From Cytophagaceae bacterium ABcell3 (GTDB lineage Bacteria; Bacteroidota; Bacteroidia; Cytophagales; Cytophagaceae), in assembly GCA_030913385.1 (NCBI GenBank), contig CP133159.1, positions 558,001 to 622,000 on the forward strand: a stretch of DNA of 64,000 nucleotides. Direction: 5' to 3'. The notes under the pieces were generated by a model. The model was not told the DNA's origin and did not search any database. It worked only from the letters and a program-made list of their open reading frames with translations. Position 1 is the first letter of the stretch; the number at the start of each line of letters is the position of its first letter. The position numbers were made by a program, and so were the translations under genes. Shown in pieces: positions 1 to 64,000 of the stretch.

Positions 1-185
1 CTGGTATCTTTATGGTACAACCCTTGTACCTCTTTGCCAAGCGGGGTAATATCACCCCACCTGTCCATTATTCCAAAAGTGTCGCAGTGGTTCAGTACCT
101 GGACACGATCATCTGCATAAGTAGAGTCTGCAGAAATATAATATTTGTCATCTTCCAGCTGAATGAACTTTTCTTTAGCGGTCAT
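1..185 (-). CDS. Glycogen debranching enzyme (amylo-alpha-1,6-glucosidase family), N-terminal fragment
   Basis: The gene runs off the left edge, so only about 61 N-terminal residues are visible. They begin MTAKEKFIQLEDDKYYIS and contain NHCDTFGIMDRWGDI and GLYHKDT, which match the glycogen-debranching N-terminal domain (GDE_N_bis type). That domain precedes an (alpha/alpha)6 glucosidase domain in enzymes of glycogen or trehalose-like glucan turnover. The start is well supported: an AAGGAGGT Shine-Dalgarno lies 5 bases before the ATG, which is unusual in this genome. The gene sits 19 bases after the stop of a GT4 glycosyltransferase on the same strand, so the two are probably co-transcribed and act on the same polysaccharide or on compatible-solute metabolism. 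The catalytic part is outside the window. Confidence 0.7.
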   Translation of the reverse strand, partial: MTAKEKFIQLEDDKYYISADSTYADDRVQVLNHCDTFGIMDRWGDITPLGKEVQGLYHKDT

Positions 186-204
186 AATACCTCCTTTTTA
201 AATA

Positions 205-1299
205 TTATGCTACTAATTTTTTGCCATTTTCTTTTATAATTGATTGGTGCATTGGGATAAAAGTCCTAGGTCTCTTAGTCCTTGGCAGTAGTTCATAAAT
301 GTTTAAATAGTTTTTTGCCATTATAGTAGCACTAAACCTTTCCTCGAATATTTGACGGACAGTTGTTCGGTTTAGCATGTTGATATTTTCAAGTGCTGTA
401 ACCGCTTGAGATATATTTTCTACAACATATCCTGACTGACCATTGTCTATGACTTCAGGAACAGAACCATTGTTATAGGCAATGACAGGTGTGCCACATG
501 CAATAGATTCGATCATTACCATTCCGAAAGGCTCTGGCCAGTCTATAGGAAAAAGCAATGCTTTGGCTTTTCCAAGGAAATCACCCTTTTCTTTTTCACC
601 TATTTCACCAATGAACTCCACATGAGATTGGTCTAGGAGCTTCTGGATGTGATTTTTAAAATACTCATTGTCGGCCTTGTCTATTTTAGCAGCAATTTTT
701 AGCTTAATGCCAGCCATTTTGGCTATTTCTATAGCTCTATCAGGTCTTTTTTCAGGCGAGATTCTACCAATAAAAGCAACATAATCACCATCGCCTTTGC
801 CCTTTTTGTAAAGGTCGAGTGGTAGACCGTGGTATACGGTCCCGACCCAGTTTGCTCTAGGCAAAGGGTTTCTTTGGGCGTTTGATATGGATACCACTGC
901 TTTTTTATTAAACTTTTTGTAGACCGGCTTTAAGTCTGGTATGTCCAGTCTACCATGGAGAGTGGTTATATTGGGTATATTTATGAAGTTAGTGAATGGA
1001 AAATGTAGGTAATCAGTATGGAAGTGTAGTACATCAAACTCATGCGCCCTTTCTGCCACATCTTGCATTTGAATTATATGATGTGCTAAGGGATCCTGCA
1101 CTTTACTGTCTAGCCTTAGGGCCTCTTTGTTGTGACTGATTAAATTTGCCGAAGTTTTAGAGTCTCCGGATGCAAAAAGGGTAACACTGTGCCCCAGTTT
1201 AACAAGCTCTTCGGTCAGATATGACACGACTCTTTCTGTACCTCCGTATAATTTTGGTGGCACGGACTCATATAAAGGAGAAATTTGTGCGATTTTCAT
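205..1299 (-). CDS. Glycosyltransferase family 4 protein
   Basis: A 364-aa cytosolic GT-B fold glycosyltransferase. The N-terminal Rossmann domain has the glycine-rich acceptor loop (PPKLYGGTERVVSYL, about residues 14-28). The C-terminal nucleotide-sugar domain has FIGRISPEKRPDRAIEIAK (about 176-194) and the E-x7-E region around PEPFGMVMIESIACGTPVI (about 255-273), all typical of GT4. It probably transfers a hexose from a nucleotide sugar. The substrate cannot be read from the sequence. The downstream debranching enzyme suggests glucan or glycogen-like polymer metabolism, or sucrose or trehalose-type solute synthesis. No Shine-Dalgarno precedes the ATG, unlike the following gene. Confidence 0.8.
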   Translation of the reverse strand: MKIAQISPLYESVPPKLYGGTERVVSYLTEELVKLGHSVTLFASGDSKTSANLISHNKEALRLDSKVQDPLAHHIIQMQDVAERAHEFDVLHFHTDYLHFPFTNFINIPNITTLHGRLDIPDLKPVYKKFNKKAVVSISNAQRNPLPRANWVGTVYHGLPLDLYKKGKGDGDYVAFIGRISPEKRPDRAIEIAKMAGIKLKIAAKIDKADNEYFKNHIQKLLDQSHVEFIGEIGEKEKGDFLGKAKALLFPIDWPEPFGMVMIESIACGTPVIAYNNGSVPEVIDNGQSGYVVENISQAVTALENINMLNRTTVRQIFEERFSATIMAKNYLNIYELLPRTKRPRTFIPMHQSIIKENGKKLVA

Positions 1300-1380
1300 A
1301 ATCTATCATTAGTGTTAACAATTTCATATAAAATCACTTTTATTTGCTATAACTTTATTTTATTGTTACGGGTTTAATTT

Positions 1381-1422
1381 ATAACCACAAATAGCAGCCA
1401 ATTAGCTGCTATTTGTGGTTAT
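1381..1422. terminator. 18-bp perfect hairpin after the first Hsp20 gene
   Basis: A perfect 18-bp inverted repeat (ATAACCACAAATAGCAGC and its complement) with a 6-base loop. It overlaps the stop codon of the minus-strand Hsp20 remnant and lies between that gene and the GT4 gene. There is no long U-tract, so it could be a weak terminator or an mRNA-stabilising 3' hairpin. Confidence 0.6.
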
Positions 1423-1741
1423 GATATGTGTATTGTCCTTACCGGTTTTTTCTTTGCGTCCTCTTTCTTAGGTATCGTAAGGCGAAGAATGCCATCGGTA
1501 TATTGGGCTTCAATTTTATCAGTATCTACTGTTTTAGGTAGTTGGAATGACCTTTTAAAGTAAGTTAAATTATACTCCCTCAGCGTATACCTTTGATCGC
1601 TGTTTTCGACCTCATTTTGATCTGCCTGTACATTCAAGGTTTCATTTTCCAGTTCAATTATAAAATCCTCCTTATGATATCCTGGAGCAGCAATTTCGAT
1701 CATAAAATGTTCATTGGTTTTATAATACTCCCCAATTTTCA
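1419..1741 (-). pseudogene. Small heat shock protein Hsp20, C-terminal part (split by an IS)
   Basis: This frame encodes the alpha-crystallin domain of an Hsp20 chaperone: EIAAPGYHKEDFIIELEN, a YNLTYFKRSFQLP strand and the GILRLTIPKK signature before a short C-terminal tail. An ATG at 1703 gives only 94 aa, but the frame stays open upstream to the IS edge at 1742 and reads KIGEYYKTNEHFM, typical of the strand before the first AAPG motif. The usual Hsp20 N-terminal arm (about 45-50 residues) is missing here and is found beyond the IS at 3072-3220. The gene is therefore interrupted. A truncated alpha-crystallin domain could in principle still be made from ATG 1703, but without its own promoter. 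Confidence 0.75.
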
Positions 1742-1784
1742 GACCACTACTTTAATTGATTTATAATCGTTAAATTAGTGAAAT

Positions 1785-2078
1785 ATGAAAGGAAAAAGAA
1801 GAAAGTTTACTGCCGCATTCAAAGCACAAGTTGCTGTTGAAGCTTTAAAAGAAAGAGATAGCTTGGCAGATTTGGCAAGTCGTTTTGAGGTTCACCCTAA
1901 TATGATCAGTAAGTGGAAGCAAGAGTTTCTTGAAAGGTCCTCAGCAGTCTTTGAGAAAGACAGTTCAGAGCAAAATCAGGAGCCTTCTATTGATCCTGAA
2001 AAGCTTTATGCAAAAATTGGCAAGCTTGAACTGGAGAATGACTTTTTAAAAAAAAGCTTAGGAAAGTTGGGGAAGTAA
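1785..2078 (+). CDS. IS3-family transposase OrfA (helix-turn-helix)
   Basis: A 97-aa DNA-binding subunit. Residues 1-50 form the HTH_Tnp_1 domain (FTAAFKAQVAVEALK, then SRFEVHPNMISKWKQEF). Residues 68-94 form a leucine-zipper-like segment (KLYAKIGKLELENDFLKKSL) for multimerisation. The ATG follows the left IS end by 34 bases. The 3' end holds a run of eight A residues where ribosomes would slip into the orfB frame, so the product can be either OrfA alone or an OrfAB fusion. Confidence 0.88.
   Translation: MKGKRRKFTAAFKAQVAVEALKERDSLADLASRFEVHPNMISKWKQEFLERSSAVFEKDSSEQNQEPSIDPEKLYAKIGKLELENDFLKKSLGKLGK
2048..2056 (+). other. Programmed -1 frameshift site between orfA and orfB
   Basis: Eight A residues followed by G. 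In the orfA frame this reads TTA AAA AAA AGC. Slipping back one base gives AAA AAA AAG CTT AGG, which stays open through the orfA stop and joins the orfB frame before its ATG at 2093. This is the usual way IS3-family elements make the OrfAB transposase. Confidence 0.75.
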
Positions 2079-2092
2079 AATCTCTTTGTTCT

Positions 2093-2899
2093 ATGGTAGA
2101 TACTGATCACAAGCTAAGTATTCGCTCCCAATGTGAGATTTTAAATATAAACCGTAGCAGGTTTTACTACTCTCCTGTTGGAGAAACTGAAGAAAACCTT
2201 AAAATAATGAGGGTTTTAGATGAACGGTACCTTCATAAGCCTACACATGGTGTTTTGCAAATGCAGGACCACCTGAGAGATCTTGGTTTTACAGTAAACC
2301 ATAAGCGAGTTCGCCGCCTATTGAGGCTTATGGGACTTATGGCCATTTACCCTAAAAAAAACCTCAGCAAGTTAGGCAAAGCTAAGTATATTTATCCCTA
2401 TTTACTAAGAAACCTGGATGTTGAACGTACAAATCAGGTTTGGGAAATTGATATAACATATATCCCGATGAAAAAAGGTTTTATGTACTTGACAGCCATT
2501 ATCGATGTCCATAGCAGATATGTTGTTGGCTGGGGAATATCAAACACACTCAGCGCTCAGTCGAGCCTATCGGTGCTGAAAGAGGCAGTAAGCAGGTATG
2601 GGAAGCCAGAGATAATAAACTCTGACCAAGGCAGCCAGTTTACCTGTGGAGAATGGGTAAACCTGTTACAAGAAATGAGAATTAAAATCAGCATGGACGG
2701 CAAGGGAAGAGCCATTGACAATATTTATATAGAAAGGCTCTGGCGAACTGTAAAGCAAGACTATGTATACCTACATCCTGCTAAAGACGGTTTGGAACTT
2801 TACCAAGGGCTTGCTATATTCTTTGAGTTTTACAATTATGAAAAACACCATCAGGGAATAGAGCGACAGGTGCCATCAGATGTTTATTTAGCAGCATGA
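2093..2899 (+). CDS. IS3-family transposase OrfB (rve integrase, DDE)
   Basis: A 268-aa integrase-type catalytic subunit. An N-terminal HTH_21-like region (HGVLQMQDHLRDLGFTVNHK, RVRRLLRLMGL) is followed by the DDE core. First Asp is in VWEIDITYIPM, second in INSDQGSQFT, and the Glu in the GRAIDNIYIERLWRTVK segment. The C-terminus has the FYNYEKHHQGI signature. It is probably translated mainly as an OrfAB fusion. In that frame the bases before the ATG encode additional residues continuous with the frameshift site at 2048. Catalytic residues are all present. Confidence 0.9.
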   Translation: MVDTDHKLSIRSQCEILNINRSRFYYSPVGETEENLKIMRVLDERYLHKPTHGVLQMQDHLRDLGFTVNHKRVRRLLRLMGLMAIYPKKNLSKLGKAKYIYPYLLRNLDVERTNQVWEIDITYIPMKKGFMYLTAIIDVHSRYVVGWGISNTLSAQSSLSVLKEAVSRYGKPEIINSDQGSQFTCGEWVNLLQEMRIKISMDGKGRAIDNIYIERLWRTVKQDYVYLHPAKDGLELYQGLAIFFEFYNYEKHHQGIERQVPSDVYLAA

Positions 2900-3071
2900 G
2901 ATACTGTTTTTCCTTACAATAGCAAAGGTAGCATGGTTATTTAACCTGTCAAGGCCAAGTGAATTCCTCCCTCCGGTCGGAAGCCTTGACAGATTAAACC
3001 TCCATTGCTAATATGCAATTGAAAGGAAAAAAAGAAAAAAAATATTAACTTAGAAATGAAGTGTAGTGGTC

Positions 3072-3220
3072 CTATGGATGGGTAGTATTATAGTTTCAAT
3101 GATGTTTGCACCAGGTATATAATTAGGCGCATGTTTGTCATCATTATGAAACTGCTCCCTAGTATTGTAGTCATCAAAAAGGAAAGATGGTATAAAGTGG
3201 TTTACTTTCATTATACTCAT
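3072..3220 (-). pseudogene. Small heat shock protein Hsp20, N-terminal part (split by an IS)
   Basis: Reading from ATG at 3220 on the minus strand gives about 50 residues (MSIMKVNHFIPSFLFDDY, then NYIPGANIIET) before the IS boundary. This looks like the variable N-terminal arm and the P-x-NI-E motif that precede the alpha-crystallin domain in Bacteroidota Hsp20. With the fragment at 1419-1741 it would make a protein of about 155 aa. The sigma-54-like promoter at 3316-3330 points into this fragment, so the orphaned 5' end may still be transcribed into the IS. Confidence 0.6.
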
Positions 3221-3314
3221 AGCTAATCTTGTTTTATGGTTTTACAAATAATGTTAATATTTTAATTATTTCATTTTTCACCAAAGCTGACTAAGCTTTG
3301 TTTAACTTACCTAT

Positions 3315-3330
3315 TGCAATTTATATACCA
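3315..3330 (-). promoter_or_regulatory. Candidate sigma-54 (RpoN) promoter of the split Hsp20 gene
   Basis: On the minus strand the sequence reads TGGTATATAAATTGCAA, with GG and GC exactly 10 bases apart and a full TTGCA -12 element, as in the TGGCAY-N5-TTGCA consensus. It lies about 96 bases upstream of the Hsp20 ATG. A similar element precedes the second Hsp20 gene at 8917-8933. The rest of 3221-3509 is AT-rich intergenic DNA in which I see nothing else definite. Confidence 0.5.
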
Positions 3331-3509
3331 TATTTTGAACTATTTAAAAATTGTAATTTTGTCATAAATCGTACTGTAATTTTGTCAGGGTATAAATTGG
3401 AATATTTTTACCTGCTAAATAAAAAATAATAAACAACTATCACTTTTTCCTTATTATAGTTACTTTTAAGTAATAAATTAGAGATATTTTTCAATTAAAC
3501 TCTTAGTCT

Positions 3510-4667
3510 GTGCTTGAAAATGCTCATTTAAATAACATTCAGGAAATGGAACAAGGAATAGATTCAAATCTATGCGACGGTTTTGAAGAAGAAAGAGAAG
3601 ATGATGACTATGTTATAACTACCCCTTTTGATCCTAAGCAGGTAGACATAACAGTTGAGCCCTCTACAGTTTCTAAATTAGTAGATAGGATGAGACATGA
3701 TGAAATTAATTTATTTCCAGAATTTCAACGTAAGGGCAATTTATGGGATAGAACTAGAATGAGCCAATTAATTGAATCAATACTTATTCAATTGCCTCTT
3801 CCCGCTTTTTATGTAGATGTTGCTGATGATGACAAATGGATTGTTGTAGACGGTCTTCAAAGACTTTCAACTTTGAAAAAGTTTATAATTGAAAAACAAT
3901 TGAAACTTAAAAATTTAGAGTTTCTTAAAAGCCTTGATAATAAAGGGTTTGATGAGATAGGGAGGGTTTTGCAAAGGAGGATAGATGAAACCCAAGTTAC
4001 TTTGTTTAAAATTAGGAAGGGTACACCAAAAAAAGTTTTAACAAGCTTATTTCATAGAATTAACACTGGGGGGTTGAAGCTAACCTCTCAAGAAATTAGA
4101 CATGCTTTAAACCAAGGTCCTGGCTCACAGTTTCTAGTTGCCACATCTGAACAGGACTGGTTCAAGCGATATATTAAAGTTTCTGACAAAAGAATGTTAG
4201 GGCAAGAGTTAATTCTTAGATTCTGTGCTTTTTTCAGGCAAGGCTATGGTAACTATCAACCATCTCTACAGATTTTTCTTGATGATGAAATGGAGTATCT
4301 AAATGAAAAATCTAATGATGAAGAAAGAAATCGCTTACAAGAGTCCTTTAAAAAAAGTTTGGAGCTTTCATTTGAACTTTTAGGGGAAAAAATGTTTAGT
4401 AAAGCTTTAATTTCATCGGAAAAAAAAGTGGTGATTAATAGGTCTTTATTCGAAGCTACTACTGTTAATCTTGCTCAGCTAAGTCAAGAAGAATCTGAGA
4501 TGTTAGTCATGAACAAGAACGGGTTTAAAAATGACTATACGGAATTATTAAAGGATGTGGCTTTTGATACTTCAATAACAGCAAACACTAGCTTGAAACA
4601 TAATGTAAATATAAGGCATAAGGAAATTCAAGAAATTATTAAAAAACATACTGATCATGCTTACTAA
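3510..4667 (+). CDS. DUF262 (ParB-like) domain protein, first gene of a putative defence cassette
   Basis: A 385-aa protein with the hallmarks of DUF262: FPEFQRKGNLWD (about residues 72-83), VVDGLQRLSTLKKF (about 112-125, the D-G-x-Q-R motif) and FHRINTGGLKLTSQEIRH (about 181-198). DUF262 proteins such as GmrS use this ParB/sulfiredoxin-like fold for nucleotide-dependent activity in restriction of modified DNA. The usual partner nuclease domain DUF1524 (HNH) is absent: the C-terminal half is helical and unassigned. The frame opens with GTG at 3510; an in-frame ATG at 3546 is an equally plausible start. It overlaps the next gene by 11 bases, implying coupled translation. The cassette is visibly more AT-rich than its neighbours and lies beside an IS, which suggests transfer. 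Confidence 0.8.
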   Translation: MLENAHLNNIQEMEQGIDSNLCDGFEEEREDDDYVITTPFDPKQVDITVEPSTVSKLVDRMRHDEINLFPEFQRKGNLWDRTRMSQLIESILIQLPLPAFYVDVADDDKWIVVDGLQRLSTLKKFIIEKQLKLKNLEFLKSLDNKGFDEIGRVLQRRIDETQVTLFKIRKGTPKKVLTSLFHRINTGGLKLTSQEIRHALNQGPGSQFLVATSEQDWFKRYIKVSDKRMLGQELILRFCAFFRQGYGNYQPSLQIFLDDEMEYLNEKSNDEERNRLQESFKKSLELSFELLGEKMFSKALISSEKKVVINRSLFEATTVNLAQLSQEESEMLVMNKNGFKNDYTELLKDVAFDTSITANTSLKHNVNIRHKEIQEIIKKHTDHAY

Positions 4668-5781
4668 TTTAAAAATTAATAATTTTAAAGCATTAAGAAT
4701 AGCTGATTTAAAATTAGGTAGTATTAATCTTTTTTCAGGTTTAAATGCTGTAGGAAAGTCATCAGTTATTCAATCCTTACTACTTTTAAGGCAGTCTTTT
4801 GAGGGAGGTGGGTTTCCTAAGGGATTGATTCTTAAAAATGAGGATTATGTTAATTTAGGATTAGGAAAAGATGTTTGTTCAATAGGAGCAAGTGCTGAAG
4901 AAAGAATTTTTTTTGAGCTTGAGTTTAATTACGAGAATACAGTAAATGTTGAGTTTAATCAAGCTCCAAATAGAGATATTCTTCCTCTACTTAACTTTGG
5001 ATCTTGTGTTTCTTCTAACTTCAATATTGATGAGGTTGCATTATTTACAAAGGATTTTCAGTACTTGAGCGCTAATAGAATTAAGCCTCAAATACAATAT
5101 GTAACATCCCCTTATCATGTTGACGATTTAAAAAGCCTTGGAAAAGAAGGAGAATATACTGTTCATTTCTTAGCAAAAAATAAAGATAGGCCTATTAGCA
5201 ATAAAGAGCTGGTTCACTCAAAGGCTAAATCTGATACATTATTAGACAATGTTAACGCATGGATATCTGATATTTCTCCAGGTGTTAAAGTCAACGCAAC
5301 TTATCATGAGGAGTTAGAAACAGCCAGTTTAGGATATAGCTTTGAAATTGCATCAGGGTATACTCAAAATTTTAAACCTACGAATGTAGGTTTTGGGCTA
5401 ACTTACATTCTGCCAATCATTGTAGGAATTTTAATATTACCTCCTAAGGGACTTATTTTAATTGAGAACCCTGAATCACATTTACATCCAGGGGGTCAGT
5501 CCAAAATTGCTCAATTGTGTGCTATTGCAGCAAACTCGGGAGTGCAGGTTATATTGGAAAGTCATAGCGACCATATATTAAATGGATTACGTGTAGCTGT
5601 TAAACAGAATACTCTGGAACATGATAATGTTCATGTTTATTATTTTCATCGAGAAGCAAATTCAGAAGAACATGAAACTAGGATTACTGAAATTAACATA
5701 GATAGGTATGGCAGGGCTGACGAATGGCCTAAAGGTTTTTTTGATGAGTGGGATAATCAATTGGACATACTTTTAAGTTAA
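4657..5781 (+). CDS. AAA/ABC-type ATPase with DUF3696 C-terminus
   Basis: A 374-aa RecF/OLD-like ATPase. The N-terminus is LKINNFKAL, then Walker A in SGLNAVGKSSVIQSLLLL (about residues 27-44). Walker B and the downstream glutamates lie in GLILIENPESHLHPGGQSK (about 264-282), and ESHSDHILNGLR (about 300-311) is the D-loop/H-loop region. The end, YGRADEWPKGFFDEWDNQL, is the DUF3696 signature. Such ATPases power or regulate many anti-phage systems. The gene overlaps the DUF262 gene, and its TAA is followed directly by the ATG of the third gene. The order DUF262-ATPase-unknown in one coupled operon argues for a single complex. Confidence 0.82.
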   Translation: MLTNLKINNFKALRIADLKLGSINLFSGLNAVGKSSVIQSLLLLRQSFEGGGFPKGLILKNEDYVNLGLGKDVCSIGASAEERIFFELEFNYENTVNVEFNQAPNRDILPLLNFGSCVSSNFNIDEVALFTKDFQYLSANRIKPQIQYVTSPYHVDDLKSLGKEGEYTVHFLAKNKDRPISNKELVHSKAKSDTLLDNVNAWISDISPGVKVNATYHEELETASLGYSFEIASGYTQNFKPTNVGFGLTYILPIIVGILILPPKGLILIENPESHLHPGGQSKIAQLCAIAANSGVQVILESHSDHILNGLRVAVKQNTLEHDNVHVYYFHREANSEEHETRITEINIDRYGRADEWPKGFFDEWDNQLDILLS

Positions 5782-6753
5782 ATGGAGTTTTTAATACTAA
5801 ATGAAGCATCAATTCCTTATGATAGCATAGAGGTTGCTGATGAGCAATTGCCGAATTTTCTAAACATTGTTTCAGGTGCTTTTGATAATAGAGTAAAAGC
5901 AATCTTATTATCAAATGAAATAGATAGGGGATGGTTTGAACTCCCTATTACCCCTTTGCACAGTTTAAGAGAGTGGTTGGCTTTAAAAAGGGAAAATAGA
6001 GATTTTGTTAGAAAGGTTAAGTTTATAATAACAAAAACCTCAGCACCACAAATTCCTTCCAGCGAGATTTTGGTAAATGAAAGGCACCAGCTGTCAAATT
6101 TTTTCCTAAAAAGTTCAAAAGAAATCTCTGTACCTTCATTGGGTGCAGCTTATCTGCTTAAGCAGCTTGCGGTTAGTTTTGCTTCTGCTCAACTTTGGCT
6201 TCCCCGGCATATACCATTATTGCATAATGAATTAACAACTCATGGAGAAACAAGAAATGAGGTAATTGTTAATAATTGTGCCACAATAGATAGTTGGGAA
6301 GCTTATTTAAAAGTAATTAACCAACAACGTAAAGTCAACCTTAAAAAGTCTAATGATTTATGGAATAATAGGAGAGAGATCTTCCCAAATCTTATTTTTT
6401 GTGGGGCGTCAGAAGGACAACTCCAAAACTTGCAGGTTGCTGATACAGTATTTAATCAGCTTCTATCTGCATTAGAAAAGTTAAATAATTATTGTGAAGA
6501 TGCAGATAGTTATTCATTACAAGAGACTGTAGAATATACGCAACTTAGAATTTCAGATGAATCAAATAGTGTAAAACAGAATCCTAAGCTACGTAGACAT
6601 AGAATGTTTATGATTAATGGAAGAAAAACTTTTTTTGGCTTTCATATAAAAAGCTTTAGTGGAGCATTGAGACTTTATTTTTTGCCAGATCGTTCTGAGC
6701 AAAAAATCTATATAGGGTATTTTGGCAAACATTTGCCTACAGCAAATTATTAA
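5782..6753 (+). CDS. Unknown protein, third gene of the DUF262/ATPase cassette
   Basis: A 323-aa protein that I cannot assign to a named family. It has no signal peptide or membrane segment. Notable segments are LWNNRREIFPNLIFC (about residues 191-205), a central helical stretch around LLSALEKLNNYCED, and a compact C-terminal module RMFMINGRKTFFGFHIK followed by KIYIGYFGKHLPT (about 307-319). I recall similar endings in uncharacterised proteins beside ATPases in defence islands, where a basic, aromatic-rich beta fold could be an effector or a nucleic-acid or nucleotide-binding part. No classical nuclease motif (HNH, PD-ExK, TIR) stands out. Its position as last gene, starting at the base after the ATPase stop, suggests it is the effector or substrate-recognition subunit. 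Confidence 0.6.
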   Translation: MEFLILNEASIPYDSIEVADEQLPNFLNIVSGAFDNRVKAILLSNEIDRGWFELPITPLHSLREWLALKRENRDFVRKVKFIITKTSAPQIPSSEILVNERHQLSNFFLKSSKEISVPSLGAAYLLKQLAVSFASAQLWLPRHIPLLHNELTTHGETRNEVIVNNCATIDSWEAYLKVINQQRKVNLKKSNDLWNNRREIFPNLIFCGASEGQLQNLQVADTVFNQLLSALEKLNNYCEDADSYSLQETVEYTQLRISDESNSVKQNPKLRRHRMFMINGRKTFFGFHIKSFSGALRLYFLPDRSEQKIYIGYFGKHLPTANY

Positions 6754-6783
6754 TGATGAAAAGTATGGATAATAAGGGTTTGA

Positions 6784-6816
6784 AAAAAAGGGCAGCTTCC
6801 TGAGCCACCCTTTTTC
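6784..6816. terminator. Bidirectional terminator between the cassette and the HtrA gene
   Basis: AAAAAGGGCAGCTT and AGCCACCCTTTTT form a 13-bp stem (two G-U pairs) with a short loop and T-runs on both strands. It separates the convergent 323-aa gene and the HtrA protease gene. Confidence 0.75.
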
Positions 6817-6820
6817 TATG

Positions 6821-8320
6821 TTACATTCCAAACGCATAGTAGTGAACGCCTGGTAAATCTTCATAAACACCTTCTAAAAGAACGCCTCCACTTTTATTTT
6901 CCAGTTTTGACATTAACTGGTCTACCGAAGTGATCACTTGCCCGTCTACTTTGGTAATGATAAAACCTTCTTTCATTTGAGTGTGCTTTTTCAATTTGCC
7001 AGCAAATATTTTTGTTACTTGTACCCCGCCATCAATATCAAGTTTCTTAGCAAGGTTACGCTTTATGTCTTTAAATTCTGCACCAAGGATACTGGCCACT
7101 TCATTTCTTTCTTTACTGATAAATGTGGTCTCGCCTTCGTGGTTTTTGAGCTTTACCTTCACATCTTTTTCTTTGCCATTACGGTTCAATGTTACGTTAA
7201 CTTCATCGCCTGGCCTATGTCTGGCGATCATTTCTTGAAGTTTAGGGACAGAGTTTACAGAGGTTCCGTTGATTTCTAAGATCACGTCGCCGGCTTTGAC
7301 ACCAGCATCTGCTGCTGCGCTATTGGCTGCTAAACTGTCTACATATACCCCTCTGCTGACTTTAAGATCTTTTTCTTTTGCTAAGCCCCCATCTACTCCA
7401 CGGATAATTATCCCTAAATACCCTCTTTGGACAATGCCGTATTTAAGCAAGTCCTCTACTACCTTGTTGACCATGTTAGACGGTACGGCAAAGCCATAAC
7501 CTGCATAAGCGCCTGTTGGACTTGCAATGGCAGTGTTTATACCTATCAAAGCGCCCTGTAGGTTTACAAGTGCACCCCCACTGTTGCCTGGGTTAATGGC
7601 TGCATCAGTTTGGATGAAAGACTCAATAGCATACTGGTCTTGCAATATGTTGATGTTCCTACCTTTAGCACTTACGATACCCGCAGTTACGGTAGAGTTT
7701 AAGTTAAACGGATTGCCCACGGCCAATACCCATTCGCCAACTTTGACGTCGTCAGAGTCTACAAAAGAAAGATATGGCAGATCGCTTTCTTTAATTCTGA
7801 TCAAGGCCAAATCGGTACTTGGGTCTGTTCCTACAATAGATGCCTTGTAGGTACGGTTGTCGTGAAGTGTTACCTCTATCTCGTCAGCATTGTCAATAAC
7901 GTGGTTATTGGTCACTATATAACCTTCTTGGTTAATAATTACTCCTGACCCAGTGCCAGTCTTTACTTGTGGGCCACGTTGACCAGGGCCTTCAAACCGG
8001 AAATGAGGTCCAAAGAAATCCTCCCCAAAGAACTCTCTGAACGGGTCTGGTAATTGACGATGCTTACGCTGATTTTGTGCTATCGTTTGACTAGATTTTA
8101 TATGTACTACAGCGTCCATAACCTGTGGGGCTACTGCGGTAAAGTCTAAAGGCACCACTTCATTGTCTTCGTTTACCGTATATACCGCACCTTGAACAGG
8201 AGTAGTATTTACATGTTCTACTTTTACAGTTTTGTCTTTTGGCAATAGGTCTGGTACAAACCATACCGTACCCATTGACACACCTAGTGCTACCAGGCCG
8301 GATGTGATATAGCTCTTCAT
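6821..8320 (-). CDS. degP: HtrA/DegP-family periplasmic serine protease
   Basis: A 499-aa Do-like protease-chaperone for misfolded envelope proteins. A single N-terminal hydrophobic segment (about residues 5-25) exports or anchors it. The trypsin-like domain carries His140 (TNNHVID), Asp170 (DPSTDLALIRI) and Ser247 (NPGNSGGAL). Two PDZ domains follow: the first around GYLGIIIRGVDGGL to VNVTLNRNGKEKDV, and a shorter second one around ILGAEFKDIKRNLA to the end. Family length is about 460-500 aa, so it is complete. It lies downstream of a second Hsp20 gene and a micro-membrane peptide on the same strand, beyond a hairpin, which makes this a protein-quality-control locus. Confidence 0.92.
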   Translation of the reverse strand: MKSYITSGLVALGVSMGTVWFVPDLLPKDKTVKVEHVNTTPVQGAVYTVNEDNEVVPLDFTAVAPQVMDAVVHIKSSQTIAQNQRKHRQLPDPFREFFGEDFFGPHFRFEGPGQRGPQVKTGTGSGVIINQEGYIVTNNHVIDNADEIEVTLHDNRTYKASIVGTDPSTDLALIRIKESDLPYLSFVDSDDVKVGEWVLAVGNPFNLNSTVTAGIVSAKGRNINILQDQYAIESFIQTDAAINPGNSGGALVNLQGALIGINTAIASPTGAYAGYGFAVPSNMVNKVVEDLLKYGIVQRGYLGIIIRGVDGGLAKEKDLKVSRGVYVDSLAANSAAADAGVKAGDVILEINGTSVNSVPKLQEMIARHRPGDEVNVTLNRNGKEKDVKVKLKNHEGETTFISKERNEVASILGAEFKDIKRNLAKKLDIDGGVQVTKIFAGKLKKHTQMKEGFIITKVDGQVITSVDQLMSKLENKSGGVLLEGVYEDLPGVHYYAFGM

Positions 8321-8355
8321 AAAAATTATTTTAGTTTAACTGGTTATTTAGTTTG

Positions 8356-8381
8356 CTTTCGGCTGGAATGCCAGCCGAAGG
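8356..8381. terminator. GC-rich hairpin between the micro-ORF and the HtrA gene
   Basis: TTCGGCTGG-AATG-CCAGCCGAA is a perfect 9-bp stem, extendable to 11 bp. It lies right after the TGA of the 30-aa ORF. No U-tract follows on the minus strand, so it may only attenuate read-through into the protease gene or protect the 3' end of the Hsp20 mRNA. Confidence 0.5.
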
Positions 8382-8385
8382 GTTT

Positions 8386-8478
8386 TCATATGTAAGGTTT
8401 AAATAAATGTTTAAAAATCTGGTAAACTAGTACAGATAAAATGCCGGAAACTAGCAAAAAGGAAAACAAGCTGTCCAT
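8386..8478 (-). CDS. 30-aa single-pass membrane micropeptide
   Basis: The ATG at 8478 is preceded by an excellent Shine-Dalgarno (AAAGGAGGT, 5-6 bases upstream), nearly identical to that of the Hsp20 gene before it. The product starts MDSLFSFLLVSGILSVLVYQ and ends with IFKHLFKPYI. It is one hydrophobic helix with an acidic N-terminus and a basic, aromatic C-terminus, like other bacterial stress micropeptides. It begins 15 bases after the Hsp20 stop, so the two are almost certainly one transcript. Function is unknown; membrane stress signalling or modulation of a membrane partner is speculation. The strong start signal is the reason to treat such a short frame as real. Confidence 0.6.
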   Translation of the reverse strand: MDSLFSFLLVSGILSVLVYQIFKHLFKPYI

Positions 8479-8493
8479 ATAGCACCTCCTTTC

Positions 8494-8865
8494 TCATTTT
8501 ACCATAATTCGCTTTACAGGGTCAAGCTGTGGACAAACGATTTTTAATATGCCATCGTTCCAAGTTGCCTCAATATTGTCTGAGTCTACATTTGCCGGAA
8601 GCGGCCATGTTTTGCTAAAAGAGGCAAAAGCATATTGCGAAAACGTGAGCCCTTGGCTTTGTTTGATGTTGTGAACCCTCTTTTGCGTGGAAACAGATAT
8701 CTTTCCATTCCCCGCCTCTATTCTGATATCATTTTTATTAAAATCCGGAAGCGGTACATTTAGTTCCAGAACACTGGCACTTTGCTGTTTGTCAACTAAA
8801 TCATTTGGCTTTTTGCTGCCCCATAACTTAGCTTTTAACATTTCAAACCACCTTGTTAGTTTCAT
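8494..8865 (-). CDS. Small heat shock protein Hsp20 (second copy, intact)
   Basis: A 123-aa cytosolic holdase. The alpha-crystallin domain spans about residues 30-120: LELNVPLPDFNKNDIRIEA, the SQYAFASFSKTWPLP segment and the NDGILKIVCPQ signature. The N-terminal arm is short and basic (MKLTRWFEMLKAKLWGSKK). The ATG follows AAAGGAGGTAATC, a near-perfect ribosome binding site rare in this phylum. A sigma-54-like promoter about 50 bases upstream and a co-transcribed 30-aa membrane peptide downstream suggest a dedicated stress operon. It is only distantly similar to the split Hsp20 at 1419-3220. Confidence 0.85.
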   Translation of the reverse strand: MKLTRWFEMLKAKLWGSKKPNDLVDKQQSASVLELNVPLPDFNKNDIRIEAGNGKISVSTQKRVHNIKQSQGLTFSQYAFASFSKTWPLPANVDSDNIEATWNDGILKIVCPQLDPVKRIMVK

Positions 8866-8916
8866 GATTACCTCCTTTCTGAAAAATAATCATCAATAGG
8901 ATTTCATTGTATCAAT

Positions 8917-8933
8917 TGCAAATAATATTCCAA
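8917..8933 (-). promoter_or_regulatory. Candidate sigma-54 (RpoN) promoter of the Hsp20/micropeptide operon
   Basis: The minus strand reads TTGGAATATTATTTGCA: GG and GC are 10 bases apart, with TTGGAA as the -24 and TTTGCA as the -12 element. The predicted start of transcription is near 8906, giving a 5' leader of about 40 bases that ends in the strong Shine-Dalgarno. No activator site was identified. Confidence 0.55.
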
Positions 8934-9096
8934 TTTCAACTCTGAGCTGTCAAAAGGTAGTATTTGTTTAAAATATTCTGAACCTCAGATAGAGTTAAGG
9001 TGGTTTTTTATGATAAAAGGGTGCAAGTCATGCAACTATGTTTTTTAGGTCGGACAAAATGTCATAAAAGGTGAAAAATTTTCATGGTTATATATG

Positions 9097-9128
9097 AAAA
9101 AAGGCTTCAGGTAATACTGAAGCCTTTC
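9097..9128. terminator. Terminator after the PepSY-like lipoprotein gene
   Basis: AAAGGCTTCAG-GTAATA-CTGAAGCCTTT, an 11-bp stem with A/T tails on both sides, just downstream of the minus-strand stop at 9150. Confidence 0.75.
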
Positions 9129-9149
9129 TATGAAATGTTCAATTATTGA

Positions 9150-9611
9150 TTATCTTCTGTCTATTCTCTTGAGAGTTCCGTCTTCTCTGTAGGTAGCTTC
9201 CAGATCCATTCCGTCTTCTTCAAACTCCACAACGTAGTCGCCGTTATCCTCTTCCCATTCAACGTTTTCAGCTTCTGGGTAACGCTGGTTGAAGTTTTGG
9301 ATTACTTCTTCCGGAATTTCTGCCTCTTCTTCTTCTTCAGGTTCAAGGCCTCCAAAGATACCCTCTTCTTCTTCAACGCTTCTTAATGTACCATCTGGGT
9401 GATAAACAGCCTCCATTTCGGTATCGTTATATTCAAACTCAACCTCATAGTTGCCGTTATCCTCTCTCCACTCAACATCAGTTGCTTCTGGATAACGTTG
9501 GTTAAATGAAGTTACAACCTCTGCTGGCACTTCTGCTTGCTGTAAACCTCCACGGTTACACCCTGTAAAAGCTAACGCTCCTGCTGTTAATACTAAAATT
9601 AACTTTTTCAT
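9150..9611 (-). CDS. Lipoprotein with two PepSY-like (BLIP-fold) repeats
   Basis: A 153-aa protein when started at the ATG at 9611, where a lipoprotein signal begins (MKKLILVLTAGALAFTGC, lipobox FTGC). The frame extends further upstream, but those residues do not look coding. The mature part holds two copies of one module: VVTSFNQRYPEATDVEWRE... and VIQNFNQRYPEAENVEWEE..., each followed by VEFE and LR/LKR strands, separated by a glutamate-rich linker. This is the PepSY-like putative beta-lactamase-inhibitor fold common in small Bacteroidota periplasmic proteins. Its ligand is unknown. The protein is very acidic. Confidence 0.7.
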   Translation of the reverse strand: MKKLILVLTAGALAFTGCNRGGLQQAEVPAEVVTSFNQRYPEATDVEWREDNGNYEVEFEYNDTEMEAVYHPDGTLRSVEEEEGIFGGLEPEEEEEAEIPEEVIQNFNQRYPEAENVEWEEDNGDYVVEFEEDGMDLEATYREDGTLKRIDRR

Positions 9612-9817
9612 ATTCTTCCCTACGTTTTCATTTCCTTTACTTAAATGTAACTGGTGGGCAAGCATAATGTTTTTTTGGTGAAATGGAGCAATGTCATTAG
9701 TGATGGTGCAAAAGGTCATATGCTTGAAATGCTGCTTTTGGCACTTTTGTATCAATATTACGGAAGGGGAGAGAAATTTTGGTTATGGGCTTTTTTCACT
9801 ATTTAACTAATAAAGGC

Positions 9818-9946
9818 ATGAGCAATGTAAAAGTATTTATTATGATCATTTTGGTATGTGCCGGTATCCGTTTCGCCAATACCGACGCTTCAGGTGAGGA
9901 AGATAAAAAAAACCTTAAGGTGCATAAAGAAAATTATCTGCCTTAA
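9818..9946 (+). CDS. Possible 42-aa secreted peptide
   Basis: ATG at 9818 opens a 42-codon frame with a hydrophobic signal-like start (MSNVKVFIMIILVCAGIRFA) and a short charged tail rich in Asp, Glu and Lys. The last codons lie inside a long inverted repeat (9910-9951). An AAAGG sequence lies shortly before the ATG. No homologue is recognised. It could also be chance coding in intergenic DNA. Confidence 0.3.
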   Translation: MSNVKVFIMIILVCAGIRFANTDASGEEDKKNLKVHKENYLP

Positions 9947-9951
9947 GGTTT
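9910..9951. terminator. Inverted repeat AAACCTTAAGG at the convergent junction
   Basis: A perfect 11-bp stem (AAACCTTAAGG / CCTTAAGGTTT) with a 20-base loop. It lies between the putative 42-aa ORF and the convergent VC0807-family gene; a bidirectional terminator is the simplest reading. Confidence 0.45.
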
Positions 9952-9973
9952 AACCTTGAATAGTTTAAAGAGA

Positions 9974-10672
9974 TCAGCTTCTGAAGATCTGGTTTGTTTC
10001 TAGACCAGTCAGGTTTTTTATAGACTTTACTACATAATAAAGTATTAAAAACAAGAAGATTAATGAAGGCAGTACAATAACCGGGTAACTCATCATGGTC
10101 ATTTCCCCAAGTTCATTATTATACTCTACAGTGCCAGGCTCTCCTTTTACAATGACTTTTGCCAATATATAGTTTAACGCTGCTGATATAAAAAAGGAAA
10201 TGGAAAGAAAGATATTGGCATTTGTCAACACCTTGCTAAATGCTTTTTCGTTGCCGCTGTTGCTGACCCTTTGGTTAATTTCATCAAGATTTACCAGTTC
10301 ATTTCTAAATATCAGCTTATTGAACAAAGGGTATTTTGTTTTTACTGATATCAATATTGCCACGCCAATGACAAATGGGATCAGCGACTCTTTGATGGCC
10401 AGATACTCTACCGGCAACTTCATTAGACTAATGCCTCCTGTTAAGGCAATGCTAATAAGTCCCAAAATGGAAACGAAGTTTTTCCTTTTATTAATTGCCA
10501 AATCGTAAAGGCCGTAAACCAACGGAAACAAAACCGCTAAGATTAAACCATATAAAGGGCCTAGGTGTTCTTCGCTGCTAAACTTCGTTAATAAAACTAC
10601 TGGTATGACAATGTTTATTAGGAGGTTGGCAAACTGGTTTTCTTTTTTCTTTGCTGCTATTGGTTTTTCCAT
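9974..10672 (-). CDS. VC0807-family integral membrane protein
   Basis: A 232-aa polytopic protein with about six hydrophobic segments (around residues 15-30, 37-57, 65-85, 93-110, 150-172 and 195-215). The layout LLINIVIPVVLLTKF, then GPLYGLILAVLFPLVYGLYD and NFVSILGLISIALTGG, is that of the VC0807/septation-protein-A-like family. No biochemical role is established for the family. It is monocistronic here, ending against the hairpin at 9910-9951. Confidence 0.6.
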   Translation of the reverse strand: MEKPIAAKKKENQFANLLINIVIPVVLLTKFSSEEHLGPLYGLILAVLFPLVYGLYDLAINKRKNFVSILGLISIALTGGISLMKLPVEYLAIKESLIPFVIGVAILISVKTKYPLFNKLIFRNELVNLDEINQRVSNSGNEKAFSKVLTNANIFLSISFFISAALNYILAKVIVKGEPGTVEYNNELGEMTMMSYPVIVLPSLIFLFLILYYVVKSIKNLTGLETNQIFRS

Positions 10673-10733
10673 TTGTTATAATATGACTATCTAAAAGACA
10701 AATATTCACTTTAGTTCAACGTTTAACTTTAAC

Positions 10734-10878
10734 TTTTGCAATAGAACTTTCTATTACGAATAAAATAAAACAACACTTGCCTCGCTCACATTTGTGTCCT
10801 AACCATATGCTGCTATGCTTTGCGAACGAAAAGTGCTGACCTATTGTATTTTTTCCTCATGACAAATCTATTGCAAAA
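10734..10878. repeat. Dispersed inverted-repeat element, family A, copy 1
   Basis: Bounded by a perfect 12-bp inverted repeat (TTTTGCAATAGA at 10734 and TCTATTGCAAAA at 10867). The interior shares TCGCTCACATTTGTGTC, a GCTGCTATGCTNTGCGA stretch and CTCCTCATGA-like bases with the element at 41729-41869. It lies in the 408-base gap between the VC0807 gene and a lipoprotein gene. I see no other feature in that gap. Confidence 0.6.
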
Positions 10879-11080
10879 TAGAGCTTAAAGCGCTAAAATA
10901 AGTATCTAAAGTTTAGTTTTTTATAAAATTACCGTATTTATACTTCAATATCTAACAACTCTTATACCATTTAAGGTCATAATGGTATAATATTTTTCAC
11001 TGTCCATTTTAAAACAGATTGCCAATAACATTTTTTTGACTTTCTGGTAAGTATTCGTTAGAACTAAAAGATTTATATTT

Positions 11081-11515
11081 ATGTATAGACCATGTTTTTT
11101 TAAATTCAATGGGGTCATATCTTTTTTAACCTTTGTAATTTTTTTGTCCTCTGGTTGTGCTAGTACAGGTTTTCATGCATCAGTTAACAATACTTCAGTG
11201 CAGCTCAATACTGGAAACTATAATATAGTAGCCAAAAATGTTCGTGGACAGGCATCTGCACGCTATTTATTAGGGTTTAGCTACAACCTGGGCCTTTACT
11301 CTCAGACTTTAGCTGCCATACCCCTAGATAGCGATCGGGCACTTTATGTTCAAGCGATGGAAGACCTTTGGCGGCAGTTTGAAGAAACACATGGAGCCGT
11401 AGAAGGAAGAAGACTGGCTTTGGCCAATATCAGGTACGATACACAGGCGGTAAACTTGTTTTTTTATACGAGGCCGGAAGTTTATATAGTCGCTGATGTG
11501 ATAGAGTTTGATTAG
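11081..11515 (+). CDS. Small lipoprotein, possibly DUF6567 family
   Basis: A 144-aa protein with a lipoprotein signal ending at SSGCAS (about residues 23-28). The mature domain includes NTSVQLNTGNYNIVAKNVRG, SARYLLGFSYNLG and a C-terminal YTRPEVYIVADVIEFD. It resembles the small Bacteroidota lipoproteins with a V-x-L-x-x-x-N-Y-x-V-V pattern (DUF6567), though I am not certain. It probably sits in the outer membrane facing the periplasm. Function unknown. It is followed by a palindromic repeat of family B. Confidence 0.55.
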   Translation: MYRPCFFKFNGVISFLTFVIFLSSGCASTGFHASVNNTSVQLNTGNYNIVAKNVRGQASARYLLGFSYNLGLYSQTLAAIPLDSDRALYVQAMEDLWRQFEETHGAVEGRRLALANIRYDTQAVNLFFYTRPEVYIVADVIEFD

Positions 11516-11530
11516 CCAGATATTTATGTA

Positions 11531-11591
11531 GGGCGCACTGATACCTAGTGTTGTGGCTACACTACGTATCAGTGACTTTTTCAGCAGACCC
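11531..11591. repeat. Short palindromic element, family B (IS1182-like ends), 61 bp
   Basis: The right end GGGTCTGCTGAAAAAGT (minus strand) matches the end of the IS1182-like element at 21073. The left end is GGGCGCACTGA. The core CACTGATAC...GTATCAGTG is palindromic. The flanks (TATGTA / ATGTGC) could be a decayed target duplication. Confidence 0.55.
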
Positions 11592-11657
11592 ATGTGCCTG
11601 GCTAATTAAACTTGGCCGAAAATAAAATTTTAGCTTATAGGCTCTTCATTGTCGTGT

Positions 11658-13202
11658 TTACACAACTTTTACGTCAGGCATGTTGTCATGGTTTTTTCTA
11701 ATGACCTCATATATGTCATGCCTGCGATCTTTTAGGTTGGTTACACTTCCATGATTATGGAGTTCATCAAGTAGGTTTAAATCAACATCTGCTATGAGAA
11801 TCATTTCGTTATTGGCAGTGGTTTCTCCTTTGAGACCTGTATTGGGAAAAGCAAAGTCACAAGGTGTAAGTACTGCAGACTGCGCATATTGGATATCCAT
11901 GTTTTTCACTCTTGGCAGGTTGCCGACACTTCCCGCAATCGCAACAAAACATTCGTTTTCAATGGCTCTTGCCTGTGCACAATGTCGAACACGTGAATAG
12001 GCTGTTTGTGTATCTGCCAAGAATGGAACAAACAAAATTCTCATTCCTTCATCTGCGAGCACTCTTGATAGTTCGGGAAACTCTACGTCATAGCAGATCA
12101 AAACACCGATCCTGCCACAATCTGTGTCAAACGCTTTTATGCTGTCACCACCTTTGAGCGCCCAATACTTGGCTTCAGCCGGAGTAACGTGGATTTTTTC
12201 ATACTTTTCCCTTGTTCCGTTTCTTCTGCATAAATATCCAACATTGGTAAGTTTATCATCTTTATATTCTGGCATACTTCCAGTAATAATGTTGATGTTG
12301 TATTTAATAGCAAGTTCGGTAAACCTTTCTTTCATTTCACTGGAAAAACTTGCCAACTTTTTAATAGCATCGGATTCTGGTAGCTCATTATGTTCAGCCA
12401 TGAGCGGCGCATTGAAGTACTCAGGGAATAGAGCGAAATCTGTCTTATAGGCAGCAAGCGCATCCACAAAGTACTCAACTTGTTGAAATAGGTCTTCAAT
12501 TCCGGTATATAACCGCATTTGCCACTGTACAAGCCCTAACCTTACGGTAGTTTTTTCTGAACCAAATGCCTTTGGCTTATCTTGGTAATAGATATTTAGC
12601 CAATGGAGCAGTACCGCATCTTCGCAAGACTCAAGGTCATAGGGCAGATATCCTTTTAGAACCCGCTTAGGCTGAAAGTCGTTAGATAGTTGGAAGTTTA
12701 AGATCGGGTCGCTTATTTCTTTGTTGCGCACCTTTTGTATATATTCCTTAGGGGAAAGGCTGTCTTTGTAGATGTGATAGTTGGGTATACGCCCACCGAA
12801 AACAATGGCTTTTAAGTTGAGACCCTCGCATAGTTCTTTTCTAGCTTCATAAAGCCGTTGCCCTAAGCGCTTCCCTCTATGTTCGGGTGAAATAAAAACC
12901 TCTATACCGTACAAGGTGTCTCCTTTAGGGCTATGTGTGTCAAAGGTATAGTTCCCTGTTATTTCCTTATAGGTGTGGTTATCTCCAAACTTTTCATATT
13001 TTACGATAATGGCCAATGCGCAGCCTACTACTTTTTCATTTACCGTAATTACAAACTGCCCTTGGGGAAACAGTTCTAATAAACGGGAAATTTGCTGTTT
13101 GCCCCAGTAGTGCCCTGTATTCGGGTAAGCTTTTTCCATTGCAGTTCTCAAGCCCTCATAATCTTCTAAGTTAAGGTTGCGCAGGTTTATAATTTCTGTC
13201 AT
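11658..13202 (-). CDS. Fused GNAT acetyltransferase and carbon-nitrogen hydrolase
   Basis: A 514-aa two-domain enzyme. Residues 1-150 are a GNAT acetyltransferase with the acetyl-CoA loop SPEHRGKRLGQRLYEAR (about 105-121). Residues 218-510 are a nitrilase/omega-amidase-type amidohydrolase with the full triad: Glu261 (LFPEYFN), Lys336 (YEKIHVTP) and Cys370 (GVLICYDVEFPE). This fusion recurs in Bacteroidota and Proteobacteria; the natural substrate is not established, but acyl transfer coupled to amide hydrolysis on a small amine is plausible. It is monocistronic. The start ATG is at the GNAT domain edge, so no N-terminal extension is missing. Confidence 0.85.
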   Translation of the reverse strand: MTEIINLRNLNLEDYEGLRTAMEKAYPNTGHYWGKQQISRLLELFPQGQFVITVNEKVVGCALAIIVKYEKFGDNHTYKEITGNYTFDTHSPKGDTLYGIEVFISPEHRGKRLGQRLYEARKELCEGLNLKAIVFGGRIPNYHIYKDSLSPKEYIQKVRNKEISDPILNFQLSNDFQPKRVLKGYLPYDLESCEDAVLLHWLNIYYQDKPKAFGSEKTTVRLGLVQWQMRLYTGIEDLFQQVEYFVDALAAYKTDFALFPEYFNAPLMAEHNELPESDAIKKLASFSSEMKERFTELAIKYNINIITGSMPEYKDDKLTNVGYLCRRNGTREKYEKIHVTPAEAKYWALKGGDSIKAFDTDCGRIGVLICYDVEFPELSRVLADEGMRILFVPFLADTQTAYSRVRHCAQARAIENECFVAIAGSVGNLPRVKNMDIQYAQSAVLTPCDFAFPNTGLKGETTANNEMILIADVDLNLLDELHNHGSVTNLKDRRHDIYEVIRKNHDNMPDVKVV

Positions 13203-13475
13203 ATTTTGTTTCTGTTTTTACTGTAAGGCAATGGGTTTATAACAAGTAGGGCTGTTCACTTGGTTCCTAATGGCACTTTTTCTTTATTTCTTGAAGATAA
13301 CAATAGGTTTGGTAAGGGGAGCAATAATATATTATTAAATTTTTTAAATTTTTTTTAACACTTAGCCATTTAAAGGGTTAGGTCAGTATTAAGGTTGATA
13401 AAAACGGATTTTTGTCATTTGAAGTAATTAGGGTATTAAGGAATTTGCACAACTAAAACAAGTAAATTTAAATTT

Positions 13476-14135
13476 ATGAAAAAGATCATTTTTACCACGG
13501 CACTAGCTGTATTGTCATTTTTCTCAGGCTACAAAGCAGATGCTCAATTTTCTTTAGGAGCCAGAGCTGGTTTGAACTTTTCTACCTTTTCAGGAGAATT
13601 GCCTGATGATATAGATCGGAGATGGGTGGTTGGCCCTAAGTTCGGAGCCATTGTTAACTATGGCTTTACCGACGTTTTCTCGATTCAGGGAGAGATTAAC
13701 TATTCTATGCAAGGTGGCCAGACGATGCGCTATCCAACTATTGAAGATGAAAGGATGGCGTTAGGATATATTAATGTGCCTCTTCTTGCCAAGTTCACTT
13801 TTGGCGATGAAAATTTCAGGTATTTTGTTAATGCAGGCCCTTATGCTGGTTTTGCCGCTAGGGGTAGATTGTTAGGTGATGATTACAGTGAAGTGGTAAG
13901 CACGTATGATGCCCCTGTGTACAGAAGAGACTATGGTTTTGCTGTAGGAGCGGGTGTAATGTACCCAATGGGGCCAGGCAATATTCTTTTTGAAGCAAGG
14001 TATACCCATGGTATATTTGATGTTATGGTACGTGATGGTGTGCGTCCAAACGAAACTCCTGAAGGGGTAGATCCTAGACAAACTAGGGTTATCCATTTAT
14101 CAGTTGGATATTTGATTCCTTTTGGGGTTCACTAA
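13476..14135 (+). CDS. Outer membrane beta-barrel protein (PorT/OmpA-like porin family)
   Basis: A 219-aa protein with a signal peptide (MKKIIFTTALAVLSFFSGYKADA). It is followed by alternating amphipathic strands such as FSLGARAGLNFSTFSG, VGPKFGAIVNYGFTDVFSIQGEINYSMQ and INVPLLAKFTFG, ending in HLSVGYLIPFGVH. This is the eight-stranded porin-family fold (outer membrane protein beta-barrel, PF13568-like). No specific ligand can be inferred. A terminator hairpin follows. Confidence 0.8.
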   Translation: MKKIIFTTALAVLSFFSGYKADAQFSLGARAGLNFSTFSGELPDDIDRRWVVGPKFGAIVNYGFTDVFSIQGEINYSMQGGQTMRYPTIEDERMALGYINVPLLAKFTFGDENFRYFVNAGPYAGFAARGRLLGDDYSEVVSTYDAPVYRRDYGFAVGAGVMYPMGPGNILFEARYTHGIFDVMVRDGVRPNETPEGVDPRQTRVIHLSVGYLIPFGVH

Positions 14136-14165
14136 GATATTTATAATATTTATAATATTTTTTTA

Positions 14166-14201
14166 CAAGGGGTATGGGTTTCCATGTCCCTTTTTTTATT
14201 G
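14166..14201 (+). terminator. Terminator after the beta-barrel gene
   Basis: AAGGGGTATGG-GTTT-CCATGTCCCTTTTTTT: stem with a T7 run, 30 bases after the stop codon. An AT-rich direct repeat (ATATTTATA, about three copies) precedes it. Confidence 0.7.
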
Positions 14202-14367
14202 TAGGCCACATTTTTATTAGAAATTGTTCAATAGGTTTAGTTATTGGTGAAGGGGTTTTCCGAGGATGGTTTTTGAGAATTATCACCTTAAATTTTTTAG
14301 GCTATCCACGAGCGTAAATATACTTTATGGCCTCACACAATTGAAAAGTATTTAAGCCGTTAAAGTA

Positions 14368-14985
14368 GGGCGCACTGAAAAACGCCCAAAATATTGATCT
14401 GTTAATGCTTGTATAAAGGTTATGAGCTATAGATGCAGTTTTTCGGTTATTTCTTATTTTCGTGGACAGTAATTTGAGAACCTTTTAATCCAATACTTTT
14501 TTTGGGCTAGCTTCTAGCACACTTCTATTTTATGGCCTTACATTCGATGTATTCCAATACGTCTTCATGTAGGGCCATACACAATGTAGCCACAAGGCAT
14601 GTGACGGTGGTTGGGATAATATGTTGGTTACCTGTCAGCGTCTCTTGGACCTGACAGCGTAAGTGATAACAAATCTTGCCGATAAAAAATCGGCACTACA
14701 AGAATCACATCATCTGGTTAGTGGGGATACTATTTTTTTATAATTAACAGAAAAACAAGGACTTAACCGTCATTGCGAGGCGCAAGATAGCAGTAGGTTA
14801 AGTTTCTTGGTTTAAAATATAAACCTTTCGTTCCTATGAAAAAAAGCTGCGGCAATCTGTCTTCGGTAAGCTGTAATGGCTGGCTTATAGGGTGTTAAAT
14901 ACTAGACCAGACGATGAGATTGCTTCGTCATTCCTCCTCGCAATGTCTTGTGGCTACACACGCTTGTGGCTTTTTCAGCAGGCCC
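14368..14985. repeat. Repeat-rich intergenic block, family B element and a CATTGCGAGG palindrome
   Basis: The left end AGGGCGCACTGAAAAACGCCC and about 135 bases after it match, inverted, the element at 23059-23207. The right end GGGCCTGCTGAAAAAG (minus strand, ending at 14985) matches the IS1182-like terminus. Inside, CGTCATTGCGAGG (14768-14780) and CTCGCAATG (14937-14945) bracket another imperfect palindrome with GAAGCAATCT-like arms, a type of intergenic repeat seen in many bacteria. The 1-kb gap 14136-15145 has no convincing ORF. Confidence 0.55.
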
Positions 14986-15055
14986 TATCATGGATAATGG
15001 CAGTATTTTGCACCGACAAAAACTGGTACTTCAATAAGAAAAACGGAGGAATGAG

Positions 15056-15086
15056 AAACCGGGCTTAAGCAAGTCCGGTTTTTTTA
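15056..15086 (+). terminator. Orphan rho-independent terminator
   Basis: AAACCGGGCTT-AAGC-AAGTCCGGTTTTTTT has a strong stem and a T-run on the plus strand. The nearest plus-strand gene ends almost 1 kb upstream at 14135, so this may end an unannotated RNA from the repeat block. Alternatively it guards the convergent LRR gene. Confidence 0.6.
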
Positions 15087-15145
15087 TGAGTTGCCAAATC
15101 TCTATCAACTTGTTCTTTAAAAGGCCAGTGGGCAGTGGTGTCGTA

Positions 15146-16756
15146 TTAATAAATAACGGAAATGTTTACAAACTCTTCCCCGTTGTTGATGTCTGCTACA
15201 TAATAACCGGGGCTTACTAAGCCAGAGACTCCCATGCCATCCCATGTGCCAGGCACTGTCAAGTCTTTGACTACCACCCCATTTTTATTATAAATTTTGA
15301 CACTTCCTGTCTGCTCGAACCAATAGCTTTCATTTTCTCCGCCACCGTAAGGGGTAAGGATTACTTCTCGACACTTTTCTACTGGAACCTCAAGCCGTTC
15401 CTTGTGTTCTTTGTGACAGCTTTCGGAGTAAACCCGTAAATTGTATGAAGGTTCTGTTAAACCATAAAAGGCGCCTGACTCTGATGTATATTCTTTGCCC
15501 GATGTTAAACTGGTAAGGGTAAATCTCAGGTCATAGCCTTCTACGGAGGAAAGGTCTGTTATTATTTCTCCAGTTTTGTTGCATTTAGGGCCTTTAATAG
15601 AAAACTCCATATTTTCTGCTTGTAAACAAGGCGCTACATAAACCCTAAATGAATCTGTACGAAGTTCTACTTCTTCAAAAGATTCGTGGTAAATTTTGCA
15701 ATAATATACACCATCGTGATTTGCCTCTGTACTATCTATTCTTAATAAATGGTTATCCGTGGTCTCAAACAACCCTTCTTCTGAATACCATTCATAGGTA
15801 GTACCCTCCAAGCCTCTGTCTATGTTGGTTCTTAACACAGTAGGTTGGCCCTCAACGGCCGACACTCTACGGCCTACATTGAAAACCCTTTGTGGATCAA
15901 TATTGAACTTATGAAAATAAGGGTGGTTTTTTACTTTTATTAGCTCTGTAAAACTAAGACGGTTTAAATAGACATCCATACTGTCCAGCTCTGGAAGCAT
16001 AGAAATATCAGGCATCTCAGTTAACTGGTTATTGTCTAAAATTACTTTTCTGACTATTGGCATGCCGCTGAGGTCAGGGCTAGCTTTTATTTCGTTGCTT
16101 CCAGCATTGAGAACCCTTAGACTAGAGAGGTTGCTAAACTTTGGTAGCGCCTCTAGGTCATTTAAGTAGCAGTAAAAGTGTTCCAAGGCAGGTAAGTTGC
16201 TCATATCAGGAATATGGGTCAGCTTATTGTTGCCAATTTCTAAAAAAGTCAATTTTTCGAGGTTGCTAAAGTCTGGAACCCTTTCCAACTTATTCCCATA
16301 TGCTACTATTTCCAGAAGCTCTTTGTTGTTCGATACGTCAGGAATTTCTGTTAGCTCATTGTTATAAATAATTAACTTCTCCAACTCGGGGAAGTGGCTT
16401 AAGTCTGGTAGCTGCTCTAGCTGATTGTCCCTAACATTGATTTCTTTTAGTTCCGTTAAACCGGATATGTTAGGAAGGTGTTTGAGCTTGTTTTCGGTTG
16501 CAAATATTCTGGTAATACGTGTAAAATATTGAATTCCTTCAAGGTTTTCTATACCCTTTTCTGAACAGTTAAAGTATCCAAAGGTGTTTGCTGCGTTTTC
16601 TGGTATTAGATACCCGTTTTCATCTACAGTGGAGGGATACGAAATTTTTAAAAAATTAAGAAAAGCTGTGTCAGGGATAGCTATAGGTTGAGCTATAACT
16701 TTCGCTGCAGATAGAATTAGGAGGGAGGCTAATATGTATAATTTTCTTTTTATCAT
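15146..16756 (-). CDS. Secreted leucine-rich-repeat protein with type-B-like C-terminus
   Basis: A 536-aa exported protein with signal peptide MIKRKLYILASLLILSAAKVIAQP. Residues about 85-275 hold eight or nine leucine-rich repeats of the L-x-x-L-x-I-x-x-N-x-L-x-x-L/I-P-D-x-S form, about 22-23 residues each. An Ig-like segment follows (about 300-375, GVYYCKIYHESFEEVE). The C-terminus (about 470-536: GSVKIYNKNGVVVKDL, TWDGMGVSGLVSPGYYVADI) has the shape of a gliding-motility/type IX type B sorting domain. LRRs suggest binding of a protein or glycan at the cell surface. Its ATG overlaps the stop of the upstream anti-sigma-like gene (ATGA), so it is translationally coupled to the sigma operon. 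Confidence 0.7.
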   Translation of the reverse strand: MIKRKLYILASLLILSAAKVIAQPIAIPDTAFLNFLKISYPSTVDENGYLIPENAANTFGYFNCSEKGIENLEGIQYFTRITRIFATENKLKHLPNISGLTELKEINVRDNQLEQLPDLSHFPELEKLIIYNNELTEIPDVSNNKELLEIVAYGNKLERVPDFSNLEKLTFLEIGNNKLTHIPDMSNLPALEHFYCYLNDLEALPKFSNLSSLRVLNAGSNEIKASPDLSGMPIVRKVILDNNQLTEMPDISMLPELDSMDVYLNRLSFTELIKVKNHPYFHKFNIDPQRVFNVGRRVSAVEGQPTVLRTNIDRGLEGTTYEWYSEEGLFETTDNHLLRIDSTEANHDGVYYCKIYHESFEEVELRTDSFRVYVAPCLQAENMEFSIKGPKCNKTGEIITDLSSVEGYDLRFTLTSLTSGKEYTSESGAFYGLTEPSYNLRVYSESCHKEHKERLEVPVEKCREVILTPYGGGENESYWFEQTGSVKIYNKNGVVVKDLTVPGTWDGMGVSGLVSPGYYVADINNGEEFVNISVIY

Positions 16757-17928
16757 CTCAAAATTGTTACTGAGCCTTTCAGAGTTTTTCCATCGTCGTA
16801 TTTGATTGTAAATATGTAATAGCCTTCTTTTAGATTGCCTCTTTCAGAAGTTCCATCCCAGCTAAGTTGATTATTGGCTGGGATATTTTTCTGGTAAACA
16901 GTTAAGCCTTGATTATTAAAAATTTGTAATACGCCGTATTGATCACGTGTAGGTATTTCCCACTCTTCCCCAAAATAAGGGTTAAATGCGTAATCTTTAG
17001 AGCATAACGTAGCTTTTACTTTTGTATTAAAAGTTTTACTGCAATTTTCACCGTCGCTTATTACTACTTTATAGTTCCCGTTTGGCAAAGAAGAATAGCT
17101 AGCAACTTCCTCGCCAGAGTCATCAAACACTTTAATTTCATAAGGGTCATGGCCTCCTTTTATTTCGGAAACCCTAATTTGACCATTTTCTTCGTTTTCA
17201 CATGCATTTTTTGTGTTTAAGCTTGCTTGTATGTTTGCCGTGTCACATGGTTCTACAAGTTTCTCAACAATTATATTATCCAGCTTGGAAGCGTTTTGCT
17301 CAATGGTGTCATTTTTTTCTTCGTCTTGCACTTCTTTGAGATGCAATGTGTCTACTGCTGCTATTTTTTGTTTTGCTTCCTTTTTTTCTTTTTGTGTTTC
17401 TTTTTTAGGCTCTTGGGTATCTAAAACAGAAGGAGCAGGACGTTGTTTTTTTACCTTTTTAGGTGCTGTTGTTTTTTCTTTCTTGGGAGCAGCTGTTTGG
17501 ATATCAGTATTTTCAGTTTCTTTTACCGGCCCCGCATTTTGGCTGTCGGAATATCCCAACGTCTTTTCTTTCTTGCTTTCTTTTATCTGTGTTTCTTTTT
17601 TTGTTTTATTATTTTCAACAGAAGGTTTTTCTGTAGGGCCAAAGTAAACATAAGCGGAGCCTGTTACAGCCGCTGTTAATAATACGCCAGTAAAAATATT
17701 TTTCCACTGAGATTGGCTGTTTTTCGCTTTTTCTTTGGCTACGAGTTCCTTTACCTTTAAAAGCCGGTTTTCAATAACGAGCTCAGAAGCTAGCTTTTGA
17801 AGCTTTACCTGTTTTTGGAGGGCTTCATTTTCTGCTAGCTGCTTTTCAAAGGCATCTTTTTCTGCTGCGGACATGTTGCCGTTCAGGTAATCTTCAATGC
17901 GTTGATATGTATGGTTACGGCTTTTCAT
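16753..17928 (-). CDS. Anti-sigma-like membrane protein with type IX type-B-like C-terminal domain
   Basis: A 391-aa protein. Residues 1-65 are a charged helical segment (RIEDYLNGNMSAAEKDAFEKQ, LQKLASELVIENRLLKVKEL), the layout of cytoplasmic anti-sigma domains in Bacteroidota. A single membrane helix follows (WKNIFTGVLLTAAVTGSAYVYFG, about 74-97; its flanks fit one pass). Residues 100-225 are a Lys/Glu/Thr-rich, low-complexity periplasmic spacer. Then comes a SprB-like repeat segment (KNACENEENGQIRVSEIKGG, then YEIKVFDDSGEEVASYSSL, about 235-310). The C-terminal end is gliding-associated in type (VLQIFNNQGLTVYQKNI, SWDGTSERGNLKEGYYIFTI). It overlaps the sigma gene and the LRR gene by 4 bases each (ATGA). 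Having a secretion-type domain on an inner-membrane regulator is odd. Confidence 0.65.
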   Translation of the reverse strand: MKSRNHTYQRIEDYLNGNMSAAEKDAFEKQLAENEALQKQVKLQKLASELVIENRLLKVKELVAKEKAKNSQSQWKNIFTGVLLTAAVTGSAYVYFGPTEKPSVENNKTKKETQIKESKKEKTLGYSDSQNAGPVKETENTDIQTAAPKKEKTTAPKKVKKQRPAPSVLDTQEPKKETQKEKKEAKQKIAAVDTLHLKEVQDEEKNDTIEQNASKLDNIIVEKLVEPCDTANIQASLNTKNACENEENGQIRVSEIKGGHDPYEIKVFDDSGEEVASYSSLPNGNYKVVISDGENCSKTFNTKVKATLCSKDYAFNPYFGEEWEIPTRDQYGVLQIFNNQGLTVYQKNIPANNQLSWDGTSERGNLKEGYYIFTIKYDDGKTLKGSVTILR

Positions 17929-18503
17929 AGGCCTTTTAATAAATCCTCAAGATGGGGTTTTTTTTCAATTTCTTTCACCAACTTTTCCTTGCATCTTTTC
18001 TGCTGCATTTTTACTGCTGCTATTGAAGGAAACCCCATTTTTTCCATCACTTCTTTGTAAGGCATTCCATAATAAATAGTATGCGTAAGCAGTTCAATAC
18101 ATTTTTCACCTATTTCCGCAAAAATAGCCTTTATAATATTATCTTCTTCAAGGGCAAATAGTTCTTCTTTAATCTCTATTTGTTCTTCTCCTTTAGAGTC
18201 AGGCAACTGGTCTGTTAATTGAATTTTTTTATCCCTTTTTATTTTGTTTAGCCAAAGATTTATACTTATTCGATAAACATATCCGTATACTTTATATTTG
18301 GGATTATATGTTTTTTTGACCACTTGCTTATAAAATAAAAGCAATGCATCCTGAAAGACATCAAAGGCGTCTTCTTTTCTGCCTGACTTGGAAACTATAT
18401 GCTTTTCCACAGCAGGAAGAACCTTTTTGTATAACAAAGGAATGACTTTTTCGTCAGCTCCTTTTATTATCAATTCAGGAATATTTTCTTCTATTATGCG
18501 CAA
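17925..18503 (-). CDS. ECF-type sigma-70 factor
   Basis: A 192-aa sigma factor. Region 2 spans about residues 22-95 (EDAFDVFQDALLLFYKQ, YGYVYRISINLWLNKIKRDKK). Region 4 covers about 120-175 (IYYGMPYKEVMEKMGFPSIAAVKMQ, then KRCKEKL). It lacks region 1 and 3, as expected for the extracytoplasmic-function class. It is the first gene of a three-gene, ATGA-coupled operon with an anti-sigma-like membrane protein. Divergently, 87 bases away, lies a PorP/SprF-like gene, a probable co-regulated target. Confidence 0.85.
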   Translation of the reverse strand: MRIIEENIPELIIKGADEKVIPLLYKKVLPAVEKHIVSKSGRKEDAFDVFQDALLLFYKQVVKKTYNPKYKVYGYVYRISINLWLNKIKRDKKIQLTDQLPDSKGEEQIEIKEELFALEEDNIIKAIFAEIGEKCIELLTHTIYYGMPYKEVMEKMGFPSIAAVKMQQKRCKEKLVKEIEKKPHLEDLLKGL

Positions 18504-18590
18504 AGTGTTTTAAATACAATTATAGGAAACATGAGGTAACGAAGTTGGGTAAAAAATGGAAATTTCTTAATATTGGCTATAAAATTTCGA

Positions 18591-19457
18591 ATGCGTCTGA
18601 TAATCACATATTGTTTGATAGTGTTTTCACTGAGTCTTCAGGCGCAGGATTCCGATTTGTACCCTGATCTTTTTTCCTCGTTTATTTTTAACCCTTCGTT
18701 AATTAATCCTGGATACGTATCTGATGAAGGTGTGTTGGATTTAATTGGTAATTATAAACAGCGGACTGGCCCCTTTAGCGCTATTGCTACTTATGCTTTT
18801 ACGGCTACGGGCTACCGTCGACAAGATAACGGGGTGGTGCATACCGGAAGGGTGTTTATGTTCAATGAGGCAGAGGGGCCTTATATTTCTAGGCCTCGGG
18901 CATATCTTAACTATGCCAACCGTATGCCTTTGGCGGAAGACTTGTTTCTTTCGGCAGGACTGGCTTTAGGTTTTGCCGGAAATACCTATTCGGCACCAAC
19001 GGTTTCTGGTGTTGGCTCTTCTTTTGTCCCTGATGGGCATGTGGGTATAATGCTTAGCAGTTCAAAGTTTAGTGGCGGTGTATCTGCTATGCAGATTTTT
19101 AATACTGAAGCCTCTCCTTTGGCGGGAGTATTAACTTATAGAAGGTATTTTAATCTGTTTTTCTCTGCTCAGCACGAGTTTACACCAGATTGGGCTGTGA
19201 AGGGGTTTTTGACATACAGTCACTATCGAGAACTGGACCCGGCCTCAGATGTTGGTTTTTTTCTCAATTATAAAGATTTGATTTCTTTTGGTTCTTCTTA
19301 TAGATATTTAAGAGGCTCGGCCATTTTCTTTTCTGTAAATATTCCACAGGCAGAGAACAACATCTTACTATCTTTTGCCTATAACAGTCCCTTGTTTTCT
19401 TCTCGACCACTTTGGCAAAATTCATTGGAGATTACTCTTGGGTACCTGTTTAGATAA
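18591..19457 (+). CDS. PorP/SprF-family type IX secretion membrane protein
   Basis: A 288-aa outer-membrane beta-barrel started at ATG 18591 (MRLIITYCLIVFSLSLQAQ, cleavage after AQA/Q). An upstream TTG would add six residues and is less likely. The family signature is present: SSFIFNPSLINPGYVSDEGV, LIGNYKQRTGPFSAIATY and a LFLSAGLALGFAGN strand; it closes with LEITLGYLFR. PorP/SprF proteins help deliver or anchor type-B-domain cargo secreted by the type IX system. The divergent operon encodes two proteins with type-B-like ends, the expected cargo partners. Confidence 0.85.
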   Translation: MRLIITYCLIVFSLSLQAQDSDLYPDLFSSFIFNPSLINPGYVSDEGVLDLIGNYKQRTGPFSAIATYAFTATGYRRQDNGVVHTGRVFMFNEAEGPYISRPRAYLNYANRMPLAEDLFLSAGLALGFAGNTYSAPTVSGVGSSFVPDGHVGIMLSSSKFSGGVSAMQIFNTEASPLAGVLTYRRYFNLFFSAQHEFTPDWAVKGFLTYSHYRELDPASDVGFFLNYKDLISFGSSYRYLRGSAIFFSVNIPQAENNILLSFAYNSPLFSSRPLWQNSLEITLGYLFR

Positions 19458-19596
19458 TAAAAACCTGTTTTTTATGCTTCCGTTGGTACATTTTGGAGGG
19501 CTATCATAGCAAAGTCAATGTTTTATAATTGCTACATCCTGCAAAAATTGACTAAGACTCAAGTTAACTGTCATATAAGCCCTAATGTCTATTACA

Positions 19597-20202
19597 TCAA
19601 GCAACTATTCTCTGGTAAACCCTACTGTTTTCTTCAGTTTTGGTAATGCTTAGAAGGTCCGCAAAGTATTCGTTAAAGTCATTTTTGAACTCAGGGTAAT
19701 GCTGCATCAGGTCATTTAGGGCACTTTCGTTGATCGTATTTACTTTTACTAGACGCGTTAAGTCTTTTAAGTATGGGTGTAAGCCTCCGAATGTGTGTAT
19801 TTGCCTTAAATATGGAGAGGCTAAAAGCTCAGGTAGTGTATGGTTAATTTTGTATGGCAGTACTTTTTGGTTTTCTACTATTGCTTTGTAGGCATCTGAA
19901 ATGTATGTGGCTAAAGGTAAGCTAGAGTACTCGTCCCACGCCGAGGCTAAAAAATGGTCGTAGAATATTTTTATGAGCATATTTCCCTTTCTTTGCATTT
20001 TTGGGTGTAACCTTTGTAGGCTCTTTGCAAAAGCTGGGTGCGATTCGGTGTAGTCGTTAATTTTTTTATAGAAGGAAATGCTTTCTATGATTTCCGGCGT
20101 ATAGCGTGTGGTGTCATGTTTGCGAATGGCTTGCAATAAAAAGTTGCCGATTATCTTTTCCTTTTTGTTTTCAGAGAGATAGAGGTTTATTAAAAAATTC
20201 AT
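19597..20202 (-). CDS. Divergent ACP phosphodiesterase (AcpH/DUF479) family protein
   Basis: A 201-aa protein starting MNFLINLYLSEN, the usual AcpH start; an ATG three codons earlier is possible. AcpH removes phosphopantetheine from acyl carrier protein using an HD-like metal site. Here the G-x-L-x-A-D-F-V motif reads GNFLLQAIRK and the H-R-x-I-D motif reads YKKINDYTE, so several metal-binding residues appear lost. YDHFLASAW is kept. It may be catalytically inactive or have changed function. It is monocistronic, divergent from the GH16 gene. Confidence 0.65.
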   Translation of the reverse strand: MNFLINLYLSENKKEKIIGNFLLQAIRKHDTTRYTPEIIESISFYKKINDYTESHPAFAKSLQRLHPKMQRKGNMLIKIFYDHFLASAWDEYSSLPLATYISDAYKAIVENQKVLPYKINHTLPELLASPYLRQIHTFGGLHPYLKDLTRLVKVNTINESALNDLMQHYPEFKNDFNEYFADLLSITKTEENSRVYQRIVA

Positions 20203-20370
20203 AAAAAACATGGGTTTTGTTTAAAAACTGACGATCTTCTTTCTTATTCGAAAAAAAGAACAAAAAGGTTCTGTTTTAACCCCTATAAAATGATATTTGT
20301 CGATTTTGTATGGTTATTTTTATATTTTGATCGTTTAGGTTTTTTAATTTCAGTTCAAGAAAAACCACGT

Positions 20371-21072
20371 ATGAAAACAGCCTTTGTTTTTTTCTTAGCC
20401 ATTTTATCTTGTCATATTTCTTCTGCGCAAAGAGAAAAAAAATACCTGGGAGCAGAGGTCCGAACTTTTGAAACCTTTAAGTATGGAAAGTTTGAAGTTC
20501 GTATGAGGTCATGTAAAGGCAGCGGCGTAGTGTCATCCTTTTTTACCTTTTATGATGAACCCGACTTTCCCCAAAATTGGAATGAGATTGATGTAGAGAT
20601 GCTTGGCCGGTATGATCATGAAGTGCAGTTTAATACTATCATCGGCCGCCACAATATGAAAGAGCACAGGCAAACCCTCGACTTTAATCCCCATGAAGAT
20701 TTTCATGTATATGGTTTTGAGTGGTATCCAGACTCTATTGTGTGGTTTGTGGATGGTGTTCGTGTGTATGCCCAAAGTGGCGACCGCATCAAAAAGATGA
20801 ATCAGCCACAGAAAATTATGATGAATGTATGGCCTCCCAATATTTGGGCCTGGAGCGGTGTTTGGGACGAATCAATACTTCCTGTTTGCGCTGCTTATGA
20901 CTATGTTAAATATTCTGCTTATACTCCTGAAAAAGATGAAATATTTACGCATAGGTGGACGGAGCAATTTAAGGATCTTGACTATGGGAAGTGGCAAAAA
21001 GCGACACATACTTTTAAGGAAAACAATGCTGAGTTTATTCCTGACAATGCTGTCATTCAGGATGGTTACTTA
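20371..21072 (+). pseudogene. GH16 glycoside hydrolase, 5' part (interrupted by an IS)
   Basis: The ATG at 20371 starts a signal peptide (MKTAFVFFLAILSCHISSAQ); the frame opens upstream but that part looks non-coding. The GH16 fold is clear: YGKFEVRMRS, the catalytic motif NWNEIDVEML (both nucleophile and acid/base glutamates present, about residues 70-79), FHVYGFEWYPDSIVWFVDG and MNVWPPN. GH16 enzymes cut beta-1,3/1,4-glucans, agar, carrageenan or similar algal or plant polymers. The reading frame is broken at DGYL by the IS at 21073. Removing the IS and one 6-base target copy restores GATGGTTACTTAATGCTTTG, in frame with the 3' part. The catalytic core is complete here, so a shortened enzyme might still fold. 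Confidence 0.85.
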
Positions 21073-21094
21073 GGGTCTGCTGAAAAACTCAAAT

Positions 21095-22645
21095 TTAACA
21101 TATGTAAAAAACCGGCCCTGAGCGCTCGCCAGGCCGGTTTTTTATTGTCATCCTTTCAAATACGTCTTTCAGACCCCGAATTATGTTAAAAATTGACTTA
21201 TGCCATGCTGAAAAACTCAGAAAATAGAGTGCCTGCCTGGTCAATTTGACCAGGTTGAGCACCAGGATTATTGAGGCGATCCACGTTTGGCTGGTATTCT
21301 TAAGTCTGGCACGGATACGGTTCATCCCATAGCTGTTTTTTGCTTGTCCAAACTTTCCTTCAACCGGATTCCTCTCTCCTGGACTTACGTGGTTTTCCAC
21401 TGCCTTTGCGGATGGCCTGCCCAAAGGTTTGGCTGCCAGTTTTATTCCTTTTCCCTTCAACCACTTCCGGTTTTCACGGGTGCAGTAAATTTTGTCTGCC
21501 AGTACTTTGGCAGGATAAAAACCAAACCGTTTCCGATATTTTTCAACGTAATCAACAAGATGACTGCCCTCGTTAAAAGCCTCCCAGGACACAGTGTCCA
21601 GAAAGGAAAAACCATCCACCATGCTAAGGTGGATCTTGGCTCCAAATTCAGTTTTGGCTCGTGACTTTCCCCGTACAATAGGTCGCACATGAGGCTGATG
21701 GATACTAACAATCCGATCTGCTACATGGTGGCCCCGGTTCTTAAACATGCCAAGCTGTTGTTCATAAAGTGTCTGAATGACCCAGTATGACCGCTGTGTA
21801 CGATGACACAAAGGAAAAACCTCAAAGCTGTCCAGCTGCTTTTCAATGGTCTTGAAGTTTCTTCTAAGGTATTGGAGCTGGGCTTTTATCCCTTTGCGAA
21901 TTACTTTTCTTGATGGATTCTTGTTCTGGGCCACCTTCAGATAGGTTTTACGAGCTATTTTTCTGTAAGTCCTTGGTTTCTTCCCCTGGGTATTTTTACA
22001 ATGAAGCTCATCTATGATCTGTTGGGTGATTTCCCTTGCTTTGTTCAGCAGCCCCAAATCGGTTGGGTAAATGATATCTTGAGGACAGGCAGTTGCGTCA
22101 AAGATTGCCTCTCCTTTGTTAGACTCTTGCCCACTGGCAAAGGAAGGAGGGTCATTTTTTCCTTTCGTAGTTTTGTCAACTTTTTTTGGGGCTTTTTCCA
22201 TGTAAAACTCATGGATCCTTTCATTCATCGCATTGATAAGTTCCTGCCCCAACCGTTTTCTGATATCTACAAACAAAGATGGATCAAATGGAGGCTCCTT
22301 GATATAAGAACTGTACCCCAGAAAGTATTGCAGATACATGTTTTCGGTAATCTGGGCAACTGTCTCACGATCATCCAGGTTGAGGATATGCTTGATGATC
22401 ACCACTCCAATCAGCACACGAGGGTTAAGCGCCGGTCTCCCTGTCTTTTTTGGAGGATTGCGTTTGTTGTAGAGATTGACAAGTTCATCCCATGGAATTT
22501 TGTTGCTGAGCAAAACCCACCGGTTGTTGGGGTCAAGCTGATTATGAAACGGTGTCTCGAAACCAATAATTGACAACTGGCTGGGACTTGAATATTCGCA
22601 GCGTGGTGCACGCCTTTTAGGGGTCTTCTGCATATTTCTTTGCAC
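21095..22645 (-). CDS. IS1182/IS5-family transposase (DUF772 + DDE)
   Basis: A 516-aa transposase. The N-terminal DUF772 domain is at about residues 60-140 (GRPALNPRVLIGVVIIKHI, DRETVAQITENMYLQYFLG, PFDPSLFVDIRKRLG). The DDE core includes a first Asp in AIFDATACPQDIIYPTDLGL (about 187), a second in VLADKIYCTRENRKWL (about 387), and a late Glu in HVSPGERNPVEGKFGQAKN (about 430). It carries a variable mid-region rich in Lys/Arg. The frame is intact, so the element may be active. A terminator hairpin lies inside the last codons. Confidence 0.85.
   Translation of the reverse strand: MQRNMQKTPKRRAPRCEYSSPSQLSIIGFETPFHNQLDPNNRWVLLSNKIPWDELVNLYNKRNPPKKTGRPALNPRVLIGVVIIKHILNLDDRETVAQITENMYLQYFLGYSSYIKEPPFDPSLFVDIRKRLGQELINAMNERIHEFYMEKAPKKVDKTTKGKNDPPSFASGQESNKGEAIFDATACPQDIIYPTDLGLLNKAREITQQIIDELHCKNTQGKKPRTYRKIARKTYLKVAQNKNPSRKVIRKGIKAQLQYLRRNFKTIEKQLDSFEVFPLCHRTQRSYWVIQTLYEQQLGMFKNRGHHVADRIVSIHQPHVRPIVRGKSRAKTEFGAKIHLSMVDGFSFLDTVSWEAFNEGSHLVDYVEKYRKRFGFYPAKVLADKIYCTRENRKWLKGKGIKLAAKPLGRPSAKAVENHVSPGERNPVEGKFGQAKNSYGMNRIRARLKNTSQTWIASIILVLNLVKLTRQALYFLSFSAWHKSIFNIIRGLKDVFERMTIKNRPGERSGPVFYIC
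21106..21143. terminator. Terminator inside the 3' end of the IS transposase gene
   Basis: AAAAAACCGGCC and GGCCGGTTTTTT form a perfect 12-bp stem with a 14-base loop. It can act in both directions, and would stop GH16 transcription from entering the IS as well as ending the transposase mRNA. Confidence 0.75.
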
Positions 22646-22726
22646 TTGGACTCCCTCAAATTCATAAAAATAGTTCTAAAATCCTCTTAATGCCGCTATT
22701 TTTTATTTCTAAGCAGACCCTACTTA

Positions 22727-23059
22727 ATGCTTTGCCTGACTAAAAAAGATGAAACTGGATATAGCGGTGGCCCTGTTGTCGATGGAAGCAAGTCCTCAAT
22801 GACTTTAAAAAAAGTCTCTTACCGATTAGATAACCCTCACTATTTGGAGATTATGGTTAGTAACTTTGATAAGCCGGAGTATATTCATGCAGATTATTTC
22901 AAAGTTTCTCGTAACACAGTGGAGCATGCGGAGTTTAAAAATGACAAAATTGTGCTTAAGCTGCAAGAGCCTTTGGTTCCTAAAAAACGTTACAGCGTCG
23001 AATATGACCACATGATGAACGCTAAGGGAAAGCAAAAACGGCGATTTAAATTTAAATAG
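22727..23059 (+). pseudogene. GH16 glycoside hydrolase, 3' part
   Basis: The frame continues the GH16 protein with MLCLTKKDETGYSGGPVVDG, a typical end of the first beta-sandwich module. A C-terminal domain follows with YFKVSRNTVEHAEF and PLVPKKRYSVEYDHMMN. That tail looks like a short Ig-like or carbohydrate-binding end. The TAG stop at 23057-23059 uses the first G of the adjoining family-B repeat, so the natural C-terminus may itself have been changed by that insertion. Confidence 0.7.
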
Positions 23060-23207
23060 GGCCTGCTGAAAAAGTGTTGGGTTCAAAGTTTCTCAATTTA
23101 CTGTGCACGGAAAAATAAGAAGTAACCGAAAAACCCTTGCTCCTATACTTTCTAATTTTTATAAAAATATCAACAGATCAGTATTTTGGGCGTTTTTAAG
23201 TACGCCC
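23059..23207. repeat. Family B inverted-repeat element, 149 bp (MITE-like)
   Basis: Ends GGGCCTGCTGAAAAAGT and, on the other strand, AGGGCGTACTTAAAAACG. Flanks TAAATA and TAAATC are a 5/6 match, consistent with the 6-bp duplication made by the IS1182-like element. The body matches 14368-14505 in inverted orientation (AACGCCCAAAATANTGATC, TTTTTCGGTTA, TTCTTATTTT). Confidence 0.65.
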
Positions 23208-23226
23208 TAAATCGCCGACTCTAGCT

Positions 23227-24597
23227 TTAGCGTTGTAGTTTTCTCAGTACTTCGTCCAGCTTGCCGACTTCGTGTACTTTAATAGAAAGTCTGCTTTTGT
23301 CTAGTTCCTTTACATTAAATTTTGAAAGATATATTTCTTTGAAGCCAAGTTTAGAGGCCTCTGATATCCGGTTCTCAATTCTGTTTACCGCTCGGATTTC
23401 TCCTCCAAGGCCAACTTCTGCTGCAAAGCATACATGGCCAGGAATTACTATGTCAAAATAGGATGACATAATAGAAGCGCATACTGCCAGGTCTATGGCG
23501 GGGTCTTCTGTTTTAATGCCTCCCGTAATATTTAAAAAGACATCTTGGGTGCCAACCCTTATCCCACATCGCTTTTCAAGCACGGCCAGAAGCATATTTA
23601 GCCTTCTTGCGTCAAACCCTGTAGAGCTTCTTTGCGGAGTCCCATAAGACGCGGGGCTTACCAGAGACTGTATTTCAATCAAAAGAGGGCGGTTTCCTTC
23701 TAATGTTGCCCCTATAGCTACCCCGCTTAATTGTTCGCTGCGCTGTGAGATCAATATCTCTGACGGATTGGAAACCTGCCTTAAGCCAGCCCCTGACATT
23801 TCATAAATCCCTAGTTCTGAAGTTGATCCAAACCTATTTTTAGTTGTTCTAAGTATCCGGTAGGACATGTGGCGGTCTCCTTCAAACTGAAGTACCGTAT
23901 CTACCATGTGTTCTAGTACTTTTGGGCCTGCCAACATACCTTCTTTGGTAATATGCCCAATGAGAAATACAGGCGTGGATGTCTCTTTGGCGAATTTCAT
24001 TATTTCAGCCGTACATTCTCTGATCTGAGAAATGCTTCCGGGTGCAGATTCTATGAAGGCAGAGTTTAGTGTCTGAATAGAGTCAACTACTACCAAGTCG
24101 GGCTCAAGGATTTCTGCTTGTTTAAACACATTTTGGGTAGAAGTTTCTGCTAAAATGTAGCATTCAGACAATGTTTCGCCTAACCTTTCTGCCCGCATCC
24201 TGATTTGTTGGTCGCTTTCTTCTCCTGAAATGTAAAGGATCTTCTTGCCTTTTAACTGTAAGGCTATTTGCAGCATAATGGTGGATTTTCCAATACCTGG
24301 TTCTCCTCCTAAAAGAACTAAAGACCCTGGCACAATTCCTCCCCCCAATACACGGTTTAGCTCTTCATCCGGAGTTTTTAGACGGGACTGGGGAGAGTAT
24401 GCTATTTCTGATATTTTTTTTGGCTTGGCTGCGGTTTGTTGTGATGTGCTTTGCCAAGCCTTAGGCTCATCTTTGGTAATGAGCTCTTCTACATAGGTGT
24501 TCCACTGGTTGCAAGATGGGCATTTGCCCAACCATTTGGCAGATTGAGCACCACAGCTTTGACAGAAAAAAGAAGTCTTTACTTTTGACTTTGACAT
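23227..24597 (-). CDS. radA: DNA repair protein RadA
   Basis: A 456-aa RecA-related helicase that drives branch migration during recombination. It has a C4 zinc finger (CQSCGAQSAKWLGKCPSCNQW, residues 12-32; broken here as CQSCG and CPSC), Walker A GGEPGIGKST (97-106), the RadA-specific TKNRFGS motif (about 253-259), and a C-terminal Lon-like domain (DVFLNITGGIKTEDPA). Length matches the family. It is monocistronic. Confidence 0.95.
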   Translation of the reverse strand: MSKSKVKTSFFCQSCGAQSAKWLGKCPSCNQWNTYVEELITKDEPKAWQSTSQQTAAKPKKISEIAYSPQSRLKTPDEELNRVLGGGIVPGSLVLLGGEPGIGKSTIMLQIALQLKGKKILYISGEESDQQIRMRAERLGETLSECYILAETSTQNVFKQAEILEPDLVVVDSIQTLNSAFIESAPGSISQIRECTAEIMKFAKETSTPVFLIGHITKEGMLAGPKVLEHMVDTVLQFEGDRHMSYRILRTTKNRFGSTSELGIYEMSGAGLRQVSNPSEILISQRSEQLSGVAIGATLEGNRPLLIEIQSLVSPASYGTPQRSSTGFDARRLNMLLAVLEKRCGIRVGTQDVFLNITGGIKTEDPAIDLAVCASIMSSYFDIVIPGHVCFAAEVGLGGEIRAVNRIENRISEASKLGFKEIYLSKFNVKELDKSRLSIKVHEVGKLDEVLRKLQR

Positions 24598-24658
24598 AGG
24601 TCAAAGATACATATATTTTTTGGCTGTTGAATTCTGACACAAAAAATTGATGGCATAA

Positions 24659-26149
24659 TTATTTTATGAACTCAACTAGTCTATACATGGATTTTCCTTT
24701 GACATAATAGCCTAAAACGGTTCTGTCCTCTAACGAGAATATATTCATATGACTAGGAGTTCTGTTCCTAAATGCTCCTAATTCATAATCTTTAATTTTT
24801 TGAGCTAAGGTTTTGGGCACAAGCCCTTCCTGATGGTCAAAATATGTATTGCCCATGAGCGATCTAAAATATACAACCCTTACACGTTTTTGTGCATGTC
24901 CATAGGCCGGATAATAACCCGGCCACCCAAAGCCGGCGCCCATGGGACTGTAAAAAGCAGGGCCTCCTCCCATCATCATTGGGCCGGCAAAACCTCCAAA
25001 ACCAAAAGACATGCCCATGCCACCACCATGGTAAGGGTTTGTCCTAATGATTGTTTCCTGATAAGCACCTACTTGAATTTCATGGTGAATGCTATCGATC
25101 TGATTTACCGCTATTGCCACTTCTCCTGACATCAAGTGTTTAAAAAACCTTGGTGTTTTATTGATTACCTTTTCATCCCCAGAGAATCCTCCACCTACGC
25201 TTTCAACGAGTATTGGGCCATTGTTTATATCAAGCTCCTCGTCTGGAAACACATTATAGTTATTGATCAACTCCATTGAGTCTAAGTTGATAACGGAAAT
25301 ATTTAATTGTTCAGGGCTTGCGGTCAAGCGGAAGAATGTGCCATTGTGAATAAAAGAGTTGCCTTGTTTAGAAGGCGCTAGGCTCCCTTTTTCAATAGAA
25401 AACTTAAGTTTCTTATAACTATGGCTTTTGGCTTGCGTGTTGATCGTAATTAAGTGTGTCATGTCTGGCTGGTCCATAGTAAGGGTAATAATACTATCTT
25501 TAGCATACACTTTATTTTTGGAATGGACCGACCTAATGTTGTTTTCTAGGGTAAAGCCCACCTTCTGTAAAGGGAGTTTGCTGTCGGACTGTTTGTATGC
25601 TTTCACCAATACTTGGTTCAAGTGTTCATACTCGACATGATAATCTTCTATGCTAAAAGGCTTGCCGCCTTCTGAGCTATATAGCCGGATAGTGTTTTCT
25701 CCATAAGGTAATGTAAGCACATAAAACTTTTCTCCCATCTCAAAAGAACTTAAAAAAAGCTCGCTTCTGTGAAGCTCTCCTGTAGGCTTAAATGTGTGGC
25801 TACCTGTACTAAAGTTTAGGTGCAGCCTTGAAAATTGATGCGATTTCTCATCAAAGAGATGGACTATAACAGAATTGTCTTGTAAAATGGTGGATATAAT
25901 AACTTCGCTCCGCTTAAATTTTGGGCTATTGATCACATAGTTTTTTTGCGTATTGAAGTTTTTATCCATCAATGTTAACTGATATTGTTTTTTGTTTCTG
26001 AAGACATAGGCAATATTGTCCTCACCGTCAGTAGCTATGCTGGCATCTTTAAGCCGTTTTATTTGCACTTGTACTTTCCCCGCCTCTTGTTGTCCAAAAG
26101 AAATTAATGGAATGAAAAATATTGTGATGATATATAGTAATCTGCTCAT
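24659..26149 (-). CDS. Exported protein of unknown function with a Gly/Met-rich segment
   Basis: A 496-aa protein with signal peptide MSRLLYIITIFFIPLISFGQQ. The main body (residues 25-370) is all beta in appearance, with propeller-like alternation of hydrophobic strands (VSVINLDSMELINNYNVFP-type segments). Around residues 378-425 is a low-complexity stretch rich in Gly, Met, Pro and aromatic residues (GGGMGMSFGFGGFAGPMMM). The C-terminus is globular (YFDHQEGLVPKTLAQKIKDY). No family is recognised. The Met/Gly-rich stretch could be a flexible linker or metal-binding loop. It lies 61 bases downstream of radA on the same strand. Confidence 0.5.
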   Translation of the reverse strand: MSRLLYIITIFFIPLISFGQQEAGKVQVQIKRLKDASIATDGEDNIAYVFRNKKQYQLTLMDKNFNTQKNYVINSPKFKRSEVIISTILQDNSVIVHLFDEKSHQFSRLHLNFSTGSHTFKPTGELHRSELFLSSFEMGEKFYVLTLPYGENTIRLYSSEGGKPFSIEDYHVEYEHLNQVLVKAYKQSDSKLPLQKVGFTLENNIRSVHSKNKVYAKDSIITLTMDQPDMTHLITINTQAKSHSYKKLKFSIEKGSLAPSKQGNSFIHNGTFFRLTASPEQLNISVINLDSMELINNYNVFPDEELDINNGPILVESVGGGFSGDEKVINKTPRFFKHLMSGEVAIAVNQIDSIHHEIQVGAYQETIIRTNPYHGGGMGMSFGFGGFAGPMMMGGGPAFYSPMGAGFGWPGYYPAYGHAQKRVRVVYFRSLMGNTYFDHQEGLVPKTLAQKIKDYELGAFRNRTPSHMNIFSLEDRTVLGYYVKGKSMYRLVEFIK

Positions 26150-26411
26150 AAAGCTGTTTGAACCTTAAATGACTTATAATTATAAACGCTGCATTGGTAA
26201 TAATATTTATTCAGTAATATCTTAATTCTTTTCGTTGAATTCAAGTACGAGTTTATTCTGGTGGATCTTACTGTACGCTTGATACCACAAAACGGTGTAG
26301 TAGTTTCATGATAAAGGCAATAAGGGCTTTAACAGCTTGCAAACTATTATGCCCAATTTTGCGGATGCCCTTATTGGCTAGTTTTAGGTATAGTTCTAAA
26401 TGGGTATCTTT

Positions 26412-27221
26412 TTAATAGAAATTATATGTAATGCCCACATTAAACATGATCATGTTGTGTCTTGAATTAAAATCACTGCTCAAGTCCTCACGGCTTGATG
26501 GCGAACCTTGGTTTTGCCGCCTTGGGTTTCTGAGGAACCAATGGTCTGGAGGTAATACATTTGTTTCATAATAATCCTCTGATGGAATATAATAGAATTG
26601 TTCAGGCCTTATATTTGGGTTTCTGTAATTTACAGTTCCTCCATTTTGCCATGACACGCCTAACGATAGTGTCGCTTCGGGGGTTAATTTTATACTCAAT
26701 CCCGCTCCCAAAGCATAATATAGAGTTGTACTGTTACCTAAAGTGCCTGTAAATCTGGTTCTAGTATCTTCATATTCGTCAATTGGTTCGTGAAAAGGAT
26801 CGGAAGCTGACCAACTGGACCAGTGAGTGAGTACACCCCCGCCGCCTTCTATATAGGGGCTTAAGCGTCTTTCTGCATTATTAAAGATGTATTTAACATT
26901 TAACCCAAAGTTTCCGAAGGATGAGGTGTTTGAGATATTTGCTACATTATGCTCATAGTTGTCGCGCTCAAATGGCAATTTTGACTTGCTAACGCTGGCA
27001 TAGGAGTTAAAGCTTGTGGTTATACCTATATGCAGCTCTCGGTAACTGTATGGTGATAAAACATTGAGTGAATAATTGAAAAACAAACCATGTGAGTTTT
27101 GAATTCCACTAGCCATTTCTCTAAGGCCTCTCCCATACGAATATCCTGCCCCTACTACATGCTGAGATTTTGCTGCCAATGAAAATAAAACAAAAGTGAT
27201 AGTATAAAAAATTCTCCTCAT
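26412..27221 (-). CDS. Outer membrane beta-barrel protein, paralogue 1
   Basis: A 269-aa protein with signal peptide MRRIFYTITFVLFSLAAKSQ and alternating amphipathic strands (GAGYSYGRGLREMASG, YRELHIGITTSFNSYAS, FGNFGLNVKYIFNNAERRLSPYIEGGGG) ending in MFNVGITYNFY, a typical barrel C-terminus. It is related to the frameshifted gene at 28356-29143: both have NSHGL, LPF, NISNT/DINNT, a SPYIEGG/SPFFEVG strand and a D-F-x-x-R-H end. Function unknown. Confidence 0.65.
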   Translation of the reverse strand: MRRIFYTITFVLFSLAAKSQHVVGAGYSYGRGLREMASGIQNSHGLFFNYSLNVLSPYSYRELHIGITTSFNSYASVSKSKLPFERDNYEHNVANISNTSSFGNFGLNVKYIFNNAERRLSPYIEGGGGVLTHWSSWSASDPFHEPIDEYEDTRTRFTGTLGNSTTLYYALGAGLSIKLTPEATLSLGVSWQNGGTVNYRNPNIRPEQFYYIPSEDYYETNVLPPDHWFLRNPRRQNQGSPSSREDLSSDFNSRHNMIMFNVGITYNFY

Positions 27222-27498
27222 GCTACCTATTAATTTGTTCGTCGTTAAAACTTCAATTTCTGTGCCAAATATGAAATGCCATTTAAAAGTACATATACAT
27301 GGGTTCCTTGATAATTTCCTTTGGTGTTTTAGAAAATGAGGTCTTTGTTTTTTCGTTTTTTGTGATCTAACCTTACGGCTCTACACTAATTTTTGCCCAG
27401 TGGGTTTAATGTTTTTTTGTCAAAAATTACTGGGCATAAACCGGGAAATGTTTCTGAAGTACTATATTAGGGTAATCAAAAAATTAAAATTTTGAAAA

Positions 27499-28278
27499 AT
27501 GGCAAAAGCTAGCGGTAATAATAAAATAGTTTATACAGTGGCAAGCAGAAAAAGACGTTTCCTTGCTTTGCTTATAGATCATTTTACCATTACATTTTTT
27601 ATAGTGGCGGCTAGTTTCATGTTTACTGAACAAGGTCAGTTTGATAATGATAATATAAATAAAACGTATGGCACATTGACCTTTATATTCAGCATAGGCT
27701 TGCTGTTTTACTTTGCTAAAGATTCGCTAAAGGGCATAAGCTTTGGTAAGTGGGTCTTAGGCATTATGGTTAGGAGGGAAAACGACCCGCTCTTAGCTCC
27801 ATCTACAATAAAGCTTTTTGTTAGGAATTTAATGATTGTTCTTTGGCCTGTGGAACTGCTGGTACTTGCTTTTAGTAAAGAGAAAAAAAGGATTGGTGAC
27901 AAATTAGCAGGAACAATTGTATTGAATAACCCTGATAAATCTCAGAAGCTTCCCCGAATTATCGCTGTTGCGGGAGTTGGCAGTGTCTTTTTTATATTTA
28001 CTTTATTTTTTACAGCTCATACAATGAAGGGGTCTGATGCATATAAGTTAGCTGTTCAAGAGATAGAATCTAATGAAGATATAATTCAAGTGGTTGGTAG
28101 TATAGAAGGCTATGGTATGTTGCCAGCTGGAAATATAAGCATTACGAATGGTTTAGGGGAAGCCGAGCTTCAAATAAAAGTGATCGGCAGCAAGAAAGTG
28201 CTAAATATACAAGTAGTACTTGAAAAGGAACCTAATGAAGATTGGAAGCTCTTGGATATTCAGATAATAGATGAATGA
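27499..28278 (+). CDS. RDD-family membrane protein with C-terminal Coa1-like domain
   Basis: A 259-aa membrane protein. Residues 15-140 are an RDD domain (RRFLALLIDHFTITFFIVAA with the R-x-x-A-x-x-I-D signature, GKWVLGIMVRRENDPLLAP, SKEKKRIGDKLAGTIVL). After a third hydrophobic helix (about 152-174), residues 175-259 form a Coa1/Tim21-like soluble domain (YKLAVQEIESNEDIIQVVG, then GEAELQIKVIGSKK). The latter is known from cytochrome oxidase assembly proteins. A role in envelope or respiratory-complex assembly is an inference. It lies between two paralogous beta-barrel genes. Confidence 0.72.
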   Translation: MAKASGNNKIVYTVASRKRRFLALLIDHFTITFFIVAASFMFTEQGQFDNDNINKTYGTLTFIFSIGLLFYFAKDSLKGISFGKWVLGIMVRRENDPLLAPSTIKLFVRNLMIVLWPVELLVLAFSKEKKRIGDKLAGTIVLNNPDKSQKLPRIIAVAGVGSVFFIFTLFFTAHTMKGSDAYKLAVQEIESNEDIIQVVGSIEGYGMLPAGNISITNGLGEAELQIKVIGSKKVLNIQVVLEKEPNEDWKLLDIQIIDE

Positions 28279-28355
28279 GACCAGCCTTTAAATGAAATAC
28301 TAGTACGGGTGTATTTTTTCATAAGTACTTAAAGACATATTGACTTTGCGCTGTG

Positions 28356-29143
28356 TCAATCATGTTCAAAGCCAGAAATGAGGTCAAAGCAGAATATAAG
28401 CTTTACACTAAACGTAACCATAACATGTCTTGTAATAAAGTCTCTAGCTGTGGACCTGCCCAGTTCTTTTATGGCACCTGGGTCACTATTAGTTGGATTT
28501 TGTCTGTATATCCCTGACCTGTAGGAAAAATGGCCAGGGTCTACTTTAGAGTTTCGGTATCTAACCACATCGCCAGTTTGAATATTTGCATTTAGTGATA
28601 GCCAAAATGCTGGGGAAACTTTAGCAATAAGCCCCAAACCTCCCATTGTATAAAAAGTGGAACTGCTAGTTGTTCTCCCTGAAAATGCCACTGCTTCAGT
28701 TTCATCAACATATCTACTTCTATAAGGGTCTCTAGCTTTCCAGTTTGAGTAATGGTGGGCCCTACTTCGAAAAATGGTGAAAAATATCTTGAAACTCTGT
28801 TAAATTGATATCGGAAGGTAAGCCCTATATTAAAAAGGTTATGGGTATTGTTTATATCAGCTGTACCATGGTAATAGTTATTGAAAGGTAGCTTTTCTTG
28901 TGTTGTTTTGCCATAGTTGCTATAGTCTAAGGTAATTCCGCCCAGTATGCTATTTCCGTTTTGCCTGTAATTAAAATCATTGAACACACCAACACCTAAA
29001 CCATGTGAATTTGGTATTTTATTTGCCATTGAACCAATGCCAGTCCCATAGATATAGCCCCCTTCTAATAACAGTTGGCTGTAAAGCGGTAAGCTTAAAA
29101 AAATGCTTGACAGAATTATTAAAATAATTTTCCCCATCGCCAT
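28356..29143 (-). pseudogene. Outer membrane beta-barrel protein, paralogue 2, frameshifted
   Basis: Two overlapping frames on the minus strand together match the protein at 26412. The first (from ATG 29143 or 29137, signal MGKIILIILSSIFLSLPLYSQ) is normal up to VGPTITQT. The second frame supplies NWKARDPYRSRYVDETEAVAF and the remaining strands to 28356. One base appears missing around 28741-28750. After the break, frame 1 becomes non-barrel sequence rich in Lys, Gln and Trp. It could be a true pseudogene, phase variation, or a sequencing error. A longer tail than in paralogue 1 (LISGFEHD) is also visible. Confidence 0.65.
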
Positions 29144-29337
29144 TCATTATCGTTGTATCAATAAAATGTCTACAACATTCAAAATGCGTGCCATAAATAC
29201 AGGCAAACTGTAGACAAGTTGCGCATTAGGGCCTCTAGGTATAATTGTTTCGAAGGCCTATGTTTCCGCTTAAGAGGCTAGGGGTGGAGGGGTGGCTTAG
29301 TAGGGTTTGGTGTGTGATAAGAAATGAAGTGTTATAA

Positions 29338-29370
29338 TAAAGAGGCTGCCTATCAAGGGCAGCCTCTTAA
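29338..29370. terminator. Terminator after metE
   Basis: AAGAGGCTGCC-TATCAAG-GGCAGCCTCTT, an 11-bp perfect stem, 20 bases after the metE stop. Confidence 0.75.
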
Positions 29371-29389
29371 AACTCTAAATTGCACCAGA

Positions 29390-31726
29390 CTATATATTGG
29401 CAGGGGCTTTAATTTCTTCACGAAGCTTTCCTGCCGCTTTAACCATATTCTTTAATGCCGCTTCGGTTTCCGGCCATTTTCTAGTCTTTAGTCCACAATC
29501 TGGGTTAACCCAGAGGTTTTTTGACGGAAGAACATCAAGTGCCTTCTCTAACAAAAAGGTCATTTCTTCCACAGCAGGCACCCTTGGACTATGGATATCA
29601 TAAACCCCTGGGCCAATTTCATTAGGGTACTTAAAGCTTGTAAATGCTTCTAGTAACTCCATTTGTGATCTAGATGTTTCAATGGTAATCACATCCGCAT
29701 CCATGTCTGCAATGCTGGTTATAATATCATTAAATTCAGAGTAGCACATGTGTGTATGAATCTGAGTTTCATCTTTCACGCCACAAGAAGCGACTTTAAA
29801 GGCATTTACTGCCCAATTTAAGTAGTTTTCCCAATTTTCTCTTCTTAGAGGTAATCCTTCACGGAACGCCGGCTCGTCAATTTGAATAATATTGATACCT
29901 GCATTTTCTAGGTCAACCACCTCGTCGCGTATGGCTAATGCTAGCTGTAGGGCGGTGTCTTTGCGCGGTTGGTCATCTCTTACAAAAGACCATTGTAGCA
30001 TAGTGACAGGCCCAGTTAACATTCCTTTTACGGGCTTGTCGGTCAGTGACTGTGCATATGTTGCCCATTTTACGGTCATTGGAGCTTTTCTTTCCACATC
30101 TCCATAAATAATAGGAGGCTTCACGCACCTAGATCCATAGCTTTGAACCCATCCGTTTTCAGTAAATACATAGCCATTGAGCAGTTCTCCAAAATACTCT
30201 ACCATATCATTCCGCTCAAACTCCCCATGAACTAGCACATCAAGGCCTACATCTTCTTGCCATTTGATGGCTTTTTTAGTCTCTTCCTTCAGCTGAGCTT
30301 CATAATCTTCTAAAGAAATCTCTTTTTTCTTATAAGAAGCGCGCAGTTTTCTTATATCTGTTGTTTGAGGAAAAGAGCCAATAGTTGTAGTAGGCATAAG
30401 TGGCAGGTTAAACTGCTCCTGTTGCACAAGCTGCCTTTGGCCAAACCGGCTTTTTCTTTGTGCGTCTGCAGCAGATAACTTTTCGACCCTTTGCTTGACT
30501 ATCTTATTATGTACAAGTTCAGAGTTCTTTCTGCTCTCTATGGCTTTTTTGTTTTTATTTAGTAAAGCTTCCTTATCGCCGGAAAACTCTGGGTCTGCCA
30601 GTTTCCTAAGATCGGATACTTCATGGAGTTTTTGTTTGGCAAAAGCCATCCAGTTCTTTACCTCGGCAGAAAGAACGGCCTCATTTTTTTCAAGATCAAG
30701 GTCATAAGGAACATGCAATAAGGAGCAAGATGGCGCAATAATTACCCTGTCTTTTCCTAATGCATCAACAGCCTTTTTTATAAAGGTGAGTGATTTTTCA
30801 TAATCATTCTTCCAGATATTTCTTCCATCAACTACACCTACAGAAAGTATGGTATTTTTATTGGCAAAACCTGTTTTCAGAATATCATCAAGTTGTGAAG
30901 GGCAGCGAACAAGGTCTAGGTGCAAGACACAAACTGGTAGTTCTGCAGCGGTCTTCAAATTGTCTCCGGTGCACTCAAAGTAAGTAGTAAGTATGGTTTT
31001 TAGTTGTGGAAACTTTTTCCTAAAGTTCTCATACACCTTTTTAATCGCCGCTCTTTCACGGTCAGATAGGTTCATTACCAATATCGGCTCGTCAAACTGA
31101 ACATACTCAGCTCCCATAGCTGCTAATTTTTCTAGAGCTTGTTCATATACAGGAAGCAGCCTGTCTAAAAGGTCGAGTCTATGGAAACCATCTTCTTTCT
31201 CTTTCCCTAGCAGTAGGAATGAAACAGGTCCAATGATGACAGGCTTTGGCGTAAAGCCTAAGAATTCTTTAGCTTCATAAAAGTCATGGACCACTTTTTC
31301 TGAAAAGAAGCTGAACTCTTGGTCTTTCACAAACTCAGGGACGATGTAGTGGTAGTTTGTATCAAACCACTTGGTCATTTCCATGGCCGTGATATCCAGG
31401 TTGTTTTTCTGGTAACCCCGTGCCATAGCAAAGTAGAGGTCCAGCTCATTGGTATTTTTCTCTTCTGCAAGCACTGGTGAATACCTAGATGGAATGGCGC
31501 CTGTCATAAGGCAAGTATCCAGCACCTGGTCGTAAAATGAAAAGTCATTGCATGGGATTAGGTCGATGCCTGCATCCTTATGCGTTTGCCAATTCTGTTT
31601 ACGGATGTTTCTTGCTGTGCTAAGCAAGTTTTTTTGAGAGTCACGGCCTGCCCAATATTGTTCGCAGGCTTTTTTGAGTTCGCGTTGGCTACCGATTCGT
31701 GGATAGCCGAGATTTTGTGTAATCAT
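29390..31726 (-). CDS. metE: Cobalamin-independent methionine synthase
   Basis: A 778-aa cytosolic zinc enzyme that transfers a methyl group from 5-methyltetrahydrofolate (triglutamate) to homocysteine. I start at the ATG at 31726 (MITQNLGYPRIGSQRELKK), the conserved MetE start; the frame runs 29 codons further upstream but that lies in the riboswitch leader. The N-terminal barrel contains the G-x-P-R-I-G start and QFDEPILVMNL. The C-terminal barrel has TTIGSFPQTTDIRK, IQIDEPAFREGLPLR, HMCYSEFNDI (zinc His and Cys) and PDCGLKTRKWPE (second zinc Cys). An upstream cobalamin riboswitch implies it is shut off when B12 is available. Confidence 0.95.
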   Translation of the reverse strand: MITQNLGYPRIGSQRELKKACEQYWAGRDSQKNLLSTARNIRKQNWQTHKDAGIDLIPCNDFSFYDQVLDTCLMTGAIPSRYSPVLAEEKNTNELDLYFAMARGYQKNNLDITAMEMTKWFDTNYHYIVPEFVKDQEFSFFSEKVVHDFYEAKEFLGFTPKPVIIGPVSFLLLGKEKEDGFHRLDLLDRLLPVYEQALEKLAAMGAEYVQFDEPILVMNLSDRERAAIKKVYENFRKKFPQLKTILTTYFECTGDNLKTAAELPVCVLHLDLVRCPSQLDDILKTGFANKNTILSVGVVDGRNIWKNDYEKSLTFIKKAVDALGKDRVIIAPSCSLLHVPYDLDLEKNEAVLSAEVKNWMAFAKQKLHEVSDLRKLADPEFSGDKEALLNKNKKAIESRKNSELVHNKIVKQRVEKLSAADAQRKSRFGQRQLVQQEQFNLPLMPTTTIGSFPQTTDIRKLRASYKKKEISLEDYEAQLKEETKKAIKWQEDVGLDVLVHGEFERNDMVEYFGELLNGYVFTENGWVQSYGSRCVKPPIIYGDVERKAPMTVKWATYAQSLTDKPVKGMLTGPVTMLQWSFVRDDQPRKDTALQLALAIRDEVVDLENAGINIIQIDEPAFREGLPLRRENWENYLNWAVNAFKVASCGVKDETQIHTHMCYSEFNDIITSIADMDADVITIETSRSQMELLEAFTSFKYPNEIGPGVYDIHSPRVPAVEEMTFLLEKALDVLPSKNLWVNPDCGLKTRKWPETEAALKNMVKAAGKLREEIKAPANI

Positions 31727-31825
31727 CGGTTTTGGGTTTAAAGGTTTAAATTTTGAACTCTGCTCTTTACATTGAACAGCTTCAGAACCCCAAAACCAGA
31801 TCATGCCAGACACAATACAGCTGTT

Positions 31826-31855
31826 CTTTTAAAGGCAAGGGAGGAGCCTTAAAAG
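31826..31855 (-). terminator. Leader hairpin between riboswitch and metE
   Basis: CTTTTAAGGC ... GCCTTTAAAAG forms a 10-bp stem with one bulge and a 9-base loop in the metE leader. It may be part of the expression platform. It does not have a good U-tract. Confidence 0.45.
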
Positions 31856-31914
31856 TGTGTATATGTGCCAATGCGTGACCAGGCTTTGTGTCGTGAAAGC
31901 CAAAGTCATTTTGA

Positions 31915-32086
31915 ATAAATGGCAAGTCTCCTGGCTTGTAACAGCATTTGCTATCCTTCTCATTCCTTTATGGAACAATGGATATAACCAGCAAAGCCTT
32001 TCTATCGGTTACTTACAGTAGCACGTCTGCCCATGATTTTCACATGGTTCCTTTTTAATCACCCTCCATTGGAGAGCGAACCATTA
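31915..32086 (-). promoter_or_regulatory. Cobalamin (B12) riboswitch controlling metE
   Basis: On the minus strand: an opening GGTTCGCTCTCC hairpin, then GGAACCATGTGAAAATCATG followed by GCAGACGTGCTACTGTAAGT, corresponding to the conserved G-AA-x-x-x-GTGAAA...CTGTA core. Next are the variable arms, and finally the B12 box AAGCCAGGAGACTTGCC (31921-31937), close to the canonical AGCCAGGAGACCTGCC. It ends about 195 bases before the metE ATG. B12 binding would repress the B12-independent synthase. Confidence 0.85.
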
Positions 32087-32317
32087 TTCAGACTGACAGT
32101 AAAATTTAAAGAACGTATTTGCAAAGTAACAGAATGCCTTGTTCAAAAACAATAAACACCAAAGTGCTACTTGTGTTTTTAATTTTTTGTTTTTTGTAAA
32201 ATATTGATTTTTAGGCCTTAAAATGTATTGAATCCTTGGTTTATTAAACTTTATTTTATTAAAAACCTTTGTAGTGTATATGCTCCATTTTTTCAATTAG
32301 ATGAAATTTTGTAATAT

Positions 32318-32345
32318 TTAACCTGAAATATGCATTAGAACTTTC
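32318..32345 (+). repeat. Dispersed element family A, partial copy
   Basis: TTAACCTGAAATATGCATTAG followed by AACTTTC matches the left end of the element at 41729. No clear right end is seen. It lies in the gap between the metE riboswitch and the DUF1802 gene; the rest of 32087-32522 shows no other feature. Confidence 0.5.
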
Positions 32346-32522
32346 TTTATTTAGAAAGACTATTCGTGTAGCAATATGAGACAATATTTTGCTTATTGAA
32401 GTCCTACTGCGTTTTTTTGTGTTTCCAACGGAGGGTGAGGTTCACCTTTTAATGGCTTGCGAAGGTTCGAAATGGATTCATGTTTTGGATAAACAAATTT
32501 TCAATAATATAAATCAATCAAC

Positions 32523-33026
32523 ATGTTAGCATTTAAAGAATGGTCTTTTATCGTAAATGCTTTAGGCAGTGGTAAACAAAATCTTATTATTAGGAAAGGA
32601 GGTATTCACGAGGATGAATTTGTTGTTCAAGGAAAAAAGTTTCTTTTGTTCCCAACGATATTTCATCAAGCTCCGGAAATGATCAAGCCAGATTGGCTTC
32701 CAGCTTTAGATGGGTACGCCTATAACAAATCTGATAATACAGTTAAGATCTGCTATATGGCCGAAATCGCTGACAGTAAAGTGGTAGAGGACATTGAGGT
32801 TTTAAATAAGCTAAGCCCTTACCATGCCTGGAAGGATGAGGTAATACAGGAAAGGTATGAAAGAGGGGAGAAAATGGTGCATCTATTAATTGTACAGGTG
32901 CATAAGCTTAAAGAGCCGATTACTGTGGATATGTTAGCTGAGTATGGTGGCTGTAAAAGCTGGATTGATATACCTGTTGCAAGTGAACCAGAAAGCGAGC
33001 CTGTTATTAACCCTAATATTCGGTAG
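32523..33026 (+). CDS. DUF1802 family protein
   Basis: A 167-aa soluble protein: LAFKEWSFIVNALGSGKQNLII, GGIHEDEF, the KKFLLFPTIFHQ segment and a Y-H-A-W-K-D-E motif are all DUF1802 hallmarks. The family has no established function; it is fairly common in cyanobacteria and Bacteroidota. Monocistronic, and a family A repeat lies about 180 bases upstream. Confidence 0.75.
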   Translation: MLAFKEWSFIVNALGSGKQNLIIRKGGIHEDEFVVQGKKFLLFPTIFHQAPEMIKPDWLPALDGYAYNKSDNTVKICYMAEIADSKVVEDIEVLNKLSPYHAWKDEVIQERYERGEKMVHLLIVQVHKLKEPITVDMLAEYGGCKSWIDIPVASEPESEPVINPNIR

Positions 33027-33090
33027 TTTATAGATATGTTGTATTAATTGTTTCGCTTTTATGCTGCCTAGTTGCTTCCTCTATTGGGCA

Positions 33091-33573
33091 TTATGGAGTT
33101 TGAGAATTCTTGTCTGGGGCACTTGCGGTCTTGTAGTTTTCCATGTTCTTGAACAAGTAATAAGAAGGCAGGAAAAACAGAAGCAATACCGGTGAGTCTA
33201 GTAGCTTCATAAATGCAAATGATAAAGGTTCAATGAAATCTGCTGTAGCTGGGATTAGCTTTCTGGAGATATAAAAAGGAATGGCGGCAACAAAAATAAT
33301 GAGATCCAAGGCCATATATTGCCTTAGCAACGCTTTTTTACTCGTGAACACCCTTACAATCAGACCATGAACAAAAGCCCTGTGCAGTATATATAAACAT
33401 ATGAACATTGCAGGCATTTTGGCTATAAGCGGCTCATCTATAATTGATAGGTATTGTACCCTTAGGTGTTCGTATTGGCTTATGAGGCTATCTTTGTTCA
33501 GGTCTAAAATGGACTGCCATATGTAAAGTAAAACACATGCTAAAATGCGTTGATTGAATATTTTACGCAGCAT
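33091..33573 (-). CDS. Exosortase F system-associated membrane protein
   Basis: A 160-aa protein with about four hydrophobic helices (residues 8-22, 53-72, 88-103, 127-143). Sequence similarity is weak to judge by eye, but it lies directly after the exosortase gene with an 11-base overlap, exactly where the XrtF-associated protein occurs in Bacteroidota. Its length fits. It likely cooperates with XrtF in the inner membrane; the biochemical role is unknown. Confidence 0.6.
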   Translation of the reverse strand: MLRKIFNQRILACVLLYIWQSILDLNKDSLISQYEHLRVQYLSIIDEPLIAKMPAMFICLYILHRAFVHGLIVRVFTSKKALLRQYMALDLIIFVAAIPFYISRKLIPATADFIEPLSFAFMKLLDSPVLLLFFLPSYYLFKNMENYKTASAPDKNSQTP

Positions 33574-34096
33574 GGCTTTGGATTTGTTTTCTTGCCCACC
33601 AGAGCCAAATCAAAAGTGTACATCCATATACCACAAAATTAAATGTATACTTATGGTTAAAGTCAAAGGAAGACTCAAAGAAATAATAGTTTATTACTAA
33701 AAACTGTACCCTTATGACATTGATTAAATGAATAAATAATATTCCTGCAGGTAAGAACCAAAGCTTCGATTTGATAGCTCCGGGAAATGCAATAACAAAG
33801 CAGGCAAATAGCCCGAAAAACTCCATGCCATTACAACTGCTTCCAATATATAATACCTTATGGCTGTTTAACGATAAGAACCGATTGGCATATTCAACCT
33901 CATGGCCAGAAAGTGAAAACAGAAAACCGCTGGTAAGGCCAAGGATTTCACATAGACCTGCTGATATTGCACTACTTATAAACCAGGTTCTATACAAAAA
34001 CTCCCATACTAGGTAAAGAGCAACAACGGATCCAAGAAAAACTAGAGCTCTGTTCTCTTTAAAGCTTAGATATTGGTTTCTTATAACAGATAGCAT
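33563..34096 (-). CDS. Exosortase family protein, XrtF-type
   Basis: A 177-aa polytopic inner-membrane cysteine protease/transpeptidase. The catalytic triad can be read: Cys in IGSSCNGMEFFGLFACF (about residue 84), Arg in HLINVIRVQFLVINY (about 126) and His in FDFNHKYTFNFVVYG (about 147). Exosortases recognise a C-terminal PEP-CTERM-like tail and process proteins for export or surface anchoring, often with extracellular polysaccharide. The short length and the overlapping partner gene fit the XrtF class. No substrate with a recognisable sorting tail was found in this window. Confidence 0.8.
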   Translation of the reverse strand: MLSVIRNQYLSFKENRALVFLGSVVALYLVWEFLYRTWFISSAISAGLCEILGLTSGFLFSLSGHEVEYANRFLSLNSHKVLYIGSSCNGMEFFGLFACFVIAFPGAIKSKLWFLPAGILFIHLINVIRVQFLVINYYFFESSFDFNHKYTFNFVVYGCTLLIWLWWARKQIQSHAA

Positions 34097-34202
34097 AACA
34101 TATTAAGGTTCAGGGAGTGTTTATAAAGTTATATATTATTTTTTAGAAAAATGATCTAAAGCATAAAATAAATGTACGCAAGTCATTTTTTTTATTTTTT
34201 CC

Positions 34203-34595
34203 GTGGTTTATCTTTGTAATACTTTGAGAAGAACAGTCTCCATATTGCTCCTATTAACGCTTTTGCTGAACTTGGTCAGCAAGCTAACCATCTTGGTCAA
34301 CTATCAGATTAAGCAGGAAGCAATCGCATCAAACTTCTGTGAAAATATTTCTGTAGAGGTTTTTGATTGCAACGGTCGCTGCTATTTGTCAAAGTCATTG
34401 AAGAAAACCGAAAGCCATTCTAGTGAAAGCTTGCCTGAGGTACTTAAAGAAATTAAAGAAGTAATTTCTTATGACGAAACTTCCTATCCTTTTGACTCCA
34501 GGAGCAATAAAGATGCACTAGAAAACTACTCCTCATGGTTTTCCCACTATAAGTACTTGTTTGCCTCTTCGTGTTTTCACCCGCCACAAGTCTAA
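34203..34595 (+). CDS. Small exported protein with CNGRCYL motif
   Basis: A 130-aa protein. The GTG at 34203 is the first start; a TTG at 34224 giving MRRTVSILLLLTLLLNLVSK is an alternative that leaves a better signal peptide. The mature part has two cysteine pairs: FCENISVEVFDCNGRCYLSKSLKK (about 45-68) and SSCFHPPQV at the end. Similar small C-x-G-x-C-Y-L proteins sit beside metal or redox-related outer-membrane genes. It is followed by two plus-strand genes, 47 and 20 bases apart, which suggests one operon. Function unknown. Confidence 0.5.
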   Translation: MVYLCNTLRRTVSILLLLTLLLNLVSKLTILVNYQIKQEAIASNFCENISVEVFDCNGRCYLSKSLKKTESHSSESLPEVLKEIKEVISYDETSYPFDSRSNKDALENYSSWFSHYKYLFASSCFHPPQV

Positions 34596-34642
34596 AATAG
34601 TTGCTCTTTTAAACTATTTAAGGAAATCTAAAGCATTTTAGT

Positions 34643-35566
34643 ATGCGCAAAATAATCTTAGGGTTATTAATGGTTCTGCTATTCTCAGAATCATTGATAG
34701 CACAATGCGATATGTGCGGCGGTGCAGGCGGGGGAAGCTATTTTGGAATATTACCTCAGTTCAGAAAGAATTTTGTTGGCCTTAGGTATCAAAACAGTTC
34801 ATTTTCTACCCAGCATTTACCGCCCTTGCTGAGCAATGAACCTCCTACATTTAGTCAGGAGACATTTAACTCTATAGAACTTTGGGGGCGGTTTTACCCA
34901 CACCCAAGGGTTCAGGTGTTTGCCTTTCTGCCATACCATGTAATGTCGCAACGGCTACCTGCTGGACAAGCCCATCGTCAGGGGCTTGGCGATGCAATGG
35001 TCTTGGCTAACTATGTATTGTTTGACACAGGAGATAGTTCCAAGACTGATTGGAAGCAAACGGTTCTTGTTGGTGGAGGGGTTAAACTTCCAACAGGATC
35101 TTGGCACCGTGAAGCGCAGTCTAACGATGCTATGTTAACACCTAACCTTCGTCCAGGAAGCGGAAGCACAGATTTTTTGGCCAACATGATCTATACCATC
35201 AGGTACAAACAAGCAGGTGTTAATATGGATATGGTCTATAGGTATAACACATCCAACCCTGACCGGTATAAGTTTGGCAATAGGCTTACAACAAGTGCCA
35301 GGTTTTTTAAGTGGTTTGAGACCTGCGACATTTCTTTGTTGCCTCATGCTGGTATGACCTATGATTATGCAGCAATGGACCATACAGGTGTATACACTAA
35401 TCCGATTAGTGGCGGTCAATTGCTTTCTGCTACACTTGGCCTAGATTTATATTTCCAAAGGTGGTCTGGGGGCATTTCTTATACGAAACCTCTGGCTCAG
35501 AACCTTGCTGGTGGTAAAATTACTGCCGATGCAAGTATTAATACACACTTAATATTTATGTTTTAG
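34643..35566 (+). CDS. Outer-membrane channel/transporter-like beta-barrel
   Basis: A 307-aa protein with signal peptide MRKIILGLLMVLLFSESLIAQ. Directly after it come CDMCGGAGGG (a C-x-x-C near the mature N-terminus) and YFGILPQFRKNFVGLRYQNS. It then runs in beta strands (RVQVFAFLPYHVMSQ, VLVGGGVKLPTGSW, GVNMDMVYRYN) to INTHLIFMF. This pattern fits the phenol-degradation-like (MetA-type) barrel family of outer-membrane transporters. The surrounding genes encode small Cys- and His-rich exported proteins, so a metal substrate such as copper is plausible but unproven. Confidence 0.6.
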   Translation: MRKIILGLLMVLLFSESLIAQCDMCGGAGGGSYFGILPQFRKNFVGLRYQNSSFSTQHLPPLLSNEPPTFSQETFNSIELWGRFYPHPRVQVFAFLPYHVMSQRLPAGQAHRQGLGDAMVLANYVLFDTGDSSKTDWKQTVLVGGGVKLPTGSWHREAQSNDAMLTPNLRPGSGSTDFLANMIYTIRYKQAGVNMDMVYRYNTSNPDRYKFGNRLTTSARFFKWFETCDISLLPHAGMTYDYAAMDHTGVYTNPISGGQLLSATLGLDLYFQRWSGGISYTKPLAQNLAGGKITADASINTHLIFMF

Positions 35567-35586
35567 TCCTATTAACTTTCAATACA

Positions 35587-35979
35587 ATGAAAAATTTAGT
35601 TAAATCCTTAGTTTTAGTTTCTGTGTTATCCGTTTTCGCATCTTGTAACAAGGAAGACAAGAATGAACACAAGCCAGAAATCAGTATTACTTCACCTGAA
35701 GAAGGTAAAATGTACCATGGTGAAAAAGTGCATATTAAGGCAAAGCTTACCCATAAATCTGATGATATTCATGAGTATGCGGTGGAACTAAAAAAAGTCG
35801 ATAGTGACGAGGTGGTGCTTAAAATTAATAAGCATATCCATGCACAGCCTGTTATTATTGATACTTTCTGGGTCAATACCAACCAAGGCCACACGGATCT
35901 AAAATTGACCGTTTCTGGTTCTGACCACTCACATAATATCACTACTAAAACTGTTAATTTTTCTTCCCATATAGAGTAA
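35587..35979 (+). CDS. Histidine-rich lipoprotein
   Basis: A 130-aa protein with a lipobox (VLSVFASCNK, Cys20). The mature domain is Ig-like (PEISITSPEEGKMYHGEKVHI) and unusually His-rich: HKPE, YHGEKVHIKAKLTHKSDDIHEY, NKHIHAQP and DHSHN (about 12 His in 110 residues). This is consistent with binding Cu, Zn or Ni in the periplasm. It follows the barrel gene by 20 bases and ends in two terminator hairpins. The fold resembles DUF4625-type domains; not certain. Confidence 0.55.
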   Translation: MKNLVKSLVLVSVLSVFASCNKEDKNEHKPEISITSPEEGKMYHGEKVHIKAKLTHKSDDIHEYAVELKKVDSDEVVLKINKHIHAQPVIIDTFWVNTNQGHTDLKLTVSGSDHSHNITTKTVNFSSHIE

Positions 35980-35989
35980 TTGACGCTAT

Positions 35990-36020
35990 AAAGGTTAGGT
36001 TTTCTGTTTGCTAACCTTTT
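35990..36020 (+). terminator. Terminator of the 34.2-36.0 kb cluster
   Basis: AAAGGTTAG-GTTTTCTGTTTG-CTAACCTTTT: 9-bp stem with T-run, 10 bases after the stop. A second hairpin (GAGGCATA ... TATGCCTTTTTT, 36034-36067) follows it. Confidence 0.7.
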
Positions 36021-36198
36021 GCTACTTTCCCAAAGAGGCATAATGGCATCTGCTATGTATGCCTTTTTTAGCTTATGAGGATTAGGGTGCTTCCTTAAGT
36101 TTGAAATATCCAATAGAGCTTTTTATTACATAGCAAAACTTCTTCAAATCAGCCTCTTTGTTCACAGTTACTTTTGTTTTGCCCTCATGTTTAAACCT

Positions 36199-36216
36199 AT
36201 TGCATATTCAGGTTAA
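36199..36216 (-). repeat. Dispersed element family A, fragment
   Basis: ATTGCATATTCAGGTTAA is the complement of the AACCTGAATATGCAAT end seen in the other copies. Nothing else is recognised in 36068-36394 apart from AT-rich DNA. Confidence 0.45.
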
Positions 36217-36394
36217 AATTATCTTTGGCATTGCGTCGTTATACGGTTTATACATCACACCTTTCTAAATATACTAAATCTGTAAAATTCAACCGGTATT
36301 AGAGAAATTATAGAAACTATACATTCCAAATTTCGTAAAACAGTTTAGCGTAAATGTTAATATTGCCCCAACTATAGAATCTTCTGAAAAAGCT

Positions 36395-38446
36395 ATGCCT
36401 AAATTTTTGAGAACCATCCTATTGGTATTACCTTTTTGCTTCTTAGCCAGTGCTGGCTATGGACAAGCAAACGATCTCGTCGAAGTAGCCGACGAAATGT
36501 ATAGGTTTGGTAACGTAAAAGACGCTTTGGAGGTCTATAAAGAAGCGCTTAATGCGGAGCCTCACCACCCTAGGGCAAACTTTATGGTCGGTGTTTGTTA
36601 TCTTGAGTCTATTAATAAAGAAAAATCTCTTACTTACTTTTTAAAAGCCCAAGAGCTTGATGCTGAAATAGCGGATAATATTATGTACCTCATTGGTAGG
36701 GCTTATCATTTGGGCTATAAATTTGATAAAGCCATTGAGGCTTATACAGCTTATCAGGAAGAAATAACCCAAGGGCGTTTAACAGAAGTATATAGGCCGG
36801 AACAAAAACAAGAAGAGCTGGAGCAGGTTGAATTGCGCATTAAAGAATGTATAAATGCCAAAAATTTAGTAAAGAGTCCTGTAGAAATTGATATTGAAAA
36901 CTTAGGTAGTGTAATTAACACAGAATACCCTGAGTATGGGCCAGTAATAACACCAGATGAGCAGCACCTTTTTTTCACCTCGAAAAGACGTGGTAGTACC
37001 GGTGAGAATAAAGATGTGGACAATGAGTATTTTGAAGATATTTATTATAGTAAACGAGAAGAGGGAGGTTGGTCAGAGCCACAAAATATGGGTTTCCCTA
37101 TTAATACGGACTTGCATGAGTCTGCTGCAGGTATTTCTGCAGATGGAAAGACCATTTTTCTTTATGTAGACAATGACACGTATAAGGGTGATTTATTTGT
37201 AAGTACAAAAAACAGGAAAGGGAAATGGAGCCACCCGAGACCTTTGTCGGACTTAATTAATACACAAAAGTCTATAGAAAATTCTGTCACTATTTCTCAA
37301 GACGGTAAAGTACTTTTCTTTTCCAGTAACAAAAGTGGTGGAGTTGGAGGTTTTGATTTATATTTGACAAAAAAAATGAGGGACGGTCAATGGGGCGAGC
37401 CTGAAAACCTAGGACATGTTGTCAATACACCTTTTGACGAAGAAAGCCCGTTTTTGCACTCCGATGGAAAAACATTATACTTTAGTTCTAAGGGACATGA
37501 AGGAATGGGAGGATTTGACATATTTAAAACTGTTTACGACAGCACTACGGAGCAATGGTCCAAGCCTGAAAATATTGGCTATCCTATAAATTCTCCTGAT
37601 GATGATTTGCACTTTACTTTGTCTGGAGATGGCACTTATGGCTATTACTCTTCAGTAAAAAAAGAAGGCTATGGGGATATGGATATTTATAAAATAAAGC
37701 TTCCTGGATATGTCGAACCAGAATCAGGTACGGAGGAAGAACCTGTTTTGGTTAAGAAGGATGCGCCTGATACCGCTGAAACGGCTTTAGATATAAATAA
37801 AAAAAGCGTTAAGCTAGAACTTTACGTGAATGGTGGGGGTGATAGCCTTGATGCAAATATAGAAATTGAGGATATTGAAACAGGAGAAATCGTTTATAAT
37901 GGAACTGCAAAGGAAGGGCAATTGCAGGAAACCATAGCTGTTAACGCTACTACTCTTAATATCACAGCAGAACGAGAAGGTTACATTTTTAAATCTTTTA
38001 AAGTGAAGGTTCCTGAGAACGCCCCTGACGACTTTAAGATTAGTACTAATATAAGCTTGGATAAAGTTGAAAAAGGAGCGAGGATGGTTTTGAACAATAT
38101 TTACTTTGATTTTAACAGGGCATCTTTACAAAAAGAGTCAGAAAGTGAGCTCAATAAGCTTTTAAGGATTGTAAAAAATAACCCAAGAATTAAGATCGAG
38201 ATACAAGGACATACAGATAGCAAAGGAACTGCAGAATATAACCTCGACCTTTCCCAAAGAAGGGCAGAAGGTGTTGTAAAGTGGCTGGTTGACAAAGGTG
38301 TGCCTAGTGATAGGCTTATAGCCAAAGGTTATGGTTTGTCTAGGCCTCTTGTGTCTAATGATGATGAGGAAGAAGGTCGTGAGCTTAACAGGAGAACCGA
38401 GTTTTTAATTCTTGATGATGACTTTTCTTCCGTAAGTGAACAGTAG
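36395..38446 (+). CDS. TPR/PD40/OmpA outer-membrane protein, PorE-like
   Basis: A 683-aa protein with signal peptide MPKFLRTILLVLPFCFLASA. Domains in order: TPR helices (about residues 28-150, ADEMYRFGNVKDALEVYKEAL), a PD40/WD40-like beta-propeller (about 170-430, repeated PVITPDEQHLFFTSKR, SVTISQDGKVLFFSSNK, LHSDGKTLYFSSKG), a carboxypeptidase-regulatory-like domain (about 475-560), and a C-terminal OmpA peptidoglycan-binding domain (GHTDSKGTAEYNLDLSQRRA and NRRTEFLI). The same order is found in PorE, a peptidoglycan-anchored part of the type IX machinery. It is monocistronic, with a strong terminator. Confidence 0.82.
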   Translation: MPKFLRTILLVLPFCFLASAGYGQANDLVEVADEMYRFGNVKDALEVYKEALNAEPHHPRANFMVGVCYLESINKEKSLTYFLKAQELDAEIADNIMYLIGRAYHLGYKFDKAIEAYTAYQEEITQGRLTEVYRPEQKQEELEQVELRIKECINAKNLVKSPVEIDIENLGSVINTEYPEYGPVITPDEQHLFFTSKRRGSTGENKDVDNEYFEDIYYSKREEGGWSEPQNMGFPINTDLHESAAGISADGKTIFLYVDNDTYKGDLFVSTKNRKGKWSHPRPLSDLINTQKSIENSVTISQDGKVLFFSSNKSGGVGGFDLYLTKKMRDGQWGEPENLGHVVNTPFDEESPFLHSDGKTLYFSSKGHEGMGGFDIFKTVYDSTTEQWSKPENIGYPINSPDDDLHFTLSGDGTYGYYSSVKKEGYGDMDIYKIKLPGYVEPESGTEEEPVLVKKDAPDTAETALDINKKSVKLELYVNGGGDSLDANIEIEDIETGEIVYNGTAKEGQLQETIAVNATTLNITAEREGYIFKSFKVKVPENAPDDFKISTNISLDKVEKGARMVLNNIYFDFNRASLQKESESELNKLLRIVKNNPRIKIEIQGHTDSKGTAEYNLDLSQRRAEGVVKWLVDKGVPSDRLIAKGYGLSRPLVSNDDEEEGRELNRRTEFLILDDDFSSVSEQ

Positions 38447-38484
38447 CATTAGAAACTGCATGTTTCAATATGTTTTTTTAATAA

Positions 38485-38524
38485 AACAGGAGCAGCGATA
38501 TAGTCTATTGCTGCTCCTGTTATT
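38485..38524 (+). terminator. Terminator after the PorE-like gene
   Basis: AACAGGAGCAGC ... GCTGCTCCTGTT forms a 12-bp stem with T-rich 3' end. The remaining intergenic DNA to 38750 holds nothing I can identify. Confidence 0.75.
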
Positions 38525-38750
38525 TGAGCCTTTTTTATAATACGACTAATGCGAGAATGTGTAAGTTGCCGCATTAGAATGATTAAGCTGTAATATCTGT
38601 AATAGTTTGCCATGCCTTGCGCTACATAAGAACACCTCCACTAACTTAGCTTTTCTAGGGAGTAAAAATTAAAAGATTAGCAAGAACTTTAAGGGTTTGC
38701 TTTTGAGGGTGGCTTCGGGCTTGGAGTAGGTTGATTTTGACCAAAGTGAA

Positions 38751-38780
38751 GAAAAAAAGCCTGACCTACATGGTCAGGCC
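38751..38780 (-). terminator. Terminator after the 134-aa protein gene
   Basis: GCCTGACC-TACAT-GGTCAGGC with a T7 run on the minus strand, 33 bases downstream of the stop. Confidence 0.75.
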
Positions 38781-38812
38781 AATGGTGCTTGTTGTCGAAC
38801 AACTGTTTATTC

Positions 38813-39217
38813 TTACTTTTTAAAGGCTAATACGCTTAAGGAACAATTTTCTAAATTTTCATAGGCATATTTAATATAATATACACCTGTTGCTTTACAA
38901 TCGTAAAATATTGCAGGGTTGAATGTATCGTTCTTTTTATCATAGTTTGTGGCTACTTCTTTTCTATTAGAATCAAGGAGTGTAATGGTTATTCTTTGCT
39001 GTGCACCTTCATTATTACAGACCTTTATCATATAATTGGTGTTTTTGCTTAACACATAGGAATACTCCAGAACACTTTCTGTACTTTCAATTTTATGTGT
39101 TTTGAGGAAGGTATATCCGTCTGATAATTCCGCAATACAATCTTCTGCTTCGCATTGTGCCGAAGCTTGCTCTGCGCCCATTAAAAGTAAGGTTGCCAGT
39201 AGTATATATTTCTTCAT
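38813..39217 (-). CDS. Small secreted protein of unknown function
   Basis: A 134-aa protein with signal peptide MKKYILLATLLLMGAEQASAQ. The mature domain starts CEAEDCIAEL and contains strands such as LEYSYVLSKNTNYMIKVCNNE and AIFYDCKATGVYYIKYAYE, with five or six cysteines likely forming disulfides. It looks like a compact beta-sandwich, perhaps related to pre-peptidase C-terminal folds. No family is named. It is monocistronic. Confidence 0.5.
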   Translation of the reverse strand: MKKYILLATLLLMGAEQASAQCEAEDCIAELSDGYTFLKTHKIESTESVLEYSYVLSKNTNYMIKVCNNEGAQQRITITLLDSNRKEVATNYDKKNDTFNPAIFYDCKATGVYYIKYAYENLENCSLSVLAFKK

Positions 39218-39510
39218 ATTGTTTAATTTAATGTTTGTTAATAGGTTACCTTTTCAGGTCTATTGACCTTGGCAAAAAATGTTTCATATAACAGAACACT
39301 TTAAATGTTTTACGGAATTATTGCACTTTGGTATACAAATTTTGGAAAACTAAGGCACATTACCGGTGCGACTCGACAAAACTAGTACCTTATGATCATC
39401 CTGTATTGGTTTGATTTTTTTTGCAGCGTTTTCTGATAATTTTAAAGATTGAAACTATAATTGATTAGATTTGTTAAAATAGTCCTATTCTGAACCTTAT
39501 TGATTAACTC

Positions 39511-40278
39511 ATGAACAATATCGAACATGTTAGGTTAGAAATTTCTCCCTTGAGAGATAAGCTACTAAGTCATCCAGTTTACAAGGCAATTAAAACACCT
39601 GATGACTTAAAAGTTTTTCTTCAACACCATATTTTTGCTGTATGGGATTTTATGTCGCTATTGAAAGCTTTGCAGAAGGATTTAACATGTGTTTCTGTTC
39701 CATGGGTACCACAGGGAAATCCTGTTGCCCGGAGGTTGATCAATGAAATTGTAATGGGAGAAGAGGCTGATGAAGATGAGCATGGTGTTCCTATGAGCCA
39801 CTATGAGTTATATCTGGCAGCCATGTCAAAATGTGGAGCTGACACAGCTCAGGTTGAAAGTTTAATCACGCAGATCAAAGCTGGGCGAAGGGTACAAGTA
39901 GCTGTTGACAATTTAGATATACCTGATTCGGTGAAGCGTTTTGTTTTGTATACTTTTGAAGTTATTGAAACGGGGGAGCTTCACAAAATAGCTGCCGCAT
40001 TTACCTATGGTCGCGAAGACCTTATTCCAGATATGTTTACCTCATTGGTCAATGACCTTAGCAAAAGCTTTCCTGACCAGTTGGATAAGCTTGTGTTTTA
40101 TTTGGATAGGCATATTGAACTTGATCAAGATACGCATGGACCAATGGCCAATAAAATGATTGAGGAGCTATGTGGCAATGACGAACAAAAATGGAAGGAC
40201 TGCATTGCTACCAGTAAAATGGCTTTACAGAAAAGGGTGGAGCTATGGGACGGTATTCTTAACGAAATAAGAAAATAA
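39511..40278 (+). CDS. DUF3050 family protein (heme-oxygenase-like fold)
   Basis: A 255-aa all-helical cytosolic protein. Hallmarks of DUF3050: LRDKLLSHPVYKAIKTPDDL, FLQHHIFAVWDFMSLLKALQ, a DEDEHGVPMSHYELYL segment, ELHKIAAAFTYGREDLIPDM and FYLDRHIELDQDTHGPMA. The spaced His and Glu residues (HH, E..DE.H, E..H, H.E.D...H) match a di-iron site as in heme-oxygenase-like oxidases. The substrate is unknown. A terminator is shared with the convergent MBL gene. Confidence 0.8.
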   Translation: MNNIEHVRLEISPLRDKLLSHPVYKAIKTPDDLKVFLQHHIFAVWDFMSLLKALQKDLTCVSVPWVPQGNPVARRLINEIVMGEEADEDEHGVPMSHYELYLAAMSKCGADTAQVESLITQIKAGRRVQVAVDNLDIPDSVKRFVLYTFEVIETGELHKIAAAFTYGREDLIPDMFTSLVNDLSKSFPDQLDKLVFYLDRHIELDQDTHGPMANKMIEELCGNDEQKWKDCIATSKMALQKRVELWDGILNEIRK

Positions 40279-40289
40279 GTTTATTGGCT

Positions 40290-40331
40290 ACAGCCACCAA
40301 TATTAAGAGTTATTTGTGGCTGTGCTTTTTT
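40290..40331. terminator. Shared terminator of convergent genes
   Basis: ACAGCCAC ... GTGGCTGT, 8-bp stem (longer with G-U pairs) followed by a T6 run, between DUF3050 and the MBL-rhodanese gene. Confidence 0.65.
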
Positions 40332-41715
40332 ACTCAGTAGTCACCCCCGCCTCTGAAATTGCCTTAAAGCCTTTTTTTATATTGAGTACATGTTCCCACC
40401 CGCTCCTTTTTAAAACGGAAGCTGCTATCATGGATCTGTAACCTCCGGCACAATGAATATATACTGGCTTTTCTTGAGGAATTTTCTGCTTAGCCTCCTC
40501 TTTTATATAATCTAACGGGACATTTACTGCACCTTTTACATGCCCTGAGTCATACTCTCCTGGCCTCCGGACATCTGCAACGTCAACATCCTGTTGCTTA
40601 TACCTGCCTGCAAACTCCTCGGGGGAAACAGAGGTTATATTTTCCATGTTTTCCCCCGCCAGTTTCCAAGCATCTATACCTCCTTTTAAGAACCCTGCCA
40701 CTTGGTCATATCCAATACGTGCTAGCCTAGTTATAGCGTCTTCTTCTTGGCCATTTTCGCAAACTAAAAGGATGGTTTGTCTAATATCTGTAATCAAGGT
40801 CCCTGCCCAAGGGGCAAAGTCTCCCTCTAGGCCAATGTTTAGAGCACTAGGGATATATCCATTTGCAAAGGTTTCAGGGCTTCTGGTATCTAAAACCGTG
40901 GCTCCTTTGGCGATTTCTTTTTCAAACTCATCAGGATTTAAAGGCTGTAGCGAGCGGGACTTTACTTTTTCAAAGCTTTCAATCTCTTCTCTGTTGAGTT
41001 TTGCATTTTCAGGAAAATACGATGGGGGAGGGAGAAGCCCTTTGGTTACTTCTTTTACAAAGTCAGCTTTGTTTAAATCCGCCCGAAATGCATAGTTTCC
41101 AACTTGTTGTTCGCCGATGGTAGAAACTGTTTCTTTGCTGATGTTTTTACCACATGCAGAGCCAGCTCCATGCCCGGGATAAACTAAAACATGTTCTGGT
41201 AAGGGCATCAGTTTTTCGTGTAGCGAATTATATAATAAGCTTGCAAGTTGCTCTTTCGTCATATTGGCCACATCTTGTGCTAGATCTGGCCTACCAACAT
41301 CTCCTACAAATAAGGTATCTCCTGTAAAAACGGCCTGTTCCTTTCCAAACTTGTCTTTGAGTAAATAACAAACCGATTCTAAGGTATGGCCTGGTGTATG
41401 GAGAACCCTTAAAGTTGTTTCTCCCACCTGGAACTCTTCACAGTCTTCGGCTATGTGTGCATTGAACTTTGGGTTGGCATCAGTGCCATAGACTATTGTG
41501 GCTCCTGTTTCCCGTGCCAAGTCTAGGTGTCCAGATACAAAATCAGCATGGAAATGTGTTTCAAAAACATATTTGATTTTTACACCGTCTTTCTCGGCTC
41601 GGTCAAGATACGGCTTTATATCCCGAAGGGGATCTATGACAGCAGCCTCTTTCCCGGAAATTAGGTAATAGGCCATTTGCGATAAGCATTTGGTGTATAT
41701 CTGTTCGACCTTCAT
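40330..41715 (-). CDS. Metallo-beta-lactamase fold hydrolase with two rhodanese domains
   Basis: A 461-aa cytosolic sulfur-metabolism protein related to persulfide dioxygenase (ETHE1-like). The MBL domain (residues 1-230) has THFHADFVSGH (His54, His56, Asp58, His63), HTPGHT (about 108), FTGDTLFVGDVGRPDLAQ and YPGHGAGSACG. Rhodanese domain 1 (about 260-350) has VLDTRSPETFANG, and its cysteine lies in LLVCENGQEED, an unusual loop. Rhodanese domain 2 (about 365-461) has VADVRRPGEYDSGHVKGA and a canonical HCAGGYRS loop. It probably handles glutathione- or thiol-persulfides. Repeat copy 2 of family A lies directly upstream of its ATG. Confidence 0.87.
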   Translation of the reverse strand: MKVEQIYTKCLSQMAYYLISGKEAAVIDPLRDIKPYLDRAEKDGVKIKYVFETHFHADFVSGHLDLARETGATIVYGTDANPKFNAHIAEDCEEFQVGETTLRVLHTPGHTLESVCYLLKDKFGKEQAVFTGDTLFVGDVGRPDLAQDVANMTKEQLASLLYNSLHEKLMPLPEHVLVYPGHGAGSACGKNISKETVSTIGEQQVGNYAFRADLNKADFVKEVTKGLLPPPSYFPENAKLNREEIESFEKVKSRSLQPLNPDEFEKEIAKGATVLDTRSPETFANGYIPSALNIGLEGDFAPWAGTLITDIRQTILLVCENGQEEDAITRLARIGYDQVAGFLKGGIDAWKLAGENMENITSVSPEEFAGRYKQQDVDVADVRRPGEYDSGHVKGAVNVPLDYIKEEAKQKIPQEKPVYIHCAGGYRSMIAASVLKRSGWEHVLNIKKGFKAISEAGVTTE

Positions 41716-41728
41716 ATTTTCTATGGTT

Positions 41729-41869
41729 TAACCTGAAATATGCAATAGAACTTCCAAATCAGTCGCTTCGCTCACATTTGTGTCTTAATCATAACGCTGC
41801 TATGCTCTGCGATTCTAAAATGCGTCTTTTTGCTCCTCATGATTAAATGTTTCGCATGGTTCAGGTTTA
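41729..41869. repeat. Dispersed inverted-repeat element, family A, copy 2
   Basis: Ends TAACCTGAAATATGC and (other strand) TAAACCTGAACCATGC. The interior AATAGAACTT ... CGCTTCGCTCACATTTGTG ... GCTGCTATGCTCTGCGA ... CTCCTCATGATTAAAT is shared with 10734-10878. It begins 13 bases before the start codon of the MBL-rhodanese gene, so it lies in its promoter or leader. The rest of 41870-42083 is AT-rich with no other signal seen. Confidence 0.65.
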
Positions 41870-42083
41870 TGCAAAAATGTTTGGTGTAAATAATAACCAA
41901 AAAATCCCGTGTTGGTTTAAAATGGATTCGCTAGCAAAATTAATTGAGCATATTTTTATTTTTTTGAAGATGCTAATGTTGGGTTGACGGATATCTATAG
42001 GTTTAAAATACCTCAAATTCTCCATTTTCTTCAACAAATTTTGGTTTCATTGGTTAACAAATTTGTTAATGCCCCTCATTTTT

Positions 42084-43202
42084 ATGAAACGCAAAATTTT
42101 AATCATAGCAGGTTTAGCTCTTTTTATAGTTGCCTTATTGTTTAGTATCATGTTGGCAAGAAGGGAAACAACACCAGATGTAACAACAGAAGATATTTCT
42201 GAGGCTGTTAGGGTACAAGAGGTAAACAACAGGAACATTCCTGCATTTGTTGATTTGAGTGGAAGGCTGGTTGCAGAAGAAAAAATAGATGTCTTTTCAG
42301 AAGTTGGCGGTGTATTACTGCCCACGGATCCTCCATTTCGACCCGGCAATCGTTTTAAAGAAGGGCAAACGCTTATCCGAATCAATGACGATGAGTTTAG
42401 GCAAAGCCTAATAGCTAGTAGAAGTGCCCTTTTGCAAAGTATTACCCAGGTTATGCCTGATTTGCGGCTCGATTTTAGTGAAAACTATGAAGCATGGCTT
42501 GCTTATTTAGAAAATTTTGATGTTAACCGTCCCGTGCCCCCTCTTCCAGAGCCAGCCTCTTCTCAAGAAAGATATTTTTTGACGGGTAGAAATGTAATGA
42601 CCCAATACCATGAAATTCGGCAAATGGAGGTTCACCTCACAAAGTTTCGGATACGTGCTCCATTTACAGGTATAGTGACAGAGGCAGAAATTACAACTGG
42701 TACGCTCGTTATTCAAGGTCAGCGCTTGGGGCAGTTTATAAAGTCTGGGGTGTATGAATTAGAAGCTACTGTATCTACCATGGATTTACGTTATGTGAGT
42801 GAAGGAGATTCGGTTGAGCTTCGAAACAACTCGCTTGAAGGGCCTGTTTTTGGTCAAGTGGTAAGGGTAGGTGAGCAAATAGACCCTGCTACTCAGTCAG
42901 TAAATATTTACATACGAGTAGTAGATGAATCTTTGAGGGAAGGGATGTTCATGACTGGTAGGGTGCGGGCGCAGACATTTGAAAATGTTGAATCTTTGCC
43001 CAGAAATATTTTGATAGACGGTAACCAAGTCTTTGTTGTAGAAGATGGACGTGCTAGGCTAAGACCCTTGGACGTGGTGCATCAAACAGATACTGCGGCT
43101 GTTGTAAAAGGACTGGAAGATGGTGAGCTGATCATTCGTGAGCGGCGGACAGAAGCTTTTGAAGGTACGGATGTTGAACCTTTAAACCGATCTGCCGGAT
43201 GA
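42084..43202 (+). CDS. RND efflux membrane-fusion (adaptor) protein
   Basis: A 372-aa HlyD/AcrA-type adaptor. I start at ATG 42084 (MKRKILIIAGLALFIVALLF), an inner-membrane anchor helix; upstream ATG/TTG codons would add a few residues. Domains: barrel-sandwich (FVDLSGRLVAEEKIDVFSEV, then FRIRAPFTGIVTEAEIT around residues 197-213), a short helical hairpin, beta-barrel (VYELEATVSTMDLRYVSEGD) and membrane-proximal domain. It bridges the permease and the outer-membrane channel. Its stop overlaps the permease start (ATGA), so the operon is translationally coupled. Confidence 0.87.
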   Translation: MKRKILIIAGLALFIVALLFSIMLARRETTPDVTTEDISEAVRVQEVNNRNIPAFVDLSGRLVAEEKIDVFSEVGGVLLPTDPPFRPGNRFKEGQTLIRINDDEFRQSLIASRSALLQSITQVMPDLRLDFSENYEAWLAYLENFDVNRPVPPLPEPASSQERYFLTGRNVMTQYHEIRQMEVHLTKFRIRAPFTGIVTEAEITTGTLVIQGQRLGQFIKSGVYELEATVSTMDLRYVSEGDSVELRNNSLEGPVFGQVVRVGEQIDPATQSVNIYIRVVDESLREGMFMTGRVRAQTFENVESLPRNILIDGNQVFVVEDGRARLRPLDVVHQTDTAAVVKGLEDGELIIRERRTEAFEGTDVEPLNRSAG

Positions 43203-46200
43203 GAAGTGTTATTGCCTATTTCATAAAACATGTTGTGCTGGTAAAACTGCTCATCCTGATCATAACAATTTTCGGTGTTTTGGGGTTTAGCAGCCTTACC
43301 TATAGCCTTTTTCCAGAAGTTTCTCCTAACATTATTCTTATTGAAGCCTCTTGGTTGGGCGCATCACCGGAAGAAATGGAAGAAGGTGTCGTTATCAAGA
43401 TTGAGGACAATTTGCGAGGTGTAACGGGTATAGACAGGGTCACATCGGTTTCTACAGAAAATTCAGCAGTAATTACTGTTGAACTAGAGTTCGGAGAAGA
43501 TGCCAATGTCTTGCTCCAAGAAATCAATAATGAAATAGACAGAATTGCCACATTGCCCCCTGAGCTGGAAAGGCTGGTGGTTTATAAGCAAGAGGTGCTT
43601 AGCTTCACTTCCCGTTTTGCCTTGAGTGGCCCGGTCAGTTTAACTACCCTGAAAGAAACAGCCAGAGAAATAGAAGACGACCTGCTTATTTTTCCGGAAA
43701 TTTCTCATGTAAGCCTAAGTGGCTTTCCTGAAGAAGAGATAGAAATAAGTGTCAGCGAGCAGGGTTTGCAAGCCTACGGGCTGTCGTTTGAAGAGGTAGC
43801 GAATGCTGTTGCTGCGGCTAATGTCGAAATTACCGGTGGAACGATTAAAACCCGAGACCGTGAAATACTGATAAGGGCAGATAACAAGAGCTACTATGCT
43901 GCTGGTTTTGAAGAAATACCTGTCAGGTCTACCCCTCAAGGAATTGTTCGCCTAAAAGATGTTGCGCAGATTAGGGACATTTGGGCCGATGACCCTGAAA
44001 GGGCTTTTATGAACGGAACCCCTTCTGTTATTATCGAGGTAGAAACTACCAATGACGAAAACATACTAGAAGCCGCTGATTTTGTTAATAGTTATATCGA
44101 ATCTTTTAATGAAGACAATGATATTATAACAGCAACTTTAATAGATGATGGCTCCAGCACTTTGCTTGACCGCTTAGAAATGCTACAACAAGATGGTATT
44201 ATAGGTGCCATTTTGGTGCTTATTTTTTTGGGGCTTTTCCTAAACCTAAGGGTGGCCTTTTGGGTGGCATTGAGCATTCCTGTTTCGTTTCTGGGGATGT
44301 TCGCACTCGGTGCCGTTTTTGGTATGTCTATAAACCTGCTTTCGCTCTTCGGAATGATTATGGTAATAGGTATTCTCGTAGATGATGGCGTAGTAGTTGG
44401 GGAAAACATTTATCAACATTTTGAAGATGGTAAGCCTGCTTATAGAGCGGCCTTGGATGGGGCAATGGAGGTTATGCCTTCTATTACCTCAGGCATTGCC
44501 ACTACCGCTGTCGGTTTTGGCTTTTTTTTCTTCGTAGAAGGCATCACTGGAGAGTATATTTCTGACCTTTCTTTTGTGGTTATAGCGTCTTTGTTTATGT
44601 CGCTTGCAGAGGTTTTTTTACTGCTCCCTTCACGTTTGGCGCACAGTAAGGCACTACACGCCAATCAGCGTAAACCTAACCGGTTTATTGCCTATACCTC
44701 TAACTTAATGGTAAAGCTAAGGGAGAAAATTTATATGCCGATTTTGAAGTTTTTTATGGCCCATCAATTTTTCGGCACACTTATCGTTTTTTCAGCTTTT
44801 GTCATAACTTTTGGTGCCGTTAGTGGGGGTATAATTAGGACTTCTTTTTTCCCAGATATTGAAATGGATCGTATAACGGCCACCTTGGAAATGCCAGCAG
44901 GTACACGGGAAACAATTACAGACTCTGTGCTGGTACACATAGAACAAGCTGCACGTGAAGCCAACCAGGAAATGTCTGCCGGAAGACCAGATGGTGAAGA
45001 CATAATTCAGTCTTTCGAAAGGCAGATTGGGCCTTCAGCCGCCGAAGGTACATTGACGCTCACACTATTGGATCCAGAGAAGAGGGACATTAGTGTAACG
45101 GCCATTTCTAGTGCTGTTCGAGAGCGTGCGGGTGAAATACATGGCGTCGAACAATTGAGCTTTGAAACAGGAATCCCATTTGGCAAACCTGTTGGCATTT
45201 CCTTGTCTTCGAGAGATATTGATGAGCTTCGTCTGGCAAGGGACGCACTGAGGGAGACTTTAGAAGGAATGCCCCAACTGTCTGATGTTGTCGATGATGA
45301 GATGAGAGGGCAGCCAGAGATTCATATACGCCTGCGAAATGAGGCGCACTTGTTAGGTCTTGCGCTCCAAGATGTTACCAGTCAAGTTAGGAGCGGTTTT
45401 TTTGGAAGGGAAGTTCAGCGATTGCAAAGGGGGCAGGATGAGGTTATTGTTTGGGTTAGATATGATGAAACAGGCCGCACCTCTATAGGTGAACTGGAAA
45501 GGATGCGTATTAGAACGGCAGATGGGGGTGAATTCCCACTCAGGGAGGTTGCTATGCTTGAAGAGCGTGAAGGGCTTACATCCATAAATCACCGCGACGG
45601 GAGAAGGGCTATAACAGTGGAAGCAGATGTTGTGCATAGGGGAGTATCTGTACCTGAAGTTAATGATAGGGTATCCAATCAAATTTTGCCTGAGATAAAA
45701 GCAAGGTATCCCGGAATTGACTATAGTATGGAGGGACAGTCTAGAGAGTTTGGGAGGACCTTAGACTCTATTGTTGTTGTTCTGCCAGCGGTGGTTATTC
45801 TTATGGCAGCGATTTTGGTGTTTACCTTTAGGTCATTTGGACAAACTTTTGCTCTTGTGTTTATTACCCCTTTCTCTTTTATAGGTGCTGCATGGGGGCA
45901 CTGGGTGCATGGAATCCCCTTTAGCTTATTCTCTGGTTTGGGCGTAATTGCCTTAATAGGTATAATGCTTAATGATGGGCTGGTATTTATAAATAATTAT
46001 AATGCAAGACTTAAAGAAGGAGGTAATTTGCTTAAAGCCCTTATTCAAACAGGCAAAGATAGGTTCAGGCCCATTTTTCTCACTACCATTACCACTGTAG
46101 CTGGATTGACTCCTTTAATTATGAACCCAAGTTTACAAGCGCAGTTCCTTAACCCCATGGCTGTTTCTGTAGCCTATGGACTGTTAGTTGGTTCTTTTCT

Positions 46201-46348
46201 CACACTTACCATGCTCCCTGTTCTGATTATCTTGATCTGCAAGCTTAGAAGTGGCTGGCACTGGATTGTCACTGGGCAAAAAGAAAAACCAGAAAACTTG
46301 GAGCCTGCTATTAAAGAAATCAAAAATAGATTTGATGATGAGAAATAA
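43199..46348 (+). CDS. RND efflux transporter permease (AcrB/MMPL superfamily)
   Basis: A 1049-aa proton-driven trimeric pump. Twelve membrane helices can be read: one near residue 15-35, six around 330-560, and five around 855-1020. The proton-relay Asp pair is present in TM4 (VIGILVDDGVVVGENIYQH, about residues 395-413). The TM10 position, where AcrB has a Lys, reads GIMLNDGLVFINNYNARL. Two large periplasmic porter regions (about 40-330 and 560-850) are complete. The substrate is unknown: organic solvents, dyes or lipids are typical. The overlap with adaptor and TolC-like genes makes a full tripartite system. Confidence 0.92.
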   Translation: MRSVIAYFIKHVVLVKLLILIITIFGVLGFSSLTYSLFPEVSPNIILIEASWLGASPEEMEEGVVIKIEDNLRGVTGIDRVTSVSTENSAVITVELEFGEDANVLLQEINNEIDRIATLPPELERLVVYKQEVLSFTSRFALSGPVSLTTLKETAREIEDDLLIFPEISHVSLSGFPEEEIEISVSEQGLQAYGLSFEEVANAVAAANVEITGGTIKTRDREILIRADNKSYYAAGFEEIPVRSTPQGIVRLKDVAQIRDIWADDPERAFMNGTPSVIIEVETTNDENILEAADFVNSYIESFNEDNDIITATLIDDGSSTLLDRLEMLQQDGIIGAILVLIFLGLFLNLRVAFWVALSIPVSFLGMFALGAVFGMSINLLSLFGMIMVIGILVDDGVVVGENIYQHFEDGKPAYRAALDGAMEVMPSITSGIATTAVGFGFFFFVEGITGEYISDLSFVVIASLFMSLAEVFLLLPSRLAHSKALHANQRKPNRFIAYTSNLMVKLREKIYMPILKFFMAHQFFGTLIVFSAFVITFGAVSGGIIRTSFFPDIEMDRITATLEMPAGTRETITDSVLVHIEQAAREANQEMSAGRPDGEDIIQSFERQIGPSAAEGTLTLTLLDPEKRDISVTAISSAVRERAGEIHGVEQLSFETGIPFGKPVGISLSSRDIDELRLARDALRETLEGMPQLSDVVDDEMRGQPEIHIRLRNEAHLLGLALQDVTSQVRSGFFGREVQRLQRGQDEVIVWVRYDETGRTSIGELERMRIRTADGGEFPLREVAMLEEREGLTSINHRDGRRAITVEADVVHRGVSVPEVNDRVSNQILPEIKARYPGIDYSMEGQSREFGRTLDSIVVVLPAVVILMAAILVFTFRSFGQTFALVFITPFSFIGAAWGHWVHGIPFSLFSGLGVIALIGIMLNDGLVFINNYNARLKEGGNLLKALIQTGKDRFRPIFLTTITTVAGLTPLIMNPSLQAQFLNPMAVSVAYGLLVGSFLTLTMLPVLIILICKLRSGWHWIVTGQKEKPENLEPAIKEIKNRFDDEK

Positions 46349-47660
46349 GATTTTTTTAGTGATATTATTTCTAAGTATCGTTTCGCAATATGTGTCGCAT
46401 GCCGAAGAAAACGATTCTTTAAGTCTAGAGCAAGCTGTTGCCATTGCGCTGCATAATAACTATAATATTTTGATTGCCAGAAATGAAGCAGAAATCTCCC
46501 GAAATAATGCACATCCCGGTAATGCTGGCTTGCTTCCTGCTATTTCATTAAGTGGGGGATATAACCTTGCGGTGGAGGATACGGAAATTGAGTTTCTTGG
46601 CGACATACCACCGGTAGATCAACGCGGTGTAAGAACGGATACTTACAATGGCTCTATAGGCTTGAACTATCTGCTTTTTGACGGACTGGGAAACTTTAGG
46701 AATTTTCAACGCCTTAGGCTTCTTGGCGAGTCTGGTAAGGTTCAATCTGTTATGGAAATAGAAAACACGATTTTACAGGTCGTTTCTCAGTTTCTTGAAG
46801 CTGCTCGACTGCAGGCAGTTTATCGTGCCGATCAAATGGCGCTTGATATTTCCTCTGAAAGATATGAGCGGGTCCGTACTTCTTATGAATTTGGAGGAGC
46901 CAATAGACTGGATGTTTTAAACGCAGAGGTCGATTTAAGTACAGACAGTGTTAATACTGCTGTTTCAAGAATAAATTATAGAACCGCTATACGAAACTTT
47001 AATGTACTTCTAGGTTATCCAGCCAACCGTAACACAGATATCCGAGGACAGGTGTCAATAGCAAAGAATTTGGATGAAGAAGAGCTTATGGACCACACGA
47101 TGCGGAGAAACAGTGCTTTGCGTATGGCTGACCAAAACCTTATGGTAACTGAAGCAGATGCAAGAATCGCTCAAGCGGGAAGATGGCCAAGAATTGAACT
47201 GAACACCTCTTATGGCATTAATAGAACTGAGGCAGAAGCGGGTTTCTTGTTGTTCCAGCAAACCATAGGCTTTAATGGAGGTATCAATGCCTCATTTAAT
47301 TTGTTTAACGGTAGACAACAGGCAATTCAGCAACAGAACGCTCAAGTGAATTTGGAAAATGCACGAAAAAATAGAGAACTGGTGCGTTTGCAAACAGCGG
47401 CAGAATTATCGAATGCATGGGATCAATATATAAATGGATTGCAGTTGCTCGATTTGGAGGAACGTAACTTGGAAATTGCAAGAATAAACTTTGAAGTAAC
47501 GGAGGAACAGTTTCGGCTGGGTCAGGTTACGGGTACCCAGTTTCGAGAAGCACAGCTTAATTTAATACGTGCAGAAACTAGAATCTCCGAAACTAGGTTC
47601 CAGGCAAAACAGGCAGAAACGGAGTTGCTCCGGCTGGCAGGATTGCTAGAGACGGAATAA
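46338..47660 (+). CDS. TolC-family outer-membrane efflux channel
   Basis: A 440-aa protein when started at ATG 46338 (MRNKIFLVILFLSIVSQYVS, signal peptide). An adjacent ATG at 46335 is equivalent, and the frame further upstream lies inside the permease gene. Outer-membrane efflux protein repeats: LSLEQAVAIALHNNYNILIA and, in the second half, RMADQNLMVTEADARIAQAG and GFNGGINASFNLFNGRQQ. Long helices carry L-x-x-A-x-x-E heptads. The start overlaps the permease stop by 11 bases. It completes the RND operon; its 3' end lies just before the ISL3-family element. Confidence 0.9.
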   Translation: MRNKIFLVILFLSIVSQYVSHAEENDSLSLEQAVAIALHNNYNILIARNEAEISRNNAHPGNAGLLPAISLSGGYNLAVEDTEIEFLGDIPPVDQRGVRTDTYNGSIGLNYLLFDGLGNFRNFQRLRLLGESGKVQSVMEIENTILQVVSQFLEAARLQAVYRADQMALDISSERYERVRTSYEFGGANRLDVLNAEVDLSTDSVNTAVSRINYRTAIRNFNVLLGYPANRNTDIRGQVSIAKNLDEEELMDHTMRRNSALRMADQNLMVTEADARIAQAGRWPRIELNTSYGINRTEAEAGFLLFQQTIGFNGGINASFNLFNGRQQAIQQQNAQVNLENARKNRELVRLQTAAELSNAWDQYINGLQLLDLEERNLEIARINFEVTEEQFRLGQVTGTQFREAQLNLIRAETRISETRFQAKQAETELLRLAGLLETE

Positions 47661-47704
47661 CTGCTTTTTAAAATTTTATAGGGTCACCGTATTTTTCTGG
47701 GGAT

Positions 47705-48625
47705 TTAAGCAAAAAGCTTAGAGAGCCTGAACAAGAAAAACCTGGTATCTACAACGCCTCTTAAGTTTGCCCTGAAGAGCTTTATTTTTGAATTAAAAGA
47801 TTCCGCATTTGCATTGGTAGATCTATTGTCAAAGAAGTTTAGAATATTGCTCATATGGTTGCTTACTGTATTTGCTACCGTTAAAAATTCTTTAATTTCC
47901 ATCTCATGAGTTTTATTGATCCATTCATTAAACTTTTTTTCAGCGGAAATTTTTGTGTTGCTTTCATATATTAGCCTAAACTCAAGAACATGGTCATAAG
48001 CTTTTTTGAGGTCTGGATAATTTTCAAAAGCTATGTTGGCTCTCTGCTCTTGGCTTTGAGTCCAATCAGCTTTCTTTTTGGCAAAGACATACCTGCAGCG
48101 GGCCAAAAGTTGCTTTGGGGTGTCCCCATTGGGCAATAAGGGTGCTTTATACCTAACGCCATTCTTTTTGGCAGCTTCGATAGCCTTGTTTTCCATATCC
48201 AGTTCAACCCATCTTTGATTGACCCTTATATGTTGTAGAGCCTCCAGGGCCAGCCTTACTACATGAAAGCGGTCTGTAACCAAATTTGCCATGGGGAAAC
48301 ATGTTCTTGCGGATGACTCCATGTTTTTTGCCATGTCAAGGGTTACTTCCTTTACTTTATTCCTTTGTTCCAGAGGGATTTTCTCCAGAACTTGTATGAT
48401 ATTTGCCGACAATGTGCCTTTTACAGAAGCTACCAAAGAGCCTCTTTTGCCTCTCCCGTTTTTATTGGTAATAAAAGTGTACAACTCTCCTTTTGACAGT
48501 GCAACTTCGTCTATACTGAGATGCTCTCCGATATTGTCCGGAAAGACCAAATAGTCTTCTGCATGCTCTTTTTGTTCCCACTGCTTAAACCCACTGCTTT
48601 TCTTCTTATAGTGCCTCCTCAACAA
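47705..48625 (-). CDS. ISL3/ISAon1-type transposase, catalytic ORF
   Basis: A 306-aa DDE transposase of the ISL3 (DUF204-like) class. First Asp in EHLSIDEVALSKGELYT, second in LVTDRFHVVRLALEAL, and the Glu in the late TNANAESFNSKIKLFRA segment. The reported start is a TTG at 48625 (48623-48625 on the minus strand). The frame stays open upstream to about 48690 (GNIGSYYEVKGDLLR), so the real start or entry by ribosomal frameshift from ORF1 is unresolved. Together with ORF1 it makes the usual split transposase of ISAon1-like elements. Confidence 0.85.
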   Translation of the reverse strand: MLRRHYKKKSSGFKQWEQKEHAEDYLVFPDNIGEHLSIDEVALSKGELYTFITNKNGRGKRGSLVASVKGTLSANIIQVLEKIPLEQRNKVKEVTLDMAKNMESSARTCFPMANLVTDRFHVVRLALEALQHIRVNQRWVELDMENKAIEAAKKNGVRYKAPLLPNGDTPKQLLARCRYVFAKKKADWTQSQEQRANIAFENYPDLKKAYDHVLEFRLIYESNTKISAEKKFNEWINKTHEMEIKEFLTVANTVSNHMSNILNFFDNRSTNANAESFNSKIKLFRANLRGVVDTRFFLFRLSKLFA

Positions 48626-48656
48626 ATCCCCTTTGACCTCATAATAGCTGCCAATG

Positions 48657-49043
48657 TTACCAATGGTATCTTCGCGGGTCTCGACCTGTACCTTTTAAAA
48701 AATCTGAAAGCTCTTGAGTGATTTTAGAGCCTTCAGCTACAAATGAATAGTCATTGTAAACTATTTTGTTCTTGCATGTTTTATGCCTCCACCTTCGTCG
48801 CTTAAATTCAAGATAAACGGCTTTTCCCCTTATAGGGAAATCTTGCACAATTTTAGGTTCATAAAAACCTTTAGACTCGTACTCTTCAGGATTATGTTTT
48901 CCTAATAGCCGGTTCTGCTCAATGAGGTTGATTTTATAAAAGGATCTTTTGCTGTTCAGGTCACATAGCTCTATTACAGCTTCTATTTCAAAAAAATCTA
49001 GTATGCCTTCCGGCAAAAAAGGGGCAATAATATTTTCTTTCAT
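48657..49043 (-). CDS. ISL3/ISAon1-type transposase, N-terminal region ORF
   Basis: A 128-aa protein starting MKENIIAPFLPEGILDFFEI. It contains the zinc-finger/HTH-like region before the catalytic domain (IRGKAVYLEFKRRRWRHKTC) and ends at DFLKGTGRDPRRYHW. In ISAon1-type elements this region is normally a separate ORF, so I read the split as natural and not as a mutation. The sequence near its end (T6A4 run at about 48695-48705) could allow frameshifting. Confidence 0.75.
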   Translation of the reverse strand: MKENIIAPFLPEGILDFFEIEAVIELCDLNSKRSFYKINLIEQNRLLGKHNPEEYESKGFYEPKIVQDFPIRGKAVYLEFKRRRWRHKTCKNKIVYNDYSFVAEGSKITQELSDFLKGTGRDPRRYHW

Positions 49044-49185
49044 CTTGCCTTAAAATTAACAAATCAAACCAAAACTCCCCAACTTTTACGTGTGAGCCAT
49101 TTTATATAAACAAAAGCTGGGTGGGCCTGTTTTATATTAAAATAGCCTACACAAATTATTTTTAACAAAAAAAACAGGTAGTTGT

Positions 49186-49398
49186 ATGAAAACCAAAGCA
49201 TTAAAAAAGAAAAAAGGAGCAACTTTTTGGAAAAGCCTATCCCCAAGGACAAAATGGGAGTTGTTTAAGGCAAACACAGGCGTATTGTCTCGTGCAGCTT
49301 TCAGAAACATTAAAAAGAAACCTCAAACGTTAGCACTTGCAGGGACTGTTGTTGCAGGTGCGATCGCAGGAACAGTTCTTTTAACTAAGAAAAAATAA
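49186..49398 (+). CDS. Small basic protein with one membrane helix
   Basis: A 70-aa protein, very Lys-rich at both ends (MKTKALKKKKGATFWKSL and TVLLTKKK). A hydrophobic, glycine/alanine-rich helix lies at about residues 49-66 (LALAGTVVAGAIAGTVLL). It could be a membrane-associated or nucleoid-associated small protein. It has an orderly ATG and a downstream terminator. The gene starts 79 bases after the ISL3 target duplication. Function unknown. Confidence 0.55.
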   Translation: MKTKALKKKKGATFWKSLSPRTKWELFKANTGVLSRAAFRNIKKKPQTLALAGTVVAGAIAGTVLLTKKK

Positions 49399-49407
49399 TT
49401 TTTTTAA

Positions 49408-49450
49408 AAGGCCTAGGCCTTCCTTATACTAATGGAAGCATAGGCTTTTT
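49408..49450 (+). terminator. Terminator after the small basic protein gene
   Basis: GCCTAGGCCTTCC ... GGAAGCATAGGC + T5 forms a bulged stem. I see nothing definite in the remaining 49451-49779 intergenic sequence, which is AT-rich. Confidence 0.6.
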
Positions 49451-49779
49451 CTATTTTCCCCATACTTTTATGAGCATCGCCATTTTCATATTATCGCCCC
49501 ATGGACTCGTTTGAACTCCAAAAACAACTCAATAGTCTTAAAATATTTTAAAGTTTTAATTGCTTTAATCCGCCCATTTTATTAGCTTACAAAATGTTTG
49601 GGCCAATTTGCTGGTTATCAATGGTTCGCTAAGATGAATCGTGGTAAAGACCAAACGATTTATCTGTAAAAGTTGACTTTTACGTGGTAAAAAAATGATT
49701 TTTTAGCACAAATAAAGAGCATTAATCCCCTAAGCATTGGCTAATAATATTTTTTCCATTTTTTTAAATTTTGACCTCT

Positions 49780-50850
49780 ATGCATTTATTATCACAAGAC
49801 TATGACAATAATTTTTTTGATCAAGAAGGAAAACTTCATGGAGCCCATACAAAAAGCCGGTATAATAAGCTGGAGTATGTCCATCATTATGAGAATGGGA
49901 AATTGACAGAAGTTGTTAATTATCAACTGGTGCTGGAGGATGAATCTCCCTTGAAGGGTATCTTTAAAAATGGGCAGCCTTATGAAGGTTATTTTGTGAG
50001 AGAGGGCGGTGAAGTTGAGCTTGGTATAACAGACTATTATGAAAAGGGTAAACTTGTATCTCAATACTCTATACCTATTACCGAGCTGGGTTTAAACAAT
50101 AACTTATTGACGGAAAAAACCATTTTTAAGAATGAGAGAATTTATGAAGGCCCTGCATATAAGGAGCTTCGACTCAAAGATGGAAATATTTTAGTGGTTG
50201 CAGAGCATTATTCTGAAGGAAAGGTGGATAGCGTGACACTCCTTTATGGTGGGGTTGATTATGCAGAAGTTCTTCAGGTTTCTTTTGAAAACGACGGCTA
50301 TTCATTAACCCCTATTACTTTTCAAGAAAATAATGTAACTTCAGCAAGCCTGCATGTTAAATTTATAGATTCAAACTGCGGTACCTTATCCTTAGTAAGC
50401 AATGGAACGCCCATAGTTCTTTTGAATTTTGTGTCTGGCCCATTGACCAGAAATATCCATGCAAAAGATGGGTTAGTGTGCTACTTTATTAAGGACAATT
50501 GCATTTTTTACCAAAATATTGAGACTCAAGTTGTTCCTGATGAGAACAGTCTTAACGATCAGAGCTTCCTGTTTTCCGTTATAGATAATTTATTAACTGA
50601 TATTATTCAGCCAATTTCACGAATTGAGAAAATGGATCATACGCATTTCTTTACTTTTAAGAATATTGCGGCTGGTTTTTTGCATTTTAAAGATGGTGAG
50701 CCGTTTGAGGGTACATTAATAAAACCTTCCAAAAATTCAGGAACTTTTACCCTTACACCTTACCACAATGGGCAAAAAGCAGACTCTTCTATGGATCAGA
50801 CACTCCAGCAGATAAAAGACTTACTTCGTGAAATATATGGAGGAGATTAA
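49780..50850 (+). CDS. Unknown protein with MORN-like repeats
   Basis: A 356-aa protein started at ATG 49780 (MHLLSQDYDNNFFDQEGKLH); a TTG nine bases upstream is possible. No signal peptide or membrane helix. Short motifs of the form F/Y-x-N/D-G-x-x-Y/F-E-G recur: YENGKLTEVVNY, FKNGQPYEGYF, FKNERIYEGPAY and FKDGEPFEGTL, spread along the protein like MORN repeats of antitoxin-component-YwqK-type proteins. That fold makes curved beta sheets for protein or lipid contacts. No neighbour gives a function: it faces the beta-CASP RNase gene convergently. Confidence 0.5.
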   Translation: MHLLSQDYDNNFFDQEGKLHGAHTKSRYNKLEYVHHYENGKLTEVVNYQLVLEDESPLKGIFKNGQPYEGYFVREGGEVELGITDYYEKGKLVSQYSIPITELGLNNNLLTEKTIFKNERIYEGPAYKELRLKDGNILVVAEHYSEGKVDSVTLLYGGVDYAEVLQVSFENDGYSLTPITFQENNVTSASLHVKFIDSNCGTLSLVSNGTPIVLLNFVSGPLTRNIHAKDGLVCYFIKDNCIFYQNIETQVVPDENSLNDQSFLFSVIDNLLTDIIQPISRIEKMDHTHFFTFKNIAAGFLHFKDGEPFEGTLIKPSKNSGTFTLTPYHNGQKADSSMDQTLQQIKDLLREIYGGD

Positions 50851-50877
50851 AAGTGGCTGTTATAGAAGCCACTTTTA
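50848..50877. terminator. Bidirectional terminator between convergent genes
   Basis: TAAAAGTGGCT-GTTATAGA-AGCCACTTTTA, an 11-bp stem that overlaps the stop codons of both the MORN-like gene and the RNase gene. Confidence 0.75.
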
Positions 50878-52275
50878 GTCCAATGTAAAAGACTGGCCTT
50901 TTTCAGGAATTACCACTTGCTCATACCCTTCTTTCACAAGTGCATTTTTAAAAGCAAAAAGGCCTTCAGCTTCTCCGTGAACAAGAAAAACCTTCTTAAG
51001 TTTTGATGCGTCTTGTTGTTTGACAAAATCCATTAAGTCATTGCGGTCGCCATGTCCACTAAAGATATCGGTGTGAAAGACATTTGCTGCAACAGGTATT
51101 TCCCTCCCATTAACTTTTAGGCTATTGTTGTTTCTCAATTGATGTCCTGGAGTTCCTTCTGCACAGTATCCAACAAACATGATGCTGCAGTATGGGTTGT
51201 TTATGTTTTTCTGAACATGTGTGTTCATTCTTCCCCCTGTGAGCATGCCGGAAGATGCTATGATAATACAGGGTTGGCGGTAGTCAGAAATAGCTCGGCT
51301 TTCTTTGTTGGTAGAGGTGTATACCAAATTGTCAAAGTCAAACAAGGTGCTGTTTTTGGCATTAAAATCTCTGGCACTTTCATTTAGCCAGGAAACATGT
51401 TGTTGGTACACCATTGTGCTTTGTTCTGCCATAGGGCTGTCTGCAAATACTTTTATAGAGGGAAATTTGCATTCAGTAGCCAAACGGTGGAGCGTATACA
51501 ACAAAGACTGTGTCCGACCGACACTAAAAGCAGGAATAATTAAACGACCTGCTTTGTCAACACATGTTTCAACTATAATTTTTTCTAAGACTTCCTCTGG
51601 CACACCTTCATTAATATGTACGCGACCTCCATAAGTAGATTCGCTTACTAGGTAATCTACGGGAGGCAATGTGGCGGGATTTGGCAACAGCGGATAGTTT
51701 TTTCGCCCTATATCTCCAGAAAAGCCAATGGATGTTTCTTTGCCATCTTCTATAGATTTTACTACCACAAATGCTGCCCCTAGAAGATGCCCAGCCGGAA
51801 TTAAAGTTATACTGGCGCCTTCTTTAATTGGGAACTCTCTGTTAAACTCAATACTGACAAATCGGTCCATAGCCGTTTCGACATCCCTTTCAAAATAGGT
51901 GTCTTGCGGGACAAATTCTTTTAATTTTTTCTTTTTGGGGTTCCATTTTTTTCGAACCTGTTGCTTTCTCAACCCAGAGGCATCATGCAATAAAATCTCT
52001 GAAAGAGCTGCCGTTGGGGTTGTGCAAAGCACCTGGCCATTATAACCTTCTTTGTATAAAAGCGGAATTTTTCCTGAATGGTCTATATGGGCATGGGTCA
52101 ATACGACAAGGTCTATGGAAGATGGGTCAAACGGAAACAACTCCTGCTCTTCTCCAAACCTGCTTTTTGCCATGTCTGTACCACAATCAATCAGTACTTT
52201 ATACCCATCGGAAAGTTCTAGCAAGAACATACTCCCTGTTACTTGCATAGCCCCTCCATAGAACGTCAGTTTCAT
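50875..52275 (-). CDS. MBL-fold beta-CASP ribonuclease (RMMBL type)
   Basis: A 466-aa cytosolic RNA-processing nuclease. Metallo-beta-lactamase motif VVLTHAHIDHSGKIPLL (about residues 58-74), second motif in TLIPAGHLLGAAFVV (about 158-172), Asp in SIGFSGDIGRKNYPLL. The beta-CASP domain is at about 215-380 (GGRLIIPAFSVGRTQSLL, SGMLTGGRMNTHVQKN). The C-terminal RMMBL part includes VFHTDIFSGHGDRNDLMDFV and KKVFLVHGEAEGLFAFKN. The family includes CPSF73/YSH1-like RNases. Length is typical. It is monocistronic. Confidence 0.9.
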   Translation of the reverse strand: MKLTFYGGAMQVTGSMFLLELSDGYKVLIDCGTDMAKSRFGEEQELFPFDPSSIDLVVLTHAHIDHSGKIPLLYKEGYNGQVLCTTPTAALSEILLHDASGLRKQQVRKKWNPKKKKLKEFVPQDTYFERDVETAMDRFVSIEFNREFPIKEGASITLIPAGHLLGAAFVVVKSIEDGKETSIGFSGDIGRKNYPLLPNPATLPPVDYLVSESTYGGRVHINEGVPEEVLEKIIVETCVDKAGRLIIPAFSVGRTQSLLYTLHRLATECKFPSIKVFADSPMAEQSTMVYQQHVSWLNESARDFNAKNSTLFDFDNLVYTSTNKESRAISDYRQPCIIIASSGMLTGGRMNTHVQKNINNPYCSIMFVGYCAEGTPGHQLRNNNSLKVNGREIPVAANVFHTDIFSGHGDRNDLMDFVKQQDASKLKKVFLVHGEAEGLFAFKNALVKEGYEQVVIPEKGQSFTLD

Positions 52276-52300
52276 AAGCGTAAAAATTTCTCTATAAAAA

Positions 52301-52338
52301 AAGAACAGGAAGTTAGATAAAAATATTCCTGTTCTTTA
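52301..52338. terminator. Terminator between the RNase start region and the lipocalin-like gene
   Basis: AAGAACAGGAA ... TTCCTGTTCTT is a perfect 11-bp stem with A/T runs on both sides, ending the minus-strand lipoprotein gene. Confidence 0.75.
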
Positions 52339-52365
52339 AATAAAAAACCTATGTAGAATGTTTTT

Positions 52366-52752
52366 TTATTCTGCCGGAACTAAGGTTTCTGAATACTCCA
52401 TAGTAAACTCCTCCCAGTCCATCTTAATTTTATTGTCTGAAAACTCACTTAGCGTTACTTTTAGTACTTTGCTTTCTTCGTCTTCTTCGTCAAACTCCAG
52501 GGTAAGCAAAGACTTTTCTTCATCAATAGACCAAGTCCCTGCTTGGGTTTTGCCCTCAGCGGACTTTTCAAATGTTCCATCTTCATTGAACCTATACCAG
52601 GCAGAGTTAAAATCTCCTATAAGCTTATTGCCAGCAAATTCAGACTCGGTAACTTTCCATTTGCCTGTAATCGTTTCACTTTTATTTTTGGTGCATGACG
52701 ATAAACTGAGCGAAAAAACTAGAACGGCTAAAATCAACAGCGTATTTTTCAT
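52366..52752 (-). CDS. Lipocalin-like lipoprotein
   Basis: A 128-aa lipoprotein (MKNTLLILAVLVFSLSLSSC lipobox). The mature domain begins ETITGKWKVTESEFAGN, the lipocalin G-x-W start. It continues with YRFNEDGTFEKSAEG, TQAGTWSIDEEKSLLTL and VLKVTLSEFSDNKIKMDW, a small beta-barrel as in DUF5004/lipocalin-like families of Bacteroidota. The ligand is unknown, possibly a lipid or hydrophobic molecule at the envelope. Confidence 0.7.
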   Translation of the reverse strand: MKNTLLILAVLVFSLSLSSCTKNKSETITGKWKVTESEFAGNKLIGDFNSAWYRFNEDGTFEKSAEGKTQAGTWSIDEEKSLLTLEFDEEDEESKVLKVTLSEFSDNKIKMDWEEFTMEYSETLVPAE

Positions 52753-52856
52753 GGCAAAATTAGGATTATTTTCATTTTAAAAATAAATATAATTATTAAC
52801 TAAAACTAACAGGGGTACTTATATATTATATTCCTGTCAATTTCATTTGCTTTTAT

Positions 52857-54323
52857 ATGTTACGAAATAAAGTTGCTGTAGTTGGTGCTGGTATAGGAGG
52901 AATTGCTTGTGCTATACGATTGGCGTCAAATTATGAGGTTACTGTGTATGAAGCATCTCATGCACCTGGCGGAAAGCTAGCTGAAATTAAGAACGGAGAC
53001 TATCGTTTTGATGCAGGGCCTTCTTTGTTTACCATGCCTGAGCTGGTAGAAGAGTTGTTTTTGCTGCACTCAAAGAAGGCTTCTGACTATTTTAAGTATG
53101 AAAGGCTTGAGACTTTATGCAAGTATTTTTATGAAGATGGTACTGTTTTAAATGCTTATGCAGATCCAGCCGCTTTTGCTAAGGAAGTGAACGCATTATT
53201 TAATGAAAACGCTGAATCTATTATAAAATACTTAAAAAGCTGTCATGAAAAATACCGCCTTACAGCAGATCTTTTTTTGTTCAATAGTCTGTCGCTGAAA
53301 AGTTTTGCCACATCAAAAGCCTTTGAGGGATTAAAGTCTATTCATAAACTGGATATTTTTAGCACCTTGCACCAATTAAATCAAGCTCGGTTTAACGACC
53401 CAAGGTTGGTGCAGCTCTTTGACCGCTATGCCACATATAATGGATCTAACCCTTATGCTACACCTGGTATCATGAGCATCATTCCACACCTTGAGTATAA
53501 TATGGGTGCATATATACCAGACGGTGGCATGTATGCAATTGTTAAAAGTCTGGTGAAGCTAGCAGAAGAGCTAGGTGTTAGGTTTGAATATGGGAGGCCA
53601 GTACAGAAAATTGTAGTCCATAATAAAGTAGCAACGGGTCTGCAAGTGGGCGGGAAGGTTTATTTATATGACAAGGTTATCAGTAATGCGGATATCCACC
53701 ATACCTATCAAGTACTGTTGAAAGGCCAAAAATGGCCACACCGTATTCTTAAACAACCTAAATCGAGCTCAGCTATGGTATTTTACTGGAATATGAAAGG
53801 TTGTTTCCCAGAGCTTAAGTTGCACAATATTTTTTTTAGTAAAGACTATAAAGCTGAATTTGAGGAGATCTTTAGCAACAACACCATATCCTCTGACCCT
53901 ACCATTTATGTAAACATATCCTCTAAGCATTGTGCTGAGGATGCCCCTGAAAACTGTGAGAACTGGTTTGTTATGATTAATGTCCCTTACAATCAAGGGC
54001 AAGATTGGGCAAAGTTAAGAAAACAAGCAAGAGCGAATATAATCCAAAAATTAAATCGTTTGCTAGAAAATAATATTGAAGACTATATAGATGGAGAAGC
54101 TTACTTAGACCCTGTTTTGATTGAAGAACGCACTGCTTCTTATGGTGGTGCTTTGTATGGCAATAGCTCTAATAATAAGTTTGCCGCATTTTTACGTCAT
54201 GCTAACTATTCCTCCGATATTAAAAACCTATACTTTTGTGGTGGGAGTGTCCATCCTGGGGGAGGGATCCCTCTTTGTTTATTGTCTGCAAAAATAGTTT
54301 CTGAATTGATAACCTATGATTAA
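52857..54323 (+). CDS. crtD: Carotenoid desaturase, CrtD-like (CrtI family)
   Basis: A 488-aa FAD-dependent oxidase/desaturase. The N-terminal dinucleotide motif is VAVVGAGIGGIACAIRLA (about residues 7-24), followed by APGGKLAEIKNGDYRFDAGP. A middle motif RYATYNGSNPYATPGIMSI (about 188-206) is typical of the 1-hydroxycarotenoid 3,4-desaturase subgroup. The C-terminal FAD signature is LYFCGGSVHPGGGIPLCLLSA (about 459-479; more than one short motif). It acts in membrane carotenoid synthesis. No other crt gene is in this window. The stop overlaps the next gene by 8 bases. Confidence 0.75.
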   Translation: MLRNKVAVVGAGIGGIACAIRLASNYEVTVYEASHAPGGKLAEIKNGDYRFDAGPSLFTMPELVEELFLLHSKKASDYFKYERLETLCKYFYEDGTVLNAYADPAAFAKEVNALFNENAESIIKYLKSCHEKYRLTADLFLFNSLSLKSFATSKAFEGLKSIHKLDIFSTLHQLNQARFNDPRLVQLFDRYATYNGSNPYATPGIMSIIPHLEYNMGAYIPDGGMYAIVKSLVKLAEELGVRFEYGRPVQKIVVHNKVATGLQVGGKVYLYDKVISNADIHHTYQVLLKGQKWPHRILKQPKSSSAMVFYWNMKGCFPELKLHNIFFSKDYKAEFEEIFSNNTISSDPTIYVNISSKHCAEDAPENCENWFVMINVPYNQGQDWAKLRKQARANIIQKLNRLLENNIEDYIDGEAYLDPVLIEERTASYGGALYGNSSNNKFAAFLRHANYSSDIKNLYFCGGSVHPGGGIPLCLLSAKIVSELITYD

Positions 54324-54924
54324 AGCAAAACAAAACCCTTTGGCTGTTGCCTTTTTTAAGAAATACTTTGCTTGGCAAATTAAAAAGCATTTTTCATGTG
54401 TTAAAATTTTAGGGAACATCAATATAGACAGCAATAAGCCTATTTTGCTTCTAGGCAATCATTACTCTTGGTGGGATGGTCCTCTGATGTTTTACCTCAA
54501 TAATAAGGTGTTTAAGAAGAGGTTTTATGTAATGATGCTTGAAGAAACACTTTCAAAGAACAAAATACTCTCACAGGCCGGTGCTTTTTCTATAAAGCGT
54601 CAAAGCCGGGGTGTGGTAGAGTCATTGCAATATGCCGCAGGCTTACTTAAAAATTCTAAAAACTTACTTTGTCTTTACCCACAAGGGGAGTTCGAAAGTC
54701 AGTATAAAGATAATTTAAAATTTCATACGGGTTTTACTAAAGTAGTCAATGCTGACACAGAGATTATTTTTGCAACTGTACTGACAGAGTATTATTCTCG
54801 CAAGAAGCCTCAGGCGTACATTTACTTAAAGAAACATCAGGGCGAATACACTCCTGAAGATTTGGAGAAAGCGTTTCAGGAGCACCATTTAGCAAGTAAA
54901 AATGCTGAACGGCCTCCTTTTTAA
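54316..54924 (+). CDS. Lysophospholipid acyltransferase-family protein (PlsC-like)
   Basis: A 202-aa membrane-associated acyltransferase. The catalytic H-x4-D motif is LLLGNHYSWWDGPLMFYLN (His54, Asp59). The second and third motifs are FSIKRQSRGVV and LCLYPQGEFESQ (the latter a P-x-G motif). PlsC proteins esterify hydroxyls of glycerolipids; beside a CrtD gene a carotenoid ester or glycolipid acceptor is plausible. Coupled to crtD by an 8-base overlap, so a shared pigment or lipid pathway is likely. Confidence 0.72.
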   Translation: MIKAKQNPLAVAFFKKYFAWQIKKHFSCVKILGNINIDSNKPILLLGNHYSWWDGPLMFYLNNKVFKKRFYVMMLEETLSKNKILSQAGAFSIKRQSRGVVESLQYAAGLLKNSKNLLCLYPQGEFESQYKDNLKFHTGFTKVVNADTEIIFATVLTEYYSRKKPQAYIYLKKHQGEYTPEDLEKAFQEHHLASKNAERPPF

Positions 54925-54930
54925 AAGCTT

Positions 54931-57546
54931 TTATAAGTTCTCCTTTTCCTTTTCTGCTGAAAGTATTTTTATTTGGTTCAGCTTAAGCAGAGCCTCAACA
55001 GGTGAAATAGTGTTAATGTCAATCCCCTCCAAGAGTTTACATATTTTTTCGTAGTTCGGGTCAGCAGCCCCAAAAATGCTCAACTGGAAATTGTTTTTGG
55101 GCAACTCTTTGATTTTCTGTTTTTCTTTATCTTTAACTTTGTCTTTTTCAAGGTGGTGCAGGATTTCGCTAGCCCTGAAAACAACTGGGTTTGGCATTCC
55201 TGCCAATTGTGCTACATGAATACCAAAGCTATGCTCACTGCCTCCCTCTTTGAGCTTACGCATGAAAATGATTTTGTTTCCAGCTTCTTTAACAGAAACA
55301 TTAAAGTTTTTTATCCTTGGGAAGTCATCTGCCAATTGGTTCAGCTCATGGTAATGTGTAGCAAAAAGTGTTTTTGCTTTTGCCTTTTTGTGGTTGTGTA
55401 GGTATTCGACAATAGACCAAGCTATAGAAATGCCGTCATAAGTGCTTGTTCCTCTTCCGATTTCATCCATCAAGACTAAGCTGCGCTCACTAAGGTTGTT
55501 TAAGATGCTGGCTGTTTCGTTCATCTCTACCATAAAAGTAGATTCGCCTCTAGAAAGGTTGTCTGATGCACCTACACGGGTAAATATTTTGTCTACCAAG
55601 CCAATTTCTACTGATTTTGCAGGTACAAAAGATCCTGTCTGTGCCATTAGCACAATTAGGGCTGTTTGGCGGAGCAAGGCTGATTTACCAGCCATGTTCG
55701 GACCTGTAATGATAATTATTTGTTGAGATTCATCGTCAAGGTAAATATCATTGGGTATATATGGCTCTCCTGGTGGTAGTTGTTTTTCTATAACCGGATG
55801 GCGGCCTGCTGATATGTCTAATGCCTTCCCATTATTTATTACCGGCCTTATATAATTATTGTTGATGGCAGACTGTGCAAATGACATGAGGCAGTCAAGT
55901 GTGGCAAGAACCCGTGCGTTTTGCTGTACCGGAACAACATACTCTTCTGCACACATAACGAGTTCCTGAAAAAGGCGCTGCTCAATTATGTTGATCTTGT
56001 CCTCAGCGTTAAGGATTTTCTCCTCATAGGTTTTGAGTTCTTCCGTAATATAGCGTTCGGCATTTACTAAAGTCTGTTTCCGGATCCACTCTTCTGGTAC
56101 TTTGTCCTTATGCGCATTGGTTACTTCCAGATAATAGCCAAAAACCTTATTGTAAGCTATCTTTAGTGATGTGATACCTGTACGCTCTACTTCACGTTGC
56201 TGGATTTGCAATAAGAAATCCTTTCCAGAGTAGGCTATTTTTCGCAATTCGTCAAGTTCACTATCAACACCTTCATTGATGAGGTTTCCCTGATTGGTGA
56301 GCAGGGGAACCTCAGTCTTAAGTTCTTTGGTGATTTTTTCAACTAAAAACTCGCAGTTGTTGATTTGATCAGCCAGCTTTTTTAAGGGGGCTAGTCCACT
56401 TTCTTGAAGTTTTTGTTTAATAGGAACTGTAAATTCGAGTGCTTTGCGGAGCTGGTTTAGTTCACGAGGGTTAACGCGTCTTACCGCTACTTTGGAAATT
56501 AGCCTTTCCAAGTCTCCTATTTGCTTTAAGTTTTGTACAAGGTCTGTGAGTAAACCTTTGTCGTCTACTAATGCCTGAACGACATCGTGCCGTTCTTTGA
56601 TTGGGGCTTCTTCCTTTAGCGGCAAAAGGAGCCACTTGCGCAGCATTCTGCCGCCCATAGGGGTAAGGGTGGCGTCAACCACATCTAATAGAGGTACTCC
56701 GCCTTGGTGTTGAGGAAAAACAAGCTCCAGGTTTCTTATCGTAAACTTGTCCAGCCACACATACTTTTCTTCTGCTATTCTTGAGATGCTTTGTATGTGC
56801 TTTATTTCTTTATGCTCCGTTTCATTGAGGTAGTGAAATATTACTCCTGCAGACACAATGCCTTCAGGAAGGTTTTCTATGCCAAAGCCTTTTAAGCCTG
56901 TAGTGCCAAAATGGGATGTCAATGTCTCAAACGCAAAATCATAACTGAACACCCAGTCATCTAAGGCGTAGGTATTATATTTATCATCAAACGTGTCTAA
57001 ATAAGCTTGTTTCTTTGTTTTGCAGTAAAGGATTTCAGAAGGGTTAAAACTCTGGATAAGCTTTTCTACATAATCCTTATCGCCTTGAGAAGTCAGGAAC
57101 TCTCCTGTAGAGATATCCAGAAATGACACCCCTAAACTGTCTTTTGAAAAATGTACTGCTGCTAAATAATTGTTTTGTTTTACCTCCAGTACGTTGTCGT
57201 TATATGATACTCCCGGTGTTACCAGTTCTGTTACGCCCCTTTTAACAATTCCTTTTACAGACTTCGGGTCTTCTAGCTGGTCGCAAATGGCAACCCTCTG
57301 CCCTGCTCGTACCAGTTTTGGAAGATATGAATCAAGGGAGTGGTGAGGAAATCCAGCCAAGGCAATTTCAGAAGCTGTTCCGTTGCCTCTTTTGGTCAGG
57401 GTAATATTGAGGATCCGGCTGGCATTGATAGCGTCTTCCCCAAATGTTTCATAAAAGTCTCCAACACGAAACAGCAACAGTGCACCAGGGTATTTTTTCT
57501 TAATTGCATTGTACTGCTTCATCAAAGGGGTTTCTGAATGCGCCAA
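54931..57546 (-). CDS. mutS: DNA mismatch repair protein MutS
   Basis: An 871-aa MutS1. Domain I carries the mismatch-reading F-x-[14 protein letters not shown] (about residues 26-38). Core and lever domains follow. The ATPase domain has Walker [17 protein letters not shown] (about 617), Walker B and signature [16 protein letters not shown] (about 690), and [11 protein letters not shown]. The C-terminal dimer/clamp helices are present. Length is standard. It binds mispairs and loads MutL. Confidence 0.95.
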
Positions 57547-57717
57547 GGTAGTATGAAGTTAAATGTTAGGAATTATCAATATAAAGATAAAATTTTTTTG
57601 AAATAAAGGAAAGTACACACGGTAAGCTGTGGATAAGAAAGAAGCCTTCAAATGCTCGTAAAAGGTAATAAATATTATATGATGGCTTTGGCTGTTAATA
57701 GGCTATCGTGGTCATTT

Positions 57718-58554
57718 CTAGTCAAAAATAATGGTTCTGTTTCCATACACAATTACTTTTTCTTCCAGTACCAGTTTCAGGGATTTTGCAAGTACAATTT
57801 TTTCTATATCACGGCCTGCTTGTGCCATTTCGGCGGCGCTTTGGGAGTGGGCAACTGGCATAACATTCTGTGCGATAATTGGCCCCTCGTCAAGGTCTTC
57901 TGTTACAAAGTGCGCAGTAGCACCAATGATTTTTACACCACGCTCATAGGCTTGGGCATAGGGGCTGGCGCCTACAAAAGCTGGAAGGAAAGAGTGGTGG
58001 ATATTAACAATCCTGTTTTTATAGCTTCCCATAAAAGCGGGTGTCAATATACGCATGTATTTTGCCAGAACCAGAAAATCTGGATTGTAGCTATCTATGA
58101 CTTTCATGGCTTCTTCTTCATGCTCCTCTCTGCTTAAACCAACATGAGAAACATGGTGATAAGGTACGTTGAACTTGCCTGCTAGGTCACGCAGGTTTTC
58201 ATAGTTGCTAATAACAGCCAACACTTCTGCATTTAATTCATTATAATAATGCCTGATAAGCAGATCGCCCAAACAATGATGTTCTTTTGTTGCCAATAGT
58301 AGGACTTTCTTTTTCGATTTTGGCGTAAGCTTTATGTTGGCATTTGCAGGCAATACTTTATGAAGTTCATTTGTAACTTTGTCATAGTCAATACTTCCCG
58401 ACACCTCACTTCTCATGAAGAAGTGGTTTACTTTCTTTTCTACAAATTCACCATTTGATAAAATATTCAAGCCGTTGTTAAAAAGAACTCCGGTTACTTT
58501 AAATATGATCCCTTTTTCATCTGGGCAATCTATAAGAAGTACGTGTGTATTCAT
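57718..58554 (-). CDS. purU: Formyltetrahydrofolate deformylase
   Basis: A 278-aa enzyme hydrolysing 10-formyl-THF to formate and THF, which balances one-carbon pools. N-terminal ACT domain (residues 1-80: LLIDCPDEKGIIFKVTGVLF). C-terminal formyltransferase-like domain has VNIHHSFLPAFVGASPYAQA (about 183-202, the catalytic Asn-His region) and IGATAHFVTEDLDEGPII (about 209-226, the catalytic Asp). Length matches PurU. It is followed on the same strand by mutS, 171 bases away, so co-transcription is uncertain. Confidence 0.93.
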   Translation of the reverse strand: MNTHVLLIDCPDEKGIIFKVTGVLFNNGLNILSNGEFVEKKVNHFFMRSEVSGSIDYDKVTNELHKVLPANANIKLTPKSKKKVLLLATKEHHCLGDLLIRHYYNELNAEVLAVISNYENLRDLAGKFNVPYHHVSHVGLSREEHEEEAMKVIDSYNPDFLVLAKYMRILTPAFMGSYKNRIVNIHHSFLPAFVGASPYAQAYERGVKIIGATAHFVTEDLDEGPIIAQNVMPVAHSQSAAEMAQAGRDIEKIVLAKSLKLVLEEKVIVYGNRTIIFD

Positions 58555-58677
58555 TGCTGTTTTAATGCACTAATAAATTATATGCAAGATAGTAATTACT
58601 GCATTATATAAGCGTATAGCAATAGAGATATTCTTTTCTGAGAGAATTTAGCAGCTATAGGTCGCTTATGGGTGCTT

Positions 58678-59499
58678 TTAAAGCTTCTCGCCACATTTTT
58701 TGCAAAAATTGGCGTCAGGGTCATGCTCTACATGTGTACATTTGATACAGGCCTTAGGTTGTTTCCATTTAGGTCTAGATGCTTGGGTGAGTTCAACCGA
58801 AACAATTCCGGTAGGTACTGCAATAAGACCATAACCTAGAATCATGATTAAGTTCGCCAAGAACCTTCCTGCGAAAGTCAACGGTACTAAGTCTCCATAG
58901 CCGACAGTAGTCAAAGTTACTATGGCCCAGTATAGGCTAACAGGTATGCTTGTAAAGCCATTTTCAGGGCCTTCTATAACATAAATAGTGGACGCTACTA
59001 TAACGAGGACGGTTACAACAGCAAAAAGGAATACGGCAATTTTGTTGACACTGGCAATCAACGCAAGCCTAATCACTTCTGCTTCTGCCAAAAACTGTAT
59101 AAGTTTAAGCACCCTAAAAACCCGTAAAAGCCTTAATATTCTGATTACGATCAATGGCTGTGCGGCAGGTATAAATACACTCAGATAAGTAGGAATAATG
59201 GCTAATAAGTCTATGATCCCGTAAAAGCTAAATATATAGCGTAAGCGATTTTTGACGCAGAAGATCCGCATTAAGTATTCGATGGTGAAAATTCCTGTAA
59301 GGGAGTACTCCACAAGAAGAAATTCGTCTCCATAATCTTTGCGGAATTCTTGAATACTTTCCATCATTACTGCAAGCACACTGAATATTATTACCCAAAG
59401 GAGGGCTATGTCAAAAGCCTTGCCCGCTTTGGTGTCAGACTCAAAAATGATGATGTAGAGTTTTTCCTTAAGCTTTTGTGCTCCTGCTTCAGGTGTCAT
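58678..59499 (-). CDS. Voltage-gated-type K+ channel with C-terminal zinc ribbon
   Basis: A 273-aa six-helix channel subunit. S1 to S6 fall at about residues 25-45, 60-80, 88-108, 112-135 (S4: RILRLLRVFRVLKLI with Arg every third residue), 150-172 and 205-232. The selectivity filter is LTTVGYGDL (about 190-198). The last 30 residues add two CxxC knuckles, ACIKCTHVEHDP and FCKKCGEKL, a zinc ribbon like those on regulatory proteins. The channel likely opens on depolarisation. The ribbon is not a usual part of this family and may sense zinc or redox state, or mediate contact with a partner. Confidence 0.85.
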   Translation of the reverse strand: MTPEAGAQKLKEKLYIIIFESDTKAGKAFDIALLWVIIFSVLAVMMESIQEFRKDYGDEFLLVEYSLTGIFTIEYLMRIFCVKNRLRYIFSFYGIIDLLAIIPTYLSVFIPAAQPLIVIRILRLLRVFRVLKLIQFLAEAEVIRLALIASVNKIAVFLFAVVTVLVIVASTIYVIEGPENGFTSIPVSLYWAIVTLTTVGYGDLVPLTFAGRFLANLIMILGYGLIAVPTGIVSVELTQASRPKWKQPKACIKCTHVEHDPDANFCKKCGEKL

Positions 59500-59558
59500 T
59501 CCGTTAGGTTAAAATGGTTGTATAACTAAGAGTATAAACCTGTTCTAGTGGCTTATTG

Positions 59559-59644
59559 TAAACCTGAAGTATGGAACTTGGTGCGTTCAGAATTAGTGCC
59601 AATCTTTGGCATATAAAATAAGACGCAGTGCATACTTCGGGTTA
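59559..59644. repeat. Dispersed element family A, short copy
   Basis: TAAACCTGAAGTATG and CATACTTCGGGTTA form a near-perfect inverted repeat 86 bp apart end to end. The GCCAATCTTTGGC hairpin lies between. The AACCTGAA end matches the family. It sits in the gap between the K+ channel gene and the amidinotransferase pair. Confidence 0.6.
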
Positions 59645-59772
59645 ATGAGGTTAAACCCTTATTATTAACCTAGAGCAAGCTGTCTTGTTTGTAAGCAGGT
59701 AAACTCATTTCAATTTTTTTACGTTGAATCAATAGCATGTTGATCCACAAGATGTAAAAAAGGTTTTATTAG

Positions 59773-60684
59773 ATGAGCAAGGTATACAACATTCATAATC
59801 TTGATTTTAGTATAGATCAAGTTTCAAACCGTCCTGAGCCGGCAAGGGTTTTGATGACCACGCCTGAGTTTTTTGACATCGTAGATGTCAAAAACCCGCA
59901 CATGGAGGGGCAAAGTGGGAAACTTGATAAAGAGCTGGCCATTAAGCAATGGCATCAAATTAAAATGGCGTATAAAGAATTGGTGCATAGGCAAGTTTTA
60001 GACGCATACCTAGAAATTCAGGGGGTAGAAGGTTGCGAAGACATGGTATTTGCTGCTAACCAAACTTTTCCATGGATTACCAAAACTGGCGAGAAGGTGG
60101 TTATTATGAGTAAAATGCGCCACCCTTCACGGCAAAAAGAGGTTCAATACTTTGAGAAATACTTTCAGGGACACGACTATAAGGTTATACACCTGAAGAA
60201 AACCAACATGTTTGAAGGGATGGGAGACGCTATCCCGCACTATGGAAAAAACTTAATCTATGGCGGCTATGGCCACCGTACAGACCCTGTTGCTTATGAA
60301 GAAATCTCTGAGCTTTTGGATGTGCCTATAGTTTTGCTTGAATTAGTCAATGATAAGTTTTATCACCTGGACACTTGCTTTATCCCTTTGGATGAAAATA
60401 CCGTAATATTGTGTAAAGAAGCCTTTACCGAAGAAGGGCTAGCTGTAATTAATAAACTGTTTAGTGAAGTTGTTGAGGTGCCTGTAGAAGAGGCTGAGAA
60501 ATTCTTTTCACTCAATGCGCATATTATCAATTTGGACGGAGCAAAAACAGCCATTCTTCACAAAGGAAGCACGGTTACAAAAAATGCATTGCAAAAGAAA
60601 GGGTTTGAAATCAAAGAAGTAGACACTTCGGAGTTTATCAAATCTGGTGGAAGTGTATTTTGTATGAAAATGATGGTTTATTAA
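59773..60684 (+). CDS. Amidinotransferase-fold hydrolase (DDAH/arginine deiminase-like)
   Basis: A 303-aa enzyme of the guanidine-modifying family. VLMTTPEFFDIVDVKNPHM (about residues 27-45), EDMVFAANQTFPW (about 91-103), FYHLDTCFIPL with the catalytic His (about 196-206), and SGGSVFCMKM with the nucleophilic Cys (about 293-302) mark the DDAH/dimethylarginine-hydrolase-like branch. It may cleave arginine, dimethylarginine or a related guanidino compound. The next gene is an arginine-deiminase-like enzyme 7 bases away, suggesting a joint arginine or guanidine pathway. Confidence 0.75.
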   Translation: MSKVYNIHNLDFSIDQVSNRPEPARVLMTTPEFFDIVDVKNPHMEGQSGKLDKELAIKQWHQIKMAYKELVHRQVLDAYLEIQGVEGCEDMVFAANQTFPWITKTGEKVVIMSKMRHPSRQKEVQYFEKYFQGHDYKVIHLKKTNMFEGMGDAIPHYGKNLIYGGYGHRTDPVAYEEISELLDVPIVLLELVNDKFYHLDTCFIPLDENTVILCKEAFTEEGLAVINKLFSEVVEVPVEEAEKFFSLNAHIINLDGAKTAILHKGSTVTKNALQKKGFEIKEVDTSEFIKSGGSVFCMKMMVY

Positions 60685-60691
60685 AACTTTT

Positions 60692-61963
60692 ATGGAAACA
60701 GACAGGCAATTAAATATTATTAATAGCAGTATAAACGTACCTTCTGAAACAGGTACATTAAAAAAGCTTTTGATTCATCGGCCAGACGCAGGTATCGAAA
60801 AAGTGACTCCCTCTAGGGCGCAGGAGTTATTGTATGACGATATTGTATACCTGGCAAGGATGAAGGAAGAGCATGATCTCTTTGCGGAAGCTATTTCTTG
60901 GTTCATTGGCAAAGAGAATCTGTTGTATTTTTCAGATCTTTTGACAGATGTAGTTGCCGTTCCTTCTGTTAGGCAGGAATTGTTAGAAGCAGTAGTCAGT
61001 TTTGAATCGCTTAAGAAAGAAAACTTGAAACAACTTCTTGACCTTTCCGCTAGCGAACTTAGCCATTTTCTAATATCTGGAACGATTCCTGGTTCTAGGA
61101 TTCAACTTATAAATCCATTGCCTAACCTTATTTTTTGTAGGGACATAGGAACAGTGGTTAATAACCATCTTGTATTGACTAAAGCTGCAAGAAATGCTCG
61201 GCTAAGAGAGTCTTTGCTTTCTCATTTCGTATTTTCCTACCATCCTGAGTTTACGGAGCTGTCAGATAACAACCGTATTATCAGTTTCCTTAATCCAGAT
61301 AAAGGGACACAAAATAACTTTTGTATAGAGGGTGGAGATTTAATGATGTTTGGTAAAAACCATCTTTTGGCTGGTTGTAGCGAAAGAACTAACAGAGATG
61401 CACTTGAGAAGATGGCAGATGCTTTATTTAAACAAGGCGTAGTCGATTATATATCTATTATTGATATGCCCAAGCAACGGGCTTGTATGCACCTTGATAC
61501 GATATTTTCCAGAATTAGCCAAGAAGTGTGTGTTGGTTATATGCCTTTGGTGGAGCAAGTTGGTAAAATGGAGATCTCCCATTATCAAAGAGGTAGCAGT
61601 CAAGTGAAAAGCTATCCTTCTTTAAAAAATATTGTAGAGGATTTGTATCCTAATACTACCATAGTGCCATGCGGACAAGGTATCAAACCTTATGACGAGC
61701 GGGAACAGTGGACGGATGGTTGTAACCTTTTTGCTGTAAAAGAAGGAGTGGCTTTTACTTATGAAAGAAACCATATGACCAATGAAGGCTTGAAAAAGCA
61801 TGGTTTTGATATTGTCCCTGTCGAAAAGCTGATCAAGGACTTCAAAAAAAATAAATTGAAGCCTGAAGATGTCACCAATACCATTATAACCATTCCTGCT
61901 AGTGAACTTTCCCGTGCAAGAGGGGGGACACATTGTCTTACTATGCCGCTGTTAAGGATTTAA
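60692..61963 (+). CDS. Arginine deiminase family protein
   Basis: A 423-aa enzyme. GTLKKLLIHRPDAGIEKVTP (about residues 21-40), FCIEGGDLMMFGKNHLLAG (about 211-229), ACMHLDTIFSRI with the catalytic His (about 268-279) and RGGTHCLTMPLLR with the catalytic Cys (about 410-422) match arginine deiminase (arginine to citrulline and ammonia). Many Bacteroidota carry such a gene beside a DDAH-like partner, as here. Whether it feeds citrulline to energy metabolism or works on a different substrate cannot be told; no carbamate kinase or ornithine transcarbamylase gene is nearby. Confidence 0.78.
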   Translation: METDRQLNIINSSINVPSETGTLKKLLIHRPDAGIEKVTPSRAQELLYDDIVYLARMKEEHDLFAEAISWFIGKENLLYFSDLLTDVVAVPSVRQELLEAVVSFESLKKENLKQLLDLSASELSHFLISGTIPGSRIQLINPLPNLIFCRDIGTVVNNHLVLTKAARNARLRESLLSHFVFSYHPEFTELSDNNRIISFLNPDKGTQNNFCIEGGDLMMFGKNHLLAGCSERTNRDALEKMADALFKQGVVDYISIIDMPKQRACMHLDTIFSRISQEVCVGYMPLVEQVGKMEISHYQRGSSQVKSYPSLKNIVEDLYPNTTIVPCGQGIKPYDEREQWTDGCNLFAVKEGVAFTYERNHMTNEGLKKHGFDIVPVEKLIKDFKKNKLKPEDVTNTIITIPASELSRARGGTHCLTMPLLRI

Positions 61964-62068
61964 ATATTAGTTGTTTAAATCCTTATTGTGATTTTTTAAG
62001 AAACTGATAAAATCACTAATCATTTTCAGTAGCTGTTCGTTATAACTATATAGAATGGAATGTGGGAT

Positions 62069-62776
62069 ATGACGACGAGGATAGGATTTATAGTTGTAAT
62101 GGTATTGACAAGTAGTGGTTTGGTAGCGCAAAGCATCAACCACGAACCGATGTTTGGAGGCAAACCTAAACCTCTTTCTCAGAGGAAAGCAGACGAAGCT
62201 TTTATTCAGAAGATGGACAGTCTTGAAGGAGGCAGAAAGCAAGCAGCAAAGTATTTTGTTGAAAAAGGGTGGTTTTATTACCATAGAGATATTTTAGATA
62301 CAGCCATGTTTCGTTTTAATCAAGCCTGGTTACTTGATCCTGATAACCCAGATATATATTGGGGCTTTGGTTCTTTGATGGGAAAAAGGTCTGATCCTGA
62401 AACGGCAAAAGAGCTGTTTAGTAAAGGCTTAAAGAAAGATACCAGCCATATTCCTTTGCAAATGTATCTGGCTACCGCTTATATGGACTATGCCATGCAG
62501 CAGCATGTTTCCGAAAATCATAAAGAGAGGATGCTGCACATTTCTGAAAGGTTGTTAAAGGAGGTGGTTAAAAAAGACCCGAAGAATGCAGAAGGGTACT
62601 ACCGTCTGGCGGTTAACGCCTTTTTGAGAAATAAACATGGAGAAGCGTGGAAAGCTGTTTATAAAAGCCGAAAACTTGGTGGCGATATTAAGCCGGACTT
62701 TTTAATAGATTTATCTGCAAAGCATAAAGACCCACGAGGCGAATTTGCTGATGATGATTATGTTTGGGGCTATTGA
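62069..62776 (+). CDS. Exported TPR-repeat protein
   Basis: A 235-aa protein if started at ATG 62069 (MTTRIGFIVVMVLTSSGLVAQ, signal peptide); an ATG at 62060 adds three residues. The mature part has at least two TPR-like helical pairs: GWFYYHRDILDTAMFRFNQA and NAEGYYRLAVNAFLRNKHGE, and ends with RGEFADDDYVWGY. It probably acts as a periplasmic or surface scaffold. No partner is apparent. Confidence 0.55.
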   Translation: MTTRIGFIVVMVLTSSGLVAQSINHEPMFGGKPKPLSQRKADEAFIQKMDSLEGGRKQAAKYFVEKGWFYYHRDILDTAMFRFNQAWLLDPDNPDIYWGFGSLMGKRSDPETAKELFSKGLKKDTSHIPLQMYLATAYMDYAMQQHVSENHKERMLHISERLLKEVVKKDPKNAEGYYRLAVNAFLRNKHGEAWKAVYKSRKLGGDIKPDFLIDLSAKHKDPRGEFADDDYVWGY

Positions 62777-62812
62777 CTAGTTAATTTTAAGGTGGTGCAG
62801 GCAAAAGTTCGG

Positions 62813-62857
62813 TTAATCCTGAATTAAGTATAAAAGTTCTATTGCACATTTTAGGTC
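62813..62857 (-). repeat. Dispersed element family A, partial copy
   Basis: On the minus strand it reads GTGCAATAGAACTTTTATAC then TTAATTCAGGATTAA. It shares the GCAATAGAACTTT core with the copies at 10734 and 41729. Confidence 0.45.
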
Positions 62858-62866
62858 AAAGTAAAA

Positions 62867-62894
62867 AGAGGCGGAATGTTAAAATTCCGCCTTT
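62867..62894. terminator. Terminator of the HVA1/Tudor-like gene
   Basis: GGCGGAAT-GTTAAA-ATTCCGCC, an 8-9-bp GC-rich stem with T-run on the minus strand, overlapping the gene's stop codon. Confidence 0.7.
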
Positions 62895-63103
62895 ACTCTT
62901 TCTACTTCACAAAGTAACTTTAGCTCCTCTTCTCCACTCTCTGCTTTGACCAGCAAGACTCGGTTTTCCTTACTACCATGCCGGGTAACCATAACCCCCT
63001 TTATAGGTAGGGTAACTGTTCCCGTAAAAGATTTCTCGACTTTCCCGTTCTGGTAGGTCGATCCCTTTTTCCATCTGACTGTAGTTCCTTTTCTGATGGC
63101 CAT
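62879..63103 (-). CDS. DUF2945 / hypervirulence-associated TUDOR-domain protein
   Basis: A 74-aa protein of the HVA1/DUF2945 family: MAIRKGTTVRWKKGSTYQNG and VMVTRHGSKENRVLLVKAE, a small SH3-like beta-barrel. Members are mostly soluble single-domain proteins; in fungi they were named for hypervirulence, in bacteria the role is unknown. It is monocistronic and its stop lies within a terminator. Confidence 0.75.
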   Translation of the reverse strand: MAIRKGTTVRWKKGSTYQNGKVEKSFTGTVTLPIKGVMVTRHGSKENRVLLVKAESGEEELKLLCEVERVKAEF

Positions 63104-63209
63104 CCAGTTACATTTTTTTATCCTAACAGTTTTTGTTAAAATTGGTTACATAACTGTCAATTTTTGTCAAAAAAGAAACTTTAGTCTATCTGCTAATGTA
63201 TAATTACAA

Positions 63210-63797
63210 ATGAAAATTCTCTTATATACGGTACTGTGTTTAGCATCTACCTCATTTCTAACATCTTGCTCTGGAAACGGTGAAGGCAAGGCAATGCATC
63301 ATGATATAGATTCTGTCATGGTAGAACCGGAATATGTGCCTGCCACACGTTCATGGCCTACTGATCTTCCCTCACATAAGTTTGAGATTACTTCTGTAGG
63401 CATGGGAGATTTTTTGCTGTATGATTATCCTGACAGCACTGTGTTTGTTGGCATGAACATTAAACCAATAACCATTCAAAGGAGCGGGCTAAAATGGGAC
63501 GGCCTTGTTGTTAACAAAGGAAATGGACAATGGTTGCGGGCAGAGAGCTTTCAATCTACCGGGCACCTTACTAGGATTTTCACCAATAGTCCTTCCTATG
63601 CAACACGCTCTGGTATTTATGCTGGCGCTAAAGCCAGTGTGCTTGTTGGTAAACCTACTGAAATTATCAAATACAATGGAAGTCAATGGCTTTCTGTACT
63701 GGATGAAGGTATTATAGTCCGCCTTGATAAAAATATAGCCCAACCTGACTCTACTTCCAAAATTATTGAAATCGGCGTTATTTGCGGGGACTGCTGA
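63210..63797 (+). CDS. Lipoprotein of unknown function
   Basis: A 195-aa lipoprotein with lipobox FLTSCSGN (Cys20). The mature sequence has a short acidic linker (GKAMHHDIDSVMVEPEYVP) and a beta-rich domain (ITSVGMGDFLLYDYPDSTVF, GAKASVLVGKPTEI). It ends in EIGVICGDC. No family is recognised. It is probably anchored in the outer membrane facing the periplasm. Confidence 0.55.
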   Translation: MKILLYTVLCLASTSFLTSCSGNGEGKAMHHDIDSVMVEPEYVPATRSWPTDLPSHKFEITSVGMGDFLLYDYPDSTVFVGMNIKPITIQRSGLKWDGLVVNKGNGQWLRAESFQSTGHLTRIFTNSPSYATRSGIYAGAKASVLVGKPTEIIKYNGSQWLSVLDEGIIVRLDKNIAQPDSTSKIIEIGVICGDC

Positions 63798-64000
63798 CAA
63801 AGGTTTTAGACGTTAGGTTACGAATAAAAAGATAGGATTACCCATTTAAGTCTCTAGGAAGTAATAGGTTTTTTTTGTACGATAAAATGCTTTAAACTGC
63901 TTTTATTAAATAGCGATATGTGCGATTGTTAGAAAATAAAGCGGCCATTGATGAAATTGCGTTAAGAACTTTATAAGCATGGAGCGGCCAAAAAATTTGC
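63798..64000. other. Intergenic end of window
   Basis: No ORF or clear motif. The word AGCGGCCA occurs twice, at about 63940 and 63982. It could be part of a repeat or a promoter of a gene beyond the window; undecidable from this sequence. Confidence 0.3.

Follow-up and report, generated by a model that had tools for sequence, protein, structure and literature searches.

A putative anti-sigma factor with a cargo-like end, encoded beside PorP/SprF in Cytophagaceae bacterium ABcell3

By what means T9SS bacteria register the export, loss or binding of their surface proteins is, to our knowledge, largely an open question. One locus in the window, the whole stretch of 64,000 nucleotides that was analysed, raises it in a particular form: a cargo-like domain sits on an anti-sigma-like protein, beside its own shuttle and surface cargo, and the arrangement has many copies in some genomes. 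What could such a domain do there? The answer to which we incline, with modest confidence, is that the four genes are one self-regulating surface-signalling module, a trans-envelope sigma/anti-sigma circuit that would read its own PorP/SprF-cargo cassette. What the DNA offers towards this is a conserved gene order, a predicted anti-sigma anatomy, a two-domain end which the putative anti-sigma and the LRR protein appear to have in common, and a promoter-like motif. Among the matches listed by searches of an open-licence library no description of the module was found, and the model can be tested in culturable Cytophagaceae.

Four genes and a candidate promoter

The initial annotation had a sigma factor, an anti-sigma-like protein, an LRR protein and PorP/SprF in one locus; all four genes are there, and each has a profile match. 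The sigma factor (192 aa, TTG start, 17925..18503, minus strand) scores 57.8 bits against TIGR02937 sigma70-ECF (cut-off 42.9) and is thus of the ECF type. It is followed on the same strand by the second protein, anti-sigma-like and predicted to be trans-envelope (391 aa, 16753..17928; CHU_C PF13585), and by the LRR surface protein (536 aa, 15146..16756; LRR_4 57.4 bits, cut-off 27). The ORF coordinates bear out the 4-base ATGA overlap at both junctions of these three genes. The PorP/SprF outer-membrane shuttle (TTG start, 18573..19457, plus strand) is divergent, as had been said, and lies 70 bases from the sigma gene; it matches PF11751 with 102.3 bits (cut-off 22.3) and stays below the cut-off of TIGR03519 (79.1 against 90.55). 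A search by sequence for a relative with a solved structure gave one chance-level row only (E 0.28). The genome has SprA and 26 PorP_SprF matches. The SprF of the gliding track is described as having a twin-Cys tail (PMC12635249). Of 64 PorP proteins from these loci, the ABcell3 copy included, none has a CxC motif within its last 40 residues, and a SprF-like attachment to the gliding track was therefore rejected.

A second complete copy of the four-gene module is found elsewhere in the ABcell3 genome, headed by a sigma paralogue that is 34% identical, and at least 11 tailed anti-sigma copies are present in one related genome. A chance neighbourhood is ruled out by the second copy together with the survey of relatives.

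A candidate ECF-like promoter, CGTTACC-N-TGTA, faces the sigma gene at 18515..18541 (minus strand). The pattern was picked by eye after the sequences had been seen, and with it the same class of site occurs towards the sigma gene in 27 of 46 non-redundant modules, against 2 for the reversed pattern and a simulated mean of 1.8 (maximum 7). A stricter form gave 11 of 46 against 3 reversed, and when dyads in the intergenic regions were counted without bias, the pattern did not stand clearly above shuffles (8 against shuffle maxima of 6–8). A narrower form shows no enrichment over the whole genome, where it is rarer than its reversed control (28 against 99), so no regulon can be read from the motif. 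A site at 751105, 0.8–0.9 kb before a PorP gene, was dropped, being inside an ORF.

The second protein and its cargo-like end

The second protein is, in prediction, an anti-sigma-like fold, one membrane helix, a disordered tether and two beta domains. Residues 1–71 (17716..17928, minus strand) form a predicted cytoplasmic domain of three helices, with a pLDDT above 90 for residues 11–50. The anti-sigma-like helical part that had been proposed finds its best PDB matches, although weak, in the anti-sigmas RsiW (5wuq, Z 6.2) and RslA (3hug, Z 5.9). The other view of this protein is that it is an adaptor or assembly factor for PorP/SprF, co-transcribed with sigma by chance and no anti-sigma at all. 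The structural matches leave some room for this; the best Foldseek E-value is 1.2, and the profile NF052375 'anti-sigma factor', matched by 6 of 43 members at E 0.01, gives only E 0.22 for the ABcell3 member. However, the top six of the 10 Foldseek matches are two anti-sigma complexes, and the same sigma class adjoins this N-terminal domain in relatives whose tails differ wholly. The sigma gene also precedes the second gene in every complete frame but one, which is located at a fetched edge, and we regard the adaptor role as very improbable. Folds absent from the structure matches, here and for the tail below, are not thereby excluded.

The only hydrophobic stretch, about residues 77–97 (17638..17700, minus strand), agrees with the single membrane helix of the initial annotation, and hydrophobicity windows found no second one. 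The most hydrophobic 12-residue window starts at residue 78, where the median start among 65 proteins is residue 80. The possibility had been raised that this segment is a cleaved signal peptide; it is not favoured, as the segment comes after a 75-residue anti-sigma-like domain that recurs in relatives. The N-terminus itself is not hydrophobic: its 12-residue windows average −0.2 at most, while the LRR protein reaches 2.4. Residues 98–227 (17248..17637, minus strand) are a low-confidence, presumably disordered tether, with a pLDDT below 50 from residue 89 to 221 except at 180–182. Over 61 of the 65 proteins, the median distance from the membrane segment to the first Cys of the tail is 103 residues, a stretch with no Cys. 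The cytoplasmic parts hold 7 Cys in 3075 residues, and exactly four are found in 26 of 41 anti-sigma tails (range 2–6), as expected where the outside is oxidising.

The tail consists of two small beta domains (residues 225–391, pLDDT about 96), with no barrel in the predicted structure. The first is a SprB-like domain, residues 228–309 (17002..17247, minus strand), with Cys at 228, 243, 296 and 309; PF13573 SprB is matched in 24 of 43 relatives and not in the ABcell3 member. The second, residues 310–391 (16756..17001, minus strand), is a CHU_C-like C-terminal domain. It scores 33.3 bits against PF13585 (cut-off 27), over profile positions 18–86 only, and 39 of 43 members match this profile at E 0.01. 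Against TIGR04131, the NCBI type B profile, it reaches 26.1 bits, below the cut-off of 35; at E 0.01 this second profile is matched by 22 of the 43 members. The NGDG-type loop at the start of the CTD, searched as P[ND][GNSD]D[GSA] and by inference taken as motif A, was found in none of 65 anti-sigma tails and in 51 of 70 other CTD proteins at the same loci. The gliding-associated C-terminal type end that had been proposed is to be corrected to a CHU_C-like domain that lacks the canonical loop and stays under the TIGR04131 cut-off. As judged from sequence, the name type IX sorting domain would be only half right for this tail, which may not be exported at all since the loop is absent throughout.

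The alternative is a tail that functions as a type IX signal, with the anti-sigma anchored in the inner membrane and its end threaded through SprA and held by PorP/SprF, so that one protein would span both membranes. The steady tether length (10–90% range 92–114 residues) and the frequency of the CHU_C match would suit this, as does the suggestion that type B proteins are held at the cell surface by PorP-like proteins (PMC9143113). Against it stand the missing loop and the statement, in the part of PMC12618676 on the SprB CTD, that each of its five motifs is required for secretion or shuttle recognition. The anti-sigma also lacks the N-terminal signal peptide to be expected of a type B T9SS substrate. 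We find a threaded tail unlikely; given the altered loop, a cargo-signal look-alike that is not exported is more probable than a normal sorting signal.

What the tail looks like is the end of its neighbour. The LRR protein has a hydrophobic N-terminus, LRRs, an Ig-like domain, a SprB-like four-Cys domain and a CHU_C-like end with the degenerate loop TPYGGGEN (15149..15364, minus strand; sequence comparison and tree), and a four-Cys domain of similar spacing before the CTD is common to cargo and anti-sigma. The LRR protein's end is unmatched by PF13585 in ABcell3, and matched in 28 of 36 relatives. In the tail tree, which has few columns (93 for 97 rows), it falls within a set of 18 LRR-protein ends (support 98/92). 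The free tree needs 2 changes for the anti-sigma tails, since the long-branched row L186 sits among the cargo ends, and a single clade of anti-sigma tails is not rejected (p-AU 0.61). Before counting, three of the 39 third genes of the modules were left out (L042, L087, L113), and the grouping of the third genes may owe something to the repeats themselves. L087, among the nine third genes without the loop, is apparently just the initial fragment (352 aa) of a gene that is split.

The module among relatives

Conservation was looked for across the order Cytophagales, four families of which have the arrangement. The loci were hand-chosen among the matches: 40 regions from one search, 20 and later 14 from a second in which up to 16 candidates were scored per genome, and a further 6 from a phylum-wide search. 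The latter, with 5 candidates scored per genome, gave at least 6 of 395, which says little on the range; its rows outside the ABcell3 genome are CTD proteins with no sigma factor nearby.

A PorP/SprF gene lies within 1 kb of sigma for 58 of 62 tailed anti-sigmas (53 divergent) and for 0 of 12 untailed relatives (Fisher 8e-11, uncorrected for relatedness and for copies with enough upstream sequence only). Six anti-sigma rows were left out of this count, two in which no PorP was in view and the sequence upstream of sigma was shorter than 600 bases (L087, L183), three open at a contig or region end and one with no sigma in view. Where both flanks reach at least 2.5 kb, a CTD protein and a PorP gene both occur within 6 kb in 49 of 51 tailed loci, and none of the 9 untailed loci has either; here 17 rows with short flanks and rows open at an end were set aside. 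PorP remains near in the rearranged copies L088, L104, L180, L186 and L188. That sigma control is tied to type IX surface cargo, the broader idea of the initial annotation, is in this respect strongly supported by conservation and by these two comparisons.

These counts also bear on a simpler role for the tail, that of a periplasmic Ig-like sensor for something else, such as envelope stress or a glycan, with PorP/SprF there only for the LRR protein. The fold is a common Ig-like one, for which the match to MalQ (Z 9.3) is as good as those to PorU (8.8) and PorZ (8.7); FlgD_ig is matched by 29 of 43 members, and a related anti-sigma-like protein in the ABcell3 genome has a trypsin-like part in place of the tail. 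Nevertheless, tail type and PorP presence coincide in 70 of 74 anti-sigmas, and the neighbouring cargo has the same kind of two-domain end, and an unrelated sensor seems to us rather improbable.

If instead the module is self-regulating, it can be pictured as follows. In the cytoplasm, sigma would be kept inactive by the N-terminal domain; the single helix would anchor the anti-sigma in the inner membrane, and the tether would allow the CHU_C-like end to get as far as the outer membrane. At that site the end may dock on, or compete for, the PorP/SprF shuttle by which the LRR protein would be exported and anchored. When the LRR protein is exported or loaded, or binds a ligand, the docking would change so that sigma is released, and the freed sigma would transcribe its own operon and possibly porP too. 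A tentative, more specific version is that the anti-sigma carries, as its tail, a decoy of the partner's export signal that cannot itself be exported. It would share PorP/SprF with the real cargo, so that an inner-membrane protein would read directly, across the periplasm, whether the shuttle is free or loaded and turn this into sigma activity. In the papers, type B ends are mainly on the cell surface, whereas a non-exportable tail could encounter PorP/SprF from the periplasmic side only. PorP/SprF is commonly encoded next to type B cargo anyway, so that the LRR protein may be the only one that PorP serves, and as only one of the 51 well-flanked tailed loci (L111) has PorP with no CTD protein nearby, shared and LRR-only use are inseparable here. 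Partial rank correlations with PorP, given sigma (30 modules), were 0.41 for the anti-sigma CTD and 0.26 for its N-domain, and 0.38 for the LRR CTD and 0.35 for the LRR N-part; the last value makes the coevolution signal unspecific. Should the decoy reading be true, each module copy would give a single surface protein a channel of its own, and T9SS bacteria would have a whole class of one-protein surface sensors.

Comparison with known systems

The predicted protein has much in common with Dma: an N-terminal anti-sigma part (putative here), one membrane helix, a long disordered tether, a beta part at the C-terminus that would point to the outer membrane, and a gene beside its sigma, which for the Dma family is of group ECF21. 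Dma ends in its own beta-barrel, whereas the ABcell3 protein ends in a cargo-like CHU_C domain; here the barrel is the separate, divergent PorP/SprF, and a surface LRR cargo is in the operon. FecI-FecR-FecA surface signalling likewise has the sigma, the inner-membrane anti-sigma (predicted here) and the outer-membrane barrel encoded side by side, but its barrel is a TonB-dependent receptor. In a related bacterium, Cytophaga hutchinsonii, an ECF sigma reportedly controls cellulose use and has an outer-membrane protein as a target, to go by a title of Wang from 2019.

Within type IX secretion, a route from surface to sigma is in print and is indirect. In Porphyromonas gingivalis, as outlined in PMC7712824, the surface CTD protein PorA feeds the ECF sigma SigP via the two-component system PorXY, and its CTD interacts with PorV; there the CTD protein is separate, while here the CTD-like end belongs to the anti-sigma itself. 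Type B CTDs are described as associating with cognate PorP/SprF proteins (PMC9143113, PMC12618676), and in Flavobacterium johnsoniae, as in our module, a CTD protein is encoded beside its shuttle. The passages of both papers on these pairs mention no sigma or anti-sigma, and the anti-sigma tail differs from their CTDs in lacking the canonical loop.

The second protein has six listed Pfam matches with E-values up to 10, and no FecR domain is among them. Most likely the module resembles Dma or FecR in its working and is a member of neither. If the proposal is true, the module would connect the type IX export apparatus or the cell surface directly with transcription, and would be a second design, besides Dma, of an anti-sigma factor reaching across the envelope.

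The four-gene module and its copies in the family

The gene arrangement described in the initial annotation was borne out: the genes for the LRR protein, the anti-sigma-like second protein and the sigma factor lie on the minus strand with successive 4-base overlaps, and the PorP/SprF gene is divergent, separated from the sigma gene by about 70 bases. The ECF sigma, PorP/SprF, the LRR and the CHU_C end of the second protein all match family models above the curated cut-offs. The window covers G000:C1:558001-622000 of a genome that consists of a single contig of 5.1 Mb. This genome also encodes SprA of the type IX secretion (T9SS) translocon and has 26 PorP_SprF matches. Elsewhere in the window, the stretch 20290-23059 has a GH16 glycosidase ORF on one side of a DDE transposase gene (21095-22645, minus strand) and, on the other, a short ORF that no Pfam model matches; insertion of the transposase gene may have cut the end of the glycosidase gene.

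The second protein has another match in the same genome, 29% identical over residues 6-391, nearly its whole length. This match belongs to a second complete copy of the module at about G000:C1:530014-534653, made up of a divergent PorP/SprF, a sigma, the tailed anti-sigma and a last protein of 623 residues, which ends in CHU_C and has no LRR match. A profile built from both copies matches 15 of 19 genomes of the family (E 1e-10), and 40 regions around such matches were fetched from 14 other genomes of the family. Counting the window and the second copy, PorP/SprF is divergent from sigma for 38 of the 45 anti-sigmas; in the others the locus runs up to the edge of a contig or region (L079, L087, L104) or is rearranged (L088, L104, L111, L113). 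The number of copies can be high, with at least 11 separate full-length places in one genome (G017, counted over profile-search rows), and five tailed copies plus a sixth, weaker N-domain match in another (G002). In L113:9796-14000, a 284-residue anti-sigma has a CHU_C-like end and no SprB-like domain, and the cargo and PorP follow downstream on the same strand. Three frames of 245-247 residues (G016:C10:14609, G017:C44:203254 and G015:C4:248739) match the N-domain and the SprB-like part and not the CHU_C end; they are possibly decayed or shortened copies.

The third gene appears to be a specific family, and not just any LRR protein. When the N-terminal parts were compared, 37 of 39 third genes formed one group, a grouping to which the repeats may have contributed. 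At E 0.01, LRR_4 matches all 36 aligned third genes, CHU_C 28/36 and the NCBI type B model 27/36. The CHU_C model gives no match in the LRR protein of the window, the end of which was recognised through its likeness to those of its relatives. In a genome of the same class (G327), two loci without a sigma (L171, L172) pair a CTD protein (404-412 residues) with a downstream PorP/SprF ORF that is unusually long, at 573-600 residues.

Tail and PorP/SprF across the order

Of the 291 genomes in the order, 175 gave a match to an N-domain profile, but the domain occurs with other tails too. Outside the family, 20 regions were fetched from N-domain matches, then 14 more, and 6 from another search; tailed forms with PorP/SprF are found in three families (f5, f16 and f20) in addition to our own (f1). 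The pooled set consists of 80 fetched regions, the window and the second copy, and here PorP/SprF lies within 1 kb of sigma in 58 of 62 tailed cases (53 divergent) as compared to 0 of 12 untailed ones, in counts that ignore kinship. The loci were picked by us from the matches, PorP presence being no criterion, and the untailed ones are mostly from other families. Where both flanks are at least 2.5 kb, a CTD protein and PorP lie within 6 kb in 49/51 tailed cases, the exceptions being L111 with PorP only and L153 with neither; none of the nine well-flanked untailed anti-sigmas has either within 6 kb.

Other ends were also observed. Two loci, one in our genome (L044:4363-6076) and one in a different family of the order (L159:7626-9411), pair a related sigma with a downstream anti-sigma-like protein to which a trypsin-like peptidase is fused (PF13365, 95 and 84 bits); this is the same design with a protease as its tail. 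Related pairs with still other anti-sigma ends, many of them FHYQY...YYxL-like, occur in L043:4686-6183 of our genome and in L154, L156, L157, L160-L164, L189 and L190; none of those from other genomes has a PorP/SprF nearby.

Anatomy of the anti-sigma and its tail

An AlphaFold2 model built with 43 sequences is confident in its helices as far as about residue 60 and uncertain over the membrane stretch; pLDDT is below 50 at about 89-221, and residues 225-391 form two beta domains with pLDDT about 96. For the N-part folded alone, Foldseek listed 10 matches with E no higher than 10, and the first six are complexes of the anti-sigmas RslA and RsiW with their sigmas (Z of 5.9 and 6.2, respectively); these matches are weak, since the Foldseek E is 1.2 or more. 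The 65 tailed anti-sigmas have one hydrophobic segment and no second. From this segment to the first tail cysteine there are a median of 103 cysteine-free residues (10-90% 92-114, n=61), and cysteines account for 7 of the 3075 residues that make up positions 1-75 of 41 anti-sigmas, while the tail has exactly four in 26 of the 41 (range 2-6). This agrees with a topology in which the N-terminus is in and the tail out.

A four-cysteine domain precedes a CHU_C-like domain both in the anti-sigma (Cys 228, 243, 296, 309) and in the LRR protein (four of its seven, Cys 377, 392, 447, 462), and the cysteines are similarly spaced in the two. Pfam SprB repeats are found in 24/43 anti-sigmas as compared to 1/36 LRR proteins. 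The NGDG-type loop (P[ND][GNSD]D[GSA]), which opens the canonical CHU_C domain, is present in none of 65 anti-sigma tails as compared to 51 of 70 other CTD proteins at the same loci; among the third genes it is found in 30 of 39, and that of the window lacks it. The CHU_C profile match starts at position 18 in the window's anti-sigma and at position 4 in the cargo of the second copy. The tail seems to copy the end of the cargo with one change, in this loop. In F. johnsoniae SprB, secretion or shuttle recognition needs each of five CTD motifs (PMC12618676), and the loop may correspond to motif A among these.

When 97 ends were placed in a tree, the tail of the window's anti-sigma grouped with other anti-sigma tails, 37 in all, and with 8 other CTDs (100/98), a set without any LRR-protein end; a 38th anti-sigma tail, L186, has a very long branch and lies outside this set, but a single clade for the 38 was not rejected. 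The CTD fold resembles PorU (Z 8.8), PorZ (8.7) and the NucA CTD (7.8), and MalQ gives 9.3 alongside these, so the fold alone proves little.

Proposed regulation and coupling, and known systems

Of 46 non-redundant modules, 27 have an ECF-like site, TTACY-N14-17-BGTM, ahead of sigma, as compared to 2 for the reversed pattern (simulated mean 1.8, maximum 7), and 11 have a stricter form as compared to 3 (mean 1.0, maximum 5). The pattern was picked after the sequences were viewed, and it did not stand out in an unbiased count of dyads. In some modules the site overlaps the start as annotated, which may be set too early. The candidate in the window is at 18515-18541. Such sites ahead of sigma suggest that sigma regulates itself; no regulon could be read from the site in our genome. 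Coevolution was analysed in 30 non-redundant complete modules of 41. Given sigma, the distance correlation with PorP is 0.41 for the anti-sigma CTD and 0.38 for the LRR CTD, and lower for the N-part of the LRR protein (0.35), for the SprB-like domain (0.29) and for the N-domain of the anti-sigma (0.26), an order in line with the model, with modest differences.

Gene order, domains and the promoter-like motif are the observed steps of the mechanism; its topology, sigma binding, docking, signal and release we infer. The Dma anti-sigmas of Bacteroides have the same anatomy (PMC13088901), and proteins with type B ends are bound by their cognate PorP/SprF partners (PMC9143113, PMC12618676). The tail therefore most likely docks at, or competes for, the PorP/SprF of the module, and the state of the LRR protein would determine whether the anti-sigma keeps hold of sigma. 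Searches of an open-licence library gave no title, abstract or passage on an anti-sigma with a T9SS-like end. Compared with Dma, the barrel is here a protein of its own, PorP/SprF, and the end that would dock is akin to T9SS cargo. Trans-envelope signalling by sigma and anti-sigma is already known, and we regard the coupling to the T9SS as the new part.
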